Source: Bacteroidaceae bacterium (lineage in GTDB: Bacteria; Bacteroidota; Bacteroidia; Bacteroidales; Barnesiellaceae_A). Taken from it: 53,790 nt of DNA. Under the pieces are notes generated by a model. That model was not told the origin of the DNA, ran no database searches, and saw only the letters and a list, made by a program, of their open reading frames with translations. Location: NCBI GenBank assembly GCA_017555825.1, contig JAFZFQ010000053.1, positions 1-53,790 of the forward strand, written 5' to 3'. Below are positions 1-53,790 of the stretch, piece by piece (the stretch's first letter is position 1; each line of letters begins with the position of its first letter). The translations under genes and the position numbers were made by a program.

Positions 1-459
1 CTTTTGTTGTTGCATGAGTATGTTGCCCATATTGTGATAGGCTTGCGCTTGGAGTTGCTTATCGTCGGTCATGCTTGTGGCATTGTCGAAACACTTGCCA
101 GCCTCGTCAAACTTTTCTTGACGATATAGAGAGTTGCCCAGGTTGTATGAGGCTGCAGCCGACTCGGGGTCAAAGTCGGCGGCACGGCGATAGTCTATTT
201 CGCTTTCGAGATACTTTTGACTATTGTACAACTTATTACCGCTACGCAAGTTGTTGCGCGACGATTTGGGGCTATACTTGGTAGGCTTGGTATTGGTAGC
301 CTGTTCGTCCGATTGTTGGGCATTTTGTTGTTGCTCAACCATCTTCTCGGCTTGTTCCTTGTTGCGGAGTGCCATCGATGATTGTTGAGCACACACATTG
401 GCAACCACTGCTGCCAGACATGCTACAAGTATATATTTGATATTGCTGATACTCTTCAT
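1..459 (-). CDS. batC: BatC-like TPR protein, 3' end outside window
   Basis: Partial gene: 153 codons are visible from ATG at 459, with no stop before the left edge. The protein opens with a signal-peptide-like segment (about residues 1-24, ending in VCAQ). A Gln/Asn-rich stretch follows, then TPR-type helices from about residue 75, with motifs such as SGNKLYNSQKYLESEIDYRR and AASYNLGNSLYRQEKFDEA. It starts 6 bases after the batB stop, so it is translationally close to it. In Bacteroides, BatC is the TPR partner of the BatA/BatB von Willebrand proteins in the aerotolerance operon. The identity rests on this position plus the TPR signature. The total length and the C-terminus cannot be judged. 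Confidence 0.82.
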   Translation of the reverse strand, partial: MKSISNIKYILVACLAAVVANVCAQQSSMALRNKEQAEKMVEQQQNAQQSDEQATNTKPTKYSPKSSRNNLRSGNKLYNSQKYLESEIDYRRAADFDPESAAASYNLGNSLYRQEKFDEAGKCFDNATSMTDDKQLQAQAYHNMGNILMQQQK

Positions 460-465
460 AAGGAG

Positions 466-1497
466 TTACTTTTTCTTATTAAAAATATGGATACTGCTTA
501 TCCAGCCATACTTGCGTTCGAGCAAGAAGAGGTCGACAAGGAGCAATACCAAGGCAATCCAAGCCAATCCGGGAAATTGCTCATTGTATTCCGAATAGGT
601 TTTGCGCTCAAACTCGGCCGACTTCATGGTTCGCACTTCATTGATAAGGGCTTGCAATGCACCGTTGGTATTGTCGGCACGCACGTATATACCTTGTCCG
701 GCCTTGGCTACTTCTTGCGCCATAGCCTCATTGAGCTTTGTAATGACGGTTTTGCCCTCGGCGTCTTTCATAAAATTGTTGGAGCTGCCCGATACGGGTA
801 TGGGAGCACCCTTGGTAGAACCAATACCTACGACACTCACCTTTACTCCTTTTTCGGCAGCTATACGAGCCGCTTCGGTAGCATCATCTTCGTGGTTCTC
901 GCCGTCGGTAATCACGATGATAGCTTGCTCGGCAGGACTCTCGGGCGAAAACGAGTTCATAGCTATCTTGATAGCCTGGCCGATGGCTGTACCCTGAGTA
1001 GGAACCATCTTGGTATCAATCGAGTTGAGGAACATCTTGGCCGAAACATAATCGGTGGTGATGGGCAACTGCGTGTAGGCATCGCCGGCAAATACCACCA
1101 AACCCACCTTGTCATTTTCGAGATCATCGACAAGTTTCGACAACATCATCTTGGCCTTCTCGATACGCGAGGGATTGATGTCGCGAGCCAACATAGAGTT
1201 TGAGACGTCGAGTGCAACAACAATCTCAACACCCTCGGCCTTGACAGTTTCGAGCTTGGTGCCAAACTGCGGACGAGCCAAGATAAAGACCACAATGGCA
1301 AAAGCCAATGATTGCAAAATCATCTTGACCAATGGACGCATGCGAGAGACCTCGGGAGCCAGCTCCGTGAGAAATGCCACGTTTCCAAAGAGCGCCAAAT
1401 TGCGACGGCGGCGATAACGAGCATATAGATATAGTGCCCACATGAGTGGCACGAGAAGTAACAAATAGAGAAATAACGGCTGTGCAAAACGGAACAT
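466..1497 (-). CDS. batB: BatB-like von Willebrand factor A membrane protein
   Basis: 343 residues. Hydrophobic segments lie near residues 8-25 and 58-75, then a VWA domain, then a C-terminal transmembrane segment (about 315-332). The metal-binding MIDAS motif is visible as D97-V-S99-N-S101, with the later TQGTAIGQA threonine loop and an ITDGE segment. This is the architecture of BatA/BatB aerotolerance proteins, which are held in the inner membrane with the VWA domain in the periplasm. It sits 32 bases after batA and 6 bases before batC in one minus-strand operon. The biochemical role of Bat proteins is not settled; in Bacteroides fragilis they are linked to survival of oxygen exposure. BatB rather than BatA is assigned from gene order. 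Confidence 0.9.
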   Translation of the reverse strand: MFRFAQPLFLYLLLLVPLMWALYLYARYRRRRNLALFGNVAFLTELAPEVSRMRPLVKMILQSLAFAIVVFILARPQFGTKLETVKAEGVEIVVALDVSNSMLARDINPSRIEKAKMMLSKLVDDLENDKVGLVVFAGDAYTQLPITTDYVSAKMFLNSIDTKMVPTQGTAIGQAIKIAMNSFSPESPAEQAIIVITDGENHEDDATEAARIAAEKGVKVSVVGIGSTKGAPIPVSGSSNNFMKDAEGKTVITKLNEAMAQEVAKAGQGIYVRADNTNGALQALINEVRTMKSAEFERKTYSEYNEQFPGLAWIALVLLLVDLFLLERKYGWISSIHIFNKKK

Positions 1498-1529
1498 ATC
1501 TTGTTATCCTTTATCTTACATTATACAAA

Positions 1530-2513
1530 TCAGGGGATGTTGCGCAGAAGCGTGTATCGCAAACCAATCTCGATGGCTAACAACAACATAGCAAGTAGCG
1601 CCCAAGGCATATAGGCCTCTTCGCGACGAGAGAATTGTTGCACCGAAAGCTTGGTTTTTTCCATCTTATCGATTTCGGCAAAGACATTTTTGAGCACATT
1701 CTCGTCGGTGGCACGGAAATACTCTCCATCGCCAATCGAAGCAATGCGACGCAACTTATCTTCGTCAATCTCTACAGGCATGCTTTGGTATCGAATACCG
1801 TAAGGAGTCATCACAGGCGATTGCGCCATACCCTTTGTACCCACACCAATGGTGTAGATGCGAATGCCAAAGTTGCGAGCTATCTCGGCAGCCGTAATGG
1901 GGTCTACAACACCGGCGTTGTTGGTACCATCGGTGAGTAGAATGATGGTCTTGGACTTGGCAGGGCCATCTTTGATGCGATTGACCGCTGTAGCCAATCC
2001 ATCGCCCACAGCAGTACCATCTACAAGCATGCCACACTCTACATCTTTGAGCAGATTGAGCAATACAGCGTGGTCGGTAGTCATAGGACACATAGTAAAG
2101 CCTTCGCCGGCAAAAATTACAAAGCCTATATTGTCGTACTCCCGACCGGCAATAAATTGTGCAGCCACGTTCTTGGCAGCTTCCAAGCGGTTGGGCGAAA
2201 AGTCGCGCGACAACATACTACCCGATATGTCGAGAGCAACAACCACGTCGACACCTTCGGTCGACGACTTTTGCCAACTATCGGTAGTCATGGGTCGAGC
2301 CAGCACCACAATGACACAAGCAATGGCCAAGAGTCGCAAGGCAAAAACGACATGGCGCAAATGAGCCTTATAGGTGCGAGGCAACTTATCGAAAGCCTCG
2401 GTCGAAGAGAAATTCATCGCCGCCTGAGCCTTCTTGTGCTTGAGTATATACCACACTATTGCAGGGATGAGCAGTAGCAATAGTAGCAGACACCAAGGAT
2501 TATCGAATATCAT
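1530..2513 (-). CDS. batA: BatA-like von Willebrand factor A membrane protein
   Basis: 327 residues. Transmembrane segments are seen at about 7-23, 55-73 and 303-320, flanking a VWA domain. The MIDAS motif is D95-I-S97-G-S99, followed by a DGTAVGDGLA threonine loop and an LLTDGTNNAG strand/loop, all typical of an intact metal-binding VWA fold. It lies between an uncharacterised membrane gene (43 bases upstream) and batB (32 bases downstream) on the same strand. It resembles BatB closely in layout (two N-terminal and one C-terminal membrane segments), as expected for the paralogous pair. The function is inferred from the family: part of a membrane complex involved in oxidative-stress or aerotolerance physiology, possibly working with the MoxR ATPase encoded first in the operon. 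Confidence 0.9.
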   Translation of the reverse strand: MIFDNPWCLLLLLLLIPAIVWYILKHKKAQAAMNFSSTEAFDKLPRTYKAHLRHVVFALRLLAIACVIVVLARPMTTDSWQKSSTEGVDVVVALDISGSMLSRDFSPNRLEAAKNVAAQFIAGREYDNIGFVIFAGEGFTMCPMTTDHAVLLNLLKDVECGMLVDGTAVGDGLATAVNRIKDGPAKSKTIILLTDGTNNAGVVDPITAAEIARNFGIRIYTIGVGTKGMAQSPVMTPYGIRYQSMPVEIDEDKLRRIASIGDGEYFRATDENVLKNVFAEIDKMEKTKLSVQQFSRREEAYMPWALLAMLLLAIEIGLRYTLLRNIP

Positions 2514-2556
2514 TTTATACTAAACTTTTGAGTTGTGCAGGGAGATACCCCGGTTG

Positions 2557-3537
2557 TTATTTTTCTTCATTCTTCACCGCGCCATCGGTCGAATCATCGA
2601 CTACGGGTTGCGGTCGGGTGAGCTCAACAAAATCGAATGCTTGACGCATTACACGCTCGTTGTCGTCGGGCATGGGGCGCATCTTGGCAAACTTTACAAA
2701 GTCGGCCATGGCAAGTATCTCGTTGAGATATTTGTTTACCTCGCGGGCGTCATTGTTACGACGCAAGGCATCCAATATTTGCGACGAAGTCATCTCCATG
2801 GCATTGATACCAAAACGGCTATCGATATATTGACGCAGGATGTCGACCAATCGTGTATAGTATTGCTTCTCTTGACCTTGTTGCCACAACTTCTTCTCGC
2901 GAAGCTCTTGCAACTCTTGCATAGCCAATTGATAAGGCGGTATGCGCTTGGCAGGAGGCAACACCTCCTCGACTTTGCGATTTCTGAAATGCTTGATTGC
3001 AAAATAGGCTGCAACAGCCAACAGTGCCAAGACTACAATAGTAACTAAAAGCCACACAGGAACAAAGTCCCACAAGACAAAAGGAGGCTTTACAACATCT
3101 TTGATATCCTTGATGTCGGCAACAGTAGCCTCATCGGGCACATCGACCGGTACAATCTTGAGACTAAGCGACTCCGTAGCAAATGTATCCTCATCGAAGA
3201 CATACTTAAAGGGAGGGATGTAGTAGAGACCCGAGTCGAACGATGTAACGAGCACCTCTTGCTTGATGAGCAAGCGATTGTTTTTAAGAATCGTAGTATC
3301 GGGCTCCGAGAGTTCTATCACCTCAACCCCCTTTGTCAACTCACCCGGGGCTTCTATCTGTGGAGGCAAAATCTGCATATCATCGTCTTGAGTGAGCGAG
3401 AGGTGAATGAGTGTCTGCTCACCCATCCACAGCACACTCGAGTCCATCACCGCCTCGACCACAACAGTTTGTTGGGCCCGCACGGCAGATAGCGCCGATA
3501 ATGCCAAGGTTACGATAATCAGAATTATATTTCTCAT
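2557..3537 (-). CDS. Bat-operon single-pass membrane protein of unknown function
   Basis: 326 residues. There is an N-terminal signal peptide (about 1-21, ending SAVRAQ), then a beta-rich periplasmic region of about 130 residues. One transmembrane segment follows (about 155-175, rich in V/L/A), then a cytoplasmic tail of about 145 residues. The tail looks helical: charged, with LQELREKKLW and a DILRQYIDSRFG segment. No enzyme motif is visible. It lies between the DUF58 gene (22 bases upstream) and batA (43 bases downstream), in the position where Bacteroidota Bat operons carry an uncharacterised membrane gene. The periplasmic part is vaguely BatD-like, but the protein is much shorter than BatD. 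I treat it as a conserved operon member without assigning a function. Confidence 0.75.
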   Translation of the reverse strand: MRNIILIIVTLALSALSAVRAQQTVVVEAVMDSSVLWMGEQTLIHLSLTQDDDMQILPPQIEAPGELTKGVEVIELSEPDTTILKNNRLLIKQEVLVTSFDSGLYYIPPFKYVFDEDTFATESLSLKIVPVDVPDEATVADIKDIKDVVKPPFVLWDFVPVWLLVTIVVLALLAVAAYFAIKHFRNRKVEEVLPPAKRIPPYQLAMQELQELREKKLWQQGQEKQYYTRLVDILRQYIDSRFGINAMEMTSSQILDALRRNNDAREVNKYLNEILAMADFVKFAKMRPMPDDNERVMRQAFDFVELTRPQPVVDDSTDGAVKNEEK

Positions 3538-3559
3538 AATAAAAAATACACTTAAATGC

Positions 3560-4429
3560 TTATCCGCGCTTTTTGAACAGATTCATCAACGCAACAACAT
3601 AGTCTTCGTGGGTAGCTACCGATGTAATGTCGACACCATTGCGACGACAAATATCCAAGGCAGCCGCTTGTCGCTTTTGCCACCATTCGGCATAGGCCTT
3701 GCGCACCGAGGCCGACGAGGTATCAATCCACTCCTCTGTACCGCGCTCCACATCGCGCATCTTCATCAAGCCCACATCGGGCAACTCTGTCTCGCGCTTG
3801 TCATATACTTGCAGTGCCACCACGTCGTGCCGACGATTGGCAATGAGCATGGCATCGTTGTATGTGGGAGAAGCAATGAAGTCGGAAATAAGGAAGGCTG
3901 TACAGCGACGCTTGATGACGTTGGTAGCATACTCAAGGGCGAGCTTGAGGTCGGTACCCGTACCCTCGGGCTCGAAACCTATGAGTTCGCGAATGATGTA
4001 AAGGATATGCTTTTTACCCTTCTTTGGAGGGATAAACTTCTCGATTTTGTCGGTAAAGAAAAGCACACCAATCTTATCGTTGTTCTGAATGGCCGAGAAT
4101 GCAAGTGTAGCGGCAATCTCAATCATCATATCGCGCTTCATCACACCCACAGCACCAAAGTTGCGACTTGCCGACATATCGACAAGCAACATAACGGTAA
4201 GTTCGCGCTCTTCCTCAAAGACCTTGATATAGGGCTTGTTGTGACGAGCTGTCACGTTCCAATCTATATCGCGCACATCATCGCCATACTGATACTCACG
4301 CACCTCAGAGAAGGCCATACCACGCCCCTTGAAGGCCGAGTGGTACTGACCCGCAAAGATATTGCGCGAGAGACCGCGCGTCTTAATCTCGATGTGGCGT
4401 ACTTTCTTGAGCAATTCGCTATTTTCCAT
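3560..4429 (-). CDS. DUF58 family protein of the MoxR/Bat operon
   Basis: 289 residues, soluble, with no signal peptide. It contains the DUF58 signature around residues 35-70: an FKGRG segment, then R-x-Y-x-x-GDDVRDIDW, then a conserved FEEERE. Downstream is a degenerate VWA-like fold with D-M-S-A-S in place of a classical MIDAS. DUF58 proteins are nearly always encoded directly after a MoxR-type ATPase and before VWA proteins, as here (38 bases after moxR). They are thought to be partners or substrates of the ATPase. The function itself is unknown. Full length for the family. Confidence 0.9.
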   Translation of the reverse strand: MENSELLKKVRHIEIKTRGLSRNIFAGQYHSAFKGRGMAFSEVREYQYGDDVRDIDWNVTARHNKPYIKVFEEERELTVMLLVDMSASRNFGAVGVMKRDMMIEIAATLAFSAIQNNDKIGVLFFTDKIEKFIPPKKGKKHILYIIRELIGFEPEGTGTDLKLALEYATNVIKRRCTAFLISDFIASPTYNDAMLIANRRHDVVALQVYDKRETELPDVGLMKMRDVERGTEEWIDTSSASVRKAYAEWWQKRQAAALDICRRNGVDITSVATHEDYVVALMNLFKKRG

Positions 4430-4467
4430 ATACTCTACTCAGTATGATTAACGATAGTGTCGATTTA

Positions 4468-5463
4468 TCAGGGCACTTCTACACGGTTGAGAATTTCGCT
4501 TATTATCTCCTCGGCAGTCATGTTGTTGGCCTCGGCCTCATAGCTAAGACCAATGCGGTGACGCAATACATCGTGACACACGGCACGTACGTCTTCAGGG
4601 ATAACATATCCACGCATCTTCAAGAAGGCGTAGGCGCGAGCTGCCAAAGCCAAGTTGATAGAGGCACGAGGCGAAGCACCAAACGAAATCATGTTTTTGA
4701 GGTCGCGCATGCCATACTCCTCGGGGAAGCGAGTAGCAAATACGATGTCGACAATGTAACGCTCGATCTTCTCGTCGATATACACCTTGCGCACAATCTC
4801 GCGAGCCTCGATAATGTCGGCAGGAGTGAGAACGGGGCGCACCTCTTCAAAGAGGTTGTCGATGTTGCGACGAATAATCTCACGTTCCTCCTCTTTCTTG
4901 GGATAGCCAATCACTACCTTGAGCATGAAGCGGTCTACTTGTGCCTCGGGCAAGGGATAGGTACCCTCTTGCTCAATGGGGTTTTGTGTAGCAAGAACAA
5001 GGAAGGGATCGTCGAGCTTGAATGTCTTTTCGCCAATAGTTACTTGACGCTCTTGCATCGCTTCGAGCAAAGCACTTTGCACCTTGGCAGGAGCACGGTT
5101 TATCTCATCGGCCAAGACAAAGTTGGCAAACACAGGACCGCGCTTGATTTGGAATTGCTCTTTCGACTGGCTATATACCATAGTACCCACAACGTCGGCG
5201 GGCAACAAGTCGGGTGTAAACTGTATACGATTGTACTTAGCATCGATAAGCGAAGCCAAGGTTTTGATGGCCAATGTCTTTGCAAGACCGGGAACACCTT
5301 CGAGCAAGATGTGACCGTTTGACAACAAACCAATCAAGAGAGAATCTACCAAGTGTTTTTGACCCACGATGATGCGGTCCATACCCATGGTGATGGTATT
5401 GATAAATGTACTTTTACCGGCTATCAGTTCATTCAACTGTCTGATATCGACTGTTTCACTCAT
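4468..5463 (-). CDS. MoxR-type AAA+ ATPase
   Basis: 331 residues. Walker A is at residues 56-63 (GVPGLAKT), Walker B/sensor at VLADEINRAP around residue 117, followed by a QERQVTIG stretch and the sensor-1 ATQNPIEQEGTYPLPEAQ block typical of MoxR ATPases. The C-terminal lid helices are present. MoxR ATPases act as chaperones that help assemble or activate VWA-containing complexes, and the genes downstream (DUF58, BatA, BatB) fit that. It is the first gene of the minus-strand operon. The promoter-like TACCTTTG element on the minus strand lies about 45 bases upstream of the ATG. Confidence 0.93.
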   Translation of the reverse strand: MSETVDIRQLNELIAGKSTFINTITMGMDRIIVGQKHLVDSLLIGLLSNGHILLEGVPGLAKTLAIKTLASLIDAKYNRIQFTPDLLPADVVGTMVYSQSKEQFQIKRGPVFANFVLADEINRAPAKVQSALLEAMQERQVTIGEKTFKLDDPFLVLATQNPIEQEGTYPLPEAQVDRFMLKVVIGYPKKEEEREIIRRNIDNLFEEVRPVLTPADIIEAREIVRKVYIDEKIERYIVDIVFATRFPEEYGMRDLKNMISFGASPRASINLALAARAYAFLKMRGYVIPEDVRAVCHDVLRHRIGLSYEAEANNMTAEEIISEILNRVEVP

Positions 5464-5506
5464 ATCTGTATGTTTTAATGTTATTATTTACTGTTTAATT
5501 ACCGTG

Positions 5507-5514
5507 CAAAGGTA
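5507..5514 (-). promoter_or_regulatory. Bacteroidota -7 promoter element for the moxR/bat operon
   Basis: Reads TACCTTTG on the minus strand, a full match to TAnnTTTG, about 44 bases before the moxR start. No clear -33 TTTG was found at the usual spacing. The leader is AT-rich with no Shine-Dalgarno site. Confidence 0.6.
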
Positions 5515-5606
5515 AATATATATAAGGTGCTATCGCACGCACATCTGTTAAAAAATAGCATTATGTTAATTAAAAATGCTTAACACCACGCTATTCATGC
5601 CCCTCA

Positions 5607-6806
5607 CTACCGCTTCATGGCTTGCTTTATGAGGCGAGCCTTTTCCAAAGCAACGTTTATATCGGTGGTATCGTTGGCATCGACACCATATTTTTCGAGA
5701 GGCGGAATGGTTATGACCGTACCCACCGGCACGTTGTCGGGGTTGGAAATGATGTGGCTATTCTCCTCGTAGATATATACCCAGAAAGCCTTGTGACCAT
5801 AGTGCTTGTATGACATATTGGTGAGGAAAACACCGCGACGAATGGTATCGACCACCACGGGGAGAACCTCGGGCTCTGCTACAACAAGCGAGAGGGTGTC
5901 GGACACAATGCTATCGACCACAGCAGTATCTACAGGCGCAACCTCAATGGTATCGCAAGAGAGAGCGGTCGGCTCATTGTGAGCAAAGAGCGAGCCCGCA
6001 TACTCGGGGAGTTGCGACAACGTAGTTCTATAGGTCGGGAAGCATAACAAGAGCAACGCAATGGCAACCACAAATACCACAACCGTAGCTAGCACACCTT
6101 GCCATATACCTTTGACATAGGCCTTAGAGTTGTTATTCGTAGCATCGACTATGGGCGTAGACGTTTCGTCAACGACAGGTGCTGTGGTATCTTCTGCTAT
6201 AACAGGGGCTTGTTCTTCGTCGGCCACAACGGGGTCTGCAGTCGGTTCTTCTACATTCTCGATGGCCTTTTCATCGATTTCTGCGGGAGCAACCTCTTCC
6301 TCTTTTTCGATGAAATGGGGCTGCTCGGCCGGCACTTCTTGCTCAGAAGGCACAGGCGTTGCAGTCTCGGACACAGAGGGTTGTTCTATATTTTTATCTT
6401 CTGTCGCAGGCGCTTCTGCCTCCTCGTCGGCACTATCATCGCCCATTTCATCGACAAGTGGGGCATCGGCAACGATAGGTGCATCATCGGGAAGCTCCTC
6501 GACACAGAAGCAAGCAAACGGCTCATTGATAGCCTCACGCACAGCCTTGGCAGGCGTAAAGGTGAGCTTGTAGTGGCCCGGAATAACGGTAGGCTCGCCT
6601 GTCTGTACATTTACGCTTGCGCGCTCCTCGACCCAGGTAGGCTTGAAAACACCCAAACCATTGATACGAAGCGTCTCGCCCGATGAAATGGTATCGGTCA
6701 TCAGGGTCAAGAGCTCTTTGACAAAATTCTCGGCGATACGTTTGGGACAATTGTGCTTTTGTGCCAAAATATCGACCAACTCCGACATCGTTATCTTCTT
6801 GTTCAT
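5607..6806 (-). CDS. HU-family DNA-binding protein fused to a transmembrane segment and a LysM-like C-terminus
   Basis: 399 residues. Residues 1-95 are an HU/IHF-type fold (MNKKITMSELVDILAQ start, INGLGVFKPT, and a VIPGHYKLTFTPAKAVREAIN tail equivalent). Then comes a Pro/Glu/Val-rich acidic linker of about 130 residues, a single strong transmembrane helix (about 235-255, VLATVVVFVVAIALLLL), a second acidic linker, and a C-terminal domain from about 320. That domain carries YKHYGHKAFWVYIYEEN and VPVGTVITIPP, resembling LysM. The predicted topology puts the DNA-binding part in the cytoplasm and the LysM-like part in the periplasm. It starts 2 bases after the stop of the upstream HU gene, so the two are co-transcribed. 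A DNA-to-envelope tether is an inference. The architecture recurs in Bacteroidales, but I know of no established function. Confidence 0.85.
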   Translation of the reverse strand: MNKKITMSELVDILAQKHNCPKRIAENFVKELLTLMTDTISSGETLRINGLGVFKPTWVEERASVNVQTGEPTVIPGHYKLTFTPAKAVREAINEPFACFCVEELPDDAPIVADAPLVDEMGDDSADEEAEAPATEDKNIEQPSVSETATPVPSEQEVPAEQPHFIEKEEEVAPAEIDEKAIENVEEPTADPVVADEEQAPVIAEDTTAPVVDETSTPIVDATNNNSKAYVKGIWQGVLATVVVFVVAIALLLLCFPTYRTTLSQLPEYAGSLFAHNEPTALSCDTIEVAPVDTAVVDSIVSDTLSLVVAEPEVLPVVVDTIRRGVFLTNMSYKHYGHKAFWVYIYEENSHIISNPDNVPVGTVITIPPLEKYGVDANDTTDINVALEKARLIKQAMKR

Positions 6807-6808
6807 AA

Positions 6809-7090
6809 CTATTTGCGTGCTTTGAGTTGATTTTTAATGGCACTATTGGGCTTAAAGACCAATACGATCTTGGGCGGAATGAGCATACGCTTACCGGTAG
6901 CGGGGTTTACCGACACACGCTCCATCTTCTTGCGAGCCTCGAATGTGCCCAAACCTTGTATCATGATACTATCCATTTGCGAACAGCGTTCGACGATTGT
7001 ACCACAAAAGAGGTCGAGCATAGACTCAACCTCCTCGCGAGTAGTATCGAGGCGTTGTTGCAACTTTTTTACCAAATCTTTATGTTCCAC
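6809..7090 (-). CDS. HU/IHF-family DNA-binding protein, GTG start proposed
   Basis: 93 residues if started at GTG 7090, which gives (M)EHKDLVKKLQQRL, the usual HU opening, and the usual 90-95 residue length. The longer reading from ATG 7156 adds 22 residues that do not look like HU and that contain the promoter element TATCTTTG (7113-7120). Visible HU features are an IQGLGTFEARKK turn, a VNPATGKRMLIPPKIV arm and an FKPNSAIKNQL C-terminus. HU dimers bind and bend DNA in the nucleoid. The stop lies 2 bases before the start of the membrane HU fusion, so the two genes form an operon. The domain call is firm; the GTG start is an inference from length, family alignment and promoter position. Confidence 0.85.
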   Translation of the reverse strand: MEHKDLVKKLQQRLDTTREEVESMLDLFCGTIVERCSQMDSIMIQGLGTFEARKKMERVSVNPATGKRMLIPPKIVLVFKPNSAIKNQLKARK

Positions 7091-7112
7091 TGTATAAGTT
7101 TTATTATCAGCA

Positions 7113-7120
7113 CAAAGATA
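7113..7120 (-). promoter_or_regulatory. Bacteroidota -7 promoter element for the HU operon
   Basis: TATCTTTG on the minus strand, a full TAnnTTTG match, 22 bases upstream of the proposed GTG start. Transcription should begin a few bases downstream, which would exclude the upstream ATGs at 7156 and 7123. Confidence 0.65.
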
Positions 7121-7168
7121 CATTTTTTCGATGAAATGGGCGATATAAATCGGCAATAAAGCAATATA

Positions 7169-7200
7169 GCCACCTCAAAATGAAGAACATTTGAGATGGC
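7169..7200 (-). terminator. Hairpin downstream of the aminotransferase gene
   Basis: Inverted repeat of 13-14 bases (GCCATCTCAAATG with CATTTTGAGGTGGC, minus strand) around a 5-base loop. It lies between the aminotransferase stop (7248) and the HU operon. The T-tract is weak, so it could be a terminator or an mRNA end stabiliser. Confidence 0.6.
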
Positions 7201-7247
7201 CACTTTATATGAATAAGAGCTACAAAACCGAGCTATTGAGGCTGAGG

Positions 7248-8420
7248 CTACTGCAAGTTATCGTATGCCTGCTTGATGCGCTCAAGCGCCAGATGCAGGG
7301 TGTGTCGCGGACAACCCAAATTGAAACGTACAAATCCACTGCCACCCTCGCCATATACAGCTCCCGATGTAACGGCAACACGCGCATCGTGTGTAAAGAA
7401 GTGCATGATCTCGTCGTCGGTCATGTCAAGACCACGGGCATCGAGGAAAACCAAATATGAAGCCTGAGGGCGTATCATATCGAGGCGAGGCATATGGGTG
7501 CGTATATACTCTTGCATGTAATCGACATTACCTTCGACATACTCCAACATCTGTTCGAGCCACTCCTCGCCATGATTATAGGCCTCGGCAATGGCCTCGG
7601 TGGCAAAGAGGTGGGCAGTATCGAGCTCACGGTAACGCAGAAAACGAGCAAAGCGCTCGCGTATATCGTCATTGGGAATAATGTGGTAAGAACTCTTGAG
7701 ACCTGCCACATTGAAGGTCTTGCTGGCAGCCATAAAGGTGATACTATTCTGAGCAGCCTCGGGGCCAACCAATGCAAAGGGTGTGTGGTGATAACCCTTC
7801 AATGGCATGTCACAGTGTATCTCATCGGAGATAACCAACACATTGTATCGCGCACAAATCTCGGCCATGCGATGCAACTCGTCGAAGGTCCACACACGAC
7901 CACCGGGGTTGTGGGGGTTGCACAAGAAGAAGACCTTGCTGCGCGAAGCCTTGCGCTCAAAGTCCTCAAAATCTATTTCGTACTGACCATCTACAAGTTT
8001 CAGCGGGTTGTAAACAGGAGTTCGCTTCAGGTCGCGAGTAACAAAACTATAGGGGTGATAAACAGGCGGTTGCATCAATATAGCATCACCCTCATTGGTA
8101 AATGCTTCAAGTACAAAGGCCAATGCAGGAACAATACCCCCGACAAAACCCAGCTCACCGGGTTGCACATACCATCCATGACGACGTTTCAACCAATCGG
8201 TAATGGCAGTTTCCCATTGCGGACTCGGGAGAGAGTAGCCATATACCCCATGCTCGATCCTACGACGCAAAGCATCTATTACACAAGGAGGCGACTTGAA
8301 GTCCATGTCGGCAATCCACATAGGCAACAGATCGCTGACATCGTAAAAAGGAGCCATACCGTCATACTTGATACAGTCGGTTCCTCTGCGATCGATATAC
8401 TCGTCAAAATTATATTTCAC
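7248..8420 (-). CDS. MalY/PatB-type PLP-dependent aminotransferase / C-S lyase
   Basis: 390 residues, full length for fold-type I PLP enzymes of the MalY/PatB group. It opens with YNFDEYIDRRGTDCIKYD, then LPMWIADMDFKSPPCV, a motif near-diagnostic for this group. The CNPHNPGGRVW segment and the Schiff-base lysine in AASKTFNVAGLKSSY are present, and RFNLGCPRHTL supplies the carboxylate-binding arginine. Characterised members are cystathionine beta-lyases (methionine synthesis or cysteine desulfhydration), and some are regulators. The exact substrate cannot be read from sequence. It follows the DUF695 gene by 47 bases on the same strand with no obvious promoter between, so co-transcription is likely. 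Confidence 0.9.
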   Translation of the reverse strand: MKYNFDEYIDRRGTDCIKYDGMAPFYDVSDLLPMWIADMDFKSPPCVIDALRRRIEHGVYGYSLPSPQWETAITDWLKRRHGWYVQPGELGFVGGIVPALAFVLEAFTNEGDAILMQPPVYHPYSFVTRDLKRTPVYNPLKLVDGQYEIDFEDFERKASRSKVFFLCNPHNPGGRVWTFDELHRMAEICARYNVLVISDEIHCDMPLKGYHHTPFALVGPEAAQNSITFMAASKTFNVAGLKSSYHIIPNDDIRERFARFLRYRELDTAHLFATEAIAEAYNHGEEWLEQMLEYVEGNVDYMQEYIRTHMPRLDMIRPQASYLVFLDARGLDMTDDEIMHFFTHDARVAVTSGAVYGEGGSGFVRFNLGCPRHTLHLALERIKQAYDNLQ

Positions 8421-8467
8421 GGCTTTTATATTGTGATGATTTGTTTTACGTTATTGTTATAGAGATA

Positions 8468-8932
8468 TTACAATTCCTCGTCATCGACCATGTCGTCGAC
8501 ATCGTCACTGCGCAATTGACACATCTCGGCATACTCGCTCCAGTCGGGATCTTTCTCGGTATAAATAGTGAGAGGCAACAAATCGAACGGAGCCAAAGCC
8601 TCGTTGAGCGTAGTACCAAATGCGGGAATATTGCGAGTATAGAAAACCATATTGCGCTCGCCGGCACCTGTATACACACCGGTGAGAATGGCTAACTTAT
8701 TCTTTTCCATGGCACGCTTGAGCACAGCCATCACCTCTTCCATGAGCTGAGCTACATCCTCACCAGGCATTCCTTTGGCATCGGCATCATACTTCCAAGT
8801 AACCTCGGCGCGCTCGCGGAATTTACCCGACTTAATAAACTCATCAATATCGCAACGCCCCGACACAAAGATGGTAGCATTGCCCACCTCACTCTCGGCT
8901 ATTGCGGTAAACCATTCGTCGCTAAGTTTCAT
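8468..8932 (-). CDS. DUF695-like hypothetical protein
   Basis: 154 residues, no signal peptide, acidic C-terminus (DDVDDMVDDEEL). The pattern of an N-terminal WFTAIAESEVGNATIFVSG strand, a central GMPGEDVAQLMEEVMAVLKRAME helix, then ILTGVYTGAGERNMVFYTRN matches what I recall of DUF695, a family of unknown function. The start codon lies only about 13 bases beyond the T-tract of the histone-gene terminator (8945-8992), leaving almost no room for a separate promoter. It is followed by the aminotransferase gene. No function is proposed. Confidence 0.75.
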   Translation of the reverse strand: MKLSDEWFTAIAESEVGNATIFVSGRCDIDEFIKSGKFRERAEVTWKYDADAKGMPGEDVAQLMEEVMAVLKRAMEKNKLAILTGVYTGAGERNMVFYTRNIPAFGTTLNEALAPFDLLPLTIYTEKDPDWSEYAEMCQLRSDDVDDMVDDEEL

Positions 8933-8944
8933 AATACTATGGTA

Positions 8945-8992
8945 TATAAAAAAAAGCCTTCTTACTTCTCCCGAGGGAGAAAGAAGGCCTTT
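8945..8992 (-). terminator. Rho-independent terminator of the histone H1-like gene
   Basis: On the minus strand a long stem (AAAGGCCTTCTTTCTCCC against GAGAAGTAAGAAGGCTTT, nearly perfect) with a short loop, then a run of eight T. It is 20 bases past the histone-like stop codon. Confidence 0.85.
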
Positions 8993-9012
8993 ATTCCGTT
9001 TAAAAAGAATGA

Positions 9013-9189
9013 TTATTTCTTTGCAGCATCAACAGAAGCTTTACGGAACTCTTTGAAGAGTTTTTCCAACTCCAAAGAACTCTTGCGAGCACGAACACCG
9101 GCAGCTTTGTTACCTTTCTCTACTACTGCATTTGCATTAGCCTCAAATGCTGCCCACTCTTGTTTGATTTTCTCAACTAATGTTACCAT
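9013..9189 (-). CDS. Histone H1-like (Hc1-type) nucleoid protein
   Basis: 58 residues: MVTLVEKIKQEW at the start, a central EKGNKAAGVRARKSS basic patch, and an LFKEFRKASVDAAKK end. It is small, lysine/alanine-rich and predicted helical, which fits the short histone H1-like/Hc1 proteins common in Bacteroidales. These are expected to bind DNA nonspecifically and compact the nucleoid. A TAAATTTG promoter element lies about 70 bases upstream and a strong terminator directly downstream, so it is a single-gene transcript, plausibly highly expressed. Too short for many gene-length cut-offs, but the start, codon use, terminator and family match all support it. Confidence 0.85.
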   Translation of the reverse strand: MVTLVEKIKQEWAAFEANANAVVEKGNKAAGVRARKSSLELEKLFKEFRKASVDAAKK

Positions 9190-9259
9190 AATTAGCTCTA
9201 TTAAAATTGTTAGTATTATTGATTAGTTATTTTCTTTATTCAGATAGTGAAATACGGTG

Positions 9260-9267
9260 CAAATTTA
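9260..9267 (-). promoter_or_regulatory. Bacteroidota -7 promoter element for the histone-like gene
   Basis: TAAATTTG on the minus strand, about 70 bases upstream of the ATG, with a TTG 23 bases further upstream. It implies an untranslated leader of roughly 60 bases. Confidence 0.6.
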
Positions 9268-9408
9268 AGATAAAATACCGAATATGATAGCAACTTTTAG
9301 AGAAATTCTACTATAAAATAATAGTTTATGGTTAAATATTGTTAACGCGTTTATAATTACATATAAATTCGGCATAAAAGCGCATCATACATACTTTTAA
9401 AGGCACTA

Positions 9409-10308
9409 TCATTTTATTGCACTATTATGGCGCATAATTTGACCCGAATTTATAATGTTTTGCCATATTACATACGATGCCGGCGCAATAGAGGCAATGG
9501 GATGTAGATAGGTAAGTGCCATCCATATAGCAAGTACCGTATTTTTCTGTCCGAGACCCTGTGCTCCGGAGACACGGTCGCCATATCGTGCTCCGATTTT
9601 ACGCCCCACAACAAACTGTGCTACGCAGCACAACAACGCAAGCACCGCCAAGGCTATCTCTTGCGGAAGCGAAGAGAGAGGCTGGAGCAAGACAAAGCTC
9701 ACCGACTTACCTACAACAATAAAGAGCGCCACAACCCACAGATAGAACGATATAGCTGGACGACTGCGCACTGCCTGGTGTAGGCGTGGCAGGTAGCGTT
9801 GCATCAACACAGCCAAGAGCAGGGGCAACAACAATAGCGGTAACACCTGCTTGCATATAATCATGACCGAGTCGACAAAAGGCAGTTCGCCACCCACAGC
9901 AATGAGCGAGAAAAACAACGGCGCAGTAAGAGCCACCAACATATTGCACAAGAGACTATACCCTACAAGCAGAGATAGATTGCCACCCAACATGGCAGCC
10001 ACAACAGGAGCCGAGGTAGCCGTGGGACAAAACATACATATAAAAGCACCTTGTGCCACAACAGGATCAAACACACTCACCGCAAAATAAATAGCCCAAG
10101 CACCTACAAACTGTACAGCAAGCATCCAGGCATACATGGGAGTGATGCGTAGCGAGCGTATATCGAGCTTGCAAAACGACACCAGCAACATAAAGAAAAG
10201 CAAATAGGGCGTGAGAAAAGCTATAGAAGCAGCAAAATCATGAGCCAACAGACCGGCTATCATGGCTATGGGCAAGGCATAAGAGCGTAATTTTTGCATC
10301 ATAAACAT
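9409..10308 (-). CDS. BASS-family (bile acid:sodium symporter-like) membrane transporter
   Basis: 299 residues, very hydrophobic, with about nine to ten transmembrane helices across the whole length. The FICMFCPTATSAPVVAAMLGGNLSL block resembles the conserved helix-break region of the bile acid:sodium symporter superfamily. A second conserved region, RVSGAQGLGQKNTVLAIWMALTYLHPIA, resembles the C-terminal family signature around helix 9. Such proteins in bacteria move organic anions or keto acids with sodium, but the substrate cannot be called. The start could be any of three close methionines (residues 1, 3, 4). A TAACTTTG promoter element lies about 20 bases upstream. Single-gene unit between L31 and the histone-like gene. 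Confidence 0.82.
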   Translation of the reverse strand: MFMMQKLRSYALPIAMIAGLLAHDFAASIAFLTPYLLFFMLLVSFCKLDIRSLRITPMYAWMLAVQFVGAWAIYFAVSVFDPVVAQGAFICMFCPTATSAPVVAAMLGGNLSLLVGYSLLCNMLVALTAPLFFSLIAVGGELPFVDSVMIICKQVLPLLLLPLLLAVLMQRYLPRLHQAVRSRPAISFYLWVVALFIVVGKSVSFVLLQPLSSLPQEIALAVLALLCCVAQFVVGRKIGARYGDRVSGAQGLGQKNTVLAIWMALTYLHPIASIAPASYVIWQNIINSGQIMRHNSAIK

Positions 10309-10328
10309 TATATTATATATTGCAGGTG

Positions 10329-10336
10329 CAAAGTTA
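10329..10336 (-). promoter_or_regulatory. Bacteroidota -7 promoter element for the BASS transporter
   Basis: TAACTTTG on the minus strand, a full TAnnTTTG match, about 20 bases upstream of the start codon, predicting a very short leader. Confidence 0.6.
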
Positions 10337-10422
10337 GGGAAATATAGAAGAGATTATATCAAATCACAGGCGATAAAAGAAAGTGACGGAGAGATTAAAA
10401 CAAGATTAAAACAATACAACAA

Positions 10423-10448
10423 CAGCCCGAAGCATTTGCTTCGGGCTG
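10423..10448 (-). terminator. Hairpin terminator of the L31 gene
   Basis: Perfect 12-base stem (CAGCCCGAAGCA with TGCTTCGGGCTG) and 2-base centre, 26 bases past the rpmE2 stop. The following minus-strand sequence is TTGTTGTATTG, moderately T-rich. Confidence 0.75.
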
Positions 10449-10474
10449 CTATATAAATACAATGTGCGTACTTA

Positions 10475-10723
10475 TTATTTCTTCTTACCGTAACGGCTCA
10501 TGAACTTATCAACGCGACCTGCAGTATCCACAAGCTTTTGCTTACCTGTGTAGAAGGGGTGTGATGCGCTGGTGATCTCGAGCTTTACTAAGGGGTAAGT
10601 CTCACCGTTTACCTCGATGGTCTCTTTAGTAGCGATAGTGCTACGGCTGATGAAAATCTCTTCGTTCGACATGTCTTTGAAGACTACGGGACGATAATTC
10701 TCAGGATGTATTCCTTGTTTCAT
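10475..10723 (-). CDS. rpmE2: Ribosomal protein L31 type B
   Basis: 82 residues: [17 protein letters not shown] start, [40 protein letters not shown] core. This is the zinc-free type B form: the CxxC zinc ligands of type A L31 are absent. It is a component of the large ribosomal subunit that contributes to bridging with the small subunit. Its promoter (TTTG-N20-TACATTTG) is one of the best in the window. The roughly 60-base leader contains a small CACG/CGTG hairpin, where L31 autoregulation occurs in other bacteria. Whether it does here is unknown. Confidence 0.96.
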
Positions 10724-10789
10724 TGTTCTAAATTCTTAATAGTTATACATTTAACCACGTTGGTAAAGCGTGATATTCGTAATGGCTTG

Positions 10790-10821
10790 CAAATGTACTA
10801 ACTTTCGGCAAACTGAGCAAA
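10790..10821 (-). promoter_or_regulatory. Bacteroidota promoter (-33 and -7) of rpmE2
   Basis: On the minus strand TTTG (10818-10821), 20-base spacer, TACATTTG (10790-10797). Both elements match the consensus at near-ideal spacing. Confidence 0.75.
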
Positions 10822-10912
10822 TTTTCGGAGTATAATTTTCTATATCGGGATAAATATTTTTTCTATAAAGCCCACTACCGTTCTGTTGGGGATAAAAAAT
10901 AAGTAAACTTAT

Positions 10913-10943
10913 TTTGTTCTCTACCCAATAATCGCTAATTTTG
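10913..10943 (+). promoter_or_regulatory. Bacteroidota promoter (-33 and -7) of the CpsB-like gene
   Basis: TTTG (10913-10916), 19-base spacer, TAATTTTG (10936-10943): the exact consensus spacing. The predicted transcript start near 10950 leaves a leader of about 20 bases to ATG 10970. Confidence 0.75.
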
Positions 10944-10969
10944 CCAATCAATATAAAATGGAGTTTACT

Positions 10970-11713
10970 ATGGGAATATTCGACATATTCAAGAAAAAAG
11001 AACACAACACAACACTATTTTATGATACCGAGGTGCATTGTCATATATTGCCGGGTATTGATGACGGTTCGCCCGATGTAGCGACATCGGTAAATCTTGT
11101 TAAGCTAATGCAAGAAATGGGCATTCGTCGCATCATCACCACCTCGCACGTTACCGAAAGCACCTTTGAAAACACCCCCGAAACCATACGCAACGCCTAC
11201 GATACACTGCGTGCTGCGCTCGATAAAGAGGGTGTAGAGATGGAGATTCACACATCGGCCGAGTATCGCATGGACGAGTACTTCCTCAATCAAATAAAAA
11301 CCAACAACCTACTACCCTTCCCCGAAGATTTTATCTTGATTGAGAACTCTTTCTTGCAGCCTTACTGGGAGATAAAAGAGCTCATTTTCGACCTAAAGAT
11401 GAAGGGTTATACTCCTATATTGGCACACCCCGAGCGTTATACCTACTATCACAAGACACCCAAAATATACAAGGAATTGCATGATTATGGATGCTTGTTC
11501 CAGGTAAACTTGCTATCGTTGAGTGGCTATTACCACCGCGAAGTTAAAGATATGGCTTGGAAGATGCTCAACGATGGCATGGTAGGATTTATCGGTAGCG
11601 ACATACACAATTCACGCCACATCCAACACATCAAAGAGTATATTACCACTCGTGAGTATCGCAAGTTGGAGGAGAAAGCCGCCAATATACTCAACAACAA
11701 GATACAGTTTTAA
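10970..11713 (+). CDS. CpsB/YwqE-like PHP-domain tyrosine-protein phosphatase
   Basis: 247 residues from ATG 10970. An in-frame ATG at 10958 exists, but it is nearly leaderless, and GGAG sits 7 bases before 10970. PHP-fold metal ligands are visible: EVHCHILPGIDDGSPD near the N-terminus, TTSHVTES, AHPERYTYY in the middle, and GFIGSDIHNSRH near the C-terminus. This is the CpsB/CapC/YwqE family of manganese-dependent phosphotyrosine phosphatases. They usually dephosphorylate tyrosine kinases (BY-kinases) controlling capsule or exopolysaccharide export. No polysaccharide genes are adjacent here, so its partner is not in the window. It is transcribed alone, between a consensus promoter and a perfect bidirectional terminator. 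Confidence 0.88.
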   Translation: MGIFDIFKKKEHNTTLFYDTEVHCHILPGIDDGSPDVATSVNLVKLMQEMGIRRIITTSHVTESTFENTPETIRNAYDTLRAALDKEGVEMEIHTSAEYRMDEYFLNQIKTNNLLPFPEDFILIENSFLQPYWEIKELIFDLKMKGYTPILAHPERYTYYHKTPKIYKELHDYGCLFQVNLLSLSGYYHREVKDMAWKMLNDGMVGFIGSDIHNSRHIQHIKEYITTREYRKLEEKAANILNNKIQF

Positions 11714-11730
11714 GTAAACATACTGCATAT

Positions 11731-11767
11731 AAAGAAAATAGCCCGCTTTTGGCGGGCTATTTTCTTT
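11731..11767. terminator. Bidirectional terminator between the CpsB-like and GH84 genes
   Basis: Perfect 16-base stem (11731-11746 with 11752-11767), core TAGCCCGC/GCGGGCTA, 5-base loop, flanked by A-rich and T-rich arms on each side. It serves the plus-strand CpsB-like gene and the convergent GH84 gene. Confidence 0.88.
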
Positions 11768-11792
11768 ATGCAATAATATCTATCGAAACCTA

Positions 11793-14294
11793 TTATTTCA
11801 CGATAGATACCACCTCATATATGGTATTGACACCCACGATGCGCAGCTCATGCGCTCCTGTAACGCAGACTTCAAACAAAGAGCTCGTAATGGGATGTGT
11901 GCTCAATAACGCACCGTCGCGCGAGAAGAGTTGACACTCGGGATTTTGAAGCACATCGATAGCTCCAAGTAGAAGCACACAATGTGTAGTGACCTCATCG
12001 AGCTCGACGCGTGCCGATGTGACGTCGGTAAGGGCTGTATAGGGATTGGCATCGATGTGATAGAGCGACTTTTCTACAGGATTGATATCGAACGAACGAA
12101 TAGCAAGCCAATTGGTCTTGCTCGATGGCAACTTGCGCATGCGCACATAGCGAGCATCGAAAGGCTCACCCTGCCACACTATATCGTACACCCCTACAAG
12201 CGTATCGGAAAAGGCAATCCACTGCTCGGCATCGAGCGAATATTCGAGCACAGCATGGTCGAAGTAGTCGACATCATCGACCGAGTTGCGACCTTGTATG
12301 ATGTGTACATCATGCACCCTGCGCACAAAGCCCATATCTACAGCCACATAGTGATCGGTGCGTTGTCCGGCACCCGAGTGGTAATAGGTAGCAGTGTCGT
12401 TGTCAAACATAAACTTGGCTTGCGCCGCATATAACGAAGAATATGTACCCAATGCCGTCATTACAGCAGCCTTGTTGCCCGACACTTGTTCATAGAAGCG
12501 AGCCGCCATATCGTCCATCAATTGCTTGTAGAAAGGTTGCAACTTCATGACTCCACTGCTGTGAGCATTATAAGATTTCAACCCTTCTTCGTTCATAAGA
12601 TTCTCTATATAGGCATTCCAGAATGTAGCGTATTGCGCATCGTTGTACAGCTCAAGGGCCTCAATAGCACGGCGACAACGAGCACCCAACTCACCAAACT
12701 CGGCAAGCCATGGGCGCAACTCAGCAAGCAGAGCCTTGTTGGCGCACTCCTCCATCTGCACAGGAACACCCTCTATAGCCACACACTCGGCCTTGAGACG
12801 CTCGGCAAGTTGCGGTGTATAGCTATCTATTGTGAAAGTTTCTGTTTCCCACGACTCTACACGGCGATAGCCCGTCTCTGTATCGCATGCATGTATAGCA
12901 AATGTGCGATAAGCCTCCTTTACCTCAGGGGCCATCATTTCCAAGGCACGCTCCCAACTATCTATAGGATTGTAGGCATGAGTGTTCCAGGCATAGTCGG
13001 CCACACTGTAAAGTGCCAATTTCGACGCCTCGCCATGCTCCATAGGGTTACTCACTATACCGCGTACCTTATCGGCATTCATAGTAGGAGCAAGACCATA
13101 TACAGGTGCTTGCAAAAGCAGGTGACGCACATAATCGGTAACGGGATAGTTCCACCAAAAGAGTATGGGGCGTTGCACGCGCTCACTCACCCACTCTACT
13201 GTCTCTTCGGTAAGGTCGCTACACACAGCGTCGCCAGTCCAGAAGATATCGACCGATGGATGCAATGTGTTGCCATACTGTACCAAGCTACCGCGAGGCG
13301 TAGGATTGGCCCACAGACGAGTGTAGTCAGTGGGACACACAATAAGCGGTGCAATATCGCCATGTTTGGCAACAAACTCCTCGTTGAGACGATTGAGCAG
13401 GGCTATTTGATGGTGAGGATTGGCCCCCTCGCCCGAAATATCGTCGAAATGGATGGCAAAAGCACGCACACCCAGGTTGTACATATACTCAAACTTACCC
13501 AATAGATTGTTATAGTCGTTATCATCCCAACGTATATCTTGCCCCGGGTGAATAGCCCATACAAACTGCACACGGTTGCGACGGCATGCCTCTACAAGTT
13601 CTTTAATATTTACAGCTTCGTTGGCAGGATATGGCTCTCGCCAATGGGGCGAGCTATGATAAGGATCATCTTTGGGGCCATATACATAGTAGTTCATCTT
13701 GTAACGACCATAGAAGTCTATGAGCGACAAGCGAACCTCGTGCGACCAAGGTGTACCATAAAAACCCTCTACCACACCACGACAAGGCAACTGAGGCCAA
13801 TCGTTGATAGTAAGACAAGGAAGAGTACCACCTTGAGCCACCTCACTGTCGACAATGTGACGCAACGACTGTATAGCATAGAATGCACCCAAGTCGTCGT
13901 GTGCCCATATCTCGATAGCCTTGCGCGTAATATCGAGTCGATAAGCACCCGGAACCAACTTTACGCCATAGTGCGTAGGCAAGTTCACATCGACCACCAT
14001 TTTCAACGAGACACCCCGGCGAGTAGTTGTCAAGAAAGCAAGCTCCGAGGCATAGTCTACAGCTTGCCCTTTGAGGGTAACACCACGAGAAATATCGAGC
14101 GTAGAATCGAATCTCTTCAACTCCTGCGGAGTAGGATTGATAACCAAGCCATTGTGATTGAGTTTCTCACCCATGAGCACACCAGCATCTTCTTTTTCGC
14201 CACGTTGCGAAGAGAGATCTTGTGCAGGGGTTGCTACAAAAGAGAAAAACAAAAGAAGTATCAAGGAAAGCTGTCGCAAAGTCATAACAAACAT
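11793..14294 (-). CDS. GH84 beta-N-acetylglucosaminidase (O-GlcNAcase-like), secreted
   Basis: 833 residues from ATG 14294. The frame stays open another 37 codons upstream, but that part overlaps the promoter and the previous terminator. A signal peptide occupies about 1-25 (LSLILLLFFSFVATPAQ). Next is a GH20b-like N-terminal domain (VINPTPQELKRFD), then the GH84 barrel with PCRGVVEGFYGTPW and the paired catalytic aspartates D284-D285 in FAIHFDDISGEG. A helical region follows, then an F5/8-type discoidin module (about 660-790) with RTDHYVAVDMG and a final beta domain. It closely resembles the GH84 enzymes of gut Bacteroides, which remove N-acetylglucosamine from glycoproteins or mucin-type glycans. 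It acts in the periplasm or at the cell surface. Confidence 0.93.
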   Translation of the reverse strand: MFVMTLRQLSLILLLFFSFVATPAQDLSSQRGEKEDAGVLMGEKLNHNGLVINPTPQELKRFDSTLDISRGVTLKGQAVDYASELAFLTTTRRGVSLKMVVDVNLPTHYGVKLVPGAYRLDITRKAIEIWAHDDLGAFYAIQSLRHIVDSEVAQGGTLPCLTINDWPQLPCRGVVEGFYGTPWSHEVRLSLIDFYGRYKMNYYVYGPKDDPYHSSPHWREPYPANEAVNIKELVEACRRNRVQFVWAIHPGQDIRWDDNDYNNLLGKFEYMYNLGVRAFAIHFDDISGEGANPHHQIALLNRLNEEFVAKHGDIAPLIVCPTDYTRLWANPTPRGSLVQYGNTLHPSVDIFWTGDAVCSDLTEETVEWVSERVQRPILFWWNYPVTDYVRHLLLQAPVYGLAPTMNADKVRGIVSNPMEHGEASKLALYSVADYAWNTHAYNPIDSWERALEMMAPEVKEAYRTFAIHACDTETGYRRVESWETETFTIDSYTPQLAERLKAECVAIEGVPVQMEECANKALLAELRPWLAEFGELGARCRRAIEALELYNDAQYATFWNAYIENLMNEEGLKSYNAHSSGVMKLQPFYKQLMDDMAARFYEQVSGNKAAVMTALGTYSSLYAAQAKFMFDNDTATYYHSGAGQRTDHYVAVDMGFVRRVHDVHIIQGRNSVDDVDYFDHAVLEYSLDAEQWIAFSDTLVGVYDIVWQGEPFDARYVRMRKLPSSKTNWLAIRSFDINPVEKSLYHIDANPYTALTDVTSARVELDEVTTHCVLLLGAIDVLQNPECQLFSRDGALLSTHPITSSLFEVCVTGAHELRIVGVNTIYEVVSIVK

Positions 14295-14316
14295 TTTTTT
14301 AATAGAACTATGAGTG

Positions 14317-14324
14317 CAAAAATA
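14317..14324 (-). promoter_or_regulatory. Bacteroidota -7 promoter element for GH84
   Basis: TATTTTTG on the minus strand, 22 bases before ATG 14294. The -33 position falls in the T-tract of the upstream terminator. Confidence 0.55.
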
Positions 14325-14337
14325 GCAAAACTCCCCT

Positions 14338-14383
14338 AAAAAAAAGCCACCGGCGGTGTGCTTTACAACACACCATCGGTGGC
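14338..14383 (-). terminator. Rho-independent terminator of the DPP III-like gene
   Basis: Minus strand: GCCACCG-AT-GGTGTG, 8-base loop, CACACC-GC-CGGTGGC, then eight T. It is a strong stem with one internal 2-base bulge, beginning 43 bases after the stop of the M49 peptidase gene. Confidence 0.87.
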
Positions 14384-14425
14384 ATATATCACCTGCAAGC
14401 CACAAGAGCTTGCAAGAAAGAATTT

Positions 14426-16468
14426 TTAGTCGTTGTAAACGGGCAATGTACCGTACTCCTTAGAGTAGCGCAACATTTGCTCGGCATAACCCTCAGTGTA
14501 GTCGAGTGTAACATCGATAATGTTGCCCTCCTCGTCATAGTGGGCAGTGTATACGGGGTTAACAAAGCCCTTGTAGGGAGCAAGGTTGAGGGCCTCGTAA
14601 CGAGCCAATACCTCTTTGTGGAGTTCGGGATCGACTTTCACAGCATATTTCTCAACCAAGAGACGACCAGCCTCATAGTCACCCTCGCTCTTGATGCGTT
14701 GGATCTCGGCGAGTTGTCGACCGAAGATTTCGCGCAACTTCAAGTAGTCGTTTACTTTCAAGTAGTGCTTGCCATCGACAACAACCATTTCCATTACATT
14801 CTCCTCACGACCCAAGTCGAATGCCCAAGCAGCAATGAGTTGACGGTCGCGCATGTGGCTCTCCTCAACATCCTTACCGGGCTCGATGCGGTGCAATTGA
14901 GTCATCAAGCCATTCATCATTTGTTGATAGTAGCAAGCCTTGTAAGCCTCGGCACTGGGAATGATGCCCAACTCAACCAACTTGGCATCGGCCATATAAT
15001 AGAGAGCAAAGAGGTCGGCGCGAGTCTCTTCGAGAGTAGAGCCATGAGCCTTCAAAGCATCGGGATCTACACCGGGGAGCAACTTACCCGAACCGTGACC
15101 CAAGCACTCGTGCAAGTCGGTATGCAAGTCACCTGTGATACCACCATACTCGGCGAGCAATTTACGCTCGACATCGCTGTAAACAAACTCCTCGTTGAAG
15201 CCGTTACCCTTGGCAGCCTCGGCATAAGCCTCGGTGATGTTGTCGATAGTAACCGACTTAGAACCATGAGTAGCACGAATCCAGTTGGCGTTGGGGAGGT
15301 TGATACCGATAGCAGTAGAGGGATAGCAGTCGCCGGCGAGGATAGCAGCAGTGATAACCTTGGCCGATACACCTTGTACGCTTTCTTTTTTGAAGCGAGC
15401 CTCTGTGGGTGAGTTATCCTCAAACCATTGAGCATTGTCGCTGATAATCTCAGTACGGCGAGAAGCCTCAAGATCCTTGAAGTTTACGATAGACTCCCAG
15501 CTTGCTTTCATACCGAGGGGGTCGCCATAAGACTCAGTAAAGCCATTGACAAAGTCGATGCGGCTATCGAGGTCTTTAACCCACAAAATAGCATACTCGT
15601 CAAACTTCTTCAAATCGCCTGTGCGATAGTATTCGATAAGTTTTTCGATAACAGCTTTTTGTTGCTCATTCTCGGCAACACCGGCAGCTTTTTCGAGGTA
15701 CTCAACGATAGGAGCGATAGCTTGACCATAGCGACCGTCGATTTTGTAAACCTCCTCATATACCTTACCGTTGCGCTTAACAAGACGGCTGTTGAGACCA
15801 TAAGAAATGGGAGTAGCATCGTTGGGGTCTTTCATAGCATTGTAGAAAGCCTCAGCCTCGGCTTGAGTAACACCATCGTAGTAGTTACCGGCCGATGTAG
15901 CCACAACATCCTCGCCATCGGCTTGGTTGGTACGCTTGGGCATGATAGTAGGATCGAACATGATAGGCATGAGAGTAGCCAAGAATTGATCGACCGATTG
16001 ACCCTCGCGCAAGGGCAACTTGGTAGCGTCAACAGCCTTTACAGCCTCGGCAAAGAACTCTTGCGAGAAAGCAGGAATAATCTTGTCGCTTGAGTAGTGG
16101 TGGTGCAAGCCGTTGGCAAACCATATTTGCTTGATGTATGTTTCGAAAGCAGCCCAATCGGCAGTAGTTTTGTCGCCTTGATAGTCGGTATAGATAGCCT
16201 CAAGGGTATAACGGAGAGGCAAGCTCCATTTGCTGTTTTGGTCGAAAAGGATGTCACGACCATAGAGAGCCGACTCTTGCAAGAAATAGATAAGTTTCTT
16301 TTGATCGAGAGACAACTCGTCAAAGCCTTTAACTTGATAGCGAAGCACTTCGAGGTCGGCAAAACGCTCTACAGTGTAGTCAAACTCCGCATTCTCTTTT
16401 TGGTTTGCACCGGGAGCGCAAGCCATAAGTGACAATGAAGCCAACATAATACAAATGTTTTTTTTCAT
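14426..16468 (-). CDS. Dipeptidyl-peptidase III-like (M49) zinc peptidase, lipoprotein
   Basis: 680 residues. The N-terminus is a lipoprotein signal with lipobox LMAC (about residues 14-17), so the enzyme should sit on a membrane outside the cytoplasm. The zinc site is visible as H453-E-C-L-G-H458 within LHECLGHGSGK, with the third ligand in EETRADLFALYY about 25 residues later. M49 peptidases remove dipeptides from the N-terminus of short peptides. The Cys in the HECLGH motif and the six-residue spacing match the Bacteroides form. The gene follows rlmI by 52 bases on the same strand with no clear promoter between, so it may be read from the dxr operon, and it has its own strong terminator. 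Confidence 0.92.
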   Translation of the reverse strand: MKKNICIMLASLSLMACAPGANQKENAEFDYTVERFADLEVLRYQVKGFDELSLDQKKLIYFLQESALYGRDILFDQNSKWSLPLRYTLEAIYTDYQGDKTTADWAAFETYIKQIWFANGLHHHYSSDKIIPAFSQEFFAEAVKAVDATKLPLREGQSVDQFLATLMPIMFDPTIMPKRTNQADGEDVVATSAGNYYDGVTQAEAEAFYNAMKDPNDATPISYGLNSRLVKRNGKVYEEVYKIDGRYGQAIAPIVEYLEKAAGVAENEQQKAVIEKLIEYYRTGDLKKFDEYAILWVKDLDSRIDFVNGFTESYGDPLGMKASWESIVNFKDLEASRRTEIISDNAQWFEDNSPTEARFKKESVQGVSAKVITAAILAGDCYPSTAIGINLPNANWIRATHGSKSVTIDNITEAYAEAAKGNGFNEEFVYSDVERKLLAEYGGITGDLHTDLHECLGHGSGKLLPGVDPDALKAHGSTLEETRADLFALYYMADAKLVELGIIPSAEAYKACYYQQMMNGLMTQLHRIEPGKDVEESHMRDRQLIAAWAFDLGREENVMEMVVVDGKHYLKVNDYLKLREIFGRQLAEIQRIKSEGDYEAGRLLVEKYAVKVDPELHKEVLARYEALNLAPYKGFVNPVYTAHYDEEGNIIDVTLDYTEGYAEQMLRYSKEYGTLPVYND

Positions 16469-16520
16469 AGAACGGAAAAAGATTTAATTGGTTATAGTTT
16501 GTTTAGTTAAGATTTCTTGT

Positions 16521-17705
16521 TTACTCGACATATAGTACCAGACCCTTGAGATACTCTCCCTCGGGGTGATATATATTGACAGGGTGGTCGGCAGGTTGTG
16601 TAAGCTGGTGCAAGATGCGCACTTTGCGACCCGACTGTGCAGCAGCCGTAAAGACCGCCAAACGGAAATTCTCCTTGCTCACCACTTGCGAGCATGAGAA
16701 AGTAAAGAGAATACCACCGGGACGTATCTTCTCGAAAGCCTTGGCATTGAGCTTGCGATAACCTTGCAAGGCATTGTTGAGTACCTTGCGATGCTTGGCA
16801 AATGCAGGCGGGTCGAGAATGATGAGGTCGTAGTTGTCGCCCATCGCATCGAGATACTTGAAGGCATCTTCGGCAAAGGCTTTGTGACGAGCATCACCGG
16901 GGAAGTTCAACTCCACATTTTGACAAGTGAGGTCTATGGCCTTGGCCGAACTGTCGACCGAGTGTACCAATTCGGCACCACCACGCATGGCATAGAACGA
17001 GAAGCCACCTGTATAACAGAACATATTGAGCACTTTGCGACCACGAGAGTAGCGTTCGAGCAACGAGCGGTTTTCGCGCTGGTCTACAAAGAAGCCTGTC
17101 TTCTGACCACGCAACCAATCGACATGGAAAGTCAATCCATTCTCGGTAGCAGTATCCTCGCCTACTCCACCCAACAAGTATTCGTTTTCTTGCTCAAGAG
17201 CAGCCTTGTAGGGCAGTGTAGTCTCCGACTTATAGTATATATTGTCGAGCTTGTCGCCCATTACCTCCTTGAGCGCCTTGGCCAGGGTGTGACGGGCATA
17301 GTGCATACCGGGGCTGTGAGCTTGCATTACCGCAGTATTGCGATAAATATCGATAATGAGACCGGGCAAGTTGTCGCCCTCGCCGTGTACCAAGCGATAG
17401 GCATTATTGAAGTCGCCGTTCTCAAGGCCAAGACTGCGACGCATTTCGTAGGCAACACCCAATCGCTCGCAATAGAAGGCGTGATCTATGGCAACAGGGG
17501 TAAATGAGAGAATACGCACAGCAATGCTACCAATTTGGTAGTGTCCTACACCAACAAAGTTTCCTTGCCAATCCTCAACGGTAACAACATCACCCTCGAC
17601 GGGCTCGCCAATTACACGTTGTATAGCACCCGAGAATACCCAGGGGTGAAAACGGCGGAAAGAGTCTTCTTTGCCGGGTTTGAGTATAAATCTACTTTGT
17701 GACAT
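16521..17705 (-). CDS. RlmI-like 23S rRNA (cytosine-C5) methyltransferase
   Basis: 394 residues. The N-terminal PUA-type domain (about 1-80) opens with RFILKPGKEDSFRRFHPWVFSGAI. The Rossmann methyltransferase domain carries KTGFFVDQRENR, VLNMFCYTGGFSFYA (SAM-binding loop), HSVDSS, IILDPPAFAKH (catalytic DPPxF) and LFTFSCSQVV. This is the RlmI/RlmK-L class acting on 23S rRNA; in E. coli RlmI makes m5C1962. The exact nucleotide is assumed from homology. It starts 12 bases after rseP and is third in the dxr-rseP-rlmI unit. Confidence 0.9.
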   Translation of the reverse strand: MSQSRFILKPGKEDSFRRFHPWVFSGAIQRVIGEPVEGDVVTVEDWQGNFVGVGHYQIGSIAVRILSFTPVAIDHAFYCERLGVAYEMRRSLGLENGDFNNAYRLVHGEGDNLPGLIIDIYRNTAVMQAHSPGMHYARHTLAKALKEVMGDKLDNIYYKSETTLPYKAALEQENEYLLGGVGEDTATENGLTFHVDWLRGQKTGFFVDQRENRSLLERYSRGRKVLNMFCYTGGFSFYAMRGGAELVHSVDSSAKAIDLTCQNVELNFPGDARHKAFAEDAFKYLDAMGDNYDLIILDPPAFAKHRKVLNNALQGYRKLNAKAFEKIRPGGILFTFSCSQVVSKENFRLAVFTAAAQSGRKVRILHQLTQPADHPVNIYHPEGEYLKGLVLYVE

Positions 17706-17717
17706 AATTATCGTAGG

Positions 17718-19106
17718 TTACTTAAAGAAAAATCTAATAATATCGTTGCCATTGGCATATATGAGCAAGCCAAACAAGAGGAAGAGACCCACAGTCTGAG
17801 CTATCTCTAAGAACTTATCGCCGGGCTTGCGACGAGTTATCACCTCAAACAAGAGGAAGAGCACATGACCACCATCAAGGGCGGGAATGGGCAATATGTT
17901 CATAAAGGCAAGTATTACCGAGAGAAGAGCTGTCATGTTCCAAAACGAATACCAATCCCATGTAGGAGCAAAGAGATTACCTATAGAGCCAAATCCGCCT
18001 ATGCTACCGGCTCCCTCTTTGGTAAATATATACTTGAAGTCGCTCACATAGTAAATGAGGCGGTTGATACCAATCTCTATACCACGGGGAATTGCCTCCC
18101 AGAAATTATAATTCTTTGTTACAAAAGTATATACCTCGGCAAGAGGAGCCATAGCCGCACCTATGCGACCCAATGAGTCGGTCATTACAGAGGTAGTTAT
18201 GAGGCTATCGGCACGCATATAGGTAATATCTACCGTTTGCGACTTGTAGGGCTGCAATGCAACCGACAACTCATTGAGACTTGCCACATCGACGCTATCG
18301 ACACGCACGATCTTGTCGCCCTTTTCAATACCGGCTGCATGAGCACCCATACCCTGCTCGGTCTTGTACACCATGAGAGGAACACGATAGGTTGCAAAGC
18401 CTACGTTTTGGCTCATAATCTTGAGCATCATGCTATCGTCTATAGCCACAGCAACCTCGGCGCCATCACGGTTGACAGTTACTTCTTCGGCCTCAATAAT
18501 GGCATGCAAGGTCTCGTTGTTGAGATATTCGAGCTTCTCACCATCGGCTGCCAAGATGATATCGCCATTGCGGAAACCGCTATCCAATGCAGGTTGGCTA
18601 AACTCCATACCGGCAGTTGCATTCTCAAAGGGCAGATAGGTCTCACCCCAATGGAAAGTGATGGCCGTATAGATAACAATAGCAAGGATAAAGTTGAACA
18701 ATACACCGGCAACCATCACCAAGAGGCGTTGCCAAGCGGGTTTTGAGCGGAACTCCCAAGGCTGCATGGGTTGCTTCATCTGCTCAAGATCCATCGACTC
18801 ATCTATCATACCGGCTATCTTCACATAGCCACCAAAGGGTATCCATCCCACACCAAACTCGGTATCGGAGGGCTTTGCAGCACGCATAGGCACTTCAAAA
18901 CGGAGTTTCTCGCACACCTTAACAACGAGCGATTTAGCCTCGCGCTTGAAGCTCAAGAGAGCAAATTTGTAATCGAAAAACAAGAAGAAACGCTCTACTC
19001 TGATGCCAAACATACGAGCAAAAATGTAGTGTCCAAACTCGTGAAAAGCAACGAGTATAGAGAGACTCAGCATCAATTGCAGGGCTTTGATAATAAATGA
19101 TTCCAT
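17718..19106 (-). CDS. rseP: RseP-type site-2 intramembrane metalloprotease
   Basis: 462 residues. The zinc motif H22-E-F-G-H26 lies in the first transmembrane helix and the third ligand region NILPIPALDGGH in the C-terminal helices, both intact. Between them are two PDZ-like regions (about 180-300) with SGFRNGDIILAADG and AAGIEKGDKIVRVDS. About four transmembrane helices. M50 proteases cut anti-sigma factors and clear signal peptides inside the membrane. It lies between dxr (14 bases upstream) and the rRNA methyltransferase (12 bases downstream); dxr next to rseP is a common bacterial arrangement. No anti-sigma/sigma pair occurs in this window. Confidence 0.95.
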   Translation of the reverse strand: MESFIIKALQLMLSLSILVAFHEFGHYIFARMFGIRVERFFLFFDYKFALLSFKREAKSLVVKVCEKLRFEVPMRAAKPSDTEFGVGWIPFGGYVKIAGMIDESMDLEQMKQPMQPWEFRSKPAWQRLLVMVAGVLFNFILAIVIYTAITFHWGETYLPFENATAGMEFSQPALDSGFRNGDIILAADGEKLEYLNNETLHAIIEAEEVTVNRDGAEVAVAIDDSMMLKIMSQNVGFATYRVPLMVYKTEQGMGAHAAGIEKGDKIVRVDSVDVASLNELSVALQPYKSQTVDITYMRADSLITTSVMTDSLGRIGAAMAPLAEVYTFVTKNYNFWEAIPRGIEIGINRLIYYVSDFKYIFTKEGAGSIGGFGSIGNLFAPTWDWYSFWNMTALLSVILAFMNILPIPALDGGHVLFLLFEVITRRKPGDKFLEIAQTVGLFLLFGLLIYANGNDIIRFFFK

Positions 19107-19120
19107 ACGTTGTTATATAG

Positions 19121-20287
19121 TTATTTAAGTGTTTCGATGAAACGGCTTGCACAGTTGCGAGCCTCACTATTGGTAGCTATGTAATCGTCGAGTGTAGGCG
19201 CATCAATGAAGTCTACCGTTGCCATTGCATGTGCTACGGTCTCGGCTATCTGACAGAAACCAATGCGGTCGGCCAAGAATGCAGCTACGGCTATTTCATT
19301 GGCAGCATTCATGATACAGGGCAAGTTACCACCCTTCTCAACAGCATCGAAGGCATATTGCAAAAGCGGGAAACGCACCATATCGGGACGCTCGAATGTG
19401 AGCGTTGCATAATCGGCCAACGACAACTTGCGGTCGGTCGATACAAGTCGTTGAGGGTATGACAAGGCATAGCGAATGGGCAACTTCATGTCGGGAGTAC
19501 CCAACTGCGCCTTGACAGCACCATCGGCAAACTCGACCATCGAGTGAACGATAGATTGCGGATGCACTACAACTTCGATTTGCGAAGGAGCAACACCAAA
19601 GAGCCACTTGGCCTCAATCATCTCGAAGCCTTTGTTCATGAGAGTAGCCGAGTCGATAGTAATCTTGTTACCCATTGTCCAATTGGGATGACGCAACGCA
19701 TCGGCACGCGTAACCTTGAGCAATTGCTCTTGTGTGTGACAACGGAACGGGCCACCCGAGGCGGTGAGAATAATTTTCTCAATAGGATTGTCGCCCTCGC
19801 CCACCAGGCATTGGAAGATAGCCGAGTGCTCCGAGTCTACGGGAATAATGGGCACACGGTGCTCAATAGCCAATCGGGTAATGAGGTCGCCGGCAACAAC
19901 AAGTGTCTCCTTGTTGGCCAAGGCTATAACCTTCTTGGCTTCTATGGCGCGAATTGTAGGTAACAAACCGGCATATCCCACCATGGCAGTCACTACAACA
20001 TCTATGTCGGGCAAGGTCACAGCATCGGCAATGGCATCGGCACCGGCATACACCTTGATAGGCAAGTCGGCAAGTGCATCGCGCAACTGTGCATAATAAC
20101 GCTCATTGGCAATGATAACCACTTCGGGCTGATACTTGCGAGCCTGCTCTATAAGAAGATCTACCTGACTGTTGGCTGTAATCATATAGACCTCAAAAAG
20201 GTCGGGATAGGCATCGACTGTCTCCAATGTTTGGCGACCTATCGAACCTGTTGAGCCTAATATTGCAAGTCTTTTTTGTTGTTCCAT
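19121..20287 (-). CDS. dxr: 1-deoxy-D-xylulose 5-phosphate reductoisomerase
   Basis: 388 residues, full length. The NADPH-binding loop ILGSTGSIGRQTLE is at residues 9-22. Other conserved parts are ALANKETLVVAGD, the metal/substrate loop PVDSEHSAIFQCL, LTASGGPFR, and HPNWTMGNKITIDSATLMNKGFE. It converts DXP to MEP, the committed step of the MEP isoprenoid pathway, in the cytoplasm. First gene of a minus-strand operon with rseP and the RlmI-like gene. A TACTTTTG promoter element is about 35 bases upstream. Confidence 0.97.
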   Translation of the reverse strand: MEQQKRLAILGSTGSIGRQTLETVDAYPDLFEVYMITANSQVDLLIEQARKYQPEVVIIANERYYAQLRDALADLPIKVYAGADAIADAVTLPDIDVVVTAMVGYAGLLPTIRAIEAKKVIALANKETLVVAGDLITRLAIEHRVPIIPVDSEHSAIFQCLVGEGDNPIEKIILTASGGPFRCHTQEQLLKVTRADALRHPNWTMGNKITIDSATLMNKGFEMIEAKWLFGVAPSQIEVVVHPQSIVHSMVEFADGAVKAQLGTPDMKLPIRYALSYPQRLVSTDRKLSLADYATLTFERPDMVRFPLLQYAFDAVEKGGNLPCIMNAANEIAVAAFLADRIGFCQIAETVAHAMATVDFIDAPTLDDYIATNSEARNCASRFIETLK

Positions 20288-20321
20288 GTTGTTATGCGTT
20301 GTGCTTATTCGTTACAAACTA

Positions 20322-20329
20322 CAAAAGTA
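20322..20329 (-). promoter_or_regulatory. Bacteroidota -7 promoter element for the dxr operon
   Basis: TACTTTTG on the minus strand, a full TAnnTTTG match, about 35 bases before the dxr ATG. A TTTG lies about 22 bases further upstream. Confidence 0.6.
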
Positions 20330-20680
20330 CGCAAAATTTTCGGTATAACCACAAAGAACAGACCGAGTAAGGCCTCTTTTAGAAAAGTTTATAATATTGG
20401 GCGATAAAAAGCCGCAAAAGTGGCTATAGAAAGCACATAGACATAAAAAAATTGATTGCCTCGCGACAACCAATCTTTGTTAACCTTAATCTTAATCTAA
20501 TACTATGAAAAACACTCGGCAAAGATAAGAAAAATAGAGCAAAAAGAGAAATTCTAAAAGAAAAGCAGCTTGAAAATTTAACTTATTTAACAAAACCAGG
20601 TTTTTGATTTGCAATTTCAAACATAAAACGGTATTTTTATAAAACGCAAAACACACTTTATATCGCCCGACAATGTGAAA

Positions 20681-20712
20681 AACCGTCGGTACAGCGAGCT
20701 ATACCGACGGTT
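20681..20712 (-). terminator. Terminator of clpB
   Basis: Perfect 11-base stem (AACCGTCGGTA with TACCGACGGTT) around a 10-base loop, followed on the minus strand by TTTTTC. It is about 20 bases past the clpB stop. Confidence 0.85.
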
Positions 20713-20734
20713 GAAGATAGAGTTGTATAAACTA

Positions 20735-23323
20735 TCAATTGCTGAATGTCAATTTTTCATCTTGCACATCTACCACAACAGGGCGTGTATTGTCGAGCCT
20801 TCCCGATAGTAGTTGCTTGGAAAGTTCGTTGAGTAACAGTCTCTGTATAACACGCTTGACCGGACGCGCACCAAACTCAGGGTCATATCCCTCGCTCGAC
20901 AAGAGCGCCATCGCCTCGGGGGTGACTTGTAGTTGCACACCGTTCTTGGCAAGCATGCGACACACGCCCTCAATCTGCATCTGTACTATTACCTGTATCT
21001 CACTACTGCTCAGCGGTGTAAACATAATAGTCTCGTCGATACGGTTGAGAAACTCGGGGCGAATAGTCTGCTTGAGCATTGCCAATACAGCATCGCGAGT
21101 GTTGTCGATAACTTGCTCACGATTGTCGGGGGTCAAGTGCGAGAAGTTGTCGCGTATGAGTTGCGAACCCATATTAGAGGTCATGATGATAATCGTATTC
21201 TTGAAGTTGACCAAACGGCCCTTGTTGTCGGTGAGACGACCGTCGTCGAGGACTTGCAACAAAACATTGAATATATCGGGGTGTGCCTTCTCAATCTCAT
21301 CGAATAAGACCACCGAATAGGGTTTGCGACGGATGGCCTCGGTGAGTTGTCCACCCTCATCGTAACCCACATATCCGGGAGGCGAGCCTATGAGTCGTGT
21401 AGCGCTGAATTTTTCTTGATACTCGCTCATATCAATGCGTGTAAGCATATTTTCGTCGTCAAAGAGATACTCGGCCAATGCCTTGGCAAGCTCGGTCTTA
21501 CCCACACCGGTAGTACCCAAGAAGATAAACGAACCAATAGGGCGACGAGGGTCGTTGAGGCCGGCACGACTGCGACGAACGGCATCGGATATGGCTCGTA
21601 TAGCATCGTCTTGTCCTACCACGCGACGATGCAATTCCTCTTCGAGATGCAGCAATTTCTCGCGCTCACTCTGCATCATTTTGCTCACAGGTATACCTGT
21701 CCAACGCGACACGATGTCGGCTATATCTTCGGCATCGACCTCTTCTTTAATCATAGCCTTGTCGCCCTGCATTTGGTGCAGACGAGTCTGTATCTCGGCA
21801 ATCTCGTCTTCCTTTTGTTTTATCTTGGCATATCGTATTTCGGCCACTCGACCATAGTCGCCTTCACGCTCGGCACGGTCGGCTTCAAACCGAAGGTTTT
21901 CTATATCTATCTTATTCTGCTGAATGCGATTGAGCAACTCTTTCTCGGCCTTCCATTTTGCCTGCAAGCGAGTCTCCTCCTCGCGCAAGTCGGCAATTTC
22001 GCGACCGAGAGAGTCGAGTTTATCCTTGTCATTCTCGCGTTTTATTGCCTCGCGCTCAATCTCCAATTGCTTGAGTTTGCGGCTTATCTCATCGAGCGAC
22101 TCGGGAACAGAGTCCACCTCCAGGCGCAACTTGGCAGCCGCCTCGTCCATGAGGTCGATAGCCTTGTCGGGCAAGAAACGGTCGGTAATGTAGCGTTGCG
22201 ACAATTGCACTGCGGCAATGATGGCATCGTCTTTGATACGCACCTTGTGATGGTTTTCGTATCGCTCTTTAAGTCCACGCAGGATAGATATCGTGCTCAA
22301 CTCATCGGGCTCGTTTACCATAACAATTTGGAAACGACGCTCAAGCGCCTTGTCCTTCTCAAAGTATTTTTGATACTCATTGAGCGTAGTAGCACCTATC
22401 GATCGCAACTCTCCACGCGCCAGGGCCGGCTTGAGAATATTGGCAGCATCCATTGCACCCTCGCCCTTGCCGGCGCCCACCAAAGTATGTATCTCATCGA
22501 TGAAAAGAATTATCTCGCCATTGGCCTCAATCACCTCATTGACAACAGCTTTTAGTCGCTCCTCAAACTCTCCTTTATACTTAGCTCCCGCCACAAGCGC
22601 ACCCATATCAAGCGAGAAAATTTGTTTAGTCTTGAGGTTTTCGGGTACGTCGCCACGCACGATGCGATGCGCAAGTCCCTCGGCTATAGCCGTCTTACCT
22701 GTACCCGGCTCGCCTATGAGAATGGGGTTGTTCTTGGTGCGACGGCTCAATATTTGCAATACACGACGTATCTCGTCATCGCGACCTATCACGGGGTCTA
22801 ACTTACCGGTGCGGGCACGCTCGTTGAGGTTGATAGCATATTTCGACAGTGCATTGTAGCTACCCTCGGCACTCTGGTCGGCCACGCTCTTGCCTCGACG
22901 CAGCTCGTCGATTGCTGCACCGAGTTCCTTCTCGGTCACGCCGGCATCTTTGAGGTAGGTAGAAGCCTCGCTCTTAACGAGAAAGAGAGCCATCAACAGC
23001 GACTCAAGAGCCACAAAACGGTCGCCTCGTTGAGTCGAATAGTCCGACGCACGTTGCAACACCTTATTGGCATCGCTACTCAAATAGGGCTCGCCACCAC
23101 TCACACGGGGTTGTGAGGCAATAGAGCGGTCGCACCACTGCGTGAGCGACTGTTTAGAAACACCTAACTTCTGGAAGATAAAATCGACCAAACTATCGCC
23201 CACCTCGATTGTGGCACGCAACAGATGCACGGGCTCTACCGCTTGGCTACCGCCACGAGTGGTGTAATCGACGGCTTTTTGAATGGCCTCTTGCGACTTG
23301 ATAGTGAAATTGTTGAAATTCAT
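20735..23323 (-). CDS. clpB: ClpB protein disaggregase
   Basis: 862 residues, full length for ClpB. The N-terminal double Clp repeat domain spans about 1-145. AAA1 has Walker [18 protein letters not shown] and Walker [17 protein letters not shown] long coiled-coil middle domain (about 410-525, rich in E/K/R/L) distinguishes ClpB from ClpA/ClpC. AAA2 has Walker [17 protein letters not shown] and [13 protein letters not shown]. It is a hexameric ATP-driven chaperone that resolubilises aggregates with DnaK. It has a good ribosome-binding site (AAGGAG 8-9 bases before ATG), unusual in this window. A CATCG/CGATG hairpin (23364-23380) sits in the leader. No sigma-type promoter could be assigned with confidence. 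Confidence 0.97.
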
Positions 23324-23555
23324 CTTTATATCTCCTTTCTTTATCTCTACATTAAATTAAACACATCGCAAGCAACGATGTTCGCCAAGATAAAATCAAA
23401 AGAGATACCACAGCACAAATTACGACAGAAAGTCATGTAAACCAATAGATTACAAGACATTTTTGCAGTACAACAAGTCATTTTGTCACATCAATAGCAT
23501 AGAAATATCGACAATATTGCTTACCTTAGCACCTCGTAACAAACAACCTATAAGT

Positions 23556-24158
23556 ATGAAGAAAATTTACTACGCCTTACTTCTATTATTGTGCATCGGA
23601 TGTAGCAATACAAAAACCCCTCGCGAAGGTGACATCATTTTCCAAACTGCAAACAATGAGCAATCGGCTCTCTTGGGCCACCTATCACAATCGCCCATCA
23701 CACACTGCGGTGTGATAGTCGAGCACGATAGCACGCTGTGTGTGTTGCATGTAGACAACACTGTTCGACTCACTCCATTGCACACATTCATACGCCACGG
23801 TGCCAAGGGTGAATATACCCTCATGCGCGCTACCGACAAGGATGTGAAGATAGATTACAAGAAATATATGCTTGCCGAGTATGACCAACAAATGCTTATG
23901 GGTAACAACCGATACTACAGCTCGGAGCTGGTTTACGACATCTACAAGAATGACCTGGGTATAGAGTTGTGCCAACCTCGCCCCATAGGCGAATACAATA
24001 TAAACGGTGTAGTAGAGGTGTTGCAAGCTCGATATATAAAACCCCATCAACCCATAGTAACACCAGCCGACCTCTACAACTCGGAGATACTCAAGAGCTA
24101 CAAAACAACCGAGCAGGTAGAAAAAGAGAAGCTAATAAAGAAGAAACACAACCAATAA
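23556..24158 (+). CDS. YiiX-like permuted NlpC/P60 (papain-like) lipoprotein, catalytic Cys position is Ser
   Basis: 200 residues from ATG 23556. The frame is open 31 codons upstream, but only this start gives the signal MKKIYYALLLLLCIGC with lipidation Cys16. The YiiX/YebB signature is visible: REGDIIFQT, SALLGHLSQSPITHCGVIVE with the His (H50), the TPLHTFI strand, and YYSSELVYDIY. In related proteins I recall the last motif as YCSEL, with Cys as nucleophile; here the codons give S122-S123. The protein may thus be a non-enzymatic or altered member. The C-terminus is Lys/Glu-rich. Family members are peptidase- or amidase-like, with poorly known substrates. Divergent from clpB, convergent with aguB. 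Confidence 0.82.
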   Translation: MKKIYYALLLLLCIGCSNTKTPREGDIIFQTANNEQSALLGHLSQSPITHCGVIVEHDSTLCVLHVDNTVRLTPLHTFIRHGAKGEYTLMRATDKDVKIDYKKYMLAEYDQQMLMGNNRYYSSELVYDIYKNDLGIELCQPRPIGEYNINGVVEVLQARYIKPHQPIVTPADLYNSEILKSYKTTEQVEKEKLIKKKHNQ

Positions 24159-24168
24159 TACCACACAA

Positions 24169-24207
24169 AAAAAACTGTGTCAAATGAAAAATTTGACACA
24201 GTTTTTT
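24169..24207. terminator. Bidirectional terminator between the YiiX-like gene and aguB
   Basis: 17-base perfect stem (AAAAAACTGTGTCAAAT with its complement) and 5-base loop, T-run on either strand. It is placed between two convergent genes. Confidence 0.9.
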
Positions 24208-24235
24208 TTATCTATTGCATACATTGGGTTACATA

Positions 24236-25123
24236 TCAGTCTCTGAAGCGCTTGACAATATCGCCATAATTCTCTATACGACGGTCGCGCAAGAAGGGCC
24301 ACCAGCGACGCACATGCTCACTACGTTGCATATCGACCTCTACCACTGTTGTGCAGGAAGCATTGTCGGGTGCGAGGAAAATGAGTTCGCCTTGCGGGCC
24401 TGCAACAAAACTGTGACCCCAGAATTGTATGCCACGAGTTTGACCCGAAGGATCGGGCTCATGACCCACACGATTTACGGTGATAACGGGTAATCCGTTG
24501 GCAACGGCATGACCACGTTGCACAGTCTCCCAAGCGCCTTGTTGGCGAGCCTTCTCGGCATCGGTATCGCTACTCTCCCAGCCTATTGCTGTAGGATAGA
24601 TGAGCAACTCGGCACCACGCAAAGCCATGAGGCGGGCTGCCTCGGGATACCATTGATCCCAGCACACCAATACACCCAATTTACCCAACGAAGTGTTGAT
24701 AGGCTCAAAGCCCAAGTCGCCCGGAGTGAAGTAGAACTTCTCATAATAGGCCGGATCGTCGGGGATGTGCATCTTGCGATATTTTCCTGCCATAGAGCCA
24801 TCGCTATCAAACACGACGGCCGTATTGTGATACAAACCCGGAGCACGACGCTCAAAGAGCGAAGTAACCAATACCACACCACAATCGCGTGCTATCGCGC
24901 TGTAAAAGTCGGTAGAAGGGCCGGGAATGGGCTCGGCAAGATCAAAGAGGTCGGTATTCTCGGTCTGGCAAAAGTAGAGCGAGTTGTGCAACTCTTGCAA
25001 TACGACGAGTTGTGCTCCTTGCTCGGCACAACGCTCTATACCGGCACGCAACGATGCTTTATTTTGTTCTATATCGGCAGTGTTACTTTGTTGTACAATG
25101 CCCACTTTCAATATTTTGCTCAT
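24236..25123 (-). CDS. aguB: N-carbamoylputrescine amidase
   Basis: 295 residues, nitrilase superfamily. The catalytic triad is visible as E44 (LQELHNS), K117 (GKYRKMHIPDD) and C154 (VLVCWDQWYPEAAR). The DQWYPE context and the LYFCQTE segment are those of plant/bacterial N-carbamoylputrescine amidases rather than other nitrilases. It hydrolyses N-carbamoylputrescine to putrescine, carbon dioxide and ammonia in the cytoplasm. It lies 15 bases after the agmatine deiminase gene that supplies its substrate. No arginine decarboxylase gene is in the window, so the source of agmatine is elsewhere or external. Confidence 0.95.
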   Translation of the reverse strand: MSKILKVGIVQQSNTADIEQNKASLRAGIERCAEQGAQLVVLQELHNSLYFCQTENTDLFDLAEPIPGPSTDFYSAIARDCGVVLVTSLFERRAPGLYHNTAVVFDSDGSMAGKYRKMHIPDDPAYYEKFYFTPGDLGFEPINTSLGKLGVLVCWDQWYPEAARLMALRGAELLIYPTAIGWESSDTDAEKARQQGAWETVQRGHAVANGLPVITVNRVGHEPDPSGQTRGIQFWGHSFVAGPQGELIFLAPDNASCTTVVEVDMQRSEHVRRWWPFLRDRRIENYGDIVKRFRD

Positions 25124-25138
25124 AATCTTGGTATTTTT

Positions 25139-26176
25139 TTATTCAATCACATTCAACGGGTATTGCATTGTCACGCAGTGCAATGAGCCGTGTTGTTTTA
25201 TCAACGCTTGGCAGTCTACACCTACTACCTCACGACCCGGGAAGGCCTCGGCAATAACTCGCGCAGCCTCGTCGTCGAGAGCCGGCACACCGTAAGTAGG
25301 ATATAACACTGCATCGTTCATAATGAGGAAGTTGGCATAGGTTGCAGGGAGTCGCTCACCATCTTCGTCATAGGCGACTTGTGCCATAGGCAATGCCAAG
25401 AGACGATAGGGCTTGCCATCGAGCGTAGTAAACGATTGCAACTGACGCTCCATTGCTTGCAATGCCTCATAGTGCTCGTCAGACTCATCATCGCAACGCA
25501 CATATAGGATAGTGTTGTCGGGAGCCAGGCGCGCCAAGGTATCAATGTGGCTATCGGTATCGTCGCCAGCCAAGTAGCCATGGTCAAGCCACAGAATTTG
25601 CTTCAATCCGAATGCATCGCTTAGGTATTGCTCAATCTCCTCACGACCCCACTCGCCATTGCGATTGGGTGATAGCAGACACTCGCTCGTTGTGAGCATC
25701 GTGCCACAGCCATCGCTCTCGATAGAGCCACCCTCAATGATGAAATTGAGGCGGTTTTCGTAGCGCGCCTTCAACACACCTTGGTTGTTGAGTTGCGAGG
25801 TAATGAGGTTGTCGTAACAAGCGGCAAACTTCAGTCCCCAGCCATTAAAGGCAAAGTCATACACAACCGGCTCACCATCGGCATAGACAGTGATACCGCC
25901 ATGATCGCGAGCCCAAGTATCATTGCTGTTGCACTCTACAATACGCACATTGCTCATATTGGCTACATTGGCAATACGGGCACGCACATGCTCGGGTTCG
26001 GGTGTAACGATAAGCAAGAGTTGTCGTGCAGCAATCTCGCGAGCGAGATTTACAAAGCACTCTTCTACCTCGTCGAGCATATATGCCCAATCGGTATTTT
26101 TATGAGGCCAAGTGAGTTGTATGGCACTCTGCGGAGCCCATTCGGCGGGCAGTATGATATTACTTTTTATCATCAT
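25139..26176 (-). CDS. aguA: Agmatine deiminase
   Basis: 345 residues, peptidyl-arginine-deiminase-like fold. It has LPAEWAPQSAIQLTWPHKNTDW at the N-terminus, the substrate loop NDTWARDHGG, IEGGSIESDG, DDTDSHIDTLARL (catalytic His), and the nucleophile C334 in HGSLHCVTMQYP. It converts agmatine to N-carbamoylputrescine plus ammonia. Its start overlaps the end of the DUF2148 gene by 17 bases and it is followed directly by aguB, so the three are translated from one message. A second Met at residue 2 could be the real start, with no functional difference. Confidence 0.95.
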   Translation of the reverse strand: MMIKSNIILPAEWAPQSAIQLTWPHKNTDWAYMLDEVEECFVNLAREIAARQLLLIVTPEPEHVRARIANVANMSNVRIVECNSNDTWARDHGGITVYADGEPVVYDFAFNGWGLKFAACYDNLITSQLNNQGVLKARYENRLNFIIEGGSIESDGCGTMLTTSECLLSPNRNGEWGREEIEQYLSDAFGLKQILWLDHGYLAGDDTDSHIDTLARLAPDNTILYVRCDDESDEHYEALQAMERQLQSFTTLDGKPYRLLALPMAQVAYDEDGERLPATYANFLIMNDAVLYPTYGVPALDDEAARVIAEAFPGREVVGVDCQALIKQHGSLHCVTMQYPLNVIE

Positions 26177-26711
26177 TGGCAGGTTTGGGTAGGCGGTCGA
26201 AGAAGGGATTTTTAGAGGTACAACTCAAAGCAATGGCAATGACCTGTGTGCAACCGGGCAACCAATCGAGCGACAAAGACGACCATCCGGCCGAGAACAT
26301 CACACGGGTGTCGACACACAACGTTGCAGCAACCGAGCACGCCGAGCCAACGGCAATACCAAGGTCGACCGAGTTCATAACACAGGGGGCAGAGAAAGGC
26401 TTGTCGACACACTTCTCACAGCCACAATAGGCACAATTGAGCCCCTGGTTGAGTATGGGTGTACCTATAAGCAACACGGCATCGCCCTGCAATATATTCT
26501 CAGAGTCGCGCAAGAGGAATTGCATACCACTCTCCTCGCCTTTTTGACGCATCACGGCCGAGAGTTTCTCAAGATCGGCTCTATCACTTACCAATGCTAT
26601 CTCAATAATATCTACACCACGTGCTTTGGGAGCAGTACGAGCAGCCATCATCATGCGACGACCGGCCTCTACAACAAGTTCGTGGCGTATAACACGTTCG
26701 TTTTGTACCAT
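26160..26711 (-). CDS. DUF2148 ferredoxin-like domain protein
   Basis: 183 residues. The Cys-rich segment LNCAYCGCEKCVDKP, followed by a further Cys in SAPC, suggests metal or iron-sulfur binding. VDLGIAVGSACSVAATLCVDTRVMFSAGW and PGCTQVIAIALSCTSKNPFFDR complete the DUF2148 pattern. The N-terminus (ERVIRHELVVEAGRRMMMAARTAPKARG) is also characteristic. The function is unknown. First in the operon, with its 3' end overlapping aguA by 17 bases, so its expression is coupled to agmatine degradation, though this may only be a local arrangement. Confidence 0.87.
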   Translation of the reverse strand: MVQNERVIRHELVVEAGRRMMMAARTAPKARGVDIIEIALVSDRADLEKLSAVMRQKGEESGMQFLLRDSENILQGDAVLLIGTPILNQGLNCAYCGCEKCVDKPFSAPCVMNSVDLGIAVGSACSVAATLCVDTRVMFSAGWSSLSLDWLPGCTQVIAIALSCTSKNPFFDRLPKPANDDKK

Positions 26712-26732
26712 AGTATATAGTATTTGTGAGGG

Positions 26733-26740
26733 TAAAGATA
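26733..26740 (-). promoter_or_regulatory. Probable -7 element for the DUF2148-aguA-aguB operon
   Basis: TATCTTTA on the minus strand, one mismatch to TAnnTTTG, 21 bases before the start codon. Confidence 0.4.
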
Positions 26741-26803
26741 CAACAATTTATTGAAAGATAAAACAACTCATACAGGCATTTGCTATATCCCTACAATATA
26801 CAA

Positions 26804-26833
26804 GCCACCACAGCCCGAGTGGGCTGTGGTGGC
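26804..26833 (-). terminator. Hairpin terminator after the second beta-propeller gene
   Basis: Perfect 13-base GC-rich stem (GCCACCACAGCCC with GGGCTGTGGTGGC) and 4-base loop, 23 bases past the stop. The following minus-strand tract (TTGTATATTG) is only moderately T-rich. Confidence 0.78.
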
Positions 26834-26855
26834 TATAGGTTTGTATCGGTAACGA

Positions 26856-29800
26856 TTATCGTACGATGAGCACTTTCACAGAACGTACTCCCTCACTATC
26901 TTTTATCTTGAGCACGTAGTTGCCCACGGGGAGTGCTGTTACATCGAGGGTATTGGTAGTAGCCTCAAGAACAAGAGCACCCTGCATGTCATAGAGCGAG
27001 AGTTTCTCTACAGCACCGCTCACATTGATATAAGATGTAGCGGGGTTGGGATATACATTTACACGGTCGATATCAATACGCTCGACACCGGCAAGCACAT
27101 TAAAGACATTAGGATTACCCTTCACCTCATACTCCTTGTCCTCTACGTCATAGATTGTATTGACACAGATGCGGTGAGTTTGGCCATTTTTCCAGCCAAG
27201 TCCATCTTGGGCAAATTGAGGCTCTGTGAGCAACTCGGCATTGGCTTGCTCGCCATCGAGTTCAACATTGTAACCCACAACGGGCAAGAGATCGGTATCG
27301 TCGTTAGAAACTACCAAACCCAACATCCAGCTACCCGACAGGCCACCATCGGCATATACCGAGCTGTATGTAGAGTAATTAAACGAATAGAGGTCCGATA
27401 CACCCTCAATACCACGACTGTTATCTACAGTAATAGGATATGTAGAGGGGTCAACCTCGGCACATACGAGCTTGACGCGCACGTTTTCGCCGGCTCTGAT
27501 TTTGTGAGGATTGGCGAGTTTTACCTCATTCCATTGGTTGAGGATGTAGCCGTTCTCGGCATTCATCTCTTCGAGTACTATCATTTCGTGGTCGTAACCA
27601 TCCACCTCGAGAACAATAGCAAAGACAGCCTCGGCCGAGGGATAGAAACGCAAAGCAGTAATATTGTAACCCTCGTACCAATCGAAGTAGGTATAAGGAT
27701 ACTCATGTGCTACGGTATACTCAATAAGTTCGGTTGCACCGGTTTTAGTGAGACCCTTACCCGAGCTGTTGCCACGAGCATACGACAAGACTGTAGCGTC
27801 GTTGTCGAAAGAGGGCGACCATGTGGCCTTAATGGCATCGGCATTGTCATCTAACGACACTTCCACCTTGTTCACAGGGCGAAGCACCTCGTACTTGGGT
27901 GTGAAGTTGATATTGGCAGTAGCGGGAGCCGATACAGAGCCATCGGCATAGTGTACCAAGATCTTATACTCGTGACGACCTGTTGTGAGGTCTGTATCGT
28001 AATAATTGGTTGCAGCAACCTCGGCCAATTTATTATCGTCGCGCAAAATTTCATATCCTGCAATGATGTCGCCATCAAGATTGGGATTGCCCTCGGCATC
28101 GAGCTTGGTGAGCACAGCCGATATAGCCCAACTTACCAAGAACTCGCCATAACCACTATTTACCGACGACTGGTTGAGAGAGTAGAACTCGGGCTCGGCG
28201 GCTTGACGCAAGAGGTCGGAATAACCCGGAGTAGCCTTTCCATAGCACATACCCACAACATCGCTTGACGATGTAGAGAAGCCTGTGGCATCGACATCGA
28301 TAGCTATCATAACATCGTCAAGAGCAGCAAATTTTACTGCAGTAGCCAGGTCGATGGTATTCATGTTGTTGTATGACAATTTGCTATTGTCTACAGGTTG
28401 CACCGATGCCTCTTGGCCATTGACATACACCTTGATAGTGTAGCCCGCCTCGGGGTTACGAGGCATAAAGGCCACGCGCGAAATAGCATATTGTTCGGCA
28501 TAATTAGCAACAATATCGATAGGCATACGCATAGCCACCGAGAACGATACTACACCACCACCAAATCCGGTTGCTTGCTCGTTGTAGTCGAAGTATGTAA
28601 ATGAGGGCGAATTGGGCTCGGGCTCACCCCAACGCAATTTCATGTTGTTGAGATTGACGGCATGCCACTCGATGTTGCGAGCAGTATTGAGAGGTTCGGC
28701 TTGTACATCGATAACAACGGGCTCAGCATGCTCCGACTCGATAACAGCATCGCCCTCACCTTCGTAGAGAGCTGTAACCGTATAAGTATACTGACCCTCG
28801 GCAGGAACAACATCAATATATGCCATCTCGGCCAACTCTGCAGCAACGATAGCGCCATCACGATAGATATTATAACCCAATACATTGGCTGCATTCATGA
28901 GGGGCTCTTTCCATGTGAGGCGTACGCTGTTGAGACCACGCAATTTCTCGGCGCGAAGAGTTACCGGTGGGCAAATCTCCACCTCACGATCAAGCAATAC
29001 AACGATAGAGACATAGTCGCCTGTCATAATACCATTTTGGCATACATAGCTGAGCATAGATATTACCTTGCCATCGTTGCTCATCTCTACACCGCGATAC
29101 ACCTTTTGTGTATTGGCATCTATTTCCACACCATGCTCTTCTTTGAGCCAGTCTACAAGTTTACGGGGTCGTCCGGCTACGCCATCATACATGTAGGCAT
29201 AGGTATCGGTAGCATTGTTCATAGGATTCATCATCTCCTCTTGTCCCAACACAGTACCTTCATCATTCACATAACACACGAGATATGCCGAGCATATCTC
29301 ATCATTGGTAGTAGCCTCGCAATAGAAGGGTATATTGAACTTCTCTTTAGTAACCAAGTTGTAAACAAAAGGCTTACCCCAAGTCTCGCACACAAGTTTT
29401 GTGCCATCGGGCGAAAAACGACGACCAGCCTCGGCAAATGTAGCACGGGGGCTGAGGTACTCTACAGTAGAGTCGCTCCACAAGGCAATGGTGCGGTTGA
29501 GTGTAGAACCTCCGGTAGTAGTATAGCCCCATCCGGCAGCATGAGTACCATCGTCCGACACAGTATAGCATTGAGCCACATCATTGTCATAGGGGTATGT
29601 GAGAGCAACCTTACCATCTACCCACTTGGTAGGTGCATAGCCACCGCCACGCATTGTATAGCCAACAATAGTGCGTGCATCGCGAGAGATAGACATAGCT
29701 TGTCCGCCCAACGAGTGCCAGCTACCATTCTTATAGTAGCCACCCGATCCCACAACAGTGCCATCGTCGGCTACGTCGTAGGCTGTAGAGCTACCCGAGG

Positions 29801-30017
29801 TCGAGAGGTATGTAAACTCGCCTGTTTCCAGATTCCACAAAACACCTTTTTCGGTCGATGTGATACCATCGCCCGAGATACCGCAAGCCCACTTACCATT
29901 GGGCGACACGGCCAATACTTGAAAATTGACGGGACTGGTGAGAACAATCGCACCCTTCTCGGCAAATGCACTTATAGCCAGCAATACAGCTACAAGCAAA
30001 GTAGATAATTTTTTCAT
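26856..30017 (-). CDS. Secreted HAF/beta-propeller plus fibronectin-III-like protein with T9SS sorting domain (copy 2)
   Basis: 1053 residues. Signal peptide about 1-19 (ending SAFA). Residues 20-345 are repeated SPNGKWACGIS / VADDGTVVGSGG / SDDGTHAAGWG-type units, as in HAF repeats, suggesting a beta-propeller. FnIII-like domains lie near 350-440 and 625-710. Two beta-sandwich modules of about 160 residues (about 450-620 and 745-905) share YxxYxI..hxFxP, WNEVxLxxP and SDL..R/Y patterns. From about 975 a classical type A T9SS domain occurs: VNVYPNPATSYINVSG, LSLYDMQG, LDVTALPVGNYVLKI. It is a close paralog of the gene at 30217 and likely arose by tandem duplication. It should be exported through T9SS and held at or released from the cell surface. 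No enzyme motif is visible. Confidence 0.85.
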   Translation of the reverse strand: MKKLSTLLVAVLLAISAFAEKGAIVLTSPVNFQVLAVSPNGKWACGISGDGITSTEKGVLWNLETGEFTYLSTSGSSTAYDVADDGTVVGSGGYYKNGSWHSLGGQAMSISRDARTIVGYTMRGGGYAPTKWVDGKVALTYPYDNDVAQCYTVSDDGTHAAGWGYTTTGGSTLNRTIALWSDSTVEYLSPRATFAEAGRRFSPDGTKLVCETWGKPFVYNLVTKEKFNIPFYCEATTNDEICSAYLVCYVNDEGTVLGQEEMMNPMNNATDTYAYMYDGVAGRPRKLVDWLKEEHGVEIDANTQKVYRGVEMSNDGKVISMLSYVCQNGIMTGDYVSIVVLLDREVEICPPVTLRAEKLRGLNSVRLTWKEPLMNAANVLGYNIYRDGAIVAAELAEMAYIDVVPAEGQYTYTVTALYEGEGDAVIESEHAEPVVIDVQAEPLNTARNIEWHAVNLNNMKLRWGEPEPNSPSFTYFDYNEQATGFGGGVVSFSVAMRMPIDIVANYAEQYAISRVAFMPRNPEAGYTIKVYVNGQEASVQPVDNSKLSYNNMNTIDLATAVKFAALDDVMIAIDVDATGFSTSSSDVVGMCYGKATPGYSDLLRQAAEPEFYSLNQSSVNSGYGEFLVSWAISAVLTKLDAEGNPNLDGDIIAGYEILRDDNKLAEVAATNYYDTDLTTGRHEYKILVHYADGSVSAPATANINFTPKYEVLRPVNKVEVSLDDNADAIKATWSPSFDNDATVLSYARGNSSGKGLTKTGATELIEYTVAHEYPYTYFDWYEGYNITALRFYPSAEAVFAIVLEVDGYDHEMIVLEEMNAENGYILNQWNEVKLANPHKIRAGENVRVKLVCAEVDPSTYPITVDNSRGIEGVSDLYSFNYSTYSSVYADGGLSGSWMLGLVVSNDDTDLLPVVGYNVELDGEQANAELLTEPQFAQDGLGWKNGQTHRICVNTIYDVEDKEYEVKGNPNVFNVLAGVERIDIDRVNVYPNPATSYINVSGAVEKLSLYDMQGALVLEATTNTLDVTALPVGNYVLKIKDSEGVRSVKVLIVR

Positions 30018-30153
30018 AAATTCGTTGATAGGTTTCTATATGGTTAAGATAATAATTGCTACAGATTGCAAAGAGGTGTAAAGGTATAGAAAAAACAGCA
30101 ATAAAGGGCTATCTATCAGAAAAAAATTGAAACGGCACAACAGTAATGGTAGC

Positions 30154-30193
30154 AAAAAAAGAGAGGCACATCCTCACATTGGATGCGCCTCTC
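30154..30193 (-). terminator. Terminator of the first beta-propeller gene
   Basis: Minus strand GAGAGGCGCATCC, 7-base loop, GGATGTGCCTCTC, then seven T. It separates the two tandem beta-propeller genes. Confidence 0.87.
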
Positions 30194-30216
30194 GGTCGAA
30201 ATATCTTGCTAAACAA

Positions 30217-33200
30217 TTAGCGAACGATAACCACTTTTACAGTGCGAACGTTGCCATTGTTGTAGATGTTGAGCATGTAGTTGCCGGCAACGAGAGCTGT
30301 TACATCGAGAGTATTCTCGGCAGTCTCAGCTACGAGGCGACCATTCATGTCGAACAATGCGATTTTCTCAACAGCACCCTCTACGTTGATGTAAGAAGTA
30401 GCGGGGTTGGGATATACGTTAACGCGATTGATTTCGATGCTTTCAACACCGGCTTTCACATTAAATACAACTTGCTTACCGTCTACAACTACCTCTTGGT
30501 CAAATTTGTAAACAGTATTTACTTTGATGCGGTGAGTAGAGCCATCGTTCCAGTTGTAGCCAGAAGTTTTGAACTCATTCTCAGCAACCATTTCAGCAGC
30601 AAGCTCGCCATCGAGCATCACGTCGTAACCCTTAACGGGGAGAAGCTCTGTGCTACCGTTAGAAACGAGCATACCGAGCATCCAGTTACCCTTAGAGTAA
30701 CCACCGTCTGACAATACAGAGCTGTAGTTGCCATAGTAATCCCAGCAATAGAGGTCAGATACACCCATAGCACCTACTTGGTCGTCGAGAGCAATAGGAT
30801 ATGTTGAGGGGTCTACATCGGTACACAAGAGTTTCACACGGATATAGTCACCGTTCTTGATAGTATAGGGTTTTTCAAGACGAATGTTGTTCCAAGTATT
30901 GAGAACATAACCATCCTCATCACCTACTTGACCCAAAACAATCATCTCATGATCAACACCGTTTACTTCGAGTGCGATAGCAAAAGTAGCCTCGCCGTTG
31001 GGGAAGAAACGGAGAGCGTCTACAGTGTAGCCTTCATACCAATCCAAGATAGAGAAGGGATAAGCGTGAGCTACAGTGTACTCGATAAGCTCGGTTGCAC
31101 CGCTCATAGTCATACCACGACCTGTGTTTTGACCCATAGCGTAAGAAACTACAGACTCGTCGTTCTTCAAAGGAGCTTGCCAGAAGGCAGCCATTTCAGA
31201 AGTACCGGCTTGAACCTCAACCTCCTCAACAGCCTTCAAAGCCTTGGGATTGCACTCATATTTTACATTTACAGTTGCGGGCTCTGACTCACCAACGCTG
31301 TATTTAGCTACGATACCGTAAGTAATGTCGCCATTGGCCAAACCTTCGTCATAGAAGTTTTGCTCTGTAGTAGTACCTACAAGCTCGTCGTTGCGATAGA
31401 TATCATAACCCAAAACTACGTCGCTTGCAACAGCCGAACCAGTCTCAGACAAGATAGCCGAGATAATCCAAGTGATGGGCATGTCGTAGCCGGCAGCCTT
31501 ACTTGTCTCGTAGATTGAGTAGAACTCAGACTCAGAAGCTTGACGCAAGAGGTCAGAGTAACCGGGAGTAACATCGCCATAGATAGCACCGATAACCTCG
31601 TTAGAAGCCATAGTGAAGTTTGAAGCGTCAACATCAACAACAACGAGTACATCGCTCAAAGCGTCGAATGAAACGGGAGTATCGAGGTCAACCAAGTTTA
31701 CTTCGCCCATAGACAAAGTCGAAGTCTCAACAGTCTTGGCACCCTTCTCAACGCCGTCGACAATAACACGTACAGTGTAGATAGCCTCTTTGTTGATGGG
31801 GAAGAAACCAACGCGAACGATAGAGTGAGTTTGGCTATAGATCTCAATCATATCGGTAGGCAACTTGATAGCAGTCAAGAACGAGATAACACCACCACCA
31901 AAACCAGTGAAAGTAGAGTTGAGGTCGTAGTATTTCATAGAGGGAAGGTTAGAAGCGGGAGCATTCCAACGCAATCTCATGTCGTTGTAGTTGGTTGATT
32001 TGCACTCAACATTTTGAACCTGGTTGAGGGGATCTTTAGCTACTACGATAGTAACAGAAGAGCACTTCTCAGACTCAACAATCTCGTCGTTTTCGTCGGC
32101 ATAGATAGCAGAGATAGCATAAGTGTACTCAGCCTCGGCGAGTTGAGCATCCATGTAAGCGAGCAAGTCGGCCGAAACCTCGTTGATCATCTCATCGTTG
32201 CGATAGATGCGGTAGCCCAATACGTTCTCGGCATTCATCAAGGGAGCAGCCCAAGTAAGACGCACGTTGTTAACGGCGAGAAGTTTCTCGGCTTTGAGAG
32301 AAACGGGAGCACAGTAAGTAACCTCTTGGTCGAGCTTGATAGCCATAGAAGCCCAAGCACCAGTAGCCATACCGTTTTGCAAAGGATAACCACAGAGGAT
32401 GAAAGTCTTGGCATCGTCGCTCATACCCATAGCATATTGAGTCATGAAGCTGTTTTTGTCGATTTCTACGTTATAAACCGATTTCAACCACTCGTCAAAT
32501 TTGTAAGCCTTCTTTGAGGTGGGCTCATATACATAACCATAGAAACCAGAAGCACCTGTAGCCTCGTTTTGGAAGTTCTCACCACCGAGTACGAGACCGT
32601 CGTTGCTGATGTAGGCAACGTTTTGACCCCAGCAAGCAGGGCTTACCCAAGGCAACTCAACTTTCTCTTTTGTCTCGAAGTCGTAAGTAAACTTGTGACC
32701 GAAAGACTCACAAACGATTTTTTGGCCGTTGGGCGAGAATGCACGACCAGCCTCGGCAAATGTAGGAGCGGGGCTGAGGTACTCAACTGCATCGCCTTCC
32801 CACACAGCGATAGAACGGTTCATGTCGCCATCTTCGTCGGCTTGGTAACCCCAACCTGTAGCTTTAGAACCATCGCGAGTGATAGCATAGCACACACCGG
32901 CTTTGGTGTAGCTGAAGAGACGCTCGAGCTTACCATCTACCCAACGAGCGGGAGCAAGGTTGCTATCAGAAGGACCGGCTTGAACATAACCTACCACAAC
33001 ACGACCATCGGCCGAGATAGCTGTAGCTTCAGAACCGTACATGATAACGCCTTGGTTTTCGAAACCGGCATTGTCGAGGCGGTTCCATTGACCATTTTTA
33101 TATACACCGGCTACGTATACACCGAGACCGGCATCGTGAAGAGTATAGTCGGTATAACCACCACATACTACACCTTCGTCAGTAACGCCATAGGCCGAAG

Positions 33201-33426
33201 ACTCATCGATAGTAGAAAGGTAAGTAACCTCACCATTCTCAAGATTCCACAACACACCTTGCATGATTGATGTTCCGTCACCGTAGTTACCACAGGCCCA
33301 TTTGCCATTGGGTGACATTGCCATTACTTGGAACAATTCGGGGCTTGTAATGAACATTGCACCTTTCTCGGCAATCGCACTTACAGCCACAAGTAATGCA
33401 GCACAAAGAATAGATAATTTTTTCAT
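30217..33426 (-). CDS. Secreted HAF/beta-propeller plus fibronectin-III-like protein with T9SS sorting domain (copy 1)
   Basis: 1069 residues with the same order as its neighbour at 26856. Signal peptide about 1-19. A propeller-like region at about 20-360 has SPNGKWACGNYGDG, TDEGVVCGGYTDY, SADGRVVVGYVQ and SPNGQKIVCESFGHKF. FnIII-like units lie near 372-465 and 655-730. Two beta-sandwich modules occupy about 475-650 and 760-925. The C-terminal T9SS sorting domain from about 990 reads VNVYPNPATSYINVEG, IALFDMNG, LDVTALVAGNYMLNI. The start lies 25 bases after the Omp28-like stop, so it is probably co-transcribed with that gene. The start ATG is the only one that gives a signal peptide. No enzymatic residues are recognised; binding or adhesion is a guess. 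Confidence 0.85.
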   Translation of the reverse strand: MKKLSILCAALLVAVSAIAEKGAMFITSPELFQVMAMSPNGKWACGNYGDGTSIMQGVLWNLENGEVTYLSTIDESSAYGVTDEGVVCGGYTDYTLHDAGLGVYVAGVYKNGQWNRLDNAGFENQGVIMYGSEATAISADGRVVVGYVQAGPSDSNLAPARWVDGKLERLFSYTKAGVCYAITRDGSKATGWGYQADEDGDMNRSIAVWEGDAVEYLSPAPTFAEAGRAFSPNGQKIVCESFGHKFTYDFETKEKVELPWVSPACWGQNVAYISNDGLVLGGENFQNEATGASGFYGYVYEPTSKKAYKFDEWLKSVYNVEIDKNSFMTQYAMGMSDDAKTFILCGYPLQNGMATGAWASMAIKLDQEVTYCAPVSLKAEKLLAVNNVRLTWAAPLMNAENVLGYRIYRNDEMINEVSADLLAYMDAQLAEAEYTYAISAIYADENDEIVESEKCSSVTIVVAKDPLNQVQNVECKSTNYNDMRLRWNAPASNLPSMKYYDLNSTFTGFGGGVISFLTAIKLPTDMIEIYSQTHSIVRVGFFPINKEAIYTVRVIVDGVEKGAKTVETSTLSMGEVNLVDLDTPVSFDALSDVLVVVDVDASNFTMASNEVIGAIYGDVTPGYSDLLRQASESEFYSIYETSKAAGYDMPITWIISAILSETGSAVASDVVLGYDIYRNDELVGTTTEQNFYDEGLANGDITYGIVAKYSVGESEPATVNVKYECNPKALKAVEEVEVQAGTSEMAAFWQAPLKNDESVVSYAMGQNTGRGMTMSGATELIEYTVAHAYPFSILDWYEGYTVDALRFFPNGEATFAIALEVNGVDHEMIVLGQVGDEDGYVLNTWNNIRLEKPYTIKNGDYIRVKLLCTDVDPSTYPIALDDQVGAMGVSDLYCWDYYGNYSSVLSDGGYSKGNWMLGMLVSNGSTELLPVKGYDVMLDGELAAEMVAENEFKTSGYNWNDGSTHRIKVNTVYKFDQEVVVDGKQVVFNVKAGVESIEINRVNVYPNPATSYINVEGAVEKIALFDMNGRLVAETAENTLDVTALVAGNYMLNIYNNGNVRTVKVVIVR

Positions 33427-33451
33427 CTGTTAAACGATTAGAGTTAGATAA

Positions 33452-35344
33452 TTATTTGATTAAGACTTTTTCATTTTTAACACCTGCAGCAGTCTCTACC
33501 GATACGATAGCTACGCCTGCATATTGACCTACATGGGCTACAACCTCACCGGCGCCTTGGGCAGTGGCAATGAGGCGACCATCTACGCCATAGATGCGCA
33601 CTGTAGCATTACCCTCGATATTGCGCACCAACACGGCATCATCTACAACATTGATATGGTGGCGTGCGCCGTCTTGTACCTCCTCAAGTGCCGAGCTCCA
33701 GTCGATATCATCGGTATCGACACGGTAAGCAGCCATCACACTCTTGTCGCGAGTGTAAATGAGCACTACAACGAGCGAGAAGTTCTTGGGGTCGAATTCA
33801 TAATCATCATCGAAGATAGGAGTACCGGGCATCTCTACAGTACCCGACACCTCATAGTCGGTATATGCAGTAAGCGTCTCGTTGGGCAACGATTGGGGTG
33901 CACCGTCGAACGATGTAGCATTACCACGACCTACATTGTGGAAGAAAGCCAACGATGAAGGTACTGAGCTGGGCAAGAAGTAGAACTCACGGTTTTGGGG
34001 GTATTGGCAGCTATTTGATTGCGCATACTTAGTATCATTGGGCTCGTGTACAACTTTCTCGGCAAGAACATAGCCTACACGATAGCGGTCGGCAGAGTTG
34101 TCATAATCTTGCGAGAAGCGCACTGTGGTATTTACCAAGAAGTTGTGCTCTTTGGTATATTTTACAGTAGGAACAATCTCGGCTGTAACGGGCTTACGCA
34201 TAGCTTTGTATATCAAGCCATCGTCTTTGGCAGTTTGCGAGATCATACCCAATGTGCGGTTGTAAATCATACCGGGGAGGTTGTGAATCCAGTATTGGAG
34301 ACCGGGGTGATAGTAGGCATCGGCCATGGGCTCAGAAGCACCCATCGCACAGTGACCTTCGACAGTAATGATGCGGTTGCGGAAACGTTGCTCAAACTTG
34401 CGCAATGTGATAGTACCCTCAGGGCAGTTGTTGCACCATGTACCAGTAAACTTCTCAACAAGAATATTGCGGGGGAAAGCCGAGCAGTAGATAGTATCGC
34501 TCGCGCTCCACACGGTTTGGCCATCTACTTGTTGTTTCACACCCACAGTGTAGTCTACAGTACCCTCCTCGGGAGCCATTACCGAGAATGAGAAAGACAT
34601 TTCTTGACCGGGTTCTACCAAAACACCAGGTAGATCTTCTTGCTCATAGGGATCCCACTTGGCATCACCTGCAACAATTGTAGGCAAGAAATGGTGTGCC
34701 GATGACACATTGCGCACCGAGCCACATATCTCTACCTCTTGGCCACCCTTGGCCGACACATCGGTGTTGTTGACCAATACATATTCGTTAAAGAAGACAC
34801 CCACCTTGATATTGTCGATACCGAGCAAGTACTTGTTTTGGTCTTGATGCACAAAGGCAATGTATATATTTTTACCCTCGTAGTCGGCCAACGAAAGGAC
34901 GTGGCGACGCACGTAGTATTCTTCATTTTCTACTGAATAAACTTCAACGAAATCAGAGGTTTTAGTACCCGATTCAGAGATCATCACCTTGTAGTTTTCG
35001 CGGAAGTCGTAGTGTACCGAAAAGGCATCCCATGCCAGGACTGCCATATTAGATTTGATATTGATTTGGGGCAAGATCATCCAGTCTTCAACGGGATAAT
35101 CGTAGGTACAGTGAGCCGAGCTCATAGCGGCAGAAGTGCCCTTGTCGTACTGAGCAGTAGCCCAAGATCCATTAGAGAGGTTGATGTTTGACATACCACT
35201 CTTGTTGGGGTTTTCGTCACGATCGAGCAAGGTATACTGCGACGAGATACCCTTCTCGAAGTTTTCTTGAAAATAGATGTCGTCGGCCATAACCGGGAGG
35301 CTTACGGCCATTGAGAGAAAGAGAATAGTGAATAAATTTTTCAT
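33452..35344 (-). CDS. Secreted Omp28/thioredoxin-like protein with choice-of-anchor domain and T9SS-like C-terminus
   Basis: 630 residues from ATG 35344 (MKNLFTILFLSMAVSLPVMADD signal). The open frame extends 18 codons further, but that part lacks signal character. Residues about 20-175 look like a cleaved-adhesin/choice-of-anchor J sandwich (YFQENFEKGISSQY, WMILPQINIKS, YIAFVHQD, LLGIDNIKVG). An Ig/CARDB-like stretch follows to about 290. Then comes an Omp28-type domain with NILVEKFTGTWCNNCPEG, whose C304-x-x-C307 is thioredoxin-like. The C-terminus (about 570-630) is a sorting domain lacking the VYPNP motif (VRIYGVDGRLIA, GQYAGVAIVSV). It follows the YD-repeat gene by 86 bases and precedes the beta-propeller gene by 25. 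Redox or folding help for neighbouring secreted proteins is an inference. Confidence 0.85.
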   Translation of the reverse strand: MKNLFTILFLSMAVSLPVMADDIYFQENFEKGISSQYTLLDRDENPNKSGMSNINLSNGSWATAQYDKGTSAAMSSAHCTYDYPVEDWMILPQINIKSNMAVLAWDAFSVHYDFRENYKVMISESGTKTSDFVEVYSVENEEYYVRRHVLSLADYEGKNIYIAFVHQDQNKYLLGIDNIKVGVFFNEYVLVNNTDVSAKGGQEVEICGSVRNVSSAHHFLPTIVAGDAKWDPYEQEDLPGVLVEPGQEMSFSFSVMAPEEGTVDYTVGVKQQVDGQTVWSASDTIYCSAFPRNILVEKFTGTWCNNCPEGTITLRKFEQRFRNRIITVEGHCAMGASEPMADAYYHPGLQYWIHNLPGMIYNRTLGMISQTAKDDGLIYKAMRKPVTAEIVPTVKYTKEHNFLVNTTVRFSQDYDNSADRYRVGYVLAEKVVHEPNDTKYAQSNSCQYPQNREFYFLPSSVPSSLAFFHNVGRGNATSFDGAPQSLPNETLTAYTDYEVSGTVEMPGTPIFDDDYEFDPKNFSLVVVLIYTRDKSVMAAYRVDTDDIDWSSALEEVQDGARHHINVVDDAVLVRNIEGNATVRIYGVDGRLIATAQGAGEVVAHVGQYAGVAIVSVETAAGVKNEKVLIK

Positions 35345-35364
35345 ATAGTCTTTAAAATAGGTAC

Positions 35365-35390
35365 GAGTGTGCGCTACAAAGCGCACACTC
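35365..35390 (-). other. Hairpin between the YD-repeat and Omp28-like genes (minus arm)
   Basis: Perfect 10-base stem GAGTGTGCGC/GCGCACACTC with a 6-base loop, located 20 bases before the Omp28-like ATG. It has no T-run on either side, so it may act as an mRNA processing or stabilising structure rather than a full terminator. Confidence 0.7.
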
Positions 35391-35430
35391 ATACACATAT
35401 AAATGTTAGTTATTGTCTATCACAGATGTA

Positions 35431-38400
35431 TTAGAGAGCAATTTTAACAACTTGTACATTGTTGTCAACCTTAACAGTTGCAACATATACACCATTCACG
35501 AGAGCCGAGAGGTCATATTGTTGCTTGTTGTTGTAGGTTGCAACCACAACACCGGCAGCATTGTAGAGAACTACAGTAGCATTGGGTTCGGTGTAGAGAG
35601 TCTTGCCGGCAACATAAGCCGAACCTTCGTAGCTCACCTTATCGGTAGCAGAGAATTCCAACGCGAATGTAGAGCTTTGTGCTTCTGATACGCCAAGAGC
35701 GTAAACAACGGCAACTTCTACAAATGTAGTCTTTTCTTGGCTTGCAAAGTTCTCGGGATCCTCACGATATACCCACACACTGTCGTTGGTGTTGGTAGTC
35801 TCCGATATAGGAATCTTATAGCCATCTTGGTATACGTTGTATTGGATTACCTCCAAAGCCGATTGGGGAGCATCCCACTCGAAGTGTACCCAATATGCGG
35901 GGAGTTCACCCACATCGGGATCGCGATACACACCCTCTACTGTAGCAATGTAGCGAAGGTTTTGTACGGGCTCCAACTTAGCATTCAAAGTATAAACACA
36001 GGGAGCTGTAGCATTGAATGCTTGTTGAGAAACTGCATCGTATGTTTGCACGATGTACTCGTAAGTACCGTTCTCTACGTTTTCGTCTTTGAAGCGGATG
36101 ATACCTTGAGCAGCAGTAGCAGTTACAGTGTCAACGGGAGTGCAACCACGCCAGATGATGTATTGAGCGTTAGCAAGTCTGATTTTGGGGAAGTTACACT
36201 CAACCTTGATAGTATTGGGTGACTCGGCTGTAGAAGCGTCAGTCACTACAAGGTTTTGGGGTGTAAGGTTGCCACAGAGAGCCGAGTAGGTCTCCATAGA
36301 GTAGCGACCATTGCTATTGGTCCAAGTATCGTTCTTGGCAGTGTAGTTTTCGTCGTAAGTTTTGTAAACCATGTTACCTTGAGCCTCACGCACTGTACGA
36401 GTTGAGGGAACAAAGTTTGCAGTGGGTTTATAAGTTTCCTCATCATACCAAGGCATAGAGCGTACCTTCATGGTTACAACACCATACTTATCGTATGTAT
36501 ACTCAAACTTCTCGTAAGCCAAGCCTTCGGGAGTGCGAGCCTCTTGTACGAGTACACGACCGTTCTCGTCGTAAGTGTAAGTTGTATTGTAGCAAGAAGA
36601 AGCATAAGTGTGGTGAACATACTCTACATAAGTGGGATTACCCTTCTCGTCGTAAGAAACGTAGTTGGTTGTAGAGTTGAGCTTGTCGTATGTATCAGAA
36701 CCGAAAGTACGAGTCTTGTCGGTCATTGAAGTGAGACGACCTTGGAAGTCGTAGAAGTACTCATAGAGACGGAACGAGAGAGTATCCTCCTTGGTAGCCA
36801 AGCGACCATATTGGTCGTAAGTGTATACGTAGGTCATCTTGTTCTTGCTCCACTCGCCCAAACCGTTCATTTGACGATAGAACTCAGAGATGAGTTGAGC
36901 ATTGTTGTTGTACTCATAGAAGTAGTGGTAAGTGGGCACTGCAGTACCGTCGGTTTGATAACCGTAGTCGATACGACGTGAGAGGTTGTTGTTGTTGTCG
37001 TAGAGGTAGTAGTTGATACCCGAAGCACCACGAGTGGTACCCATGCTATCGCCATATTTCACCTCGTGAGTGAGGTAGTAAGTGGGCATAGGCTCGCCTT
37101 CGAAGTCGGCGCTGTTGTCCCAGAACAAAGTTACATACTCACCTTGTTGTACACCGTGCTCATACACAACGTCTACGCGGATGCTGGCAACTTCGTCGTC
37201 AACCATGCTCAAGTCGCACTCTTTCACATCACCCGAGATTTCTACGAGGGGATAAGCCCAAGGATATACCCATACTTTGTAACCAAGAACGGGATCGTCG
37301 CAGGGTTTTACATCCCAAGCAAGTTTAATGTAGAATGTGTCGTATGTACCTGCATCGGGGTCGTTGTATGTGCCATGGTAACCACCTGCTACGCGGATAT
37401 TCTCGGCATAGCTGAGGGGCATTTTCACATCGACGGGAGCAACGTTACTTACGTTGTAGTATACATCGTTGGCAGCGTCGTATGATTGTACGTAGTACTC
37501 GTAGCTTGCGTTGGGCACGTTCTCTTCGATATACTCGATTTTGCCATCAACAGCCTCTACAGTAGCCATCATCATACCGTTACGCCAGATAACATAGCTT
37601 GTTTTCTCTACGGGAAGAGTAGCAGGAACGTCGCAAGTAACCTTCACTGTGTTGGGACGCTCTTCTGTCGAGATATTCTCGGCAACAGCATTGCGGGGAG
37701 CATAAGCACCGTCGAGGTTTACATAAAGCTCGTTGTATGTAGTAGAGCCCTTGGTCCACATTTTGAGGATAGTGTCCCAAGTCCAAGTAATCTTGTTGTA
37801 CCAGCCATTGCCAAGAGCAGTGCGCTCAGTGTGGTAGTTGAAGCGCAAAGTATCTTTTGTACCACCTACTTGACCGCTCTCGCGACTACCCTTACCGTAG
37901 GCCGACATATACTCATACTTATCGATCAACACACCGGCCTCGTCGTATGCGTAAGTATCACGGCTGTGTACAGTACCGATAACGCAATGACGCATGATGT
38001 CGATGCAACGACCCATAGCATCGTAGCTATATACTGCGTCGAAACGATAGTCCGATTGATAACCATCCGACTCAGCGCGAGCGGGGTTGCCATTGGCATC
38101 GAAATCGAAGTAGCTGATGTCTTGGATTGTTGTGGGTGTAGTGTTGCTGTAATAAGTCTCACGGTACTTATAACCTTGCTCATTAAAGAAGTATTGGTTA
38201 CCACGGTTTGAGGTATCTTCTTTAACGAGACGACCTTGCTCATCATATTGATAGATGCACTCGTCTTTGCGCTCCCACTTGCCGTATGCGGGTTGGTATT
38301 GGTCGTTGCATGAACGCTCCAAGAGACCACGCTCGTTGTAAGTGTAGGTAATAACAGTCTCAGTGTAAGAGTCACCGTTGTAGTCGGTAGCGATTTCATA

Positions 38401-38577
38401 AGTACGTTGTATCTTATTCTCGCCATCATAAAGATTCACCGACTTAAGTGTAACGCCGGTAGCACCCATACTGTCGCCAATCTTGTAAGTGGCAACCATA
38501 GTAGGCTCTGCGTTCACTTGAAGGGCAGTTGCAAACAAAGCTGCACACACACCCACTGTGAGTAGATTTTTCTTCAT
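35431..38577 (-). CDS. Secreted YD-repeat/fibronectin-III-like protein, internally duplicated (copy 2)
   Basis: 1048 residues. Signal peptide about 1-23. YD-type repeats (YTYNERGLLER, YQYDEQGRLVKE, SYDAMGRCIDI, AYDEAGVLIDK) fill about 30-290. FnIII-like units fill about 292-480. The layout then restarts at about 497 with a header like the N-terminal one (KIGDSMGATG versus KYGDSMGTTRG), giving a second YD block (to about 770) and second FnIII-like pair (to about 965). The end (about 975-1048) resembles a T9SS sorting domain: VVLYNAAGVVVATY, YDLSALVNGVYVATV. There is no Rhs core cage or polymorphic toxin tail. It should be surface-exposed or released. Paralog of the gene at 38773. Confidence 0.85.
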   Translation of the reverse strand: MKKNLLTVGVCAALFATALQVNAEPTMVATYKIGDSMGATGVTLKSVNLYDGENKIQRTYEIATDYNGDSYTETVITYTYNERGLLERSCNDQYQPAYGKWERKDECIYQYDEQGRLVKEDTSNRGNQYFFNEQGYKYRETYYSNTTPTTIQDISYFDFDANGNPARAESDGYQSDYRFDAVYSYDAMGRCIDIMRHCVIGTVHSRDTYAYDEAGVLIDKYEYMSAYGKGSRESGQVGGTKDTLRFNYHTERTALGNGWYNKITWTWDTILKMWTKGSTTYNELYVNLDGAYAPRNAVAENISTEERPNTVKVTCDVPATLPVEKTSYVIWRNGMMMATVEAVDGKIEYIEENVPNASYEYYVQSYDAANDVYYNVSNVAPVDVKMPLSYAENIRVAGGYHGTYNDPDAGTYDTFYIKLAWDVKPCDDPVLGYKVWVYPWAYPLVEISGDVKECDLSMVDDEVASIRVDVVYEHGVQQGEYVTLFWDNSADFEGEPMPTYYLTHEVKYGDSMGTTRGASGINYYLYDNNNNLSRRIDYGYQTDGTAVPTYHYFYEYNNNAQLISEFYRQMNGLGEWSKNKMTYVYTYDQYGRLATKEDTLSFRLYEYFYDFQGRLTSMTDKTRTFGSDTYDKLNSTTNYVSYDEKGNPTYVEYVHHTYASSCYNTTYTYDENGRVLVQEARTPEGLAYEKFEYTYDKYGVVTMKVRSMPWYDEETYKPTANFVPSTRTVREAQGNMVYKTYDENYTAKNDTWTNSNGRYSMETYSALCGNLTPQNLVVTDASTAESPNTIKVECNFPKIRLANAQYIIWRGCTPVDTVTATAAQGIIRFKDENVENGTYEYIVQTYDAVSQQAFNATAPCVYTLNAKLEPVQNLRYIATVEGVYRDPDVGELPAYWVHFEWDAPQSALEVIQYNVYQDGYKIPISETTNTNDSVWVYREDPENFASQEKTTFVEVAVVYALGVSEAQSSTFALEFSATDKVSYEGSAYVAGKTLYTEPNATVVLYNAAGVVVATYNNKQQYDLSALVNGVYVATVKVDNNVQVVKIAL

Positions 38578-38615
38578 AGGTTTATAGGTTTGGTTAAAAA
38601 TAAGTTTCTTGGGCG

Positions 38616-38623
38616 CAAAGTTA
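38616..38623 (-). promoter_or_regulatory. Bacteroidota -7 promoter element for the second YD-repeat gene
   Basis: TAACTTTG on the minus strand, 38 bases before the ATG at 38577. Probable start of a YD-repeat, Omp28-like, beta-propeller transcript. Confidence 0.6.
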
Positions 38624-38711
38624 ACACTAAATGGCTATATAAATACACGCACACACATATTTAAGAGTTTTGTTTAACACTTATTAACTATTACAAACAC
38701 CCCACAAAACA

Positions 38712-38749
38712 CCGAGGCCACACCCGGTTTGTATCGGGTGCGGCCTCGG
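38712..38749 (-). terminator. Terminator of the first YD-repeat gene
   Basis: 15-base GC-rich stem with one mismatch (CCGAGGCCGCACCCG against CGGGTGTGGCCTCGG, minus strand), 8-base loop, then TGTTTTGTG. It is 23 bases past the stop. Confidence 0.75.
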
Positions 38750-38772
38750 CCTATAGGAATGTTGTCACTAAA

Positions 38773-41700
38773 TTAGCGACGAGCAAATTTAATTACTTGC
38801 AATTTGTCACCGGCCTTGACAGCGGCAACATATACGCCTGCTGGCAATGAAGACAAGTCTACCGACTCAACGGCAGCACGGCTTGCAACAGCCACACCGG
38901 CAGCGTTGTACACAACTACATCGGCAACATTGCGCACATAGAGAGTATTGCCTTCGATATGAGCTTGAGCCACTTTCACAGCCTCAACAGCACCGTCGCT
39001 GATAGAGAATGTCTCGCTTACGCGCTCCGACTCACCTACTACATACTCAACAGTTACCTCAACACCGATCTCTTTTTGTTGGTCGGGTGAGTTGAAGTCG
39101 CTCTCGCGATATACCGAGATACTGTCGCAAGTGTTGGTTGTGAACGATTGAGGAACTACCCAACCTTGCTCGTATACGTTGTAACCGAGTATCTCAACGT
39201 CTGACTCGGGAGCATCCCATGCAAAGTGTATCCAGTATGCGGGTTGTTGACCACCTTGACCATCGGTAAAGAAACCAACTGTTTGCTCAACGAAGTGCAA
39301 GTTTGTGATGGGAGCCAACTCGATAGTATAGATAGCTGTAGCAGCGTTAGAAACGTTGTACATGATGTCGTTTACAGCGTCGTAAGATTGTACGAGGAAC
39401 TCAACTTCGCGACCGTTGGGCAAGTTTTGAGCAATGTAAGTAATCTTACCGTTTACAGCAGCTACTGTATCGACGGGTTGCCAGTCGTACCAGATGATGT
39501 ATTGAGCGTTATCAACCTCTTTGGCAGGCACTGTACAAGTGAGTTGAACAGCGTTTACGAAGTTTGCGTTATTGATATAGTCAACCTTCAAGTCACGGGG
39601 AGCGTAAGCGCCATCAAGTACAGCATAGTACTCGGTGTGAGTTCTGTATTGAGCCCACTCTTGGTCACGCTCTACGTAGTTGTAAGATACGAAGTCATAT
39701 TGAGTCTCCGACACGCGAGTACGAGTTTCGCGAGAAGCGTAGATAAAGCCATCAGTATCCCAGTTGCGGTTGCTCTTGATGCGGTCTACATTCACGCCAT
39801 ACTCGTCGTATACGTTTTCATACTTGTAGTTACCCACCTTGCCGCTTGCATTGTCTTGAGAGGGCTTCCATGACTCTTCAACGAGCACACGACCCATAGC
39901 GTCGTATGTAAAGAATACAAAGTAGCTACCTGTAGCATACAAGTGGTCGGTGTAATCCATGCGTTGAGGATTGTTGTTGGCATCGAAGTCGCTGTATTCG
40001 ATTGTGCTGTAAGGCTTGTCGTAGGCAGCATCGGGGTTGTTACGATCGTTCTTACCGTACTTGGTATACTCGATCAAGCGACCTTGCTCGTCATACTTGT
40101 ACTCATACATCTCGTTGTAGGTGTAGATATTCTCTTTTCTTACGAGTTGACCTTGCTCGTTGTAAGTGTAGAGAGTGTGATCTTTAGCGTCTGACCATAC
40201 GCCCATATCCTTGTATTGGATATAGTAGTACTCGGCGAGCAAACCATTCTCGTAGTTGTAGTAGTATTGGTAGTCGGGGCCTACACCTTCATTGGTAGGC
40301 ATCAACGATTTGGCACGATAGATGCTATTGTCGGCATTGTAGAGGTTCAATGTCAAGTAACCACCTTCGTCTTGTTTTACGAGAGTGAGCACATCGGGTT
40401 GTTGCTCACCTTCAAACTCCTTAGATGAGTCCCATTTGAATGAAACATAGTCACCTGTTGCAATACCCAAGTCATATACAGCATCAATGCGAATATCGGC
40501 AGTCTCGCCATCGGGCATGCTCAACTCGGCTGTAAACACGCTACCATTTACTGTAGCAATGGGCATTGCGAAGGGTTTTTGGTAGATTTCAAACTTGTTT
40601 ACTGCATAGGGAGAAGCAGGGATTTCCCATTGCAATGTAATGAAGTATGTATCGTAGGTAGTACCTGTTTGGTTGTCGGTAGCAGTACCCTTGCGACCAC
40701 CTACCAATTTAATATCGCTAACAGCGGGCAAGTTGACCATCATATTGATGAAAGTGAGGTCGGTAACGTTGTAGTATACATGGTTCACCGCATCGTAGGC
40801 TTGAACAAAATATGCGTGAGTTGCGCTCTCAACATTTTTGTCAACATACTCAATAACACCATCTACAGCCTCAACAGTGGCAGCTACCTCCCAGTTGCGC
40901 CAAATCAAATACTTAACACCGGTCAAGGCAGCAGGAGCTTGAGCAGTTACCTTCACACAGTTGGGCTCGTCGTCGGTCGACACGTTTTTCAATGTCAAGC
41001 CGGTAGCAACAGTATTCTCGGCGAGAGGAGCATAATACTCGTGGTATGTAGCGGGTTGAGTAGTCCAAGCGTAGATGTAGTTAAAGTTTTCGTCCCAATC
41101 AACCACGTCTTTAACACGCTCTACCACTTTGTAGTATTTGTTGTCGGTAAATGTACGAGTAATCTCCTTGCTATACATCAAAGTATCTTCGGCACTACCC
41201 GGAGTAATCATTTCGGGAGTCCAGCTTGTAGAAGTGTACCATTTCTCGCTCACGCACACGCCGTTGGCATCGTAGGTATACTCATAGCGTTGCATCTTAG
41301 AGCCTGTAGCAGTGAGACGGTCGTCGACGATGATGCGGTGTGAAGCATCGTAGTCGCGAGTACCCGAGAAGGCATACATTGCGTATGCACCCTCCGACTC
41401 ATATTTACGAGGCTTGTTTACAGCACCGGGAACGAAGTCTGAGTAAGTAATAGTTTGGAGCACTTGACCTGTAGAAGAAACTGTATTTACAGTTTGAATA
41501 ATATTGCCATTGGCATCCAAGGTGTGAGTGTAAGTGTTACGACCACCGATCTCGGCAATTCTCACACCATTCTCATTGTACTCATAAGCGATGCTATCGC
41601 GACGAGACCAATCGTTGTAGGCAGGACGATATTGATAGTCGGTAACGTGAATCAAGTTACCCTTCTCGTCGTAGGTGTAATAGTACACATTTTGAACCTC

Positions 41701-41913
41701 AAACACACCCGAAGTACCGGCTGTTTGGAAGACGTGACGAGCAGTATCGCCATTGGCTGTAAAGAAATAGAAATCCTTGGATTGACAAGAATTAGAAGTA
41801 CCCATGTGGTCGCCATACTTTTCTTTGTAAGTAAGCACCGCATCGGCTTGAGCCATCATTGCCGACATTGCAACAAAGATGCTCATGCAGATTGTAAGTA
41901 ATCTTGTTTTCAT
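38773..41913 (-). CDS. Secreted YD-repeat/fibronectin-III-like protein, internally duplicated (copy 1)
   Basis: 1046 residues, same layout as the gene at 35431. Signal peptide about 1-23 (ending MMAQA). Header KYGDHMGTSN, then YD-type repeats (YTYDEKGNLIHV, YEYNENGVRIAE, YTYDANGVCVSE) to about 285. FnIII-like units with KYLIWRNWEVAATVEAVDG cover about 295-485. A second YD block (YTYNEQGQLVRKE, YKYDEQGRLIEY, FTYDAMGRVLVE) runs about 505-760, followed by a second FnIII-like pair to about 965. The C-terminal sorting-like domain is DVVVYNAAGVAVASR, VDLSSLPAGVYVAAV. It is the first gene of the minus arm, divergent from the plus arm across 293 bases, and has its own promoter and terminator. No catalytic motif seen. 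Confidence 0.85.
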   Translation of the reverse strand: MKTRLLTICMSIFVAMSAMMAQADAVLTYKEKYGDHMGTSNSCQSKDFYFFTANGDTARHVFQTAGTSGVFEVQNVYYYTYDEKGNLIHVTDYQYRPAYNDWSRRDSIAYEYNENGVRIAEIGGRNTYTHTLDANGNIIQTVNTVSSTGQVLQTITYSDFVPGAVNKPRKYESEGAYAMYAFSGTRDYDASHRIIVDDRLTATGSKMQRYEYTYDANGVCVSEKWYTSTSWTPEMITPGSAEDTLMYSKEITRTFTDNKYYKVVERVKDVVDWDENFNYIYAWTTQPATYHEYYAPLAENTVATGLTLKNVSTDDEPNCVKVTAQAPAALTGVKYLIWRNWEVAATVEAVDGVIEYVDKNVESATHAYFVQAYDAVNHVYYNVTDLTFINMMVNLPAVSDIKLVGGRKGTATDNQTGTTYDTYFITLQWEIPASPYAVNKFEIYQKPFAMPIATVNGSVFTAELSMPDGETADIRIDAVYDLGIATGDYVSFKWDSSKEFEGEQQPDVLTLVKQDEGGYLTLNLYNADNSIYRAKSLMPTNEGVGPDYQYYYNYENGLLAEYYYIQYKDMGVWSDAKDHTLYTYNEQGQLVRKENIYTYNEMYEYKYDEQGRLIEYTKYGKNDRNNPDAAYDKPYSTIEYSDFDANNNPQRMDYTDHLYATGSYFVFFTYDAMGRVLVEESWKPSQDNASGKVGNYKYENVYDEYGVNVDRIKSNRNWDTDGFIYASRETRTRVSETQYDFVSYNYVERDQEWAQYRTHTEYYAVLDGAYAPRDLKVDYINNANFVNAVQLTCTVPAKEVDNAQYIIWYDWQPVDTVAAVNGKITYIAQNLPNGREVEFLVQSYDAVNDIMYNVSNAATAIYTIELAPITNLHFVEQTVGFFTDGQGGQQPAYWIHFAWDAPESDVEILGYNVYEQGWVVPQSFTTNTCDSISVYRESDFNSPDQQKEIGVEVTVEYVVGESERVSETFSISDGAVEAVKVAQAHIEGNTLYVRNVADVVVYNAAGVAVASRAAVESVDLSSLPAGVYVAAVKAGDKLQVIKFARR

Positions 41914-41982
41914 AAGCGTTTGTATTTGGTTTTATATATTGTTTCCGTCTTAGAGAATTGATGTTTCGCAGCTTTCAGTGCG

Positions 41983-41990
41983 CAAATTTA
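41983..41990 (-). promoter_or_regulatory. Bacteroidota -7 promoter element of the minus arm
   Basis: TAAATTTG on the minus strand, with TTG about 20 bases upstream (42011-42013). The leader to the ATG at 41913 is about 65 bases. Confidence 0.65.
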
Positions 41991-42127
41991 TACACAATTT
42001 CAAAAAGGCACAATAAATAGGGGTATTTTTTATTTACGACCCCTCGTTGTCGCCCCTGTTTTTTACATCTATTAACAAGTAAAAAAAAAAAACAGCTATT
42101 TAGCTCTCTATATATATAAATATTACG

Positions 42128-42135
42128 TAATTTTG
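42128..42135 (+). promoter_or_regulatory. Bacteroidota -7 promoter element of the plus arm
   Basis: TAATTTTG, a full TAnnTTTG match, 71 bases before ATG 42207. No clear -33 element at the usual distance. Confidence 0.6.
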
Positions 42136-42206
42136 CGTCCGGAAAAACAATTGCATTACACAACTATTCTTGCCAATTCATTTACAAACCTATCAATAAA
42201 TCAATT

Positions 42207-43766
42207 ATGAGAAAAAGTTTACTTCTGCTGATGCTATCAGTAGTGATGGCACTCCCCACATTCGCAAATGAGGAATGCGATGTAATTTTTACCGGTACTC
42301 CCTGGTTTACCATGGGTATCTCGGGTAACGGTCGCTTCATTGTAGGTACTCGTCAATATACCGAGGCCTATCGTTTCGACGTAGAAGAGGAGCGTTTGAT
42401 GGTACTCCCCGCCACAGGCGAGTATGACGACATGTGTTTCTCGGACGTATCGGACAACGGTCTTGTAGTAGGTAAAGACCACGACATGCTCCCCGCAATC
42501 TTCCACGTAGAGACCAACTCATGGGAGCGTCTCCCCTTCCCCTACACTCAAATCACAGAGGGTTATGCCAACTCTATCACCCCCGACGGTAAGGTAATCG
42601 TAGGTTTCATCATGGGTTCGATAGACTATGACAAGCCCTATACAGTATTCCCCTGCATCTGGCGTCTTCAAGAGGACGGCTCATGGGTATATGAGGAACT
42701 CCCCAACCCCGAGACCGACTTCCTCGGCACAAAGACTCAATTTATCTCAACTCGTACTATCACTGCCGATGGTAACACCGTAATAGGTGTGTGCGTTGAG
42801 AAGAAGGGTCGCTACTACCAACCCATCGTATACCGCTACAACGGTACTGAGTGGAGCTATGAGTATCCCTTCCTCGAAATGACATTCAACGGCAACGACA
42901 TCTACAACAAATGGATGGCACAAGAGCCCAACATGTATAACTACATCACTGTAGAGCCCGGCGACCCCGAGTACATGTTCCAAGTAGAAGAGTACCAAGC
43001 CGTATTTGCCGAGTGGCAATACAACTTCTGGAGCGAGTGGAAAACCGGCTTCGAGGTAACTTCAGTGCCCGTAATCATGAGCGACAACGGCAAGTGGTTG
43101 GCTCCTATGGCAACCGAGTCGGTATACACATGGGAACCCGGTGCATTGTCAATAAGCAAAGAATCGCACAGCTACGCCACACTCTACAACCTTGAGACAG
43201 GCGAGCTCACCAAGTTCGAGAACCTTGGTGCTTCTAAGGGCTGGTACTCATACGGTGTGAGCAACGATGGCGACATCATCTCTTCAGACGGTATCAACTT
43301 CTACCTCAAGCCCGCCGGTAGCTCAGAGGCTATCGAATTGTCGGAGTGGTTGCACGACGAGTATCAATTTGACTTGTGGACATACCTCCCCCCCAACACC
43401 GAGTATATCGAGTGTAGCTCTATCTCGTCTGATATGACCGTAATCGTGGGTGTATACCGCTCGGTAACTCCCGAAGGCGAGCTCGACAACAAAGAGACAT
43501 TCTGCGTGAAATTGCCCGGCTTCATGAGCAACATCAAGCAAACACTCGACACACCCCAAAACAGCGATATCGTAATGGCCGGCAACGAGTTGCACTTTGG
43601 TAGCGAGGCTACCAACATTGCCATCTACGACATCTGCGGCAAACTTGTCATGACACACAGCGGTCGCACTTCTACATTGAATGTAGAGGGTCTTGCCAAC
43701 GGTGTATATGTGGTTACTGCCGAGATGAACGGTGCTGTAGCAACAGGTAAAGTTTACAACTTGTAA
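42207..43766 (+). CDS. Secreted HAF/beta-propeller protein with T9SS-like sorting domain (short form)
   Basis: 519 residues. Signal peptide about 1-20 (ending TFANE). HAF-type units cover most of the chain: GISGNGRFIVGTRQ, SDVSDNGLVVGKDH, SITPDGKVIVGFIMG, TITADGNTVIGVCVE, GVSNDGDIISSDG and SISSDMTVIVGVYRS. The C-terminal about 65 residues form a sorting-like domain (IAIYDICGKLVMTH, LNVEGLANGVYVVTA). It matches the N-terminal propeller part of the minus-arm proteins but lacks their FnIII-like and beta-sandwich modules. First gene of the plus arm, 18 bases before the Omp28-like gene. Function unknown. Confidence 0.83.
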   Translation: MRKSLLLLMLSVVMALPTFANEECDVIFTGTPWFTMGISGNGRFIVGTRQYTEAYRFDVEEERLMVLPATGEYDDMCFSDVSDNGLVVGKDHDMLPAIFHVETNSWERLPFPYTQITEGYANSITPDGKVIVGFIMGSIDYDKPYTVFPCIWRLQEDGSWVYEELPNPETDFLGTKTQFISTRTITADGNTVIGVCVEKKGRYYQPIVYRYNGTEWSYEYPFLEMTFNGNDIYNKWMAQEPNMYNYITVEPGDPEYMFQVEEYQAVFAEWQYNFWSEWKTGFEVTSVPVIMSDNGKWLAPMATESVYTWEPGALSISKESHSYATLYNLETGELTKFENLGASKGWYSYGVSNDGDIISSDGINFYLKPAGSSEAIELSEWLHDEYQFDLWTYLPPNTEYIECSSISSDMTVIVGVYRSVTPEGELDNKETFCVKLPGFMSNIKQTLDTPQNSDIVMAGNELHFGSEATNIAIYDICGKLVMTHSGRTSTLNVEGLANGVYVVTAEMNGAVATGKVYNL

Positions 43767-43784
43767 TACATATAATAGATAGAC

Positions 43785-45677
43785 ATGAAAAAGAACATTA
43801 TATTGGGCTTGTTTGCCTCAATGGCAATGCTTGTAAGCGCCCAACAAATACAAATGCAACAAGCACCTCGCGCAATGGCTTCACAAGCCACTGCCGAGGA
43901 GACCTTGAGCATGGAGTATGGCTACTGCGGTACTATGACCAGCCAAATCGGTTGGGGTGTAGCCGGTACAATCCGTGCCGTAATCGAAGTACCCCAAGAA
44001 GTAGCAGCCAAATACCAAGGCGCACAAATCACTCGTGTGCTTGCCGGTATGGGTAACGATGGCGGTAGCGATACCAAAATCATCATCATGCGCACTCTCA
44101 ACGATGCAGAGTTGCTCTACTCTCAAAAGACCAAATTCGTTGCCAAAGAGTGGAACGAAGTAGACTTGGAAACACCCTTCACTATCGATGGCGAAGGCTT
44201 CTTCATTGGTTATGAGGTAACAGTAACCTCAGAGAAATCTTACCCCGTGGGTGTAGATAGCGAAGTACCCAGCCCCTATGGCGACATCTGCGCTATGTAC
44301 GACACCGAGAAGAAGGAGTGGGTATGGGAGCACTTGTCGGAGTATGACTTTGGTAACAACTGTATCAAATTTATCCTCTCGGGCGATAACCTCCCCCGTC
44401 ACAACCTTGCATTGCAAAGCGTTACTGCCAAGGAGTATGTGAAGATGGGCGAACCCTTTGCTATCAAAGGTGTTGTAAAGAACCTTGCAGCTCTCACAGC
44501 CGAGAAGTTTGAGGTATCGTACAAGATTGGCGATAACGAAGCAGTTGTAAACACATTCGAAGCTACTATCGCATCGGGCGAGACTGCCACTTTCACCATC
44601 GAAAATATCGTTGTTGAACAAGATGGCGCCTACGACTTCACTGTAGAGGTAGTGAGTGTAAACGGCAACGAAGATGAAGACTATAGCGACAACTCATTTA
44701 CATACACTATAAACAGCATGTCGAACCTCGTACCCCGCAAGGTGCTCATCGAGGAGTTCTCAACTACTCAATGTGGTAACTGTCCCCGCGTACACACCGT
44801 AATGGGCGAGATATTGGAAGGCCGCGACGACTTGGCTATCGTAGTACACCACACCGGTTATGGCCAAGACAACTACACCATCTCGGCATCACGTTCATAC
44901 CTCAACTTCTACGAGAGCAGCACATACGCACCCGCATTGATGCTCGACCGTACCAACCTCGCCGACCAAGGTGCAGAGGGTTACGATCCCACAGCAGGTA
45001 GCTGCCCCGCTCCCGGTCCTGTATTTGCTCCCTCAAGCAAGAAGGAGATTGAGAGATACATCGACTACTGTATGGCTCAACCCGCTTTCGTTACTGTAAA
45101 CATTGAGGATACCTACAACCCCGAGACTCGCGAGCTCACCGTGCGTGTATATGGCGAGAGCGTAATCGAGTTGCCCCAAACTCCCTACTTGAACATCTTC
45201 ATTACAGAGAGCGGCATGGTCAACTACCAAGCAGGTGGTGGCAACGACTATGTACACAACCACGCTATCCGCGCCGTATTGACCAACACTTGGGGCGACG
45301 AGCTCGAAATGACCAACCTCCAGTATGACGAGACTCGCACCTACACATTGGACAAGAAGTGGAATCCCGATAACATGAATGTAATAGCATTCATCGCACA
45401 CTACGATGGCACCAACATGAACAACTGCAACGTGTATAACACCGAGCACAAAGACCTCGACTACGACTCATCGGCAGCCAAGATAGGCAACGACAAGGTG
45501 AGCGTATGGGCCGCCAACGGCATGATTTACATTGCCGGCAGCTACGAGCAAGCCGAGGTATTTGCTATCGACGGTTGCTTGGTAGCCAAGACCCACAACG
45601 CTACTGCAATAGACGTAGAGAACAACGGTATCTACGTTGTGAGAGTAGACGGCAACAGCTACAAAGTAGTATTGTAA
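43785..45677 (+). CDS. Secreted Omp28/thioredoxin-like protein with T9SS-like C-terminus (plus arm)
   Basis: 630 residues. Signal peptide about 1-20 (ending LVSAQ). Residues about 45-200 form a beta-sandwich module like those in the minus-arm propeller proteins (ITRVLAGMGNDG, WNEVDLETPFTIDGEGFFIGY). A CARDB/Ig-like domain covers about 205-305. The Omp28-type domain starts at VPRKVLIEEFSTTQCGNCPRVH with C330-x-x-C333 and continues to about 560. The C-terminal sorting-like domain is IYIAGSYEQAEVFAIDGCLVA, IDVENNGIYVVRV. The length equals its minus-arm counterpart, but the N-terminal module differs. It is 18 bases after the propeller gene. The thioredoxin-like CxxC hints at a redox role, unproven. 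Confidence 0.85.
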   Translation: MKKNIILGLFASMAMLVSAQQIQMQQAPRAMASQATAEETLSMEYGYCGTMTSQIGWGVAGTIRAVIEVPQEVAAKYQGAQITRVLAGMGNDGGSDTKIIIMRTLNDAELLYSQKTKFVAKEWNEVDLETPFTIDGEGFFIGYEVTVTSEKSYPVGVDSEVPSPYGDICAMYDTEKKEWVWEHLSEYDFGNNCIKFILSGDNLPRHNLALQSVTAKEYVKMGEPFAIKGVVKNLAALTAEKFEVSYKIGDNEAVVNTFEATIASGETATFTIENIVVEQDGAYDFTVEVVSVNGNEDEDYSDNSFTYTINSMSNLVPRKVLIEEFSTTQCGNCPRVHTVMGEILEGRDDLAIVVHHTGYGQDNYTISASRSYLNFYESSTYAPALMLDRTNLADQGAEGYDPTAGSCPAPGPVFAPSSKKEIERYIDYCMAQPAFVTVNIEDTYNPETRELTVRVYGESVIELPQTPYLNIFITESGMVNYQAGGGNDYVHNHAIRAVLTNTWGDELEMTNLQYDETRTYTLDKKWNPDNMNVIAFIAHYDGTNMNNCNVYNTEHKDLDYDSSAAKIGNDKVSVWAANGMIYIAGSYEQAEVFAIDGCLVAKTHNATAIDVENNGIYVVRVDGNSYKVVL

Positions 45678-45690
45678 TAAGACAGCGATG

Positions 45691-45720
45691 CGCCGACACT
45701 TCAATACTGAGGTGTCGGCG
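45691..45720 (+). other. Hairpin between the Omp28-like and YD-repeat genes (plus arm)
   Basis: 9-base perfect stem CGCCGACAC/GTGTCGGCG with a 12-base loop, 14 bases past the Omp28-like stop, followed by TAACGCTTTTATAG. The T-tract is weak. It is placed like the hairpin at the equivalent junction of the minus arm. Confidence 0.7.
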
Positions 45721-45762
45721 TAACGCTTTTATAGACAAATCACTAACAAACCTTATCATACA

Positions 45763-48700
45763 ATGAGAAAAAGTATCCTTACATTGCTCGTATGCGCTTT
45801 GTCGCTTACAGCATTTGCACAAGCAGATACCGAAAGAGTATCTCATATAAAGAAAATACGCCACACCTCGTACTTTCTTGACGATGCAATGACCGAGTTG
45901 GAAACACGTCTCGACGACCAACACATCGTACACTACTTCTACGACCTCAATGGCAACGTTGTATTGGAGCGCAAGCGTGTATACAACGCCAACAAGACTA
46001 CCACCTACATTTCGTACCAATACAACGAGAACAACCAAGTTACCGAAATGATAGATGGAACAACTCGCTATGCCTACACCTACGACAACGGCTCGTTGAC
46101 ACGACGCGAAAAGTTTAGCGACGGCACATTGCAAGAGACCATTAATTATGAGTACACCGACGGCAAGTTGTCGAAAGAGACTAAATACAACGTAAACGGC
46201 GAGATGTCACTCTACTATACCTATGAGTATGACAGCAATGGTGTTATCTTGAACCGCTACAGCTACAACAAGAACGACAAGAATAGCGCTATCTTGGCCT
46301 ATACTTACGACGAGCAAGGTCGCCTCATCGAAGAGCGCACAAGCACCATAAGCACCAGCACATCGTCGCTCGGCAAGGTGCGTAGTGCAACTCGCATTGT
46401 TTATACCTACGACGAGCAAGGTCGTCGCTACGACGAAACAAACCAAACAGCCACTATTACCAACGCCGATGGTATAACCGGCTGGACAAATGGCGACAAA
46501 TACATCTACCTCTACGAAGGTACAAGCACTCAAGTTTCTCGCAAGGAGATACACCGCTGGAGTACCGACTACGAAAAATACGATATTCACGAGCACGACG
46601 ACTACTATGTGAGCAACCGCTATGGTAGCAACTATGTACCCCAAAACGTCAATATCGTATTGGGCACATCTATTACCAAAGTACCTGTAACACTCGAAAA
46701 ACCCGCTGTTACAGACGAACTCAAAGGCTATCAAGTAATTGCCGACAACGTATTGCTCGACACACTCTACACTACCGAGTCGTTCATGATTGAAAACCAA
46801 GTAAAGGGTACTCACCAATATCGCGTAGTAGCCATTTACGACTCTGTGCCCGCTACAGTATCAGATGCAACAGAACTCACTATCGAGGTAGTATTGGGCT
46901 CGCCCACAAATGCTGAGGTTGAGTCGCAAGAGTTCTCGGTAGTATCGGGCTGGAACGTGGCATTCACTTTCACTCCTCCTGTATACTCTGAGGGTTTGAC
47001 ATTGACAGGCTACCGCTTCAAAGTAATAGGTGGTAACGGTGGTAAAACCGGTACTGCCGATGCCAAGACCGAGAGAATCAGCTTCCAACTCTACCAAGAC
47101 ACCCGCAACAACGAGAATAACCTCGTTACAGTAGAATTGTATGCCGTGTATGTAGAGGGCGAATCGGCACCCTACATCTTCCAAATCGACCTCCGCGATA
47201 CTCAAAACCAAGTTATCGTGAAGTGGGCCAATGAATACTCAGAGCGCACCGATGCACAAGGCAACTTGCTCGACAGCAAGCACTACTACTACAAGTCGGA
47301 TGCTACAGGCGAGGTGCTCGTGGCTACTGTCGATTACAACGTCGACAACCAACCCACAATGCGTCATTACAGCAAGGATGGCATAGACTACTCAGAGACT
47401 TGGAATGCCAAGACTATGCAATGGGAGAAATACTCTAAGACTGAAAAAGAGACCGAGAAGTTTGACATTGGTGAGACTATCTACGACTACTACACTACAA
47501 AACTCTATGATGCCGAGCACGATGCATACGTTGCTTCTGAGATGAAGAAACAACACAGCATCTGTACTTATGAGACAGGCTACCGCGTGGTATTGAAGAG
47601 CACATCGAACTATGTATATGAGAATGGTCAAGAGGTGATGACATCGTATATTAAGCACTATGCAACCACCGACTACTCATTTGCTGCCGATACATTGTTT
47701 GCTGCCGACATGACTACAATGACAGGTCTTATTGAGTACAACTACTACGCTACATTCAACAAAGAGTATGGCTACTTGTTGACACAATCGCTCGTATCGA
47801 CCAAGACCTACCGCTATGAGAATGGTGAGTTTATCGCTATCGAAGAGATGGTACAAAACACCAACCACCAAAGAGGCCTCTTGACCGATCGCCAAATATA
47901 TTTTATTGACGAAAACGGCGGTAAGTCGCTCGTAGAGTCTACAACATTTGTACCCTCAAAAGAGTATGGTAGCCTCAAAGCACCTGCAACCGTATCATAC
48001 GCCAACAACGTGCTCACTTGGAAAGCTCCCAGCAACCCCAACATGGTACCCGACGGCTATCGCGTGTTTGTAAACAATATTCCTTATGGCGACACAGTGG
48101 AGACATCGATGGAAATCAAGAACATCCCCACCGGCGAGTTTACATTCACCGTAATGGCATTGTATAACGGTTCGGAGTCGAGCTATGCTATTTCTACAAC
48201 AGGCTCTTACACAGCTCCCGATCTCACCTACGACCTCCCCACGCCTACTGCCGACCCCGCTGATGGTAGCAAGTTTGATACTACTGTAGGTCTCGAAACA
48301 ATTACACTTTCATTCGACCGCGATGTATATGCTATCGAAAATACAGTGCTCTACGCCGTAAACAACGACAACAATGCTCGCATTGAGGCTACTATCGAGG
48401 CTGTAGATGGCGACAACAGCAAGTGGACTATTGCTTTGAGCGAAAAAGCCACAGTAGAAGGTAACTATATCATTGTAGTGCCCGCTGCTACATTTGGCGA
48501 TGAGACAGCATTTGCTTCAATCTACGACAACGCATTTGCTTTCGGTATGGTAAATGCAGAGTTTGCACTCAATTACCAAGTAGCAACATCAGTAGAAAGC
48601 ATCGAGAACGATGTTGTAATCTATGTTATGAACCGCAACATCATCGCTCCTGCCGATGCTAAGGTGTACAATGTACAAGGTATAGAGACCGGCAAGGAGA

Positions 48701-48765
48701 ATGTTGCTCCCGGCATCTATATGGTAGTATACCAAAACAAGGTTACAAAAGTGCATGTAAGATAA
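45763..48765 (+). CDS. Secreted YD-repeat/fibronectin-III-like protein with Ig-like domain (plus arm)
   Basis: 1000 residues. Signal peptide about 1-20 (ending AFAQA). YD-type repeats (YFYDLNGNVVLE, YQYNENNQVTEM, YTYDEQGRLIEE, YTYDEQGRRYDE) fill about 50-230. FnIII-like units fill about 285-480. A second, more decayed YD region spans about 485-735 (NEYSERTDAQGNLLDSKHYYY). Another FnIII-like unit lies at about 740-830. A Big_5/SwmB-like Ig domain follows at about 838-935 (PADGSKFDTTVGLETITLSFDRDV). The C-terminal sorting-like domain is AKVYNVQGIETG, VAPGIYMVVY. It resembles the two minus-arm YD proteins but has the extra Ig domain. Last gene of the plus arm, followed by a strong terminator. 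No toxin or enzyme motif. Confidence 0.84.
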   Translation: MRKSILTLLVCALSLTAFAQADTERVSHIKKIRHTSYFLDDAMTELETRLDDQHIVHYFYDLNGNVVLERKRVYNANKTTTYISYQYNENNQVTEMIDGTTRYAYTYDNGSLTRREKFSDGTLQETINYEYTDGKLSKETKYNVNGEMSLYYTYEYDSNGVILNRYSYNKNDKNSAILAYTYDEQGRLIEERTSTISTSTSSLGKVRSATRIVYTYDEQGRRYDETNQTATITNADGITGWTNGDKYIYLYEGTSTQVSRKEIHRWSTDYEKYDIHEHDDYYVSNRYGSNYVPQNVNIVLGTSITKVPVTLEKPAVTDELKGYQVIADNVLLDTLYTTESFMIENQVKGTHQYRVVAIYDSVPATVSDATELTIEVVLGSPTNAEVESQEFSVVSGWNVAFTFTPPVYSEGLTLTGYRFKVIGGNGGKTGTADAKTERISFQLYQDTRNNENNLVTVELYAVYVEGESAPYIFQIDLRDTQNQVIVKWANEYSERTDAQGNLLDSKHYYYKSDATGEVLVATVDYNVDNQPTMRHYSKDGIDYSETWNAKTMQWEKYSKTEKETEKFDIGETIYDYYTTKLYDAEHDAYVASEMKKQHSICTYETGYRVVLKSTSNYVYENGQEVMTSYIKHYATTDYSFAADTLFAADMTTMTGLIEYNYYATFNKEYGYLLTQSLVSTKTYRYENGEFIAIEEMVQNTNHQRGLLTDRQIYFIDENGGKSLVESTTFVPSKEYGSLKAPATVSYANNVLTWKAPSNPNMVPDGYRVFVNNIPYGDTVETSMEIKNIPTGEFTFTVMALYNGSESSYAISTTGSYTAPDLTYDLPTPTADPADGSKFDTTVGLETITLSFDRDVYAIENTVLYAVNNDNNARIEATIEAVDGDNSKWTIALSEKATVEGNYIIVVPAATFGDETAFASIYDNAFAFGMVNAEFALNYQVATSVESIENDVVIYVMNRNIIAPADAKVYNVQGIETGKENVAPGIYMVVYQNKVTKVHVR

Positions 48766-48792
48766 TCTCTCGTTGAGATACAATAAAACCTC

Positions 48793-48836
48793 ATGCGGGT
48801 GGCCGGTAGATAAAATCGGTCACCCGCATTTTTTTT
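48793..48836 (+). terminator. Terminator of the plus-arm secreted-protein operon
   Basis: Stem ATGCGGGTGGCCG with CGGTCACCCGCAT (one mismatch), 11-base loop, then eight T. It lies 27 bases past the YD-repeat stop. Confidence 0.9.
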
Positions 48837-48882
48837 GCCGAAAAACATTCGCACTGGCAAGCAATTTTTCGACGGTCAAAAA

Positions 48883-48913
48883 TTGGACTTTCGACATTAA
48901 GAGAGTATATTTG
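48883..48913 (+). promoter_or_regulatory. Bacteroidota promoter of the ROK kinase gene
   Basis: TTG (48883-48885), 20-base spacer, TATATTTG (48906-48913). The ATG follows 38 bases later. Confidence 0.7.
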
Positions 48914-48951
48914 CAAAAGTAAAGATTACAAACCTCAAATACTATAACATC

Positions 48952-49941
48952 ATGTCAGAGACTAAATCGTATGTAGTGGGTATCGATATAGGCGGTACCA
49001 ACACAGTATTTGGCATTGTAGATGCCACAGGCAAGGTACTTGCAAGCAGTTCTATCAAGACTTCGGCCAAGGTAGAGTTGAAAGATTATATAGACCAACT
49101 ACACACCGCCGTGAGTACCCTTATCAAGAACGAAGGCTACGAAGGCAAGATAGCCGGTATAGGTATAGGTGCGCCCAACGGATGCTACTATACAGGCAAT
49201 ATAGAGAAACCCGCCAACCTCTATTGGACCGAGAACGGCGAGCGCCTCGAAATCATTCCTTTTGCAGCTCTCCTTCGTGAGAAGTTTGGTATACCTGTAG
49301 CCATTACCAACGACGCCAATGCAGCCGCTATTGGCGAGATGACCTACGGCGCAGCTCGTGGCATGAAAGACTTTATCATGATAACCTTGGGCACAGGTGT
49401 AGGTAGTGGTATCGTAGTAAACGGTCAGTTGCTCTACGGCCACGATGGCTTTGCCGGCGAGTTGGGTCACGTGATAATGCGTCGCGAGAATGGTCGTATA
49501 TGCGGTTGCGGTCGCAACGGTTGCCTCGAAGCATACGCATCGGCTACAGGCGTAGCACGCACTGCCCGCGAATACTTGGAGACCCGCACCGAGGCCTCTT
49601 TGTTGCGCAACATGCCCATCGACAGCATCACATCGAAGGATGTATATGATGCAGCCATGGCCGGCGACAACTTGGCTCGTGAGGTGTTCAACTTTACAGG
49701 CGAGATTTTGGGTGAGGCATTTGCCGATTTCATTGCCTTCTCAAGCCCCAAAGCCATCATCCTCTTTGGTGGTCTCACCAAGTCGGGCGACTTGATTATG
49801 CGCCCCATCCGCGAGAGCCTTGACCGCCACATCTTGAAGAACTTCCGTGGCAAGACCGAGGTACTCTTCTCACAACTCAAAGAGGCCGACGCTGCCGTGC
49901 TCGGTGCAAGTGCACTGGGTTGGGAAGCTGCCAAGCAATAA
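48952..49941 (+). CDS. ROK-family glucokinase-like sugar kinase
   Basis: 329 residues. The phosphate-binding loop is GIDIGGTNTVFGI (D12-I-G-G-T-N). The catalytic aspartate lies in AITNDANAAAIGE. The ROK signature follows: MITLGTGVGSGIVVNGQLLYG, then GELGHVIM. The zinc-binding CGCGRNGCLEAYAS cysteines are present. There is no DNA-binding N-terminal domain, so this is a kinase rather than a NagC/XylR-type repressor. It likely phosphorylates glucose or a related hexose with ATP in the cytoplasm. Own promoter and a terminator directly behind, so it is a single-gene unit. Confidence 0.93.
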   Translation: MSETKSYVVGIDIGGTNTVFGIVDATGKVLASSSIKTSAKVELKDYIDQLHTAVSTLIKNEGYEGKIAGIGIGAPNGCYYTGNIEKPANLYWTENGERLEIIPFAALLREKFGIPVAITNDANAAAIGEMTYGAARGMKDFIMITLGTGVGSGIVVNGQLLYGHDGFAGELGHVIMRRENGRICGCGRNGCLEAYASATGVARTAREYLETRTEASLLRNMPIDSITSKDVYDAAMAGDNLAREVFNFTGEILGEAFADFIAFSSPKAIILFGGLTKSGDLIMRPIRESLDRHILKNFRGKTEVLFSQLKEADAAVLGASALGWEAAKQ

Positions 49942-49962
49942 TATAGACAAGAAAACTATACC

Positions 49963-49996
49963 AAAGGATATGCCCCACTATCGGGGTGTATCCTTT
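49963..49996 (+). terminator. Hairpin terminator of the ROK kinase gene
   Basis: AAAGGATATGCCCC, 6-base loop, GGGGTGTATCCTTT: 12 of 14 positions pair. A TCTTTG tract follows. The structure ends only 9 bases before the tilS ATG. Confidence 0.7.
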
Positions 49997-50005
49997 CTTT
50001 GAAAA

Positions 50006-51331
50006 ATGAAGTTTGCAAGCCGCATAGAAGCCTATATAGCACAAGAGAAACTGCTTGTGCCGGGCAGTCGTGTGATTGTGGGACTGAGCGGTGGAGCCGA
50101 TTCGGTGGCACTGCTGGCTGTGCTCACACACCTGGGCTATGCCTGTGTGGCTTGTCATTGCAACTTTACTCTGCGGGGCGATGAGAGCTATCGCGACCGC
50201 AATCATGCCAAGGAGGTAGCCAAGCAATTGCAGGCTACATTTGTCGAGACAACATTCGACACCACGGCACACGCCCGAGCCGAGGGCATTTCGATCGAAA
50301 TGGCAGCCCGCCAACTGCGCTACGAGTGGTTTGAACAGATGCGCATCGAGCACAACGCCCAAGCCATAGCCGTGGCACACCACCGCGACGACAATGCCGA
50401 GACTATCTTGCTCAACCTCACCCGAGGTACAGGCCTTGCAGGACTCACCGGCATGAGCCCTCGCAACGGCGACATTGTGCGCCCTATGCTGTGCGTGTCG
50501 CGAGACGAGGTCGTAGAGTACCTCACTCAACAACAACTACCCTATGTAACCGATAGCACCAATCTCGAAGCCATATACACCCGCAACAAGTTGCGACTGG
50601 AGGTGATACCGATGTTGCGCGAGATAAACCCGGCTTTCGACAACTGCATAGAGCGCACCATAGGCTACTTGCGTGGTAGCGAGAAGTTCTATCGTGCCAC
50701 CATCGACGAGTGGAAAGCTCGTTGCTGCCGAGAGGAGAAGGAGAACCTGCATATAAATCTTTCTGCAGTACACAGCTCACCCGCCCCTACCACCCTACTC
50801 TTCGAGATAACATCGCCATTGGGTTTCAATGCCAGCCAAATCGAGGCAATGGCCACCGAGGCACTTGCATCGGGCCGACAATTCATGTCGCCCACACACC
50901 GCGCCGTAAGCCACCGCGATGAGCTCATCATTGGCCCCATAACCCACACTACCCACGACGACACCTTGGCTACATGGAGCGATGGAGAAAGCACGACACA
51001 ATGCAATATATCGCTATCATACCACCAAGCAAAGGACTACGAGATTGTGCATAGCAACAACACGGCATGCTTCGACTTGGATAAAGTAAAATTTCCGCTC
51101 ACACTGCGTCGCTGGCGCGTGGGCGACACGTTTATACCCTTTGGTATGCGCGGTCGCAAGAAAGTGAGCGACTACTTCAGCGACCACAAATACTCACTCT
51201 TGCAGAAAGAGCAAGCATTGTTGCTGTGCGATAGCGAGAAAATCTTGTGGATTGTGGGCGAACGCGCTTGCAACCAAGCACGCATTACCGACCATACCAC
51301 CCACGTGATAGAAGTCACCCTGCAAGCGTAG
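50006..51331 (+). CDS. tilS: tRNA(Ile)-lysidine synthetase
   Basis: 441 residues. The PP-loop motif S28-G-G-A-D-S33 lies in VGLSGGADSVALLAVL. Further conserved parts are ACHCNFTLRGDES, AVAHHRDDNAETILLNLTRGTGLAGLTGM, and RPMLCVSRDEVVEYL. The C-terminal substrate-binding domain ends with LRRWRVGDTFIPFGMRGRKKVSDYFSDHKYS. TilS converts C34 of the tRNA-Ile CAU anticodon to lysidine so that it reads AUA. It is essential in most bacteria. Its start lies just behind the ROK terminator with no separate promoter visible, so expression may depend on partial read-through. Confidence 0.96.
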   Translation: MKFASRIEAYIAQEKLLVPGSRVIVGLSGGADSVALLAVLTHLGYACVACHCNFTLRGDESYRDRNHAKEVAKQLQATFVETTFDTTAHARAEGISIEMAARQLRYEWFEQMRIEHNAQAIAVAHHRDDNAETILLNLTRGTGLAGLTGMSPRNGDIVRPMLCVSRDEVVEYLTQQQLPYVTDSTNLEAIYTRNKLRLEVIPMLREINPAFDNCIERTIGYLRGSEKFYRATIDEWKARCCREEKENLHINLSAVHSSPAPTTLLFEITSPLGFNASQIEAMATEALASGRQFMSPTHRAVSHRDELIIGPITHTTHDDTLATWSDGESTTQCNISLSYHQAKDYEIVHSNNTACFDLDKVKFPLTLRRWRVGDTFIPFGMRGRKKVSDYFSDHKYSLLQKEQALLLCDSEKILWIVGERACNQARITDHTTHVIEVTLQA

Positions 51332-51420
51332 ATATTGCACTCGACGATAGTAATTGAGAAGTTTTTTTGTTACATCGTCAAACAAATCATTTTCTTGAAC
51401 ACTATTTTCAAAAAAAACGT

Positions 51421-51428
51421 TATATTTG
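51421..51428 (+). promoter_or_regulatory. Bacteroidota -7 promoter element of rho
   Basis: TATATTTG, a full TAnnTTTG match, 136 bases before the rho ATG (51565). It implies an unusually long leader, which holds a small hairpin at 51445-51466 (GAGGT/ACCTC plus TTC/GGA, 4-base loop). Confidence 0.65.
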
Positions 51429-51564
51429 CAGTCGTAAAATCTATGAGGTCTTCGTTCGGAAACCTCAACCACTTCAAAACAAATAAATCCAACATTAATT
51501 GATAGGCTCTCCGACCACTATCGTGTGCGACGAATGTGTGTCACAGCCACAAAAATCATCAGTC

Positions 51565-53652
51565 ATGTATTACTTGAAAGATCTGGAGGCTAAATCTTTG
51601 CCCGAATTGAAAGAGATTGCTTCTCAATTGGGTATTTCTATTGGCAGCAACATTTCTGCCGATGACTTGGTATATACCATACTTGACGAGCAAGCCATCA
51701 GCGCGAGCAAACAACAAGGTGGCGACAGCAAGAAAAGAAAGAGAAAAACCACAGCCGAAAAAACCGATAAACACGAAGATGACAACGAGGGTACAATAGA
51801 GGCTACCGAGCATACTGTAGCAGAGCACACAACTCCCGCAAAAGAAGAGCATCCCATCGTGACACCCCCCAAACATATCGAACAAGAGCCCGCTTCCAAT
51901 ACCGAAGCAGTAGCACCCCAAGAGGTGGAAGCTCCTGTTGAAAAGCCTCGTCGTGGTCGCAAAAAGAAGGTAAAGATTGAAGAACCTGCCACAGAGAGCT
52001 CTACAGAGGCTCCCGTTGCCGAAGACACCACACAAGAAGCACCCCAAGAGAGTGCCACTACCGAGGAGAAAGGCCCTGAAATAGAGAAACCTCGTCGCGG
52101 TCGCAAGCGCATAAATCGCGAAGAAAAGGCTGCTATGAAGGAGCAAAACGACCTCACACCACAAGAGACTCACGAGGCAGTAGCCACACCTACAGTTGAA
52201 GCAACCGCCGAGTTGGCAACCGAAGAGAAAGAACATAAAACACCCGAAGAGGGCAAAAATCAAGAAGAAGCATTGCCCCCTACCCCGGGTCTGTCGGCAT
52301 TCTTCCCCAAAGCCACCCGCTTCATCTCGCGCGACCGCAACGGCAATGTTGTAAAGCAACAATTTACGCCCCAAAATCGCGACAACAACGGCTACAACAA
52401 CAATAAGCAAAACAACAATAACAAACAAAACAATAAGCGCAACAACAAGCAGCCCAACAACATGGGTCAAGACGAGTTGCACCGCGACGAACCCATGCGC
52501 GACGAAATGATACCCAGCGAGCGTCTCTATGACTTCGAGGGTATATTGATGGGCTCGGGTGTACTCGAAATGATGCCCGACGGATATGGTTTCTTGCGCT
52601 CGCCCGACTACAACTACCTAACATCGCCCGACGACATCTACGTGTCGCAATCACAAATAAAGCACTACGGCCTCAAGACTGGCGATGTTGTAGAGGGTTA
52701 TATACGCCCGCCCAAAGAGGGAGAGAAATACTTCCCATTGGCCAAGGTAGAGCGCATCAATGGTCGCTTGCCCGAGTTTGTGCGCGACCGCGTACCCTTC
52801 GACCACCTCACACCATTATTCCCCAACGAGAAATTCAACCTCTCGGGAGGCAAATCGAGCAACCTCTCTACACGCGTTGTAGATATGTTCTCGCCCATAG
52901 GCAAGGGTCAACGTGGTCTCATTGTGGCACAGCCCAAGACCGGTAAAACCGTTATACTCAAAGATATTGCCAATGCCATATCGGAAAATCACCCCGAGGT
53001 ATACATGATTATCCTGCTCATCGACGAGCGCCCCGAAGAGGTAACCGACATGGCACGCAGTGTAAAAGCCGAGGTAATTGCTTCGACCTTTGACGAGCCC
53101 GCCGAGCGCCACGTAAAGATAACCAACATCGTACTCGAAAAGGCCAAGCGCATGGTAGAGTGTGGCCACGATGTAGTAATCTTGCTCGACTCTATCACAC
53201 GTCTGGCACGCGCCTTCAACACCGTAGCACCTGCGTCGGGAAAAGTATTGTCGGGTGGTGTCGATGCCAACGCCCTGCACAAGCCCAAACGCTTCTTTGG
53301 TGCTGCCCGCAACATAGAGAACGGCGGTAGCCTCACCATCATAGCAACAGCCCTTATCGATACCGGCTCAAAGATGGATGAAGTAATCTTTGAGGAGTTT
53401 AAAGGAACAGGTAACATGGAGTTGCAACTCGACCGCAAGTTGTCGAACAAGCGCATCTTCCCCGCAGTCGACATCAACTCGTCAAGCACTCGTCGCGACG
53501 ACTTGTTGCACGATAAAGAGACACTCAATCGCATGTGGATATTACGTCGCTACCTGGCCGACATGAACTCGGTTGAGGCTATGGAGTTCCTTAAAGAACG
53601 CCTCGAACGCACAAGCTCGAACGAAGAGTTTCTTCTCTCGATGAACGATTGA
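51565..53652 (+). CDS. rho: Transcription termination factor Rho with long disordered insert
   Basis: 695 residues from ATG 51565. A TTG-started frame reaches 51499, but that part is non-homologous. The Rho N-terminal helical domain covers about 1-45 ([21 protein letters not shown]). About residues 52-312 are a low-complexity, Glu/Pro/Thr-rich then Asn/Gln/Lys-rich segment not found in E. coli Rho, with two EKPRRGRK basic patches near 127 and 175. The cold-shock-like RNA-binding domain follows ([15 protein letters not shown]), then the ATPase: Walker [17 protein letters not shown] near 455, Walker [18 protein letters not shown], and the Q-loop/R-loop region [20 protein letters not shown]. It is a hexameric RNA helicase that ends transcription. 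Bacteroidota Rho proteins commonly carry such inserts, linked to condensate formation in Bacteroides. Confidence 0.96.
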
Positions 53653-53680
53653 AGTATATAAATATTTCCAAATAGTTAAA

Positions 53681-53728
53681 GATGTTGCCTCAAAAGTCAA
53701 GTCGACTTTTGAGGCAACATCTTTATTA
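53681..53728 (+). terminator. Terminator of rho
   Basis: Perfect 18-base stem (GATGTTGCCTCAAAAGTC with its complement, 53681-53698 and 53704-53721), 5-base loop, then TTTATT. It begins 29 bases past the rho stop. The last 62 bases of the window show no gene. Confidence 0.87.
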
Positions 53729-53790
53729 GATAGCTATCGTAGCACTCTCTCTTTACAATCAAGAAAATTGCAACAATAAAGCAAAATAAC

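Follow-up and report, generated by a model that had tools for sequence, protein, structure and literature searches.

A two-gene HU unit of Bacteroidales with a membrane helix and a LysM-fold domain that may link chromosome to cell wall

The two-gene locus and its family

The window analysed here is the whole stretch of 53,790 nucleotides, and the locus under study comprises two adjacent genes on its reverse strand (Table 1). The upstream gene encodes a free HU protein, F, and the downstream one a membrane protein, T, formed by an N-terminal HU domain, a single membrane helix between two linkers and a C-terminal LysM-fold domain (HU-TM-LysM). The stop of F lies 2 bases (AA) before the start of T, as described in an earlier note made on the letters of this DNA, which had regarded both genes as co-encoded. 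The start of F was given as the TTG at coordinate 7156 in a mechanical ORF list; relatives begin at the GTG at 7090, which is thus the likely start.

Table 1. Coordinates of the two-gene locus, of the parts of its products and of neighbouring elements in the window
Feature	Position	Strand	Basis
MoxR-type AAA ATPase that opens a Bat-type MoxR-DUF58 operon (next to the pair, not part of it)	4468..5463	(-)	profile match
Gene of membrane HU-TM-LysM protein T, 399 aa, ATG start	5607..6806	(-)	ORF; family of 80 named loci
C-terminal extension of T after LysM, begins K-Y-G, helix 380-398	5610..5693	(-)	AF2
LysM-fold domain of T, residues 316-371, invariant FWVYIYEEN	5694..5861	(-)	profiles, AF2, fold search
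Predicted periplasmic linker of T, residues 257-315	5862..6038	(-)	low pLDDT
Single transmembrane helix of T, residues 227-256	6039..6128	(-)	hydropathy, AF2 helix 227-255, K/R bias
Acidic, predicted cytoplasmic linker of T, residues 106-226, probably disordered	6129..6491	(-)	net charge, pLDDT about 45-59
Motif NxPFxxFxxxxL right behind the T HU domain, residues 94-105	6492..6527	(-)	conservation in 71 sequences
T HU domain, residues 5-97; beta-arm present, V for R61 and V for P63	6516..6794	(-)	PF00216, AF2, residue table
Free HU partner F, 93 aa, GTG start; arm VNPATGKR kept	6809..7090	(-)	PF00216 E 7.5e-21; start from relatives
Candidate -7 box TATCTTTG of the Bacteroidetes promoter type, upstream of the two genes; no -33 box stands out	7113..7120	(-)	consensus

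The HU domain that the earlier note had placed at the N-terminus of T was identified by profile search as PF00216 at residues 6-94 (E 1.2e-20), a domain matched by all 71 T members. AlphaFold2 gives an HU fold for residues 1-97 with block pLDDT of 84-98, and a fold search with the T model against HU/IHF structures reached a Z of about 11. In the motif that follows the fold, N94, F97 and F100 are invariant and P96 and L105 are conserved in at least 90% of the 71 T sequences; this invariant NxPFxxF is perhaps a dimer or partner contact.

An adjacent HU gene, upstream and on the same strand, was identified in 79 of 80 named loci, the eightieth (L109) being a natural F-T fusion. A chance ORF or a chance fusion was ruled out because architecture and gene pair recur in these 79 of 80 loci. 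The commonest spacing between F and T is a 4-base stop/start overlap, found in 28 of 79 loci. Fusions comprise L109 and L153 (kin, Porphyromonas type), L144 and L145 (one family code) and L159, which amount to about three origins, with three changes on the tree, and the order is always F then T.

The named relatives belong to Bacteroidaceae-, Barnesiella-, Muribaculaceae-, Prevotellaceae-, Dysgonomonas- and Porphyromonas-type genomes, along with L077, a MAG whose label, Lachnospiraceae, is probably wrong. Among 396 genomes drawn across the class, matches below 1e-18 were identified in 16 of the 19 genomes of the window's own order; outside that order none fell below 1e-18 and only ordinary HU proteins were matched. 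An even draw over the order identified the family in 27 of 148 genomes at E 1e-20. The window's own genome, roughly 92% complete, contains three PF00216 proteins, two of them being F and T. The third (L179:1495-1767, reverse strand, contig C35) is the only stand-alone PF00216 HU and carries ARNI where RNP is usual. In the searchable literature, a scope that leaves out most subscription papers, no description of an HU-LysM protein was found. BT0577, an iron-regulated LysM protein, was considered as a family member and no tie to the HU-TM-LysM family was found.

Pairing of the two HU chains and their DNA-binding features

Evolutionary distances of the T HU domain correlate with those of F at r 0.86 and with those of the LysM domain of the same chain at 0.61. 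With noise correction and equal column numbers the values are about 1.0 for F and 0.76 for the own LysM, while the noise-corrected value for the neighbouring MoxR is 0.82 (45 linked loci); these correlations are to be read bearing in mind that F and T, having the HU fold in common, may also be alike in their patterns of substitution. Because of the gene pairing, the fusions and this co-evolution, the proposal that F and the HU domain of T form an obligate HU heterodimer has strong, though indirect, support, and the suggestion of the earlier note that the free HU would be the dimer partner of T gains from the fusions and the co-evolution alike. Known counterparts are the IHF alpha/beta and HU alpha/beta heterodimers, which also comprise two paralogous HU-fold chains, pairing being predicted in the present case. 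They differ in that here one of the chains is fixed in the membrane and has lost the residues that intercalate into DNA, and the genes are adjacent or fused.

The two halves are not equally equipped for DNA. The T HU domain of the window has a net charge of +1 and presents V at both R61 and P63, whereas F has a net charge of +7 (F mean +5.9) and P63 is present, with V at R61. Among the first 80 T domains the P63 position is V or I wherever the arm exists and never P, and the R61 position is V in nearly all 80. By its residues and charge, the T HU domain of the window departs from an ordinary DNA-bending HU, and in this lineage any contact with DNA would likely come mostly from F.

The arm is absent in 28 of 100 T proteins, corresponding to five changes on the tree. 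The mean net charge of the T HU domain is -0.4 in the armed forms and -6.1 in the arm-less ones, and in arm-less lineages the partner F usually loses P63 and charge. Where T has the arm (59 loci), F keeps P63 in 56; F without the arm proline accompanies 19 of 28 arm-less T proteins versus 1 of 72 others. By sign test the coupling of arm loss in T with proline loss in F runs in one direction throughout, and with 4-5 independent pairs it is not significant. Loss of the arm is the likely direction of change because a canonical GRNPRTG arm is found in the T protein of L149, a distant member identical to the gene L017, although the tree is unrooted for direction and the L149 row sits on a long branch.

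Loss of P63 was dropped as proof of lost DNA binding, given that the stand-alone HU of the window's own genome has I at that position, which makes P63 dispensable in this group and not decisive alone. R61 is retained in the ARNI of that protein. More weight therefore falls on the change at R61, on charge and on the arm deletions. The arm losses and the parallel proline losses in F nevertheless indicate that DNA binding is not conserved family-wide; it is probably retained in some lineages, including that of the window. The nucleoid-wall tether proposed in the earlier note is a reasonable reading for the window lineage, where F keeps its K/R residues and VNPATG arm, and does not hold as a family-wide function in view of the arm losses.

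Membrane helix, topology and LysM-fold domain

The sole hydrophobic segment of T is found at residues 238-256 (Kyte-Doolittle mean 3.24), within the helix that AlphaFold2 gives for 227-255, and both agree with the one membrane helix claimed previously. The stretch between the HU fold and the helix is strongly acidic, residues 97-226 having a net charge of -36. In 60 of 71 T members K/R are more numerous before the helix (N-side) than after it (C-side), and one member shows the opposite bias (means 3.1 versus 1.1). By the positive-inside rule, which is a statistical one, this supports an orientation with HU inside and LysM outside, the same arrangement that the earlier note had assumed.

The Foldseek and VIA results for the whole T model were taken up by HU; the LysM domain was hence predicted and searched separately. 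In the full AlphaFold2 model the C-terminal domain is compact and spans 318-398 (block pLDDT 92-98 from 321), with a beta-alpha-alpha-beta arrangement predicted at 318-367 (block pLDDT about 96-98). When predicted alone, the C-terminal domain presents the same beta-alpha-alpha-beta arrangement followed by two C-terminal helices. The best fold match is Kbp, with Z 9.0 over 64 residues at 2.0 A, followed by GINKO1/Kbp (8.2), a baseplate LysM (7.8) and a Thermus NlpC/P60 LysM (6.3). Nearly all the fold matches are LysM, the best Foldseek E values being 0.003 to 0.02.

Profiles point to the same family. Searched by itself, the T sequence aligns with the LysM half of Kbp/YgaU at E 8e-5 (NCBIfam PRK11198), and 64 of 66 relatives match the NCBIfam LysM/Kbp model with scores under its whole-protein cut-off. 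A profile of the 66 relatives searched against the PDB identified Kbp 7pvc (E 7.5e-10) and, at 0.0024, Ecp6, a LysM effector that binds chitin. Pfam LysM PF01476 was reported, weakly, in 18 of 66 relatives and not in the window sequence. The LysM-like C-terminus read in the earlier note is thus supported by Kbp profiles, predicted structure and fold matches, and the comparison of residues 320-399 with LysM, which that note had offered as a check, came out LysM-like with Kbp at the head. Kbp/YgaU is the nearest match of this domain in both sequence and fold; T differs from it in lacking a BON domain and in carrying LysM on a membrane helix, predicted to be periplasmic.

The LysM of T forms a distinct subtype in which F-W-V-Y-I-Y-E-E-N and K-Y do not vary, and in the extension behind it K372, Y373 and A386 are invariant in the 71 sequences. 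The usual G-D-T loop of LysM is degenerate in the window T (RRGVFLTNM), which makes sugar (glycan) binding by this domain uncertain. The relative L147, which also has the HU pair, contains the subtype, as FWVYIYEAN, behind the OmpA wall-binding domain of a beta-barrel outer-membrane protein (2250-3926 in reverse-complement coordinates of the locus) whose N-terminus is signal peptide-like. Occurrence of the same subtype beside OmpA supports a periplasmic role for the LysM of T, where it would most likely bind peptidoglycan. One family member, L157:2201-3589 (+), has a C-terminal LysM too degenerate for the LysM profile of the family.

Proposed function, related systems and alternatives

The conserved core of the family is the predicted HU heterodimer, the membrane and the LysM domain. 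In the proposed mechanism F would pair with the HU domain of T into an HU/IHF-type heterodimer, which T would fix at the inner membrane through its one helix and long acidic cytoplasmic linker, while projecting the LysM-fold domain into the periplasm, most likely onto peptidoglycan. In the window lineage the dimer would probably touch DNA, mainly via the basic arm of F with its intercalating proline (VNPATGKR), the HU domain of T serving chiefly for docking. Several other lineages have lost DNA-binding features from both halves, and there the device probably holds protein, not DNA. The two-gene unit may thus link chromosome to wall, with the DNA-holding parts lost in several lineages. Confidence is roughly even that in the window lineage an HU heterodimer held at the inner membrane, its LysM facing the wall, connects DNA to both membrane and wall. 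A broader formulation is tentative and rather unlikely to hold in full: a Bacteroidales-specific trans-envelope device, acting beside the CCDC81-SPOR proteins, in which a soluble and a wall-anchored HU half would couple nucleoid to peptidoglycan, and which would have become a DNA-free scaffold in several lineages. Little is known about the positioning of the chromosome relative to the envelope in Bacteroidales, which are major gut bacteria. If true, an HU pair devoted to this role and anchored towards the wall would provide a DNA-membrane-wall link open to direct testing, and the DNA arm, lost more than once, a natural experiment in how a nucleoid protein can turn into a scaffold.

The closest known kind are the HU-CCDC81_bac-TM-SPOR proteins of Bacteroidetes, for which Burroughs et al. 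in 2017 reportedly predicted a role in chromosome partition; HU-CCDC81_bac corresponds to PF18174/PF18175. Both kinds share two HU-type domains, one membrane helix, a wall-binding domain and the phylum. They differ in that the HU domains of F and T are ordinary PF00216 on two genes and that the wall domain is LysM and not SPOR. A profile search of the window T gave no match to PF18174/PF18175 and identified PF00216 instead, and SPOR gave no match either, the C-terminal domain having the LysM fold. By its HU type, its LysM and its two genes the HU-TM-LysM family is placed outside the CCDC81-SPOR family. Across the order PF18174 is present in 109 of 148 genomes, and among the 27 listed genomes positive for the HU-TM-LysM family 22 have it, so both families co-occur and do not replace each other. 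The window's own genome contains one protein of this kind, its second membrane HU protein, on contig C43 (L112:673-1794, reverse strand). Two HU-CCDC81_bac domains in tandem and a single hydrophobic segment are followed there by a C-terminal SPOR match that is weak (E 0.008) and does not reach the Pfam cut-off. RodZ, with an N-terminal DNA-binding-type HTH fold that binds MreB, one helix and a non-LysM periplasmic C-terminal domain, resembles T in having a DNA-binding-type fold inside, a single helix and a periplasmic C-terminal domain. It differs in its HTH fold, its non-LysM periplasmic domain and the lack of a paralogous partner gene, and the N-terminal domain of T was identified as HU and not as a RodZ-type HTH.

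The main rival, possible if not the probable reading, is that the heterodimer would, by analogy with RodZ and its MreB-binding fold, be a protein scaffold in all lineages, binding a cytoplasmic partner (a cytoskeleton, division or envelope-synthesis factor) and linking it to the wall; a protein-binding role has been proposed for the HU-type module of CCDC81. The near-neutral or acidic T HU domains, the arm losses and the matching disappearance of P63 and charge from F, the invariant NxPFxxF motif and the weak matches of 22 of 71 T relatives to PF18175 (HU-CCDC81_bac_2, best 3e-7) all point this way. However, F is strongly basic in most lineages and keeps arm and P63 in the proportion given above, which a pure scaffold would not need, and the canonical arm of L149 lies in T itself. 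That the LysM-like domain would not be a wall binder at all, having another role as in Kbp or the baseplate LysM with its side cytoplasmic or irrelevant, is very unlikely: its closest folds are indeed the cytoplasmic Kbp and LysM domains of contractile-system baseplates, and its GDT loop is degenerate, but the charge bias of 60 to 1 favours LysM outside and the same subtype adjoins OmpA in L147.

An improbable alternative, again by analogy, is a membrane-bound regulator in the manner of the ToxR-like one-component regulators, which are membrane-bound and alter transcription; LysM would sense the state of the wall and the HU dimer would alter local transcription, for example of the adjacent Bat operon. 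It would fit an HU fold at the membrane and a pair located upstream of MoxR(-DUF58), on the same strand and within 460 bp, in 44 of 79 loci. Against it, the pair elsewhere follows ftsY-rimO, proS or unrelated genes, the arm-less forms would be incapable of acting so, and the Bat genes have an apparent -7 box of their own at 5507-5514, by which the operon is probably transcribed apart from the pair. With MoxR nearby in those 44 of 79 loci, the family is not restricted to the Bat neighbourhood. The consensus of the Bacteroidetes -7 box is TAnnTTTG; the candidate box upstream of the pair is weak because 33 such octamers are found on the same strand of the window. The Bat-type operon downstream of the pair (2557-5463, reverse strand) comprises MoxR, DUF58 and a further membrane protein gene.
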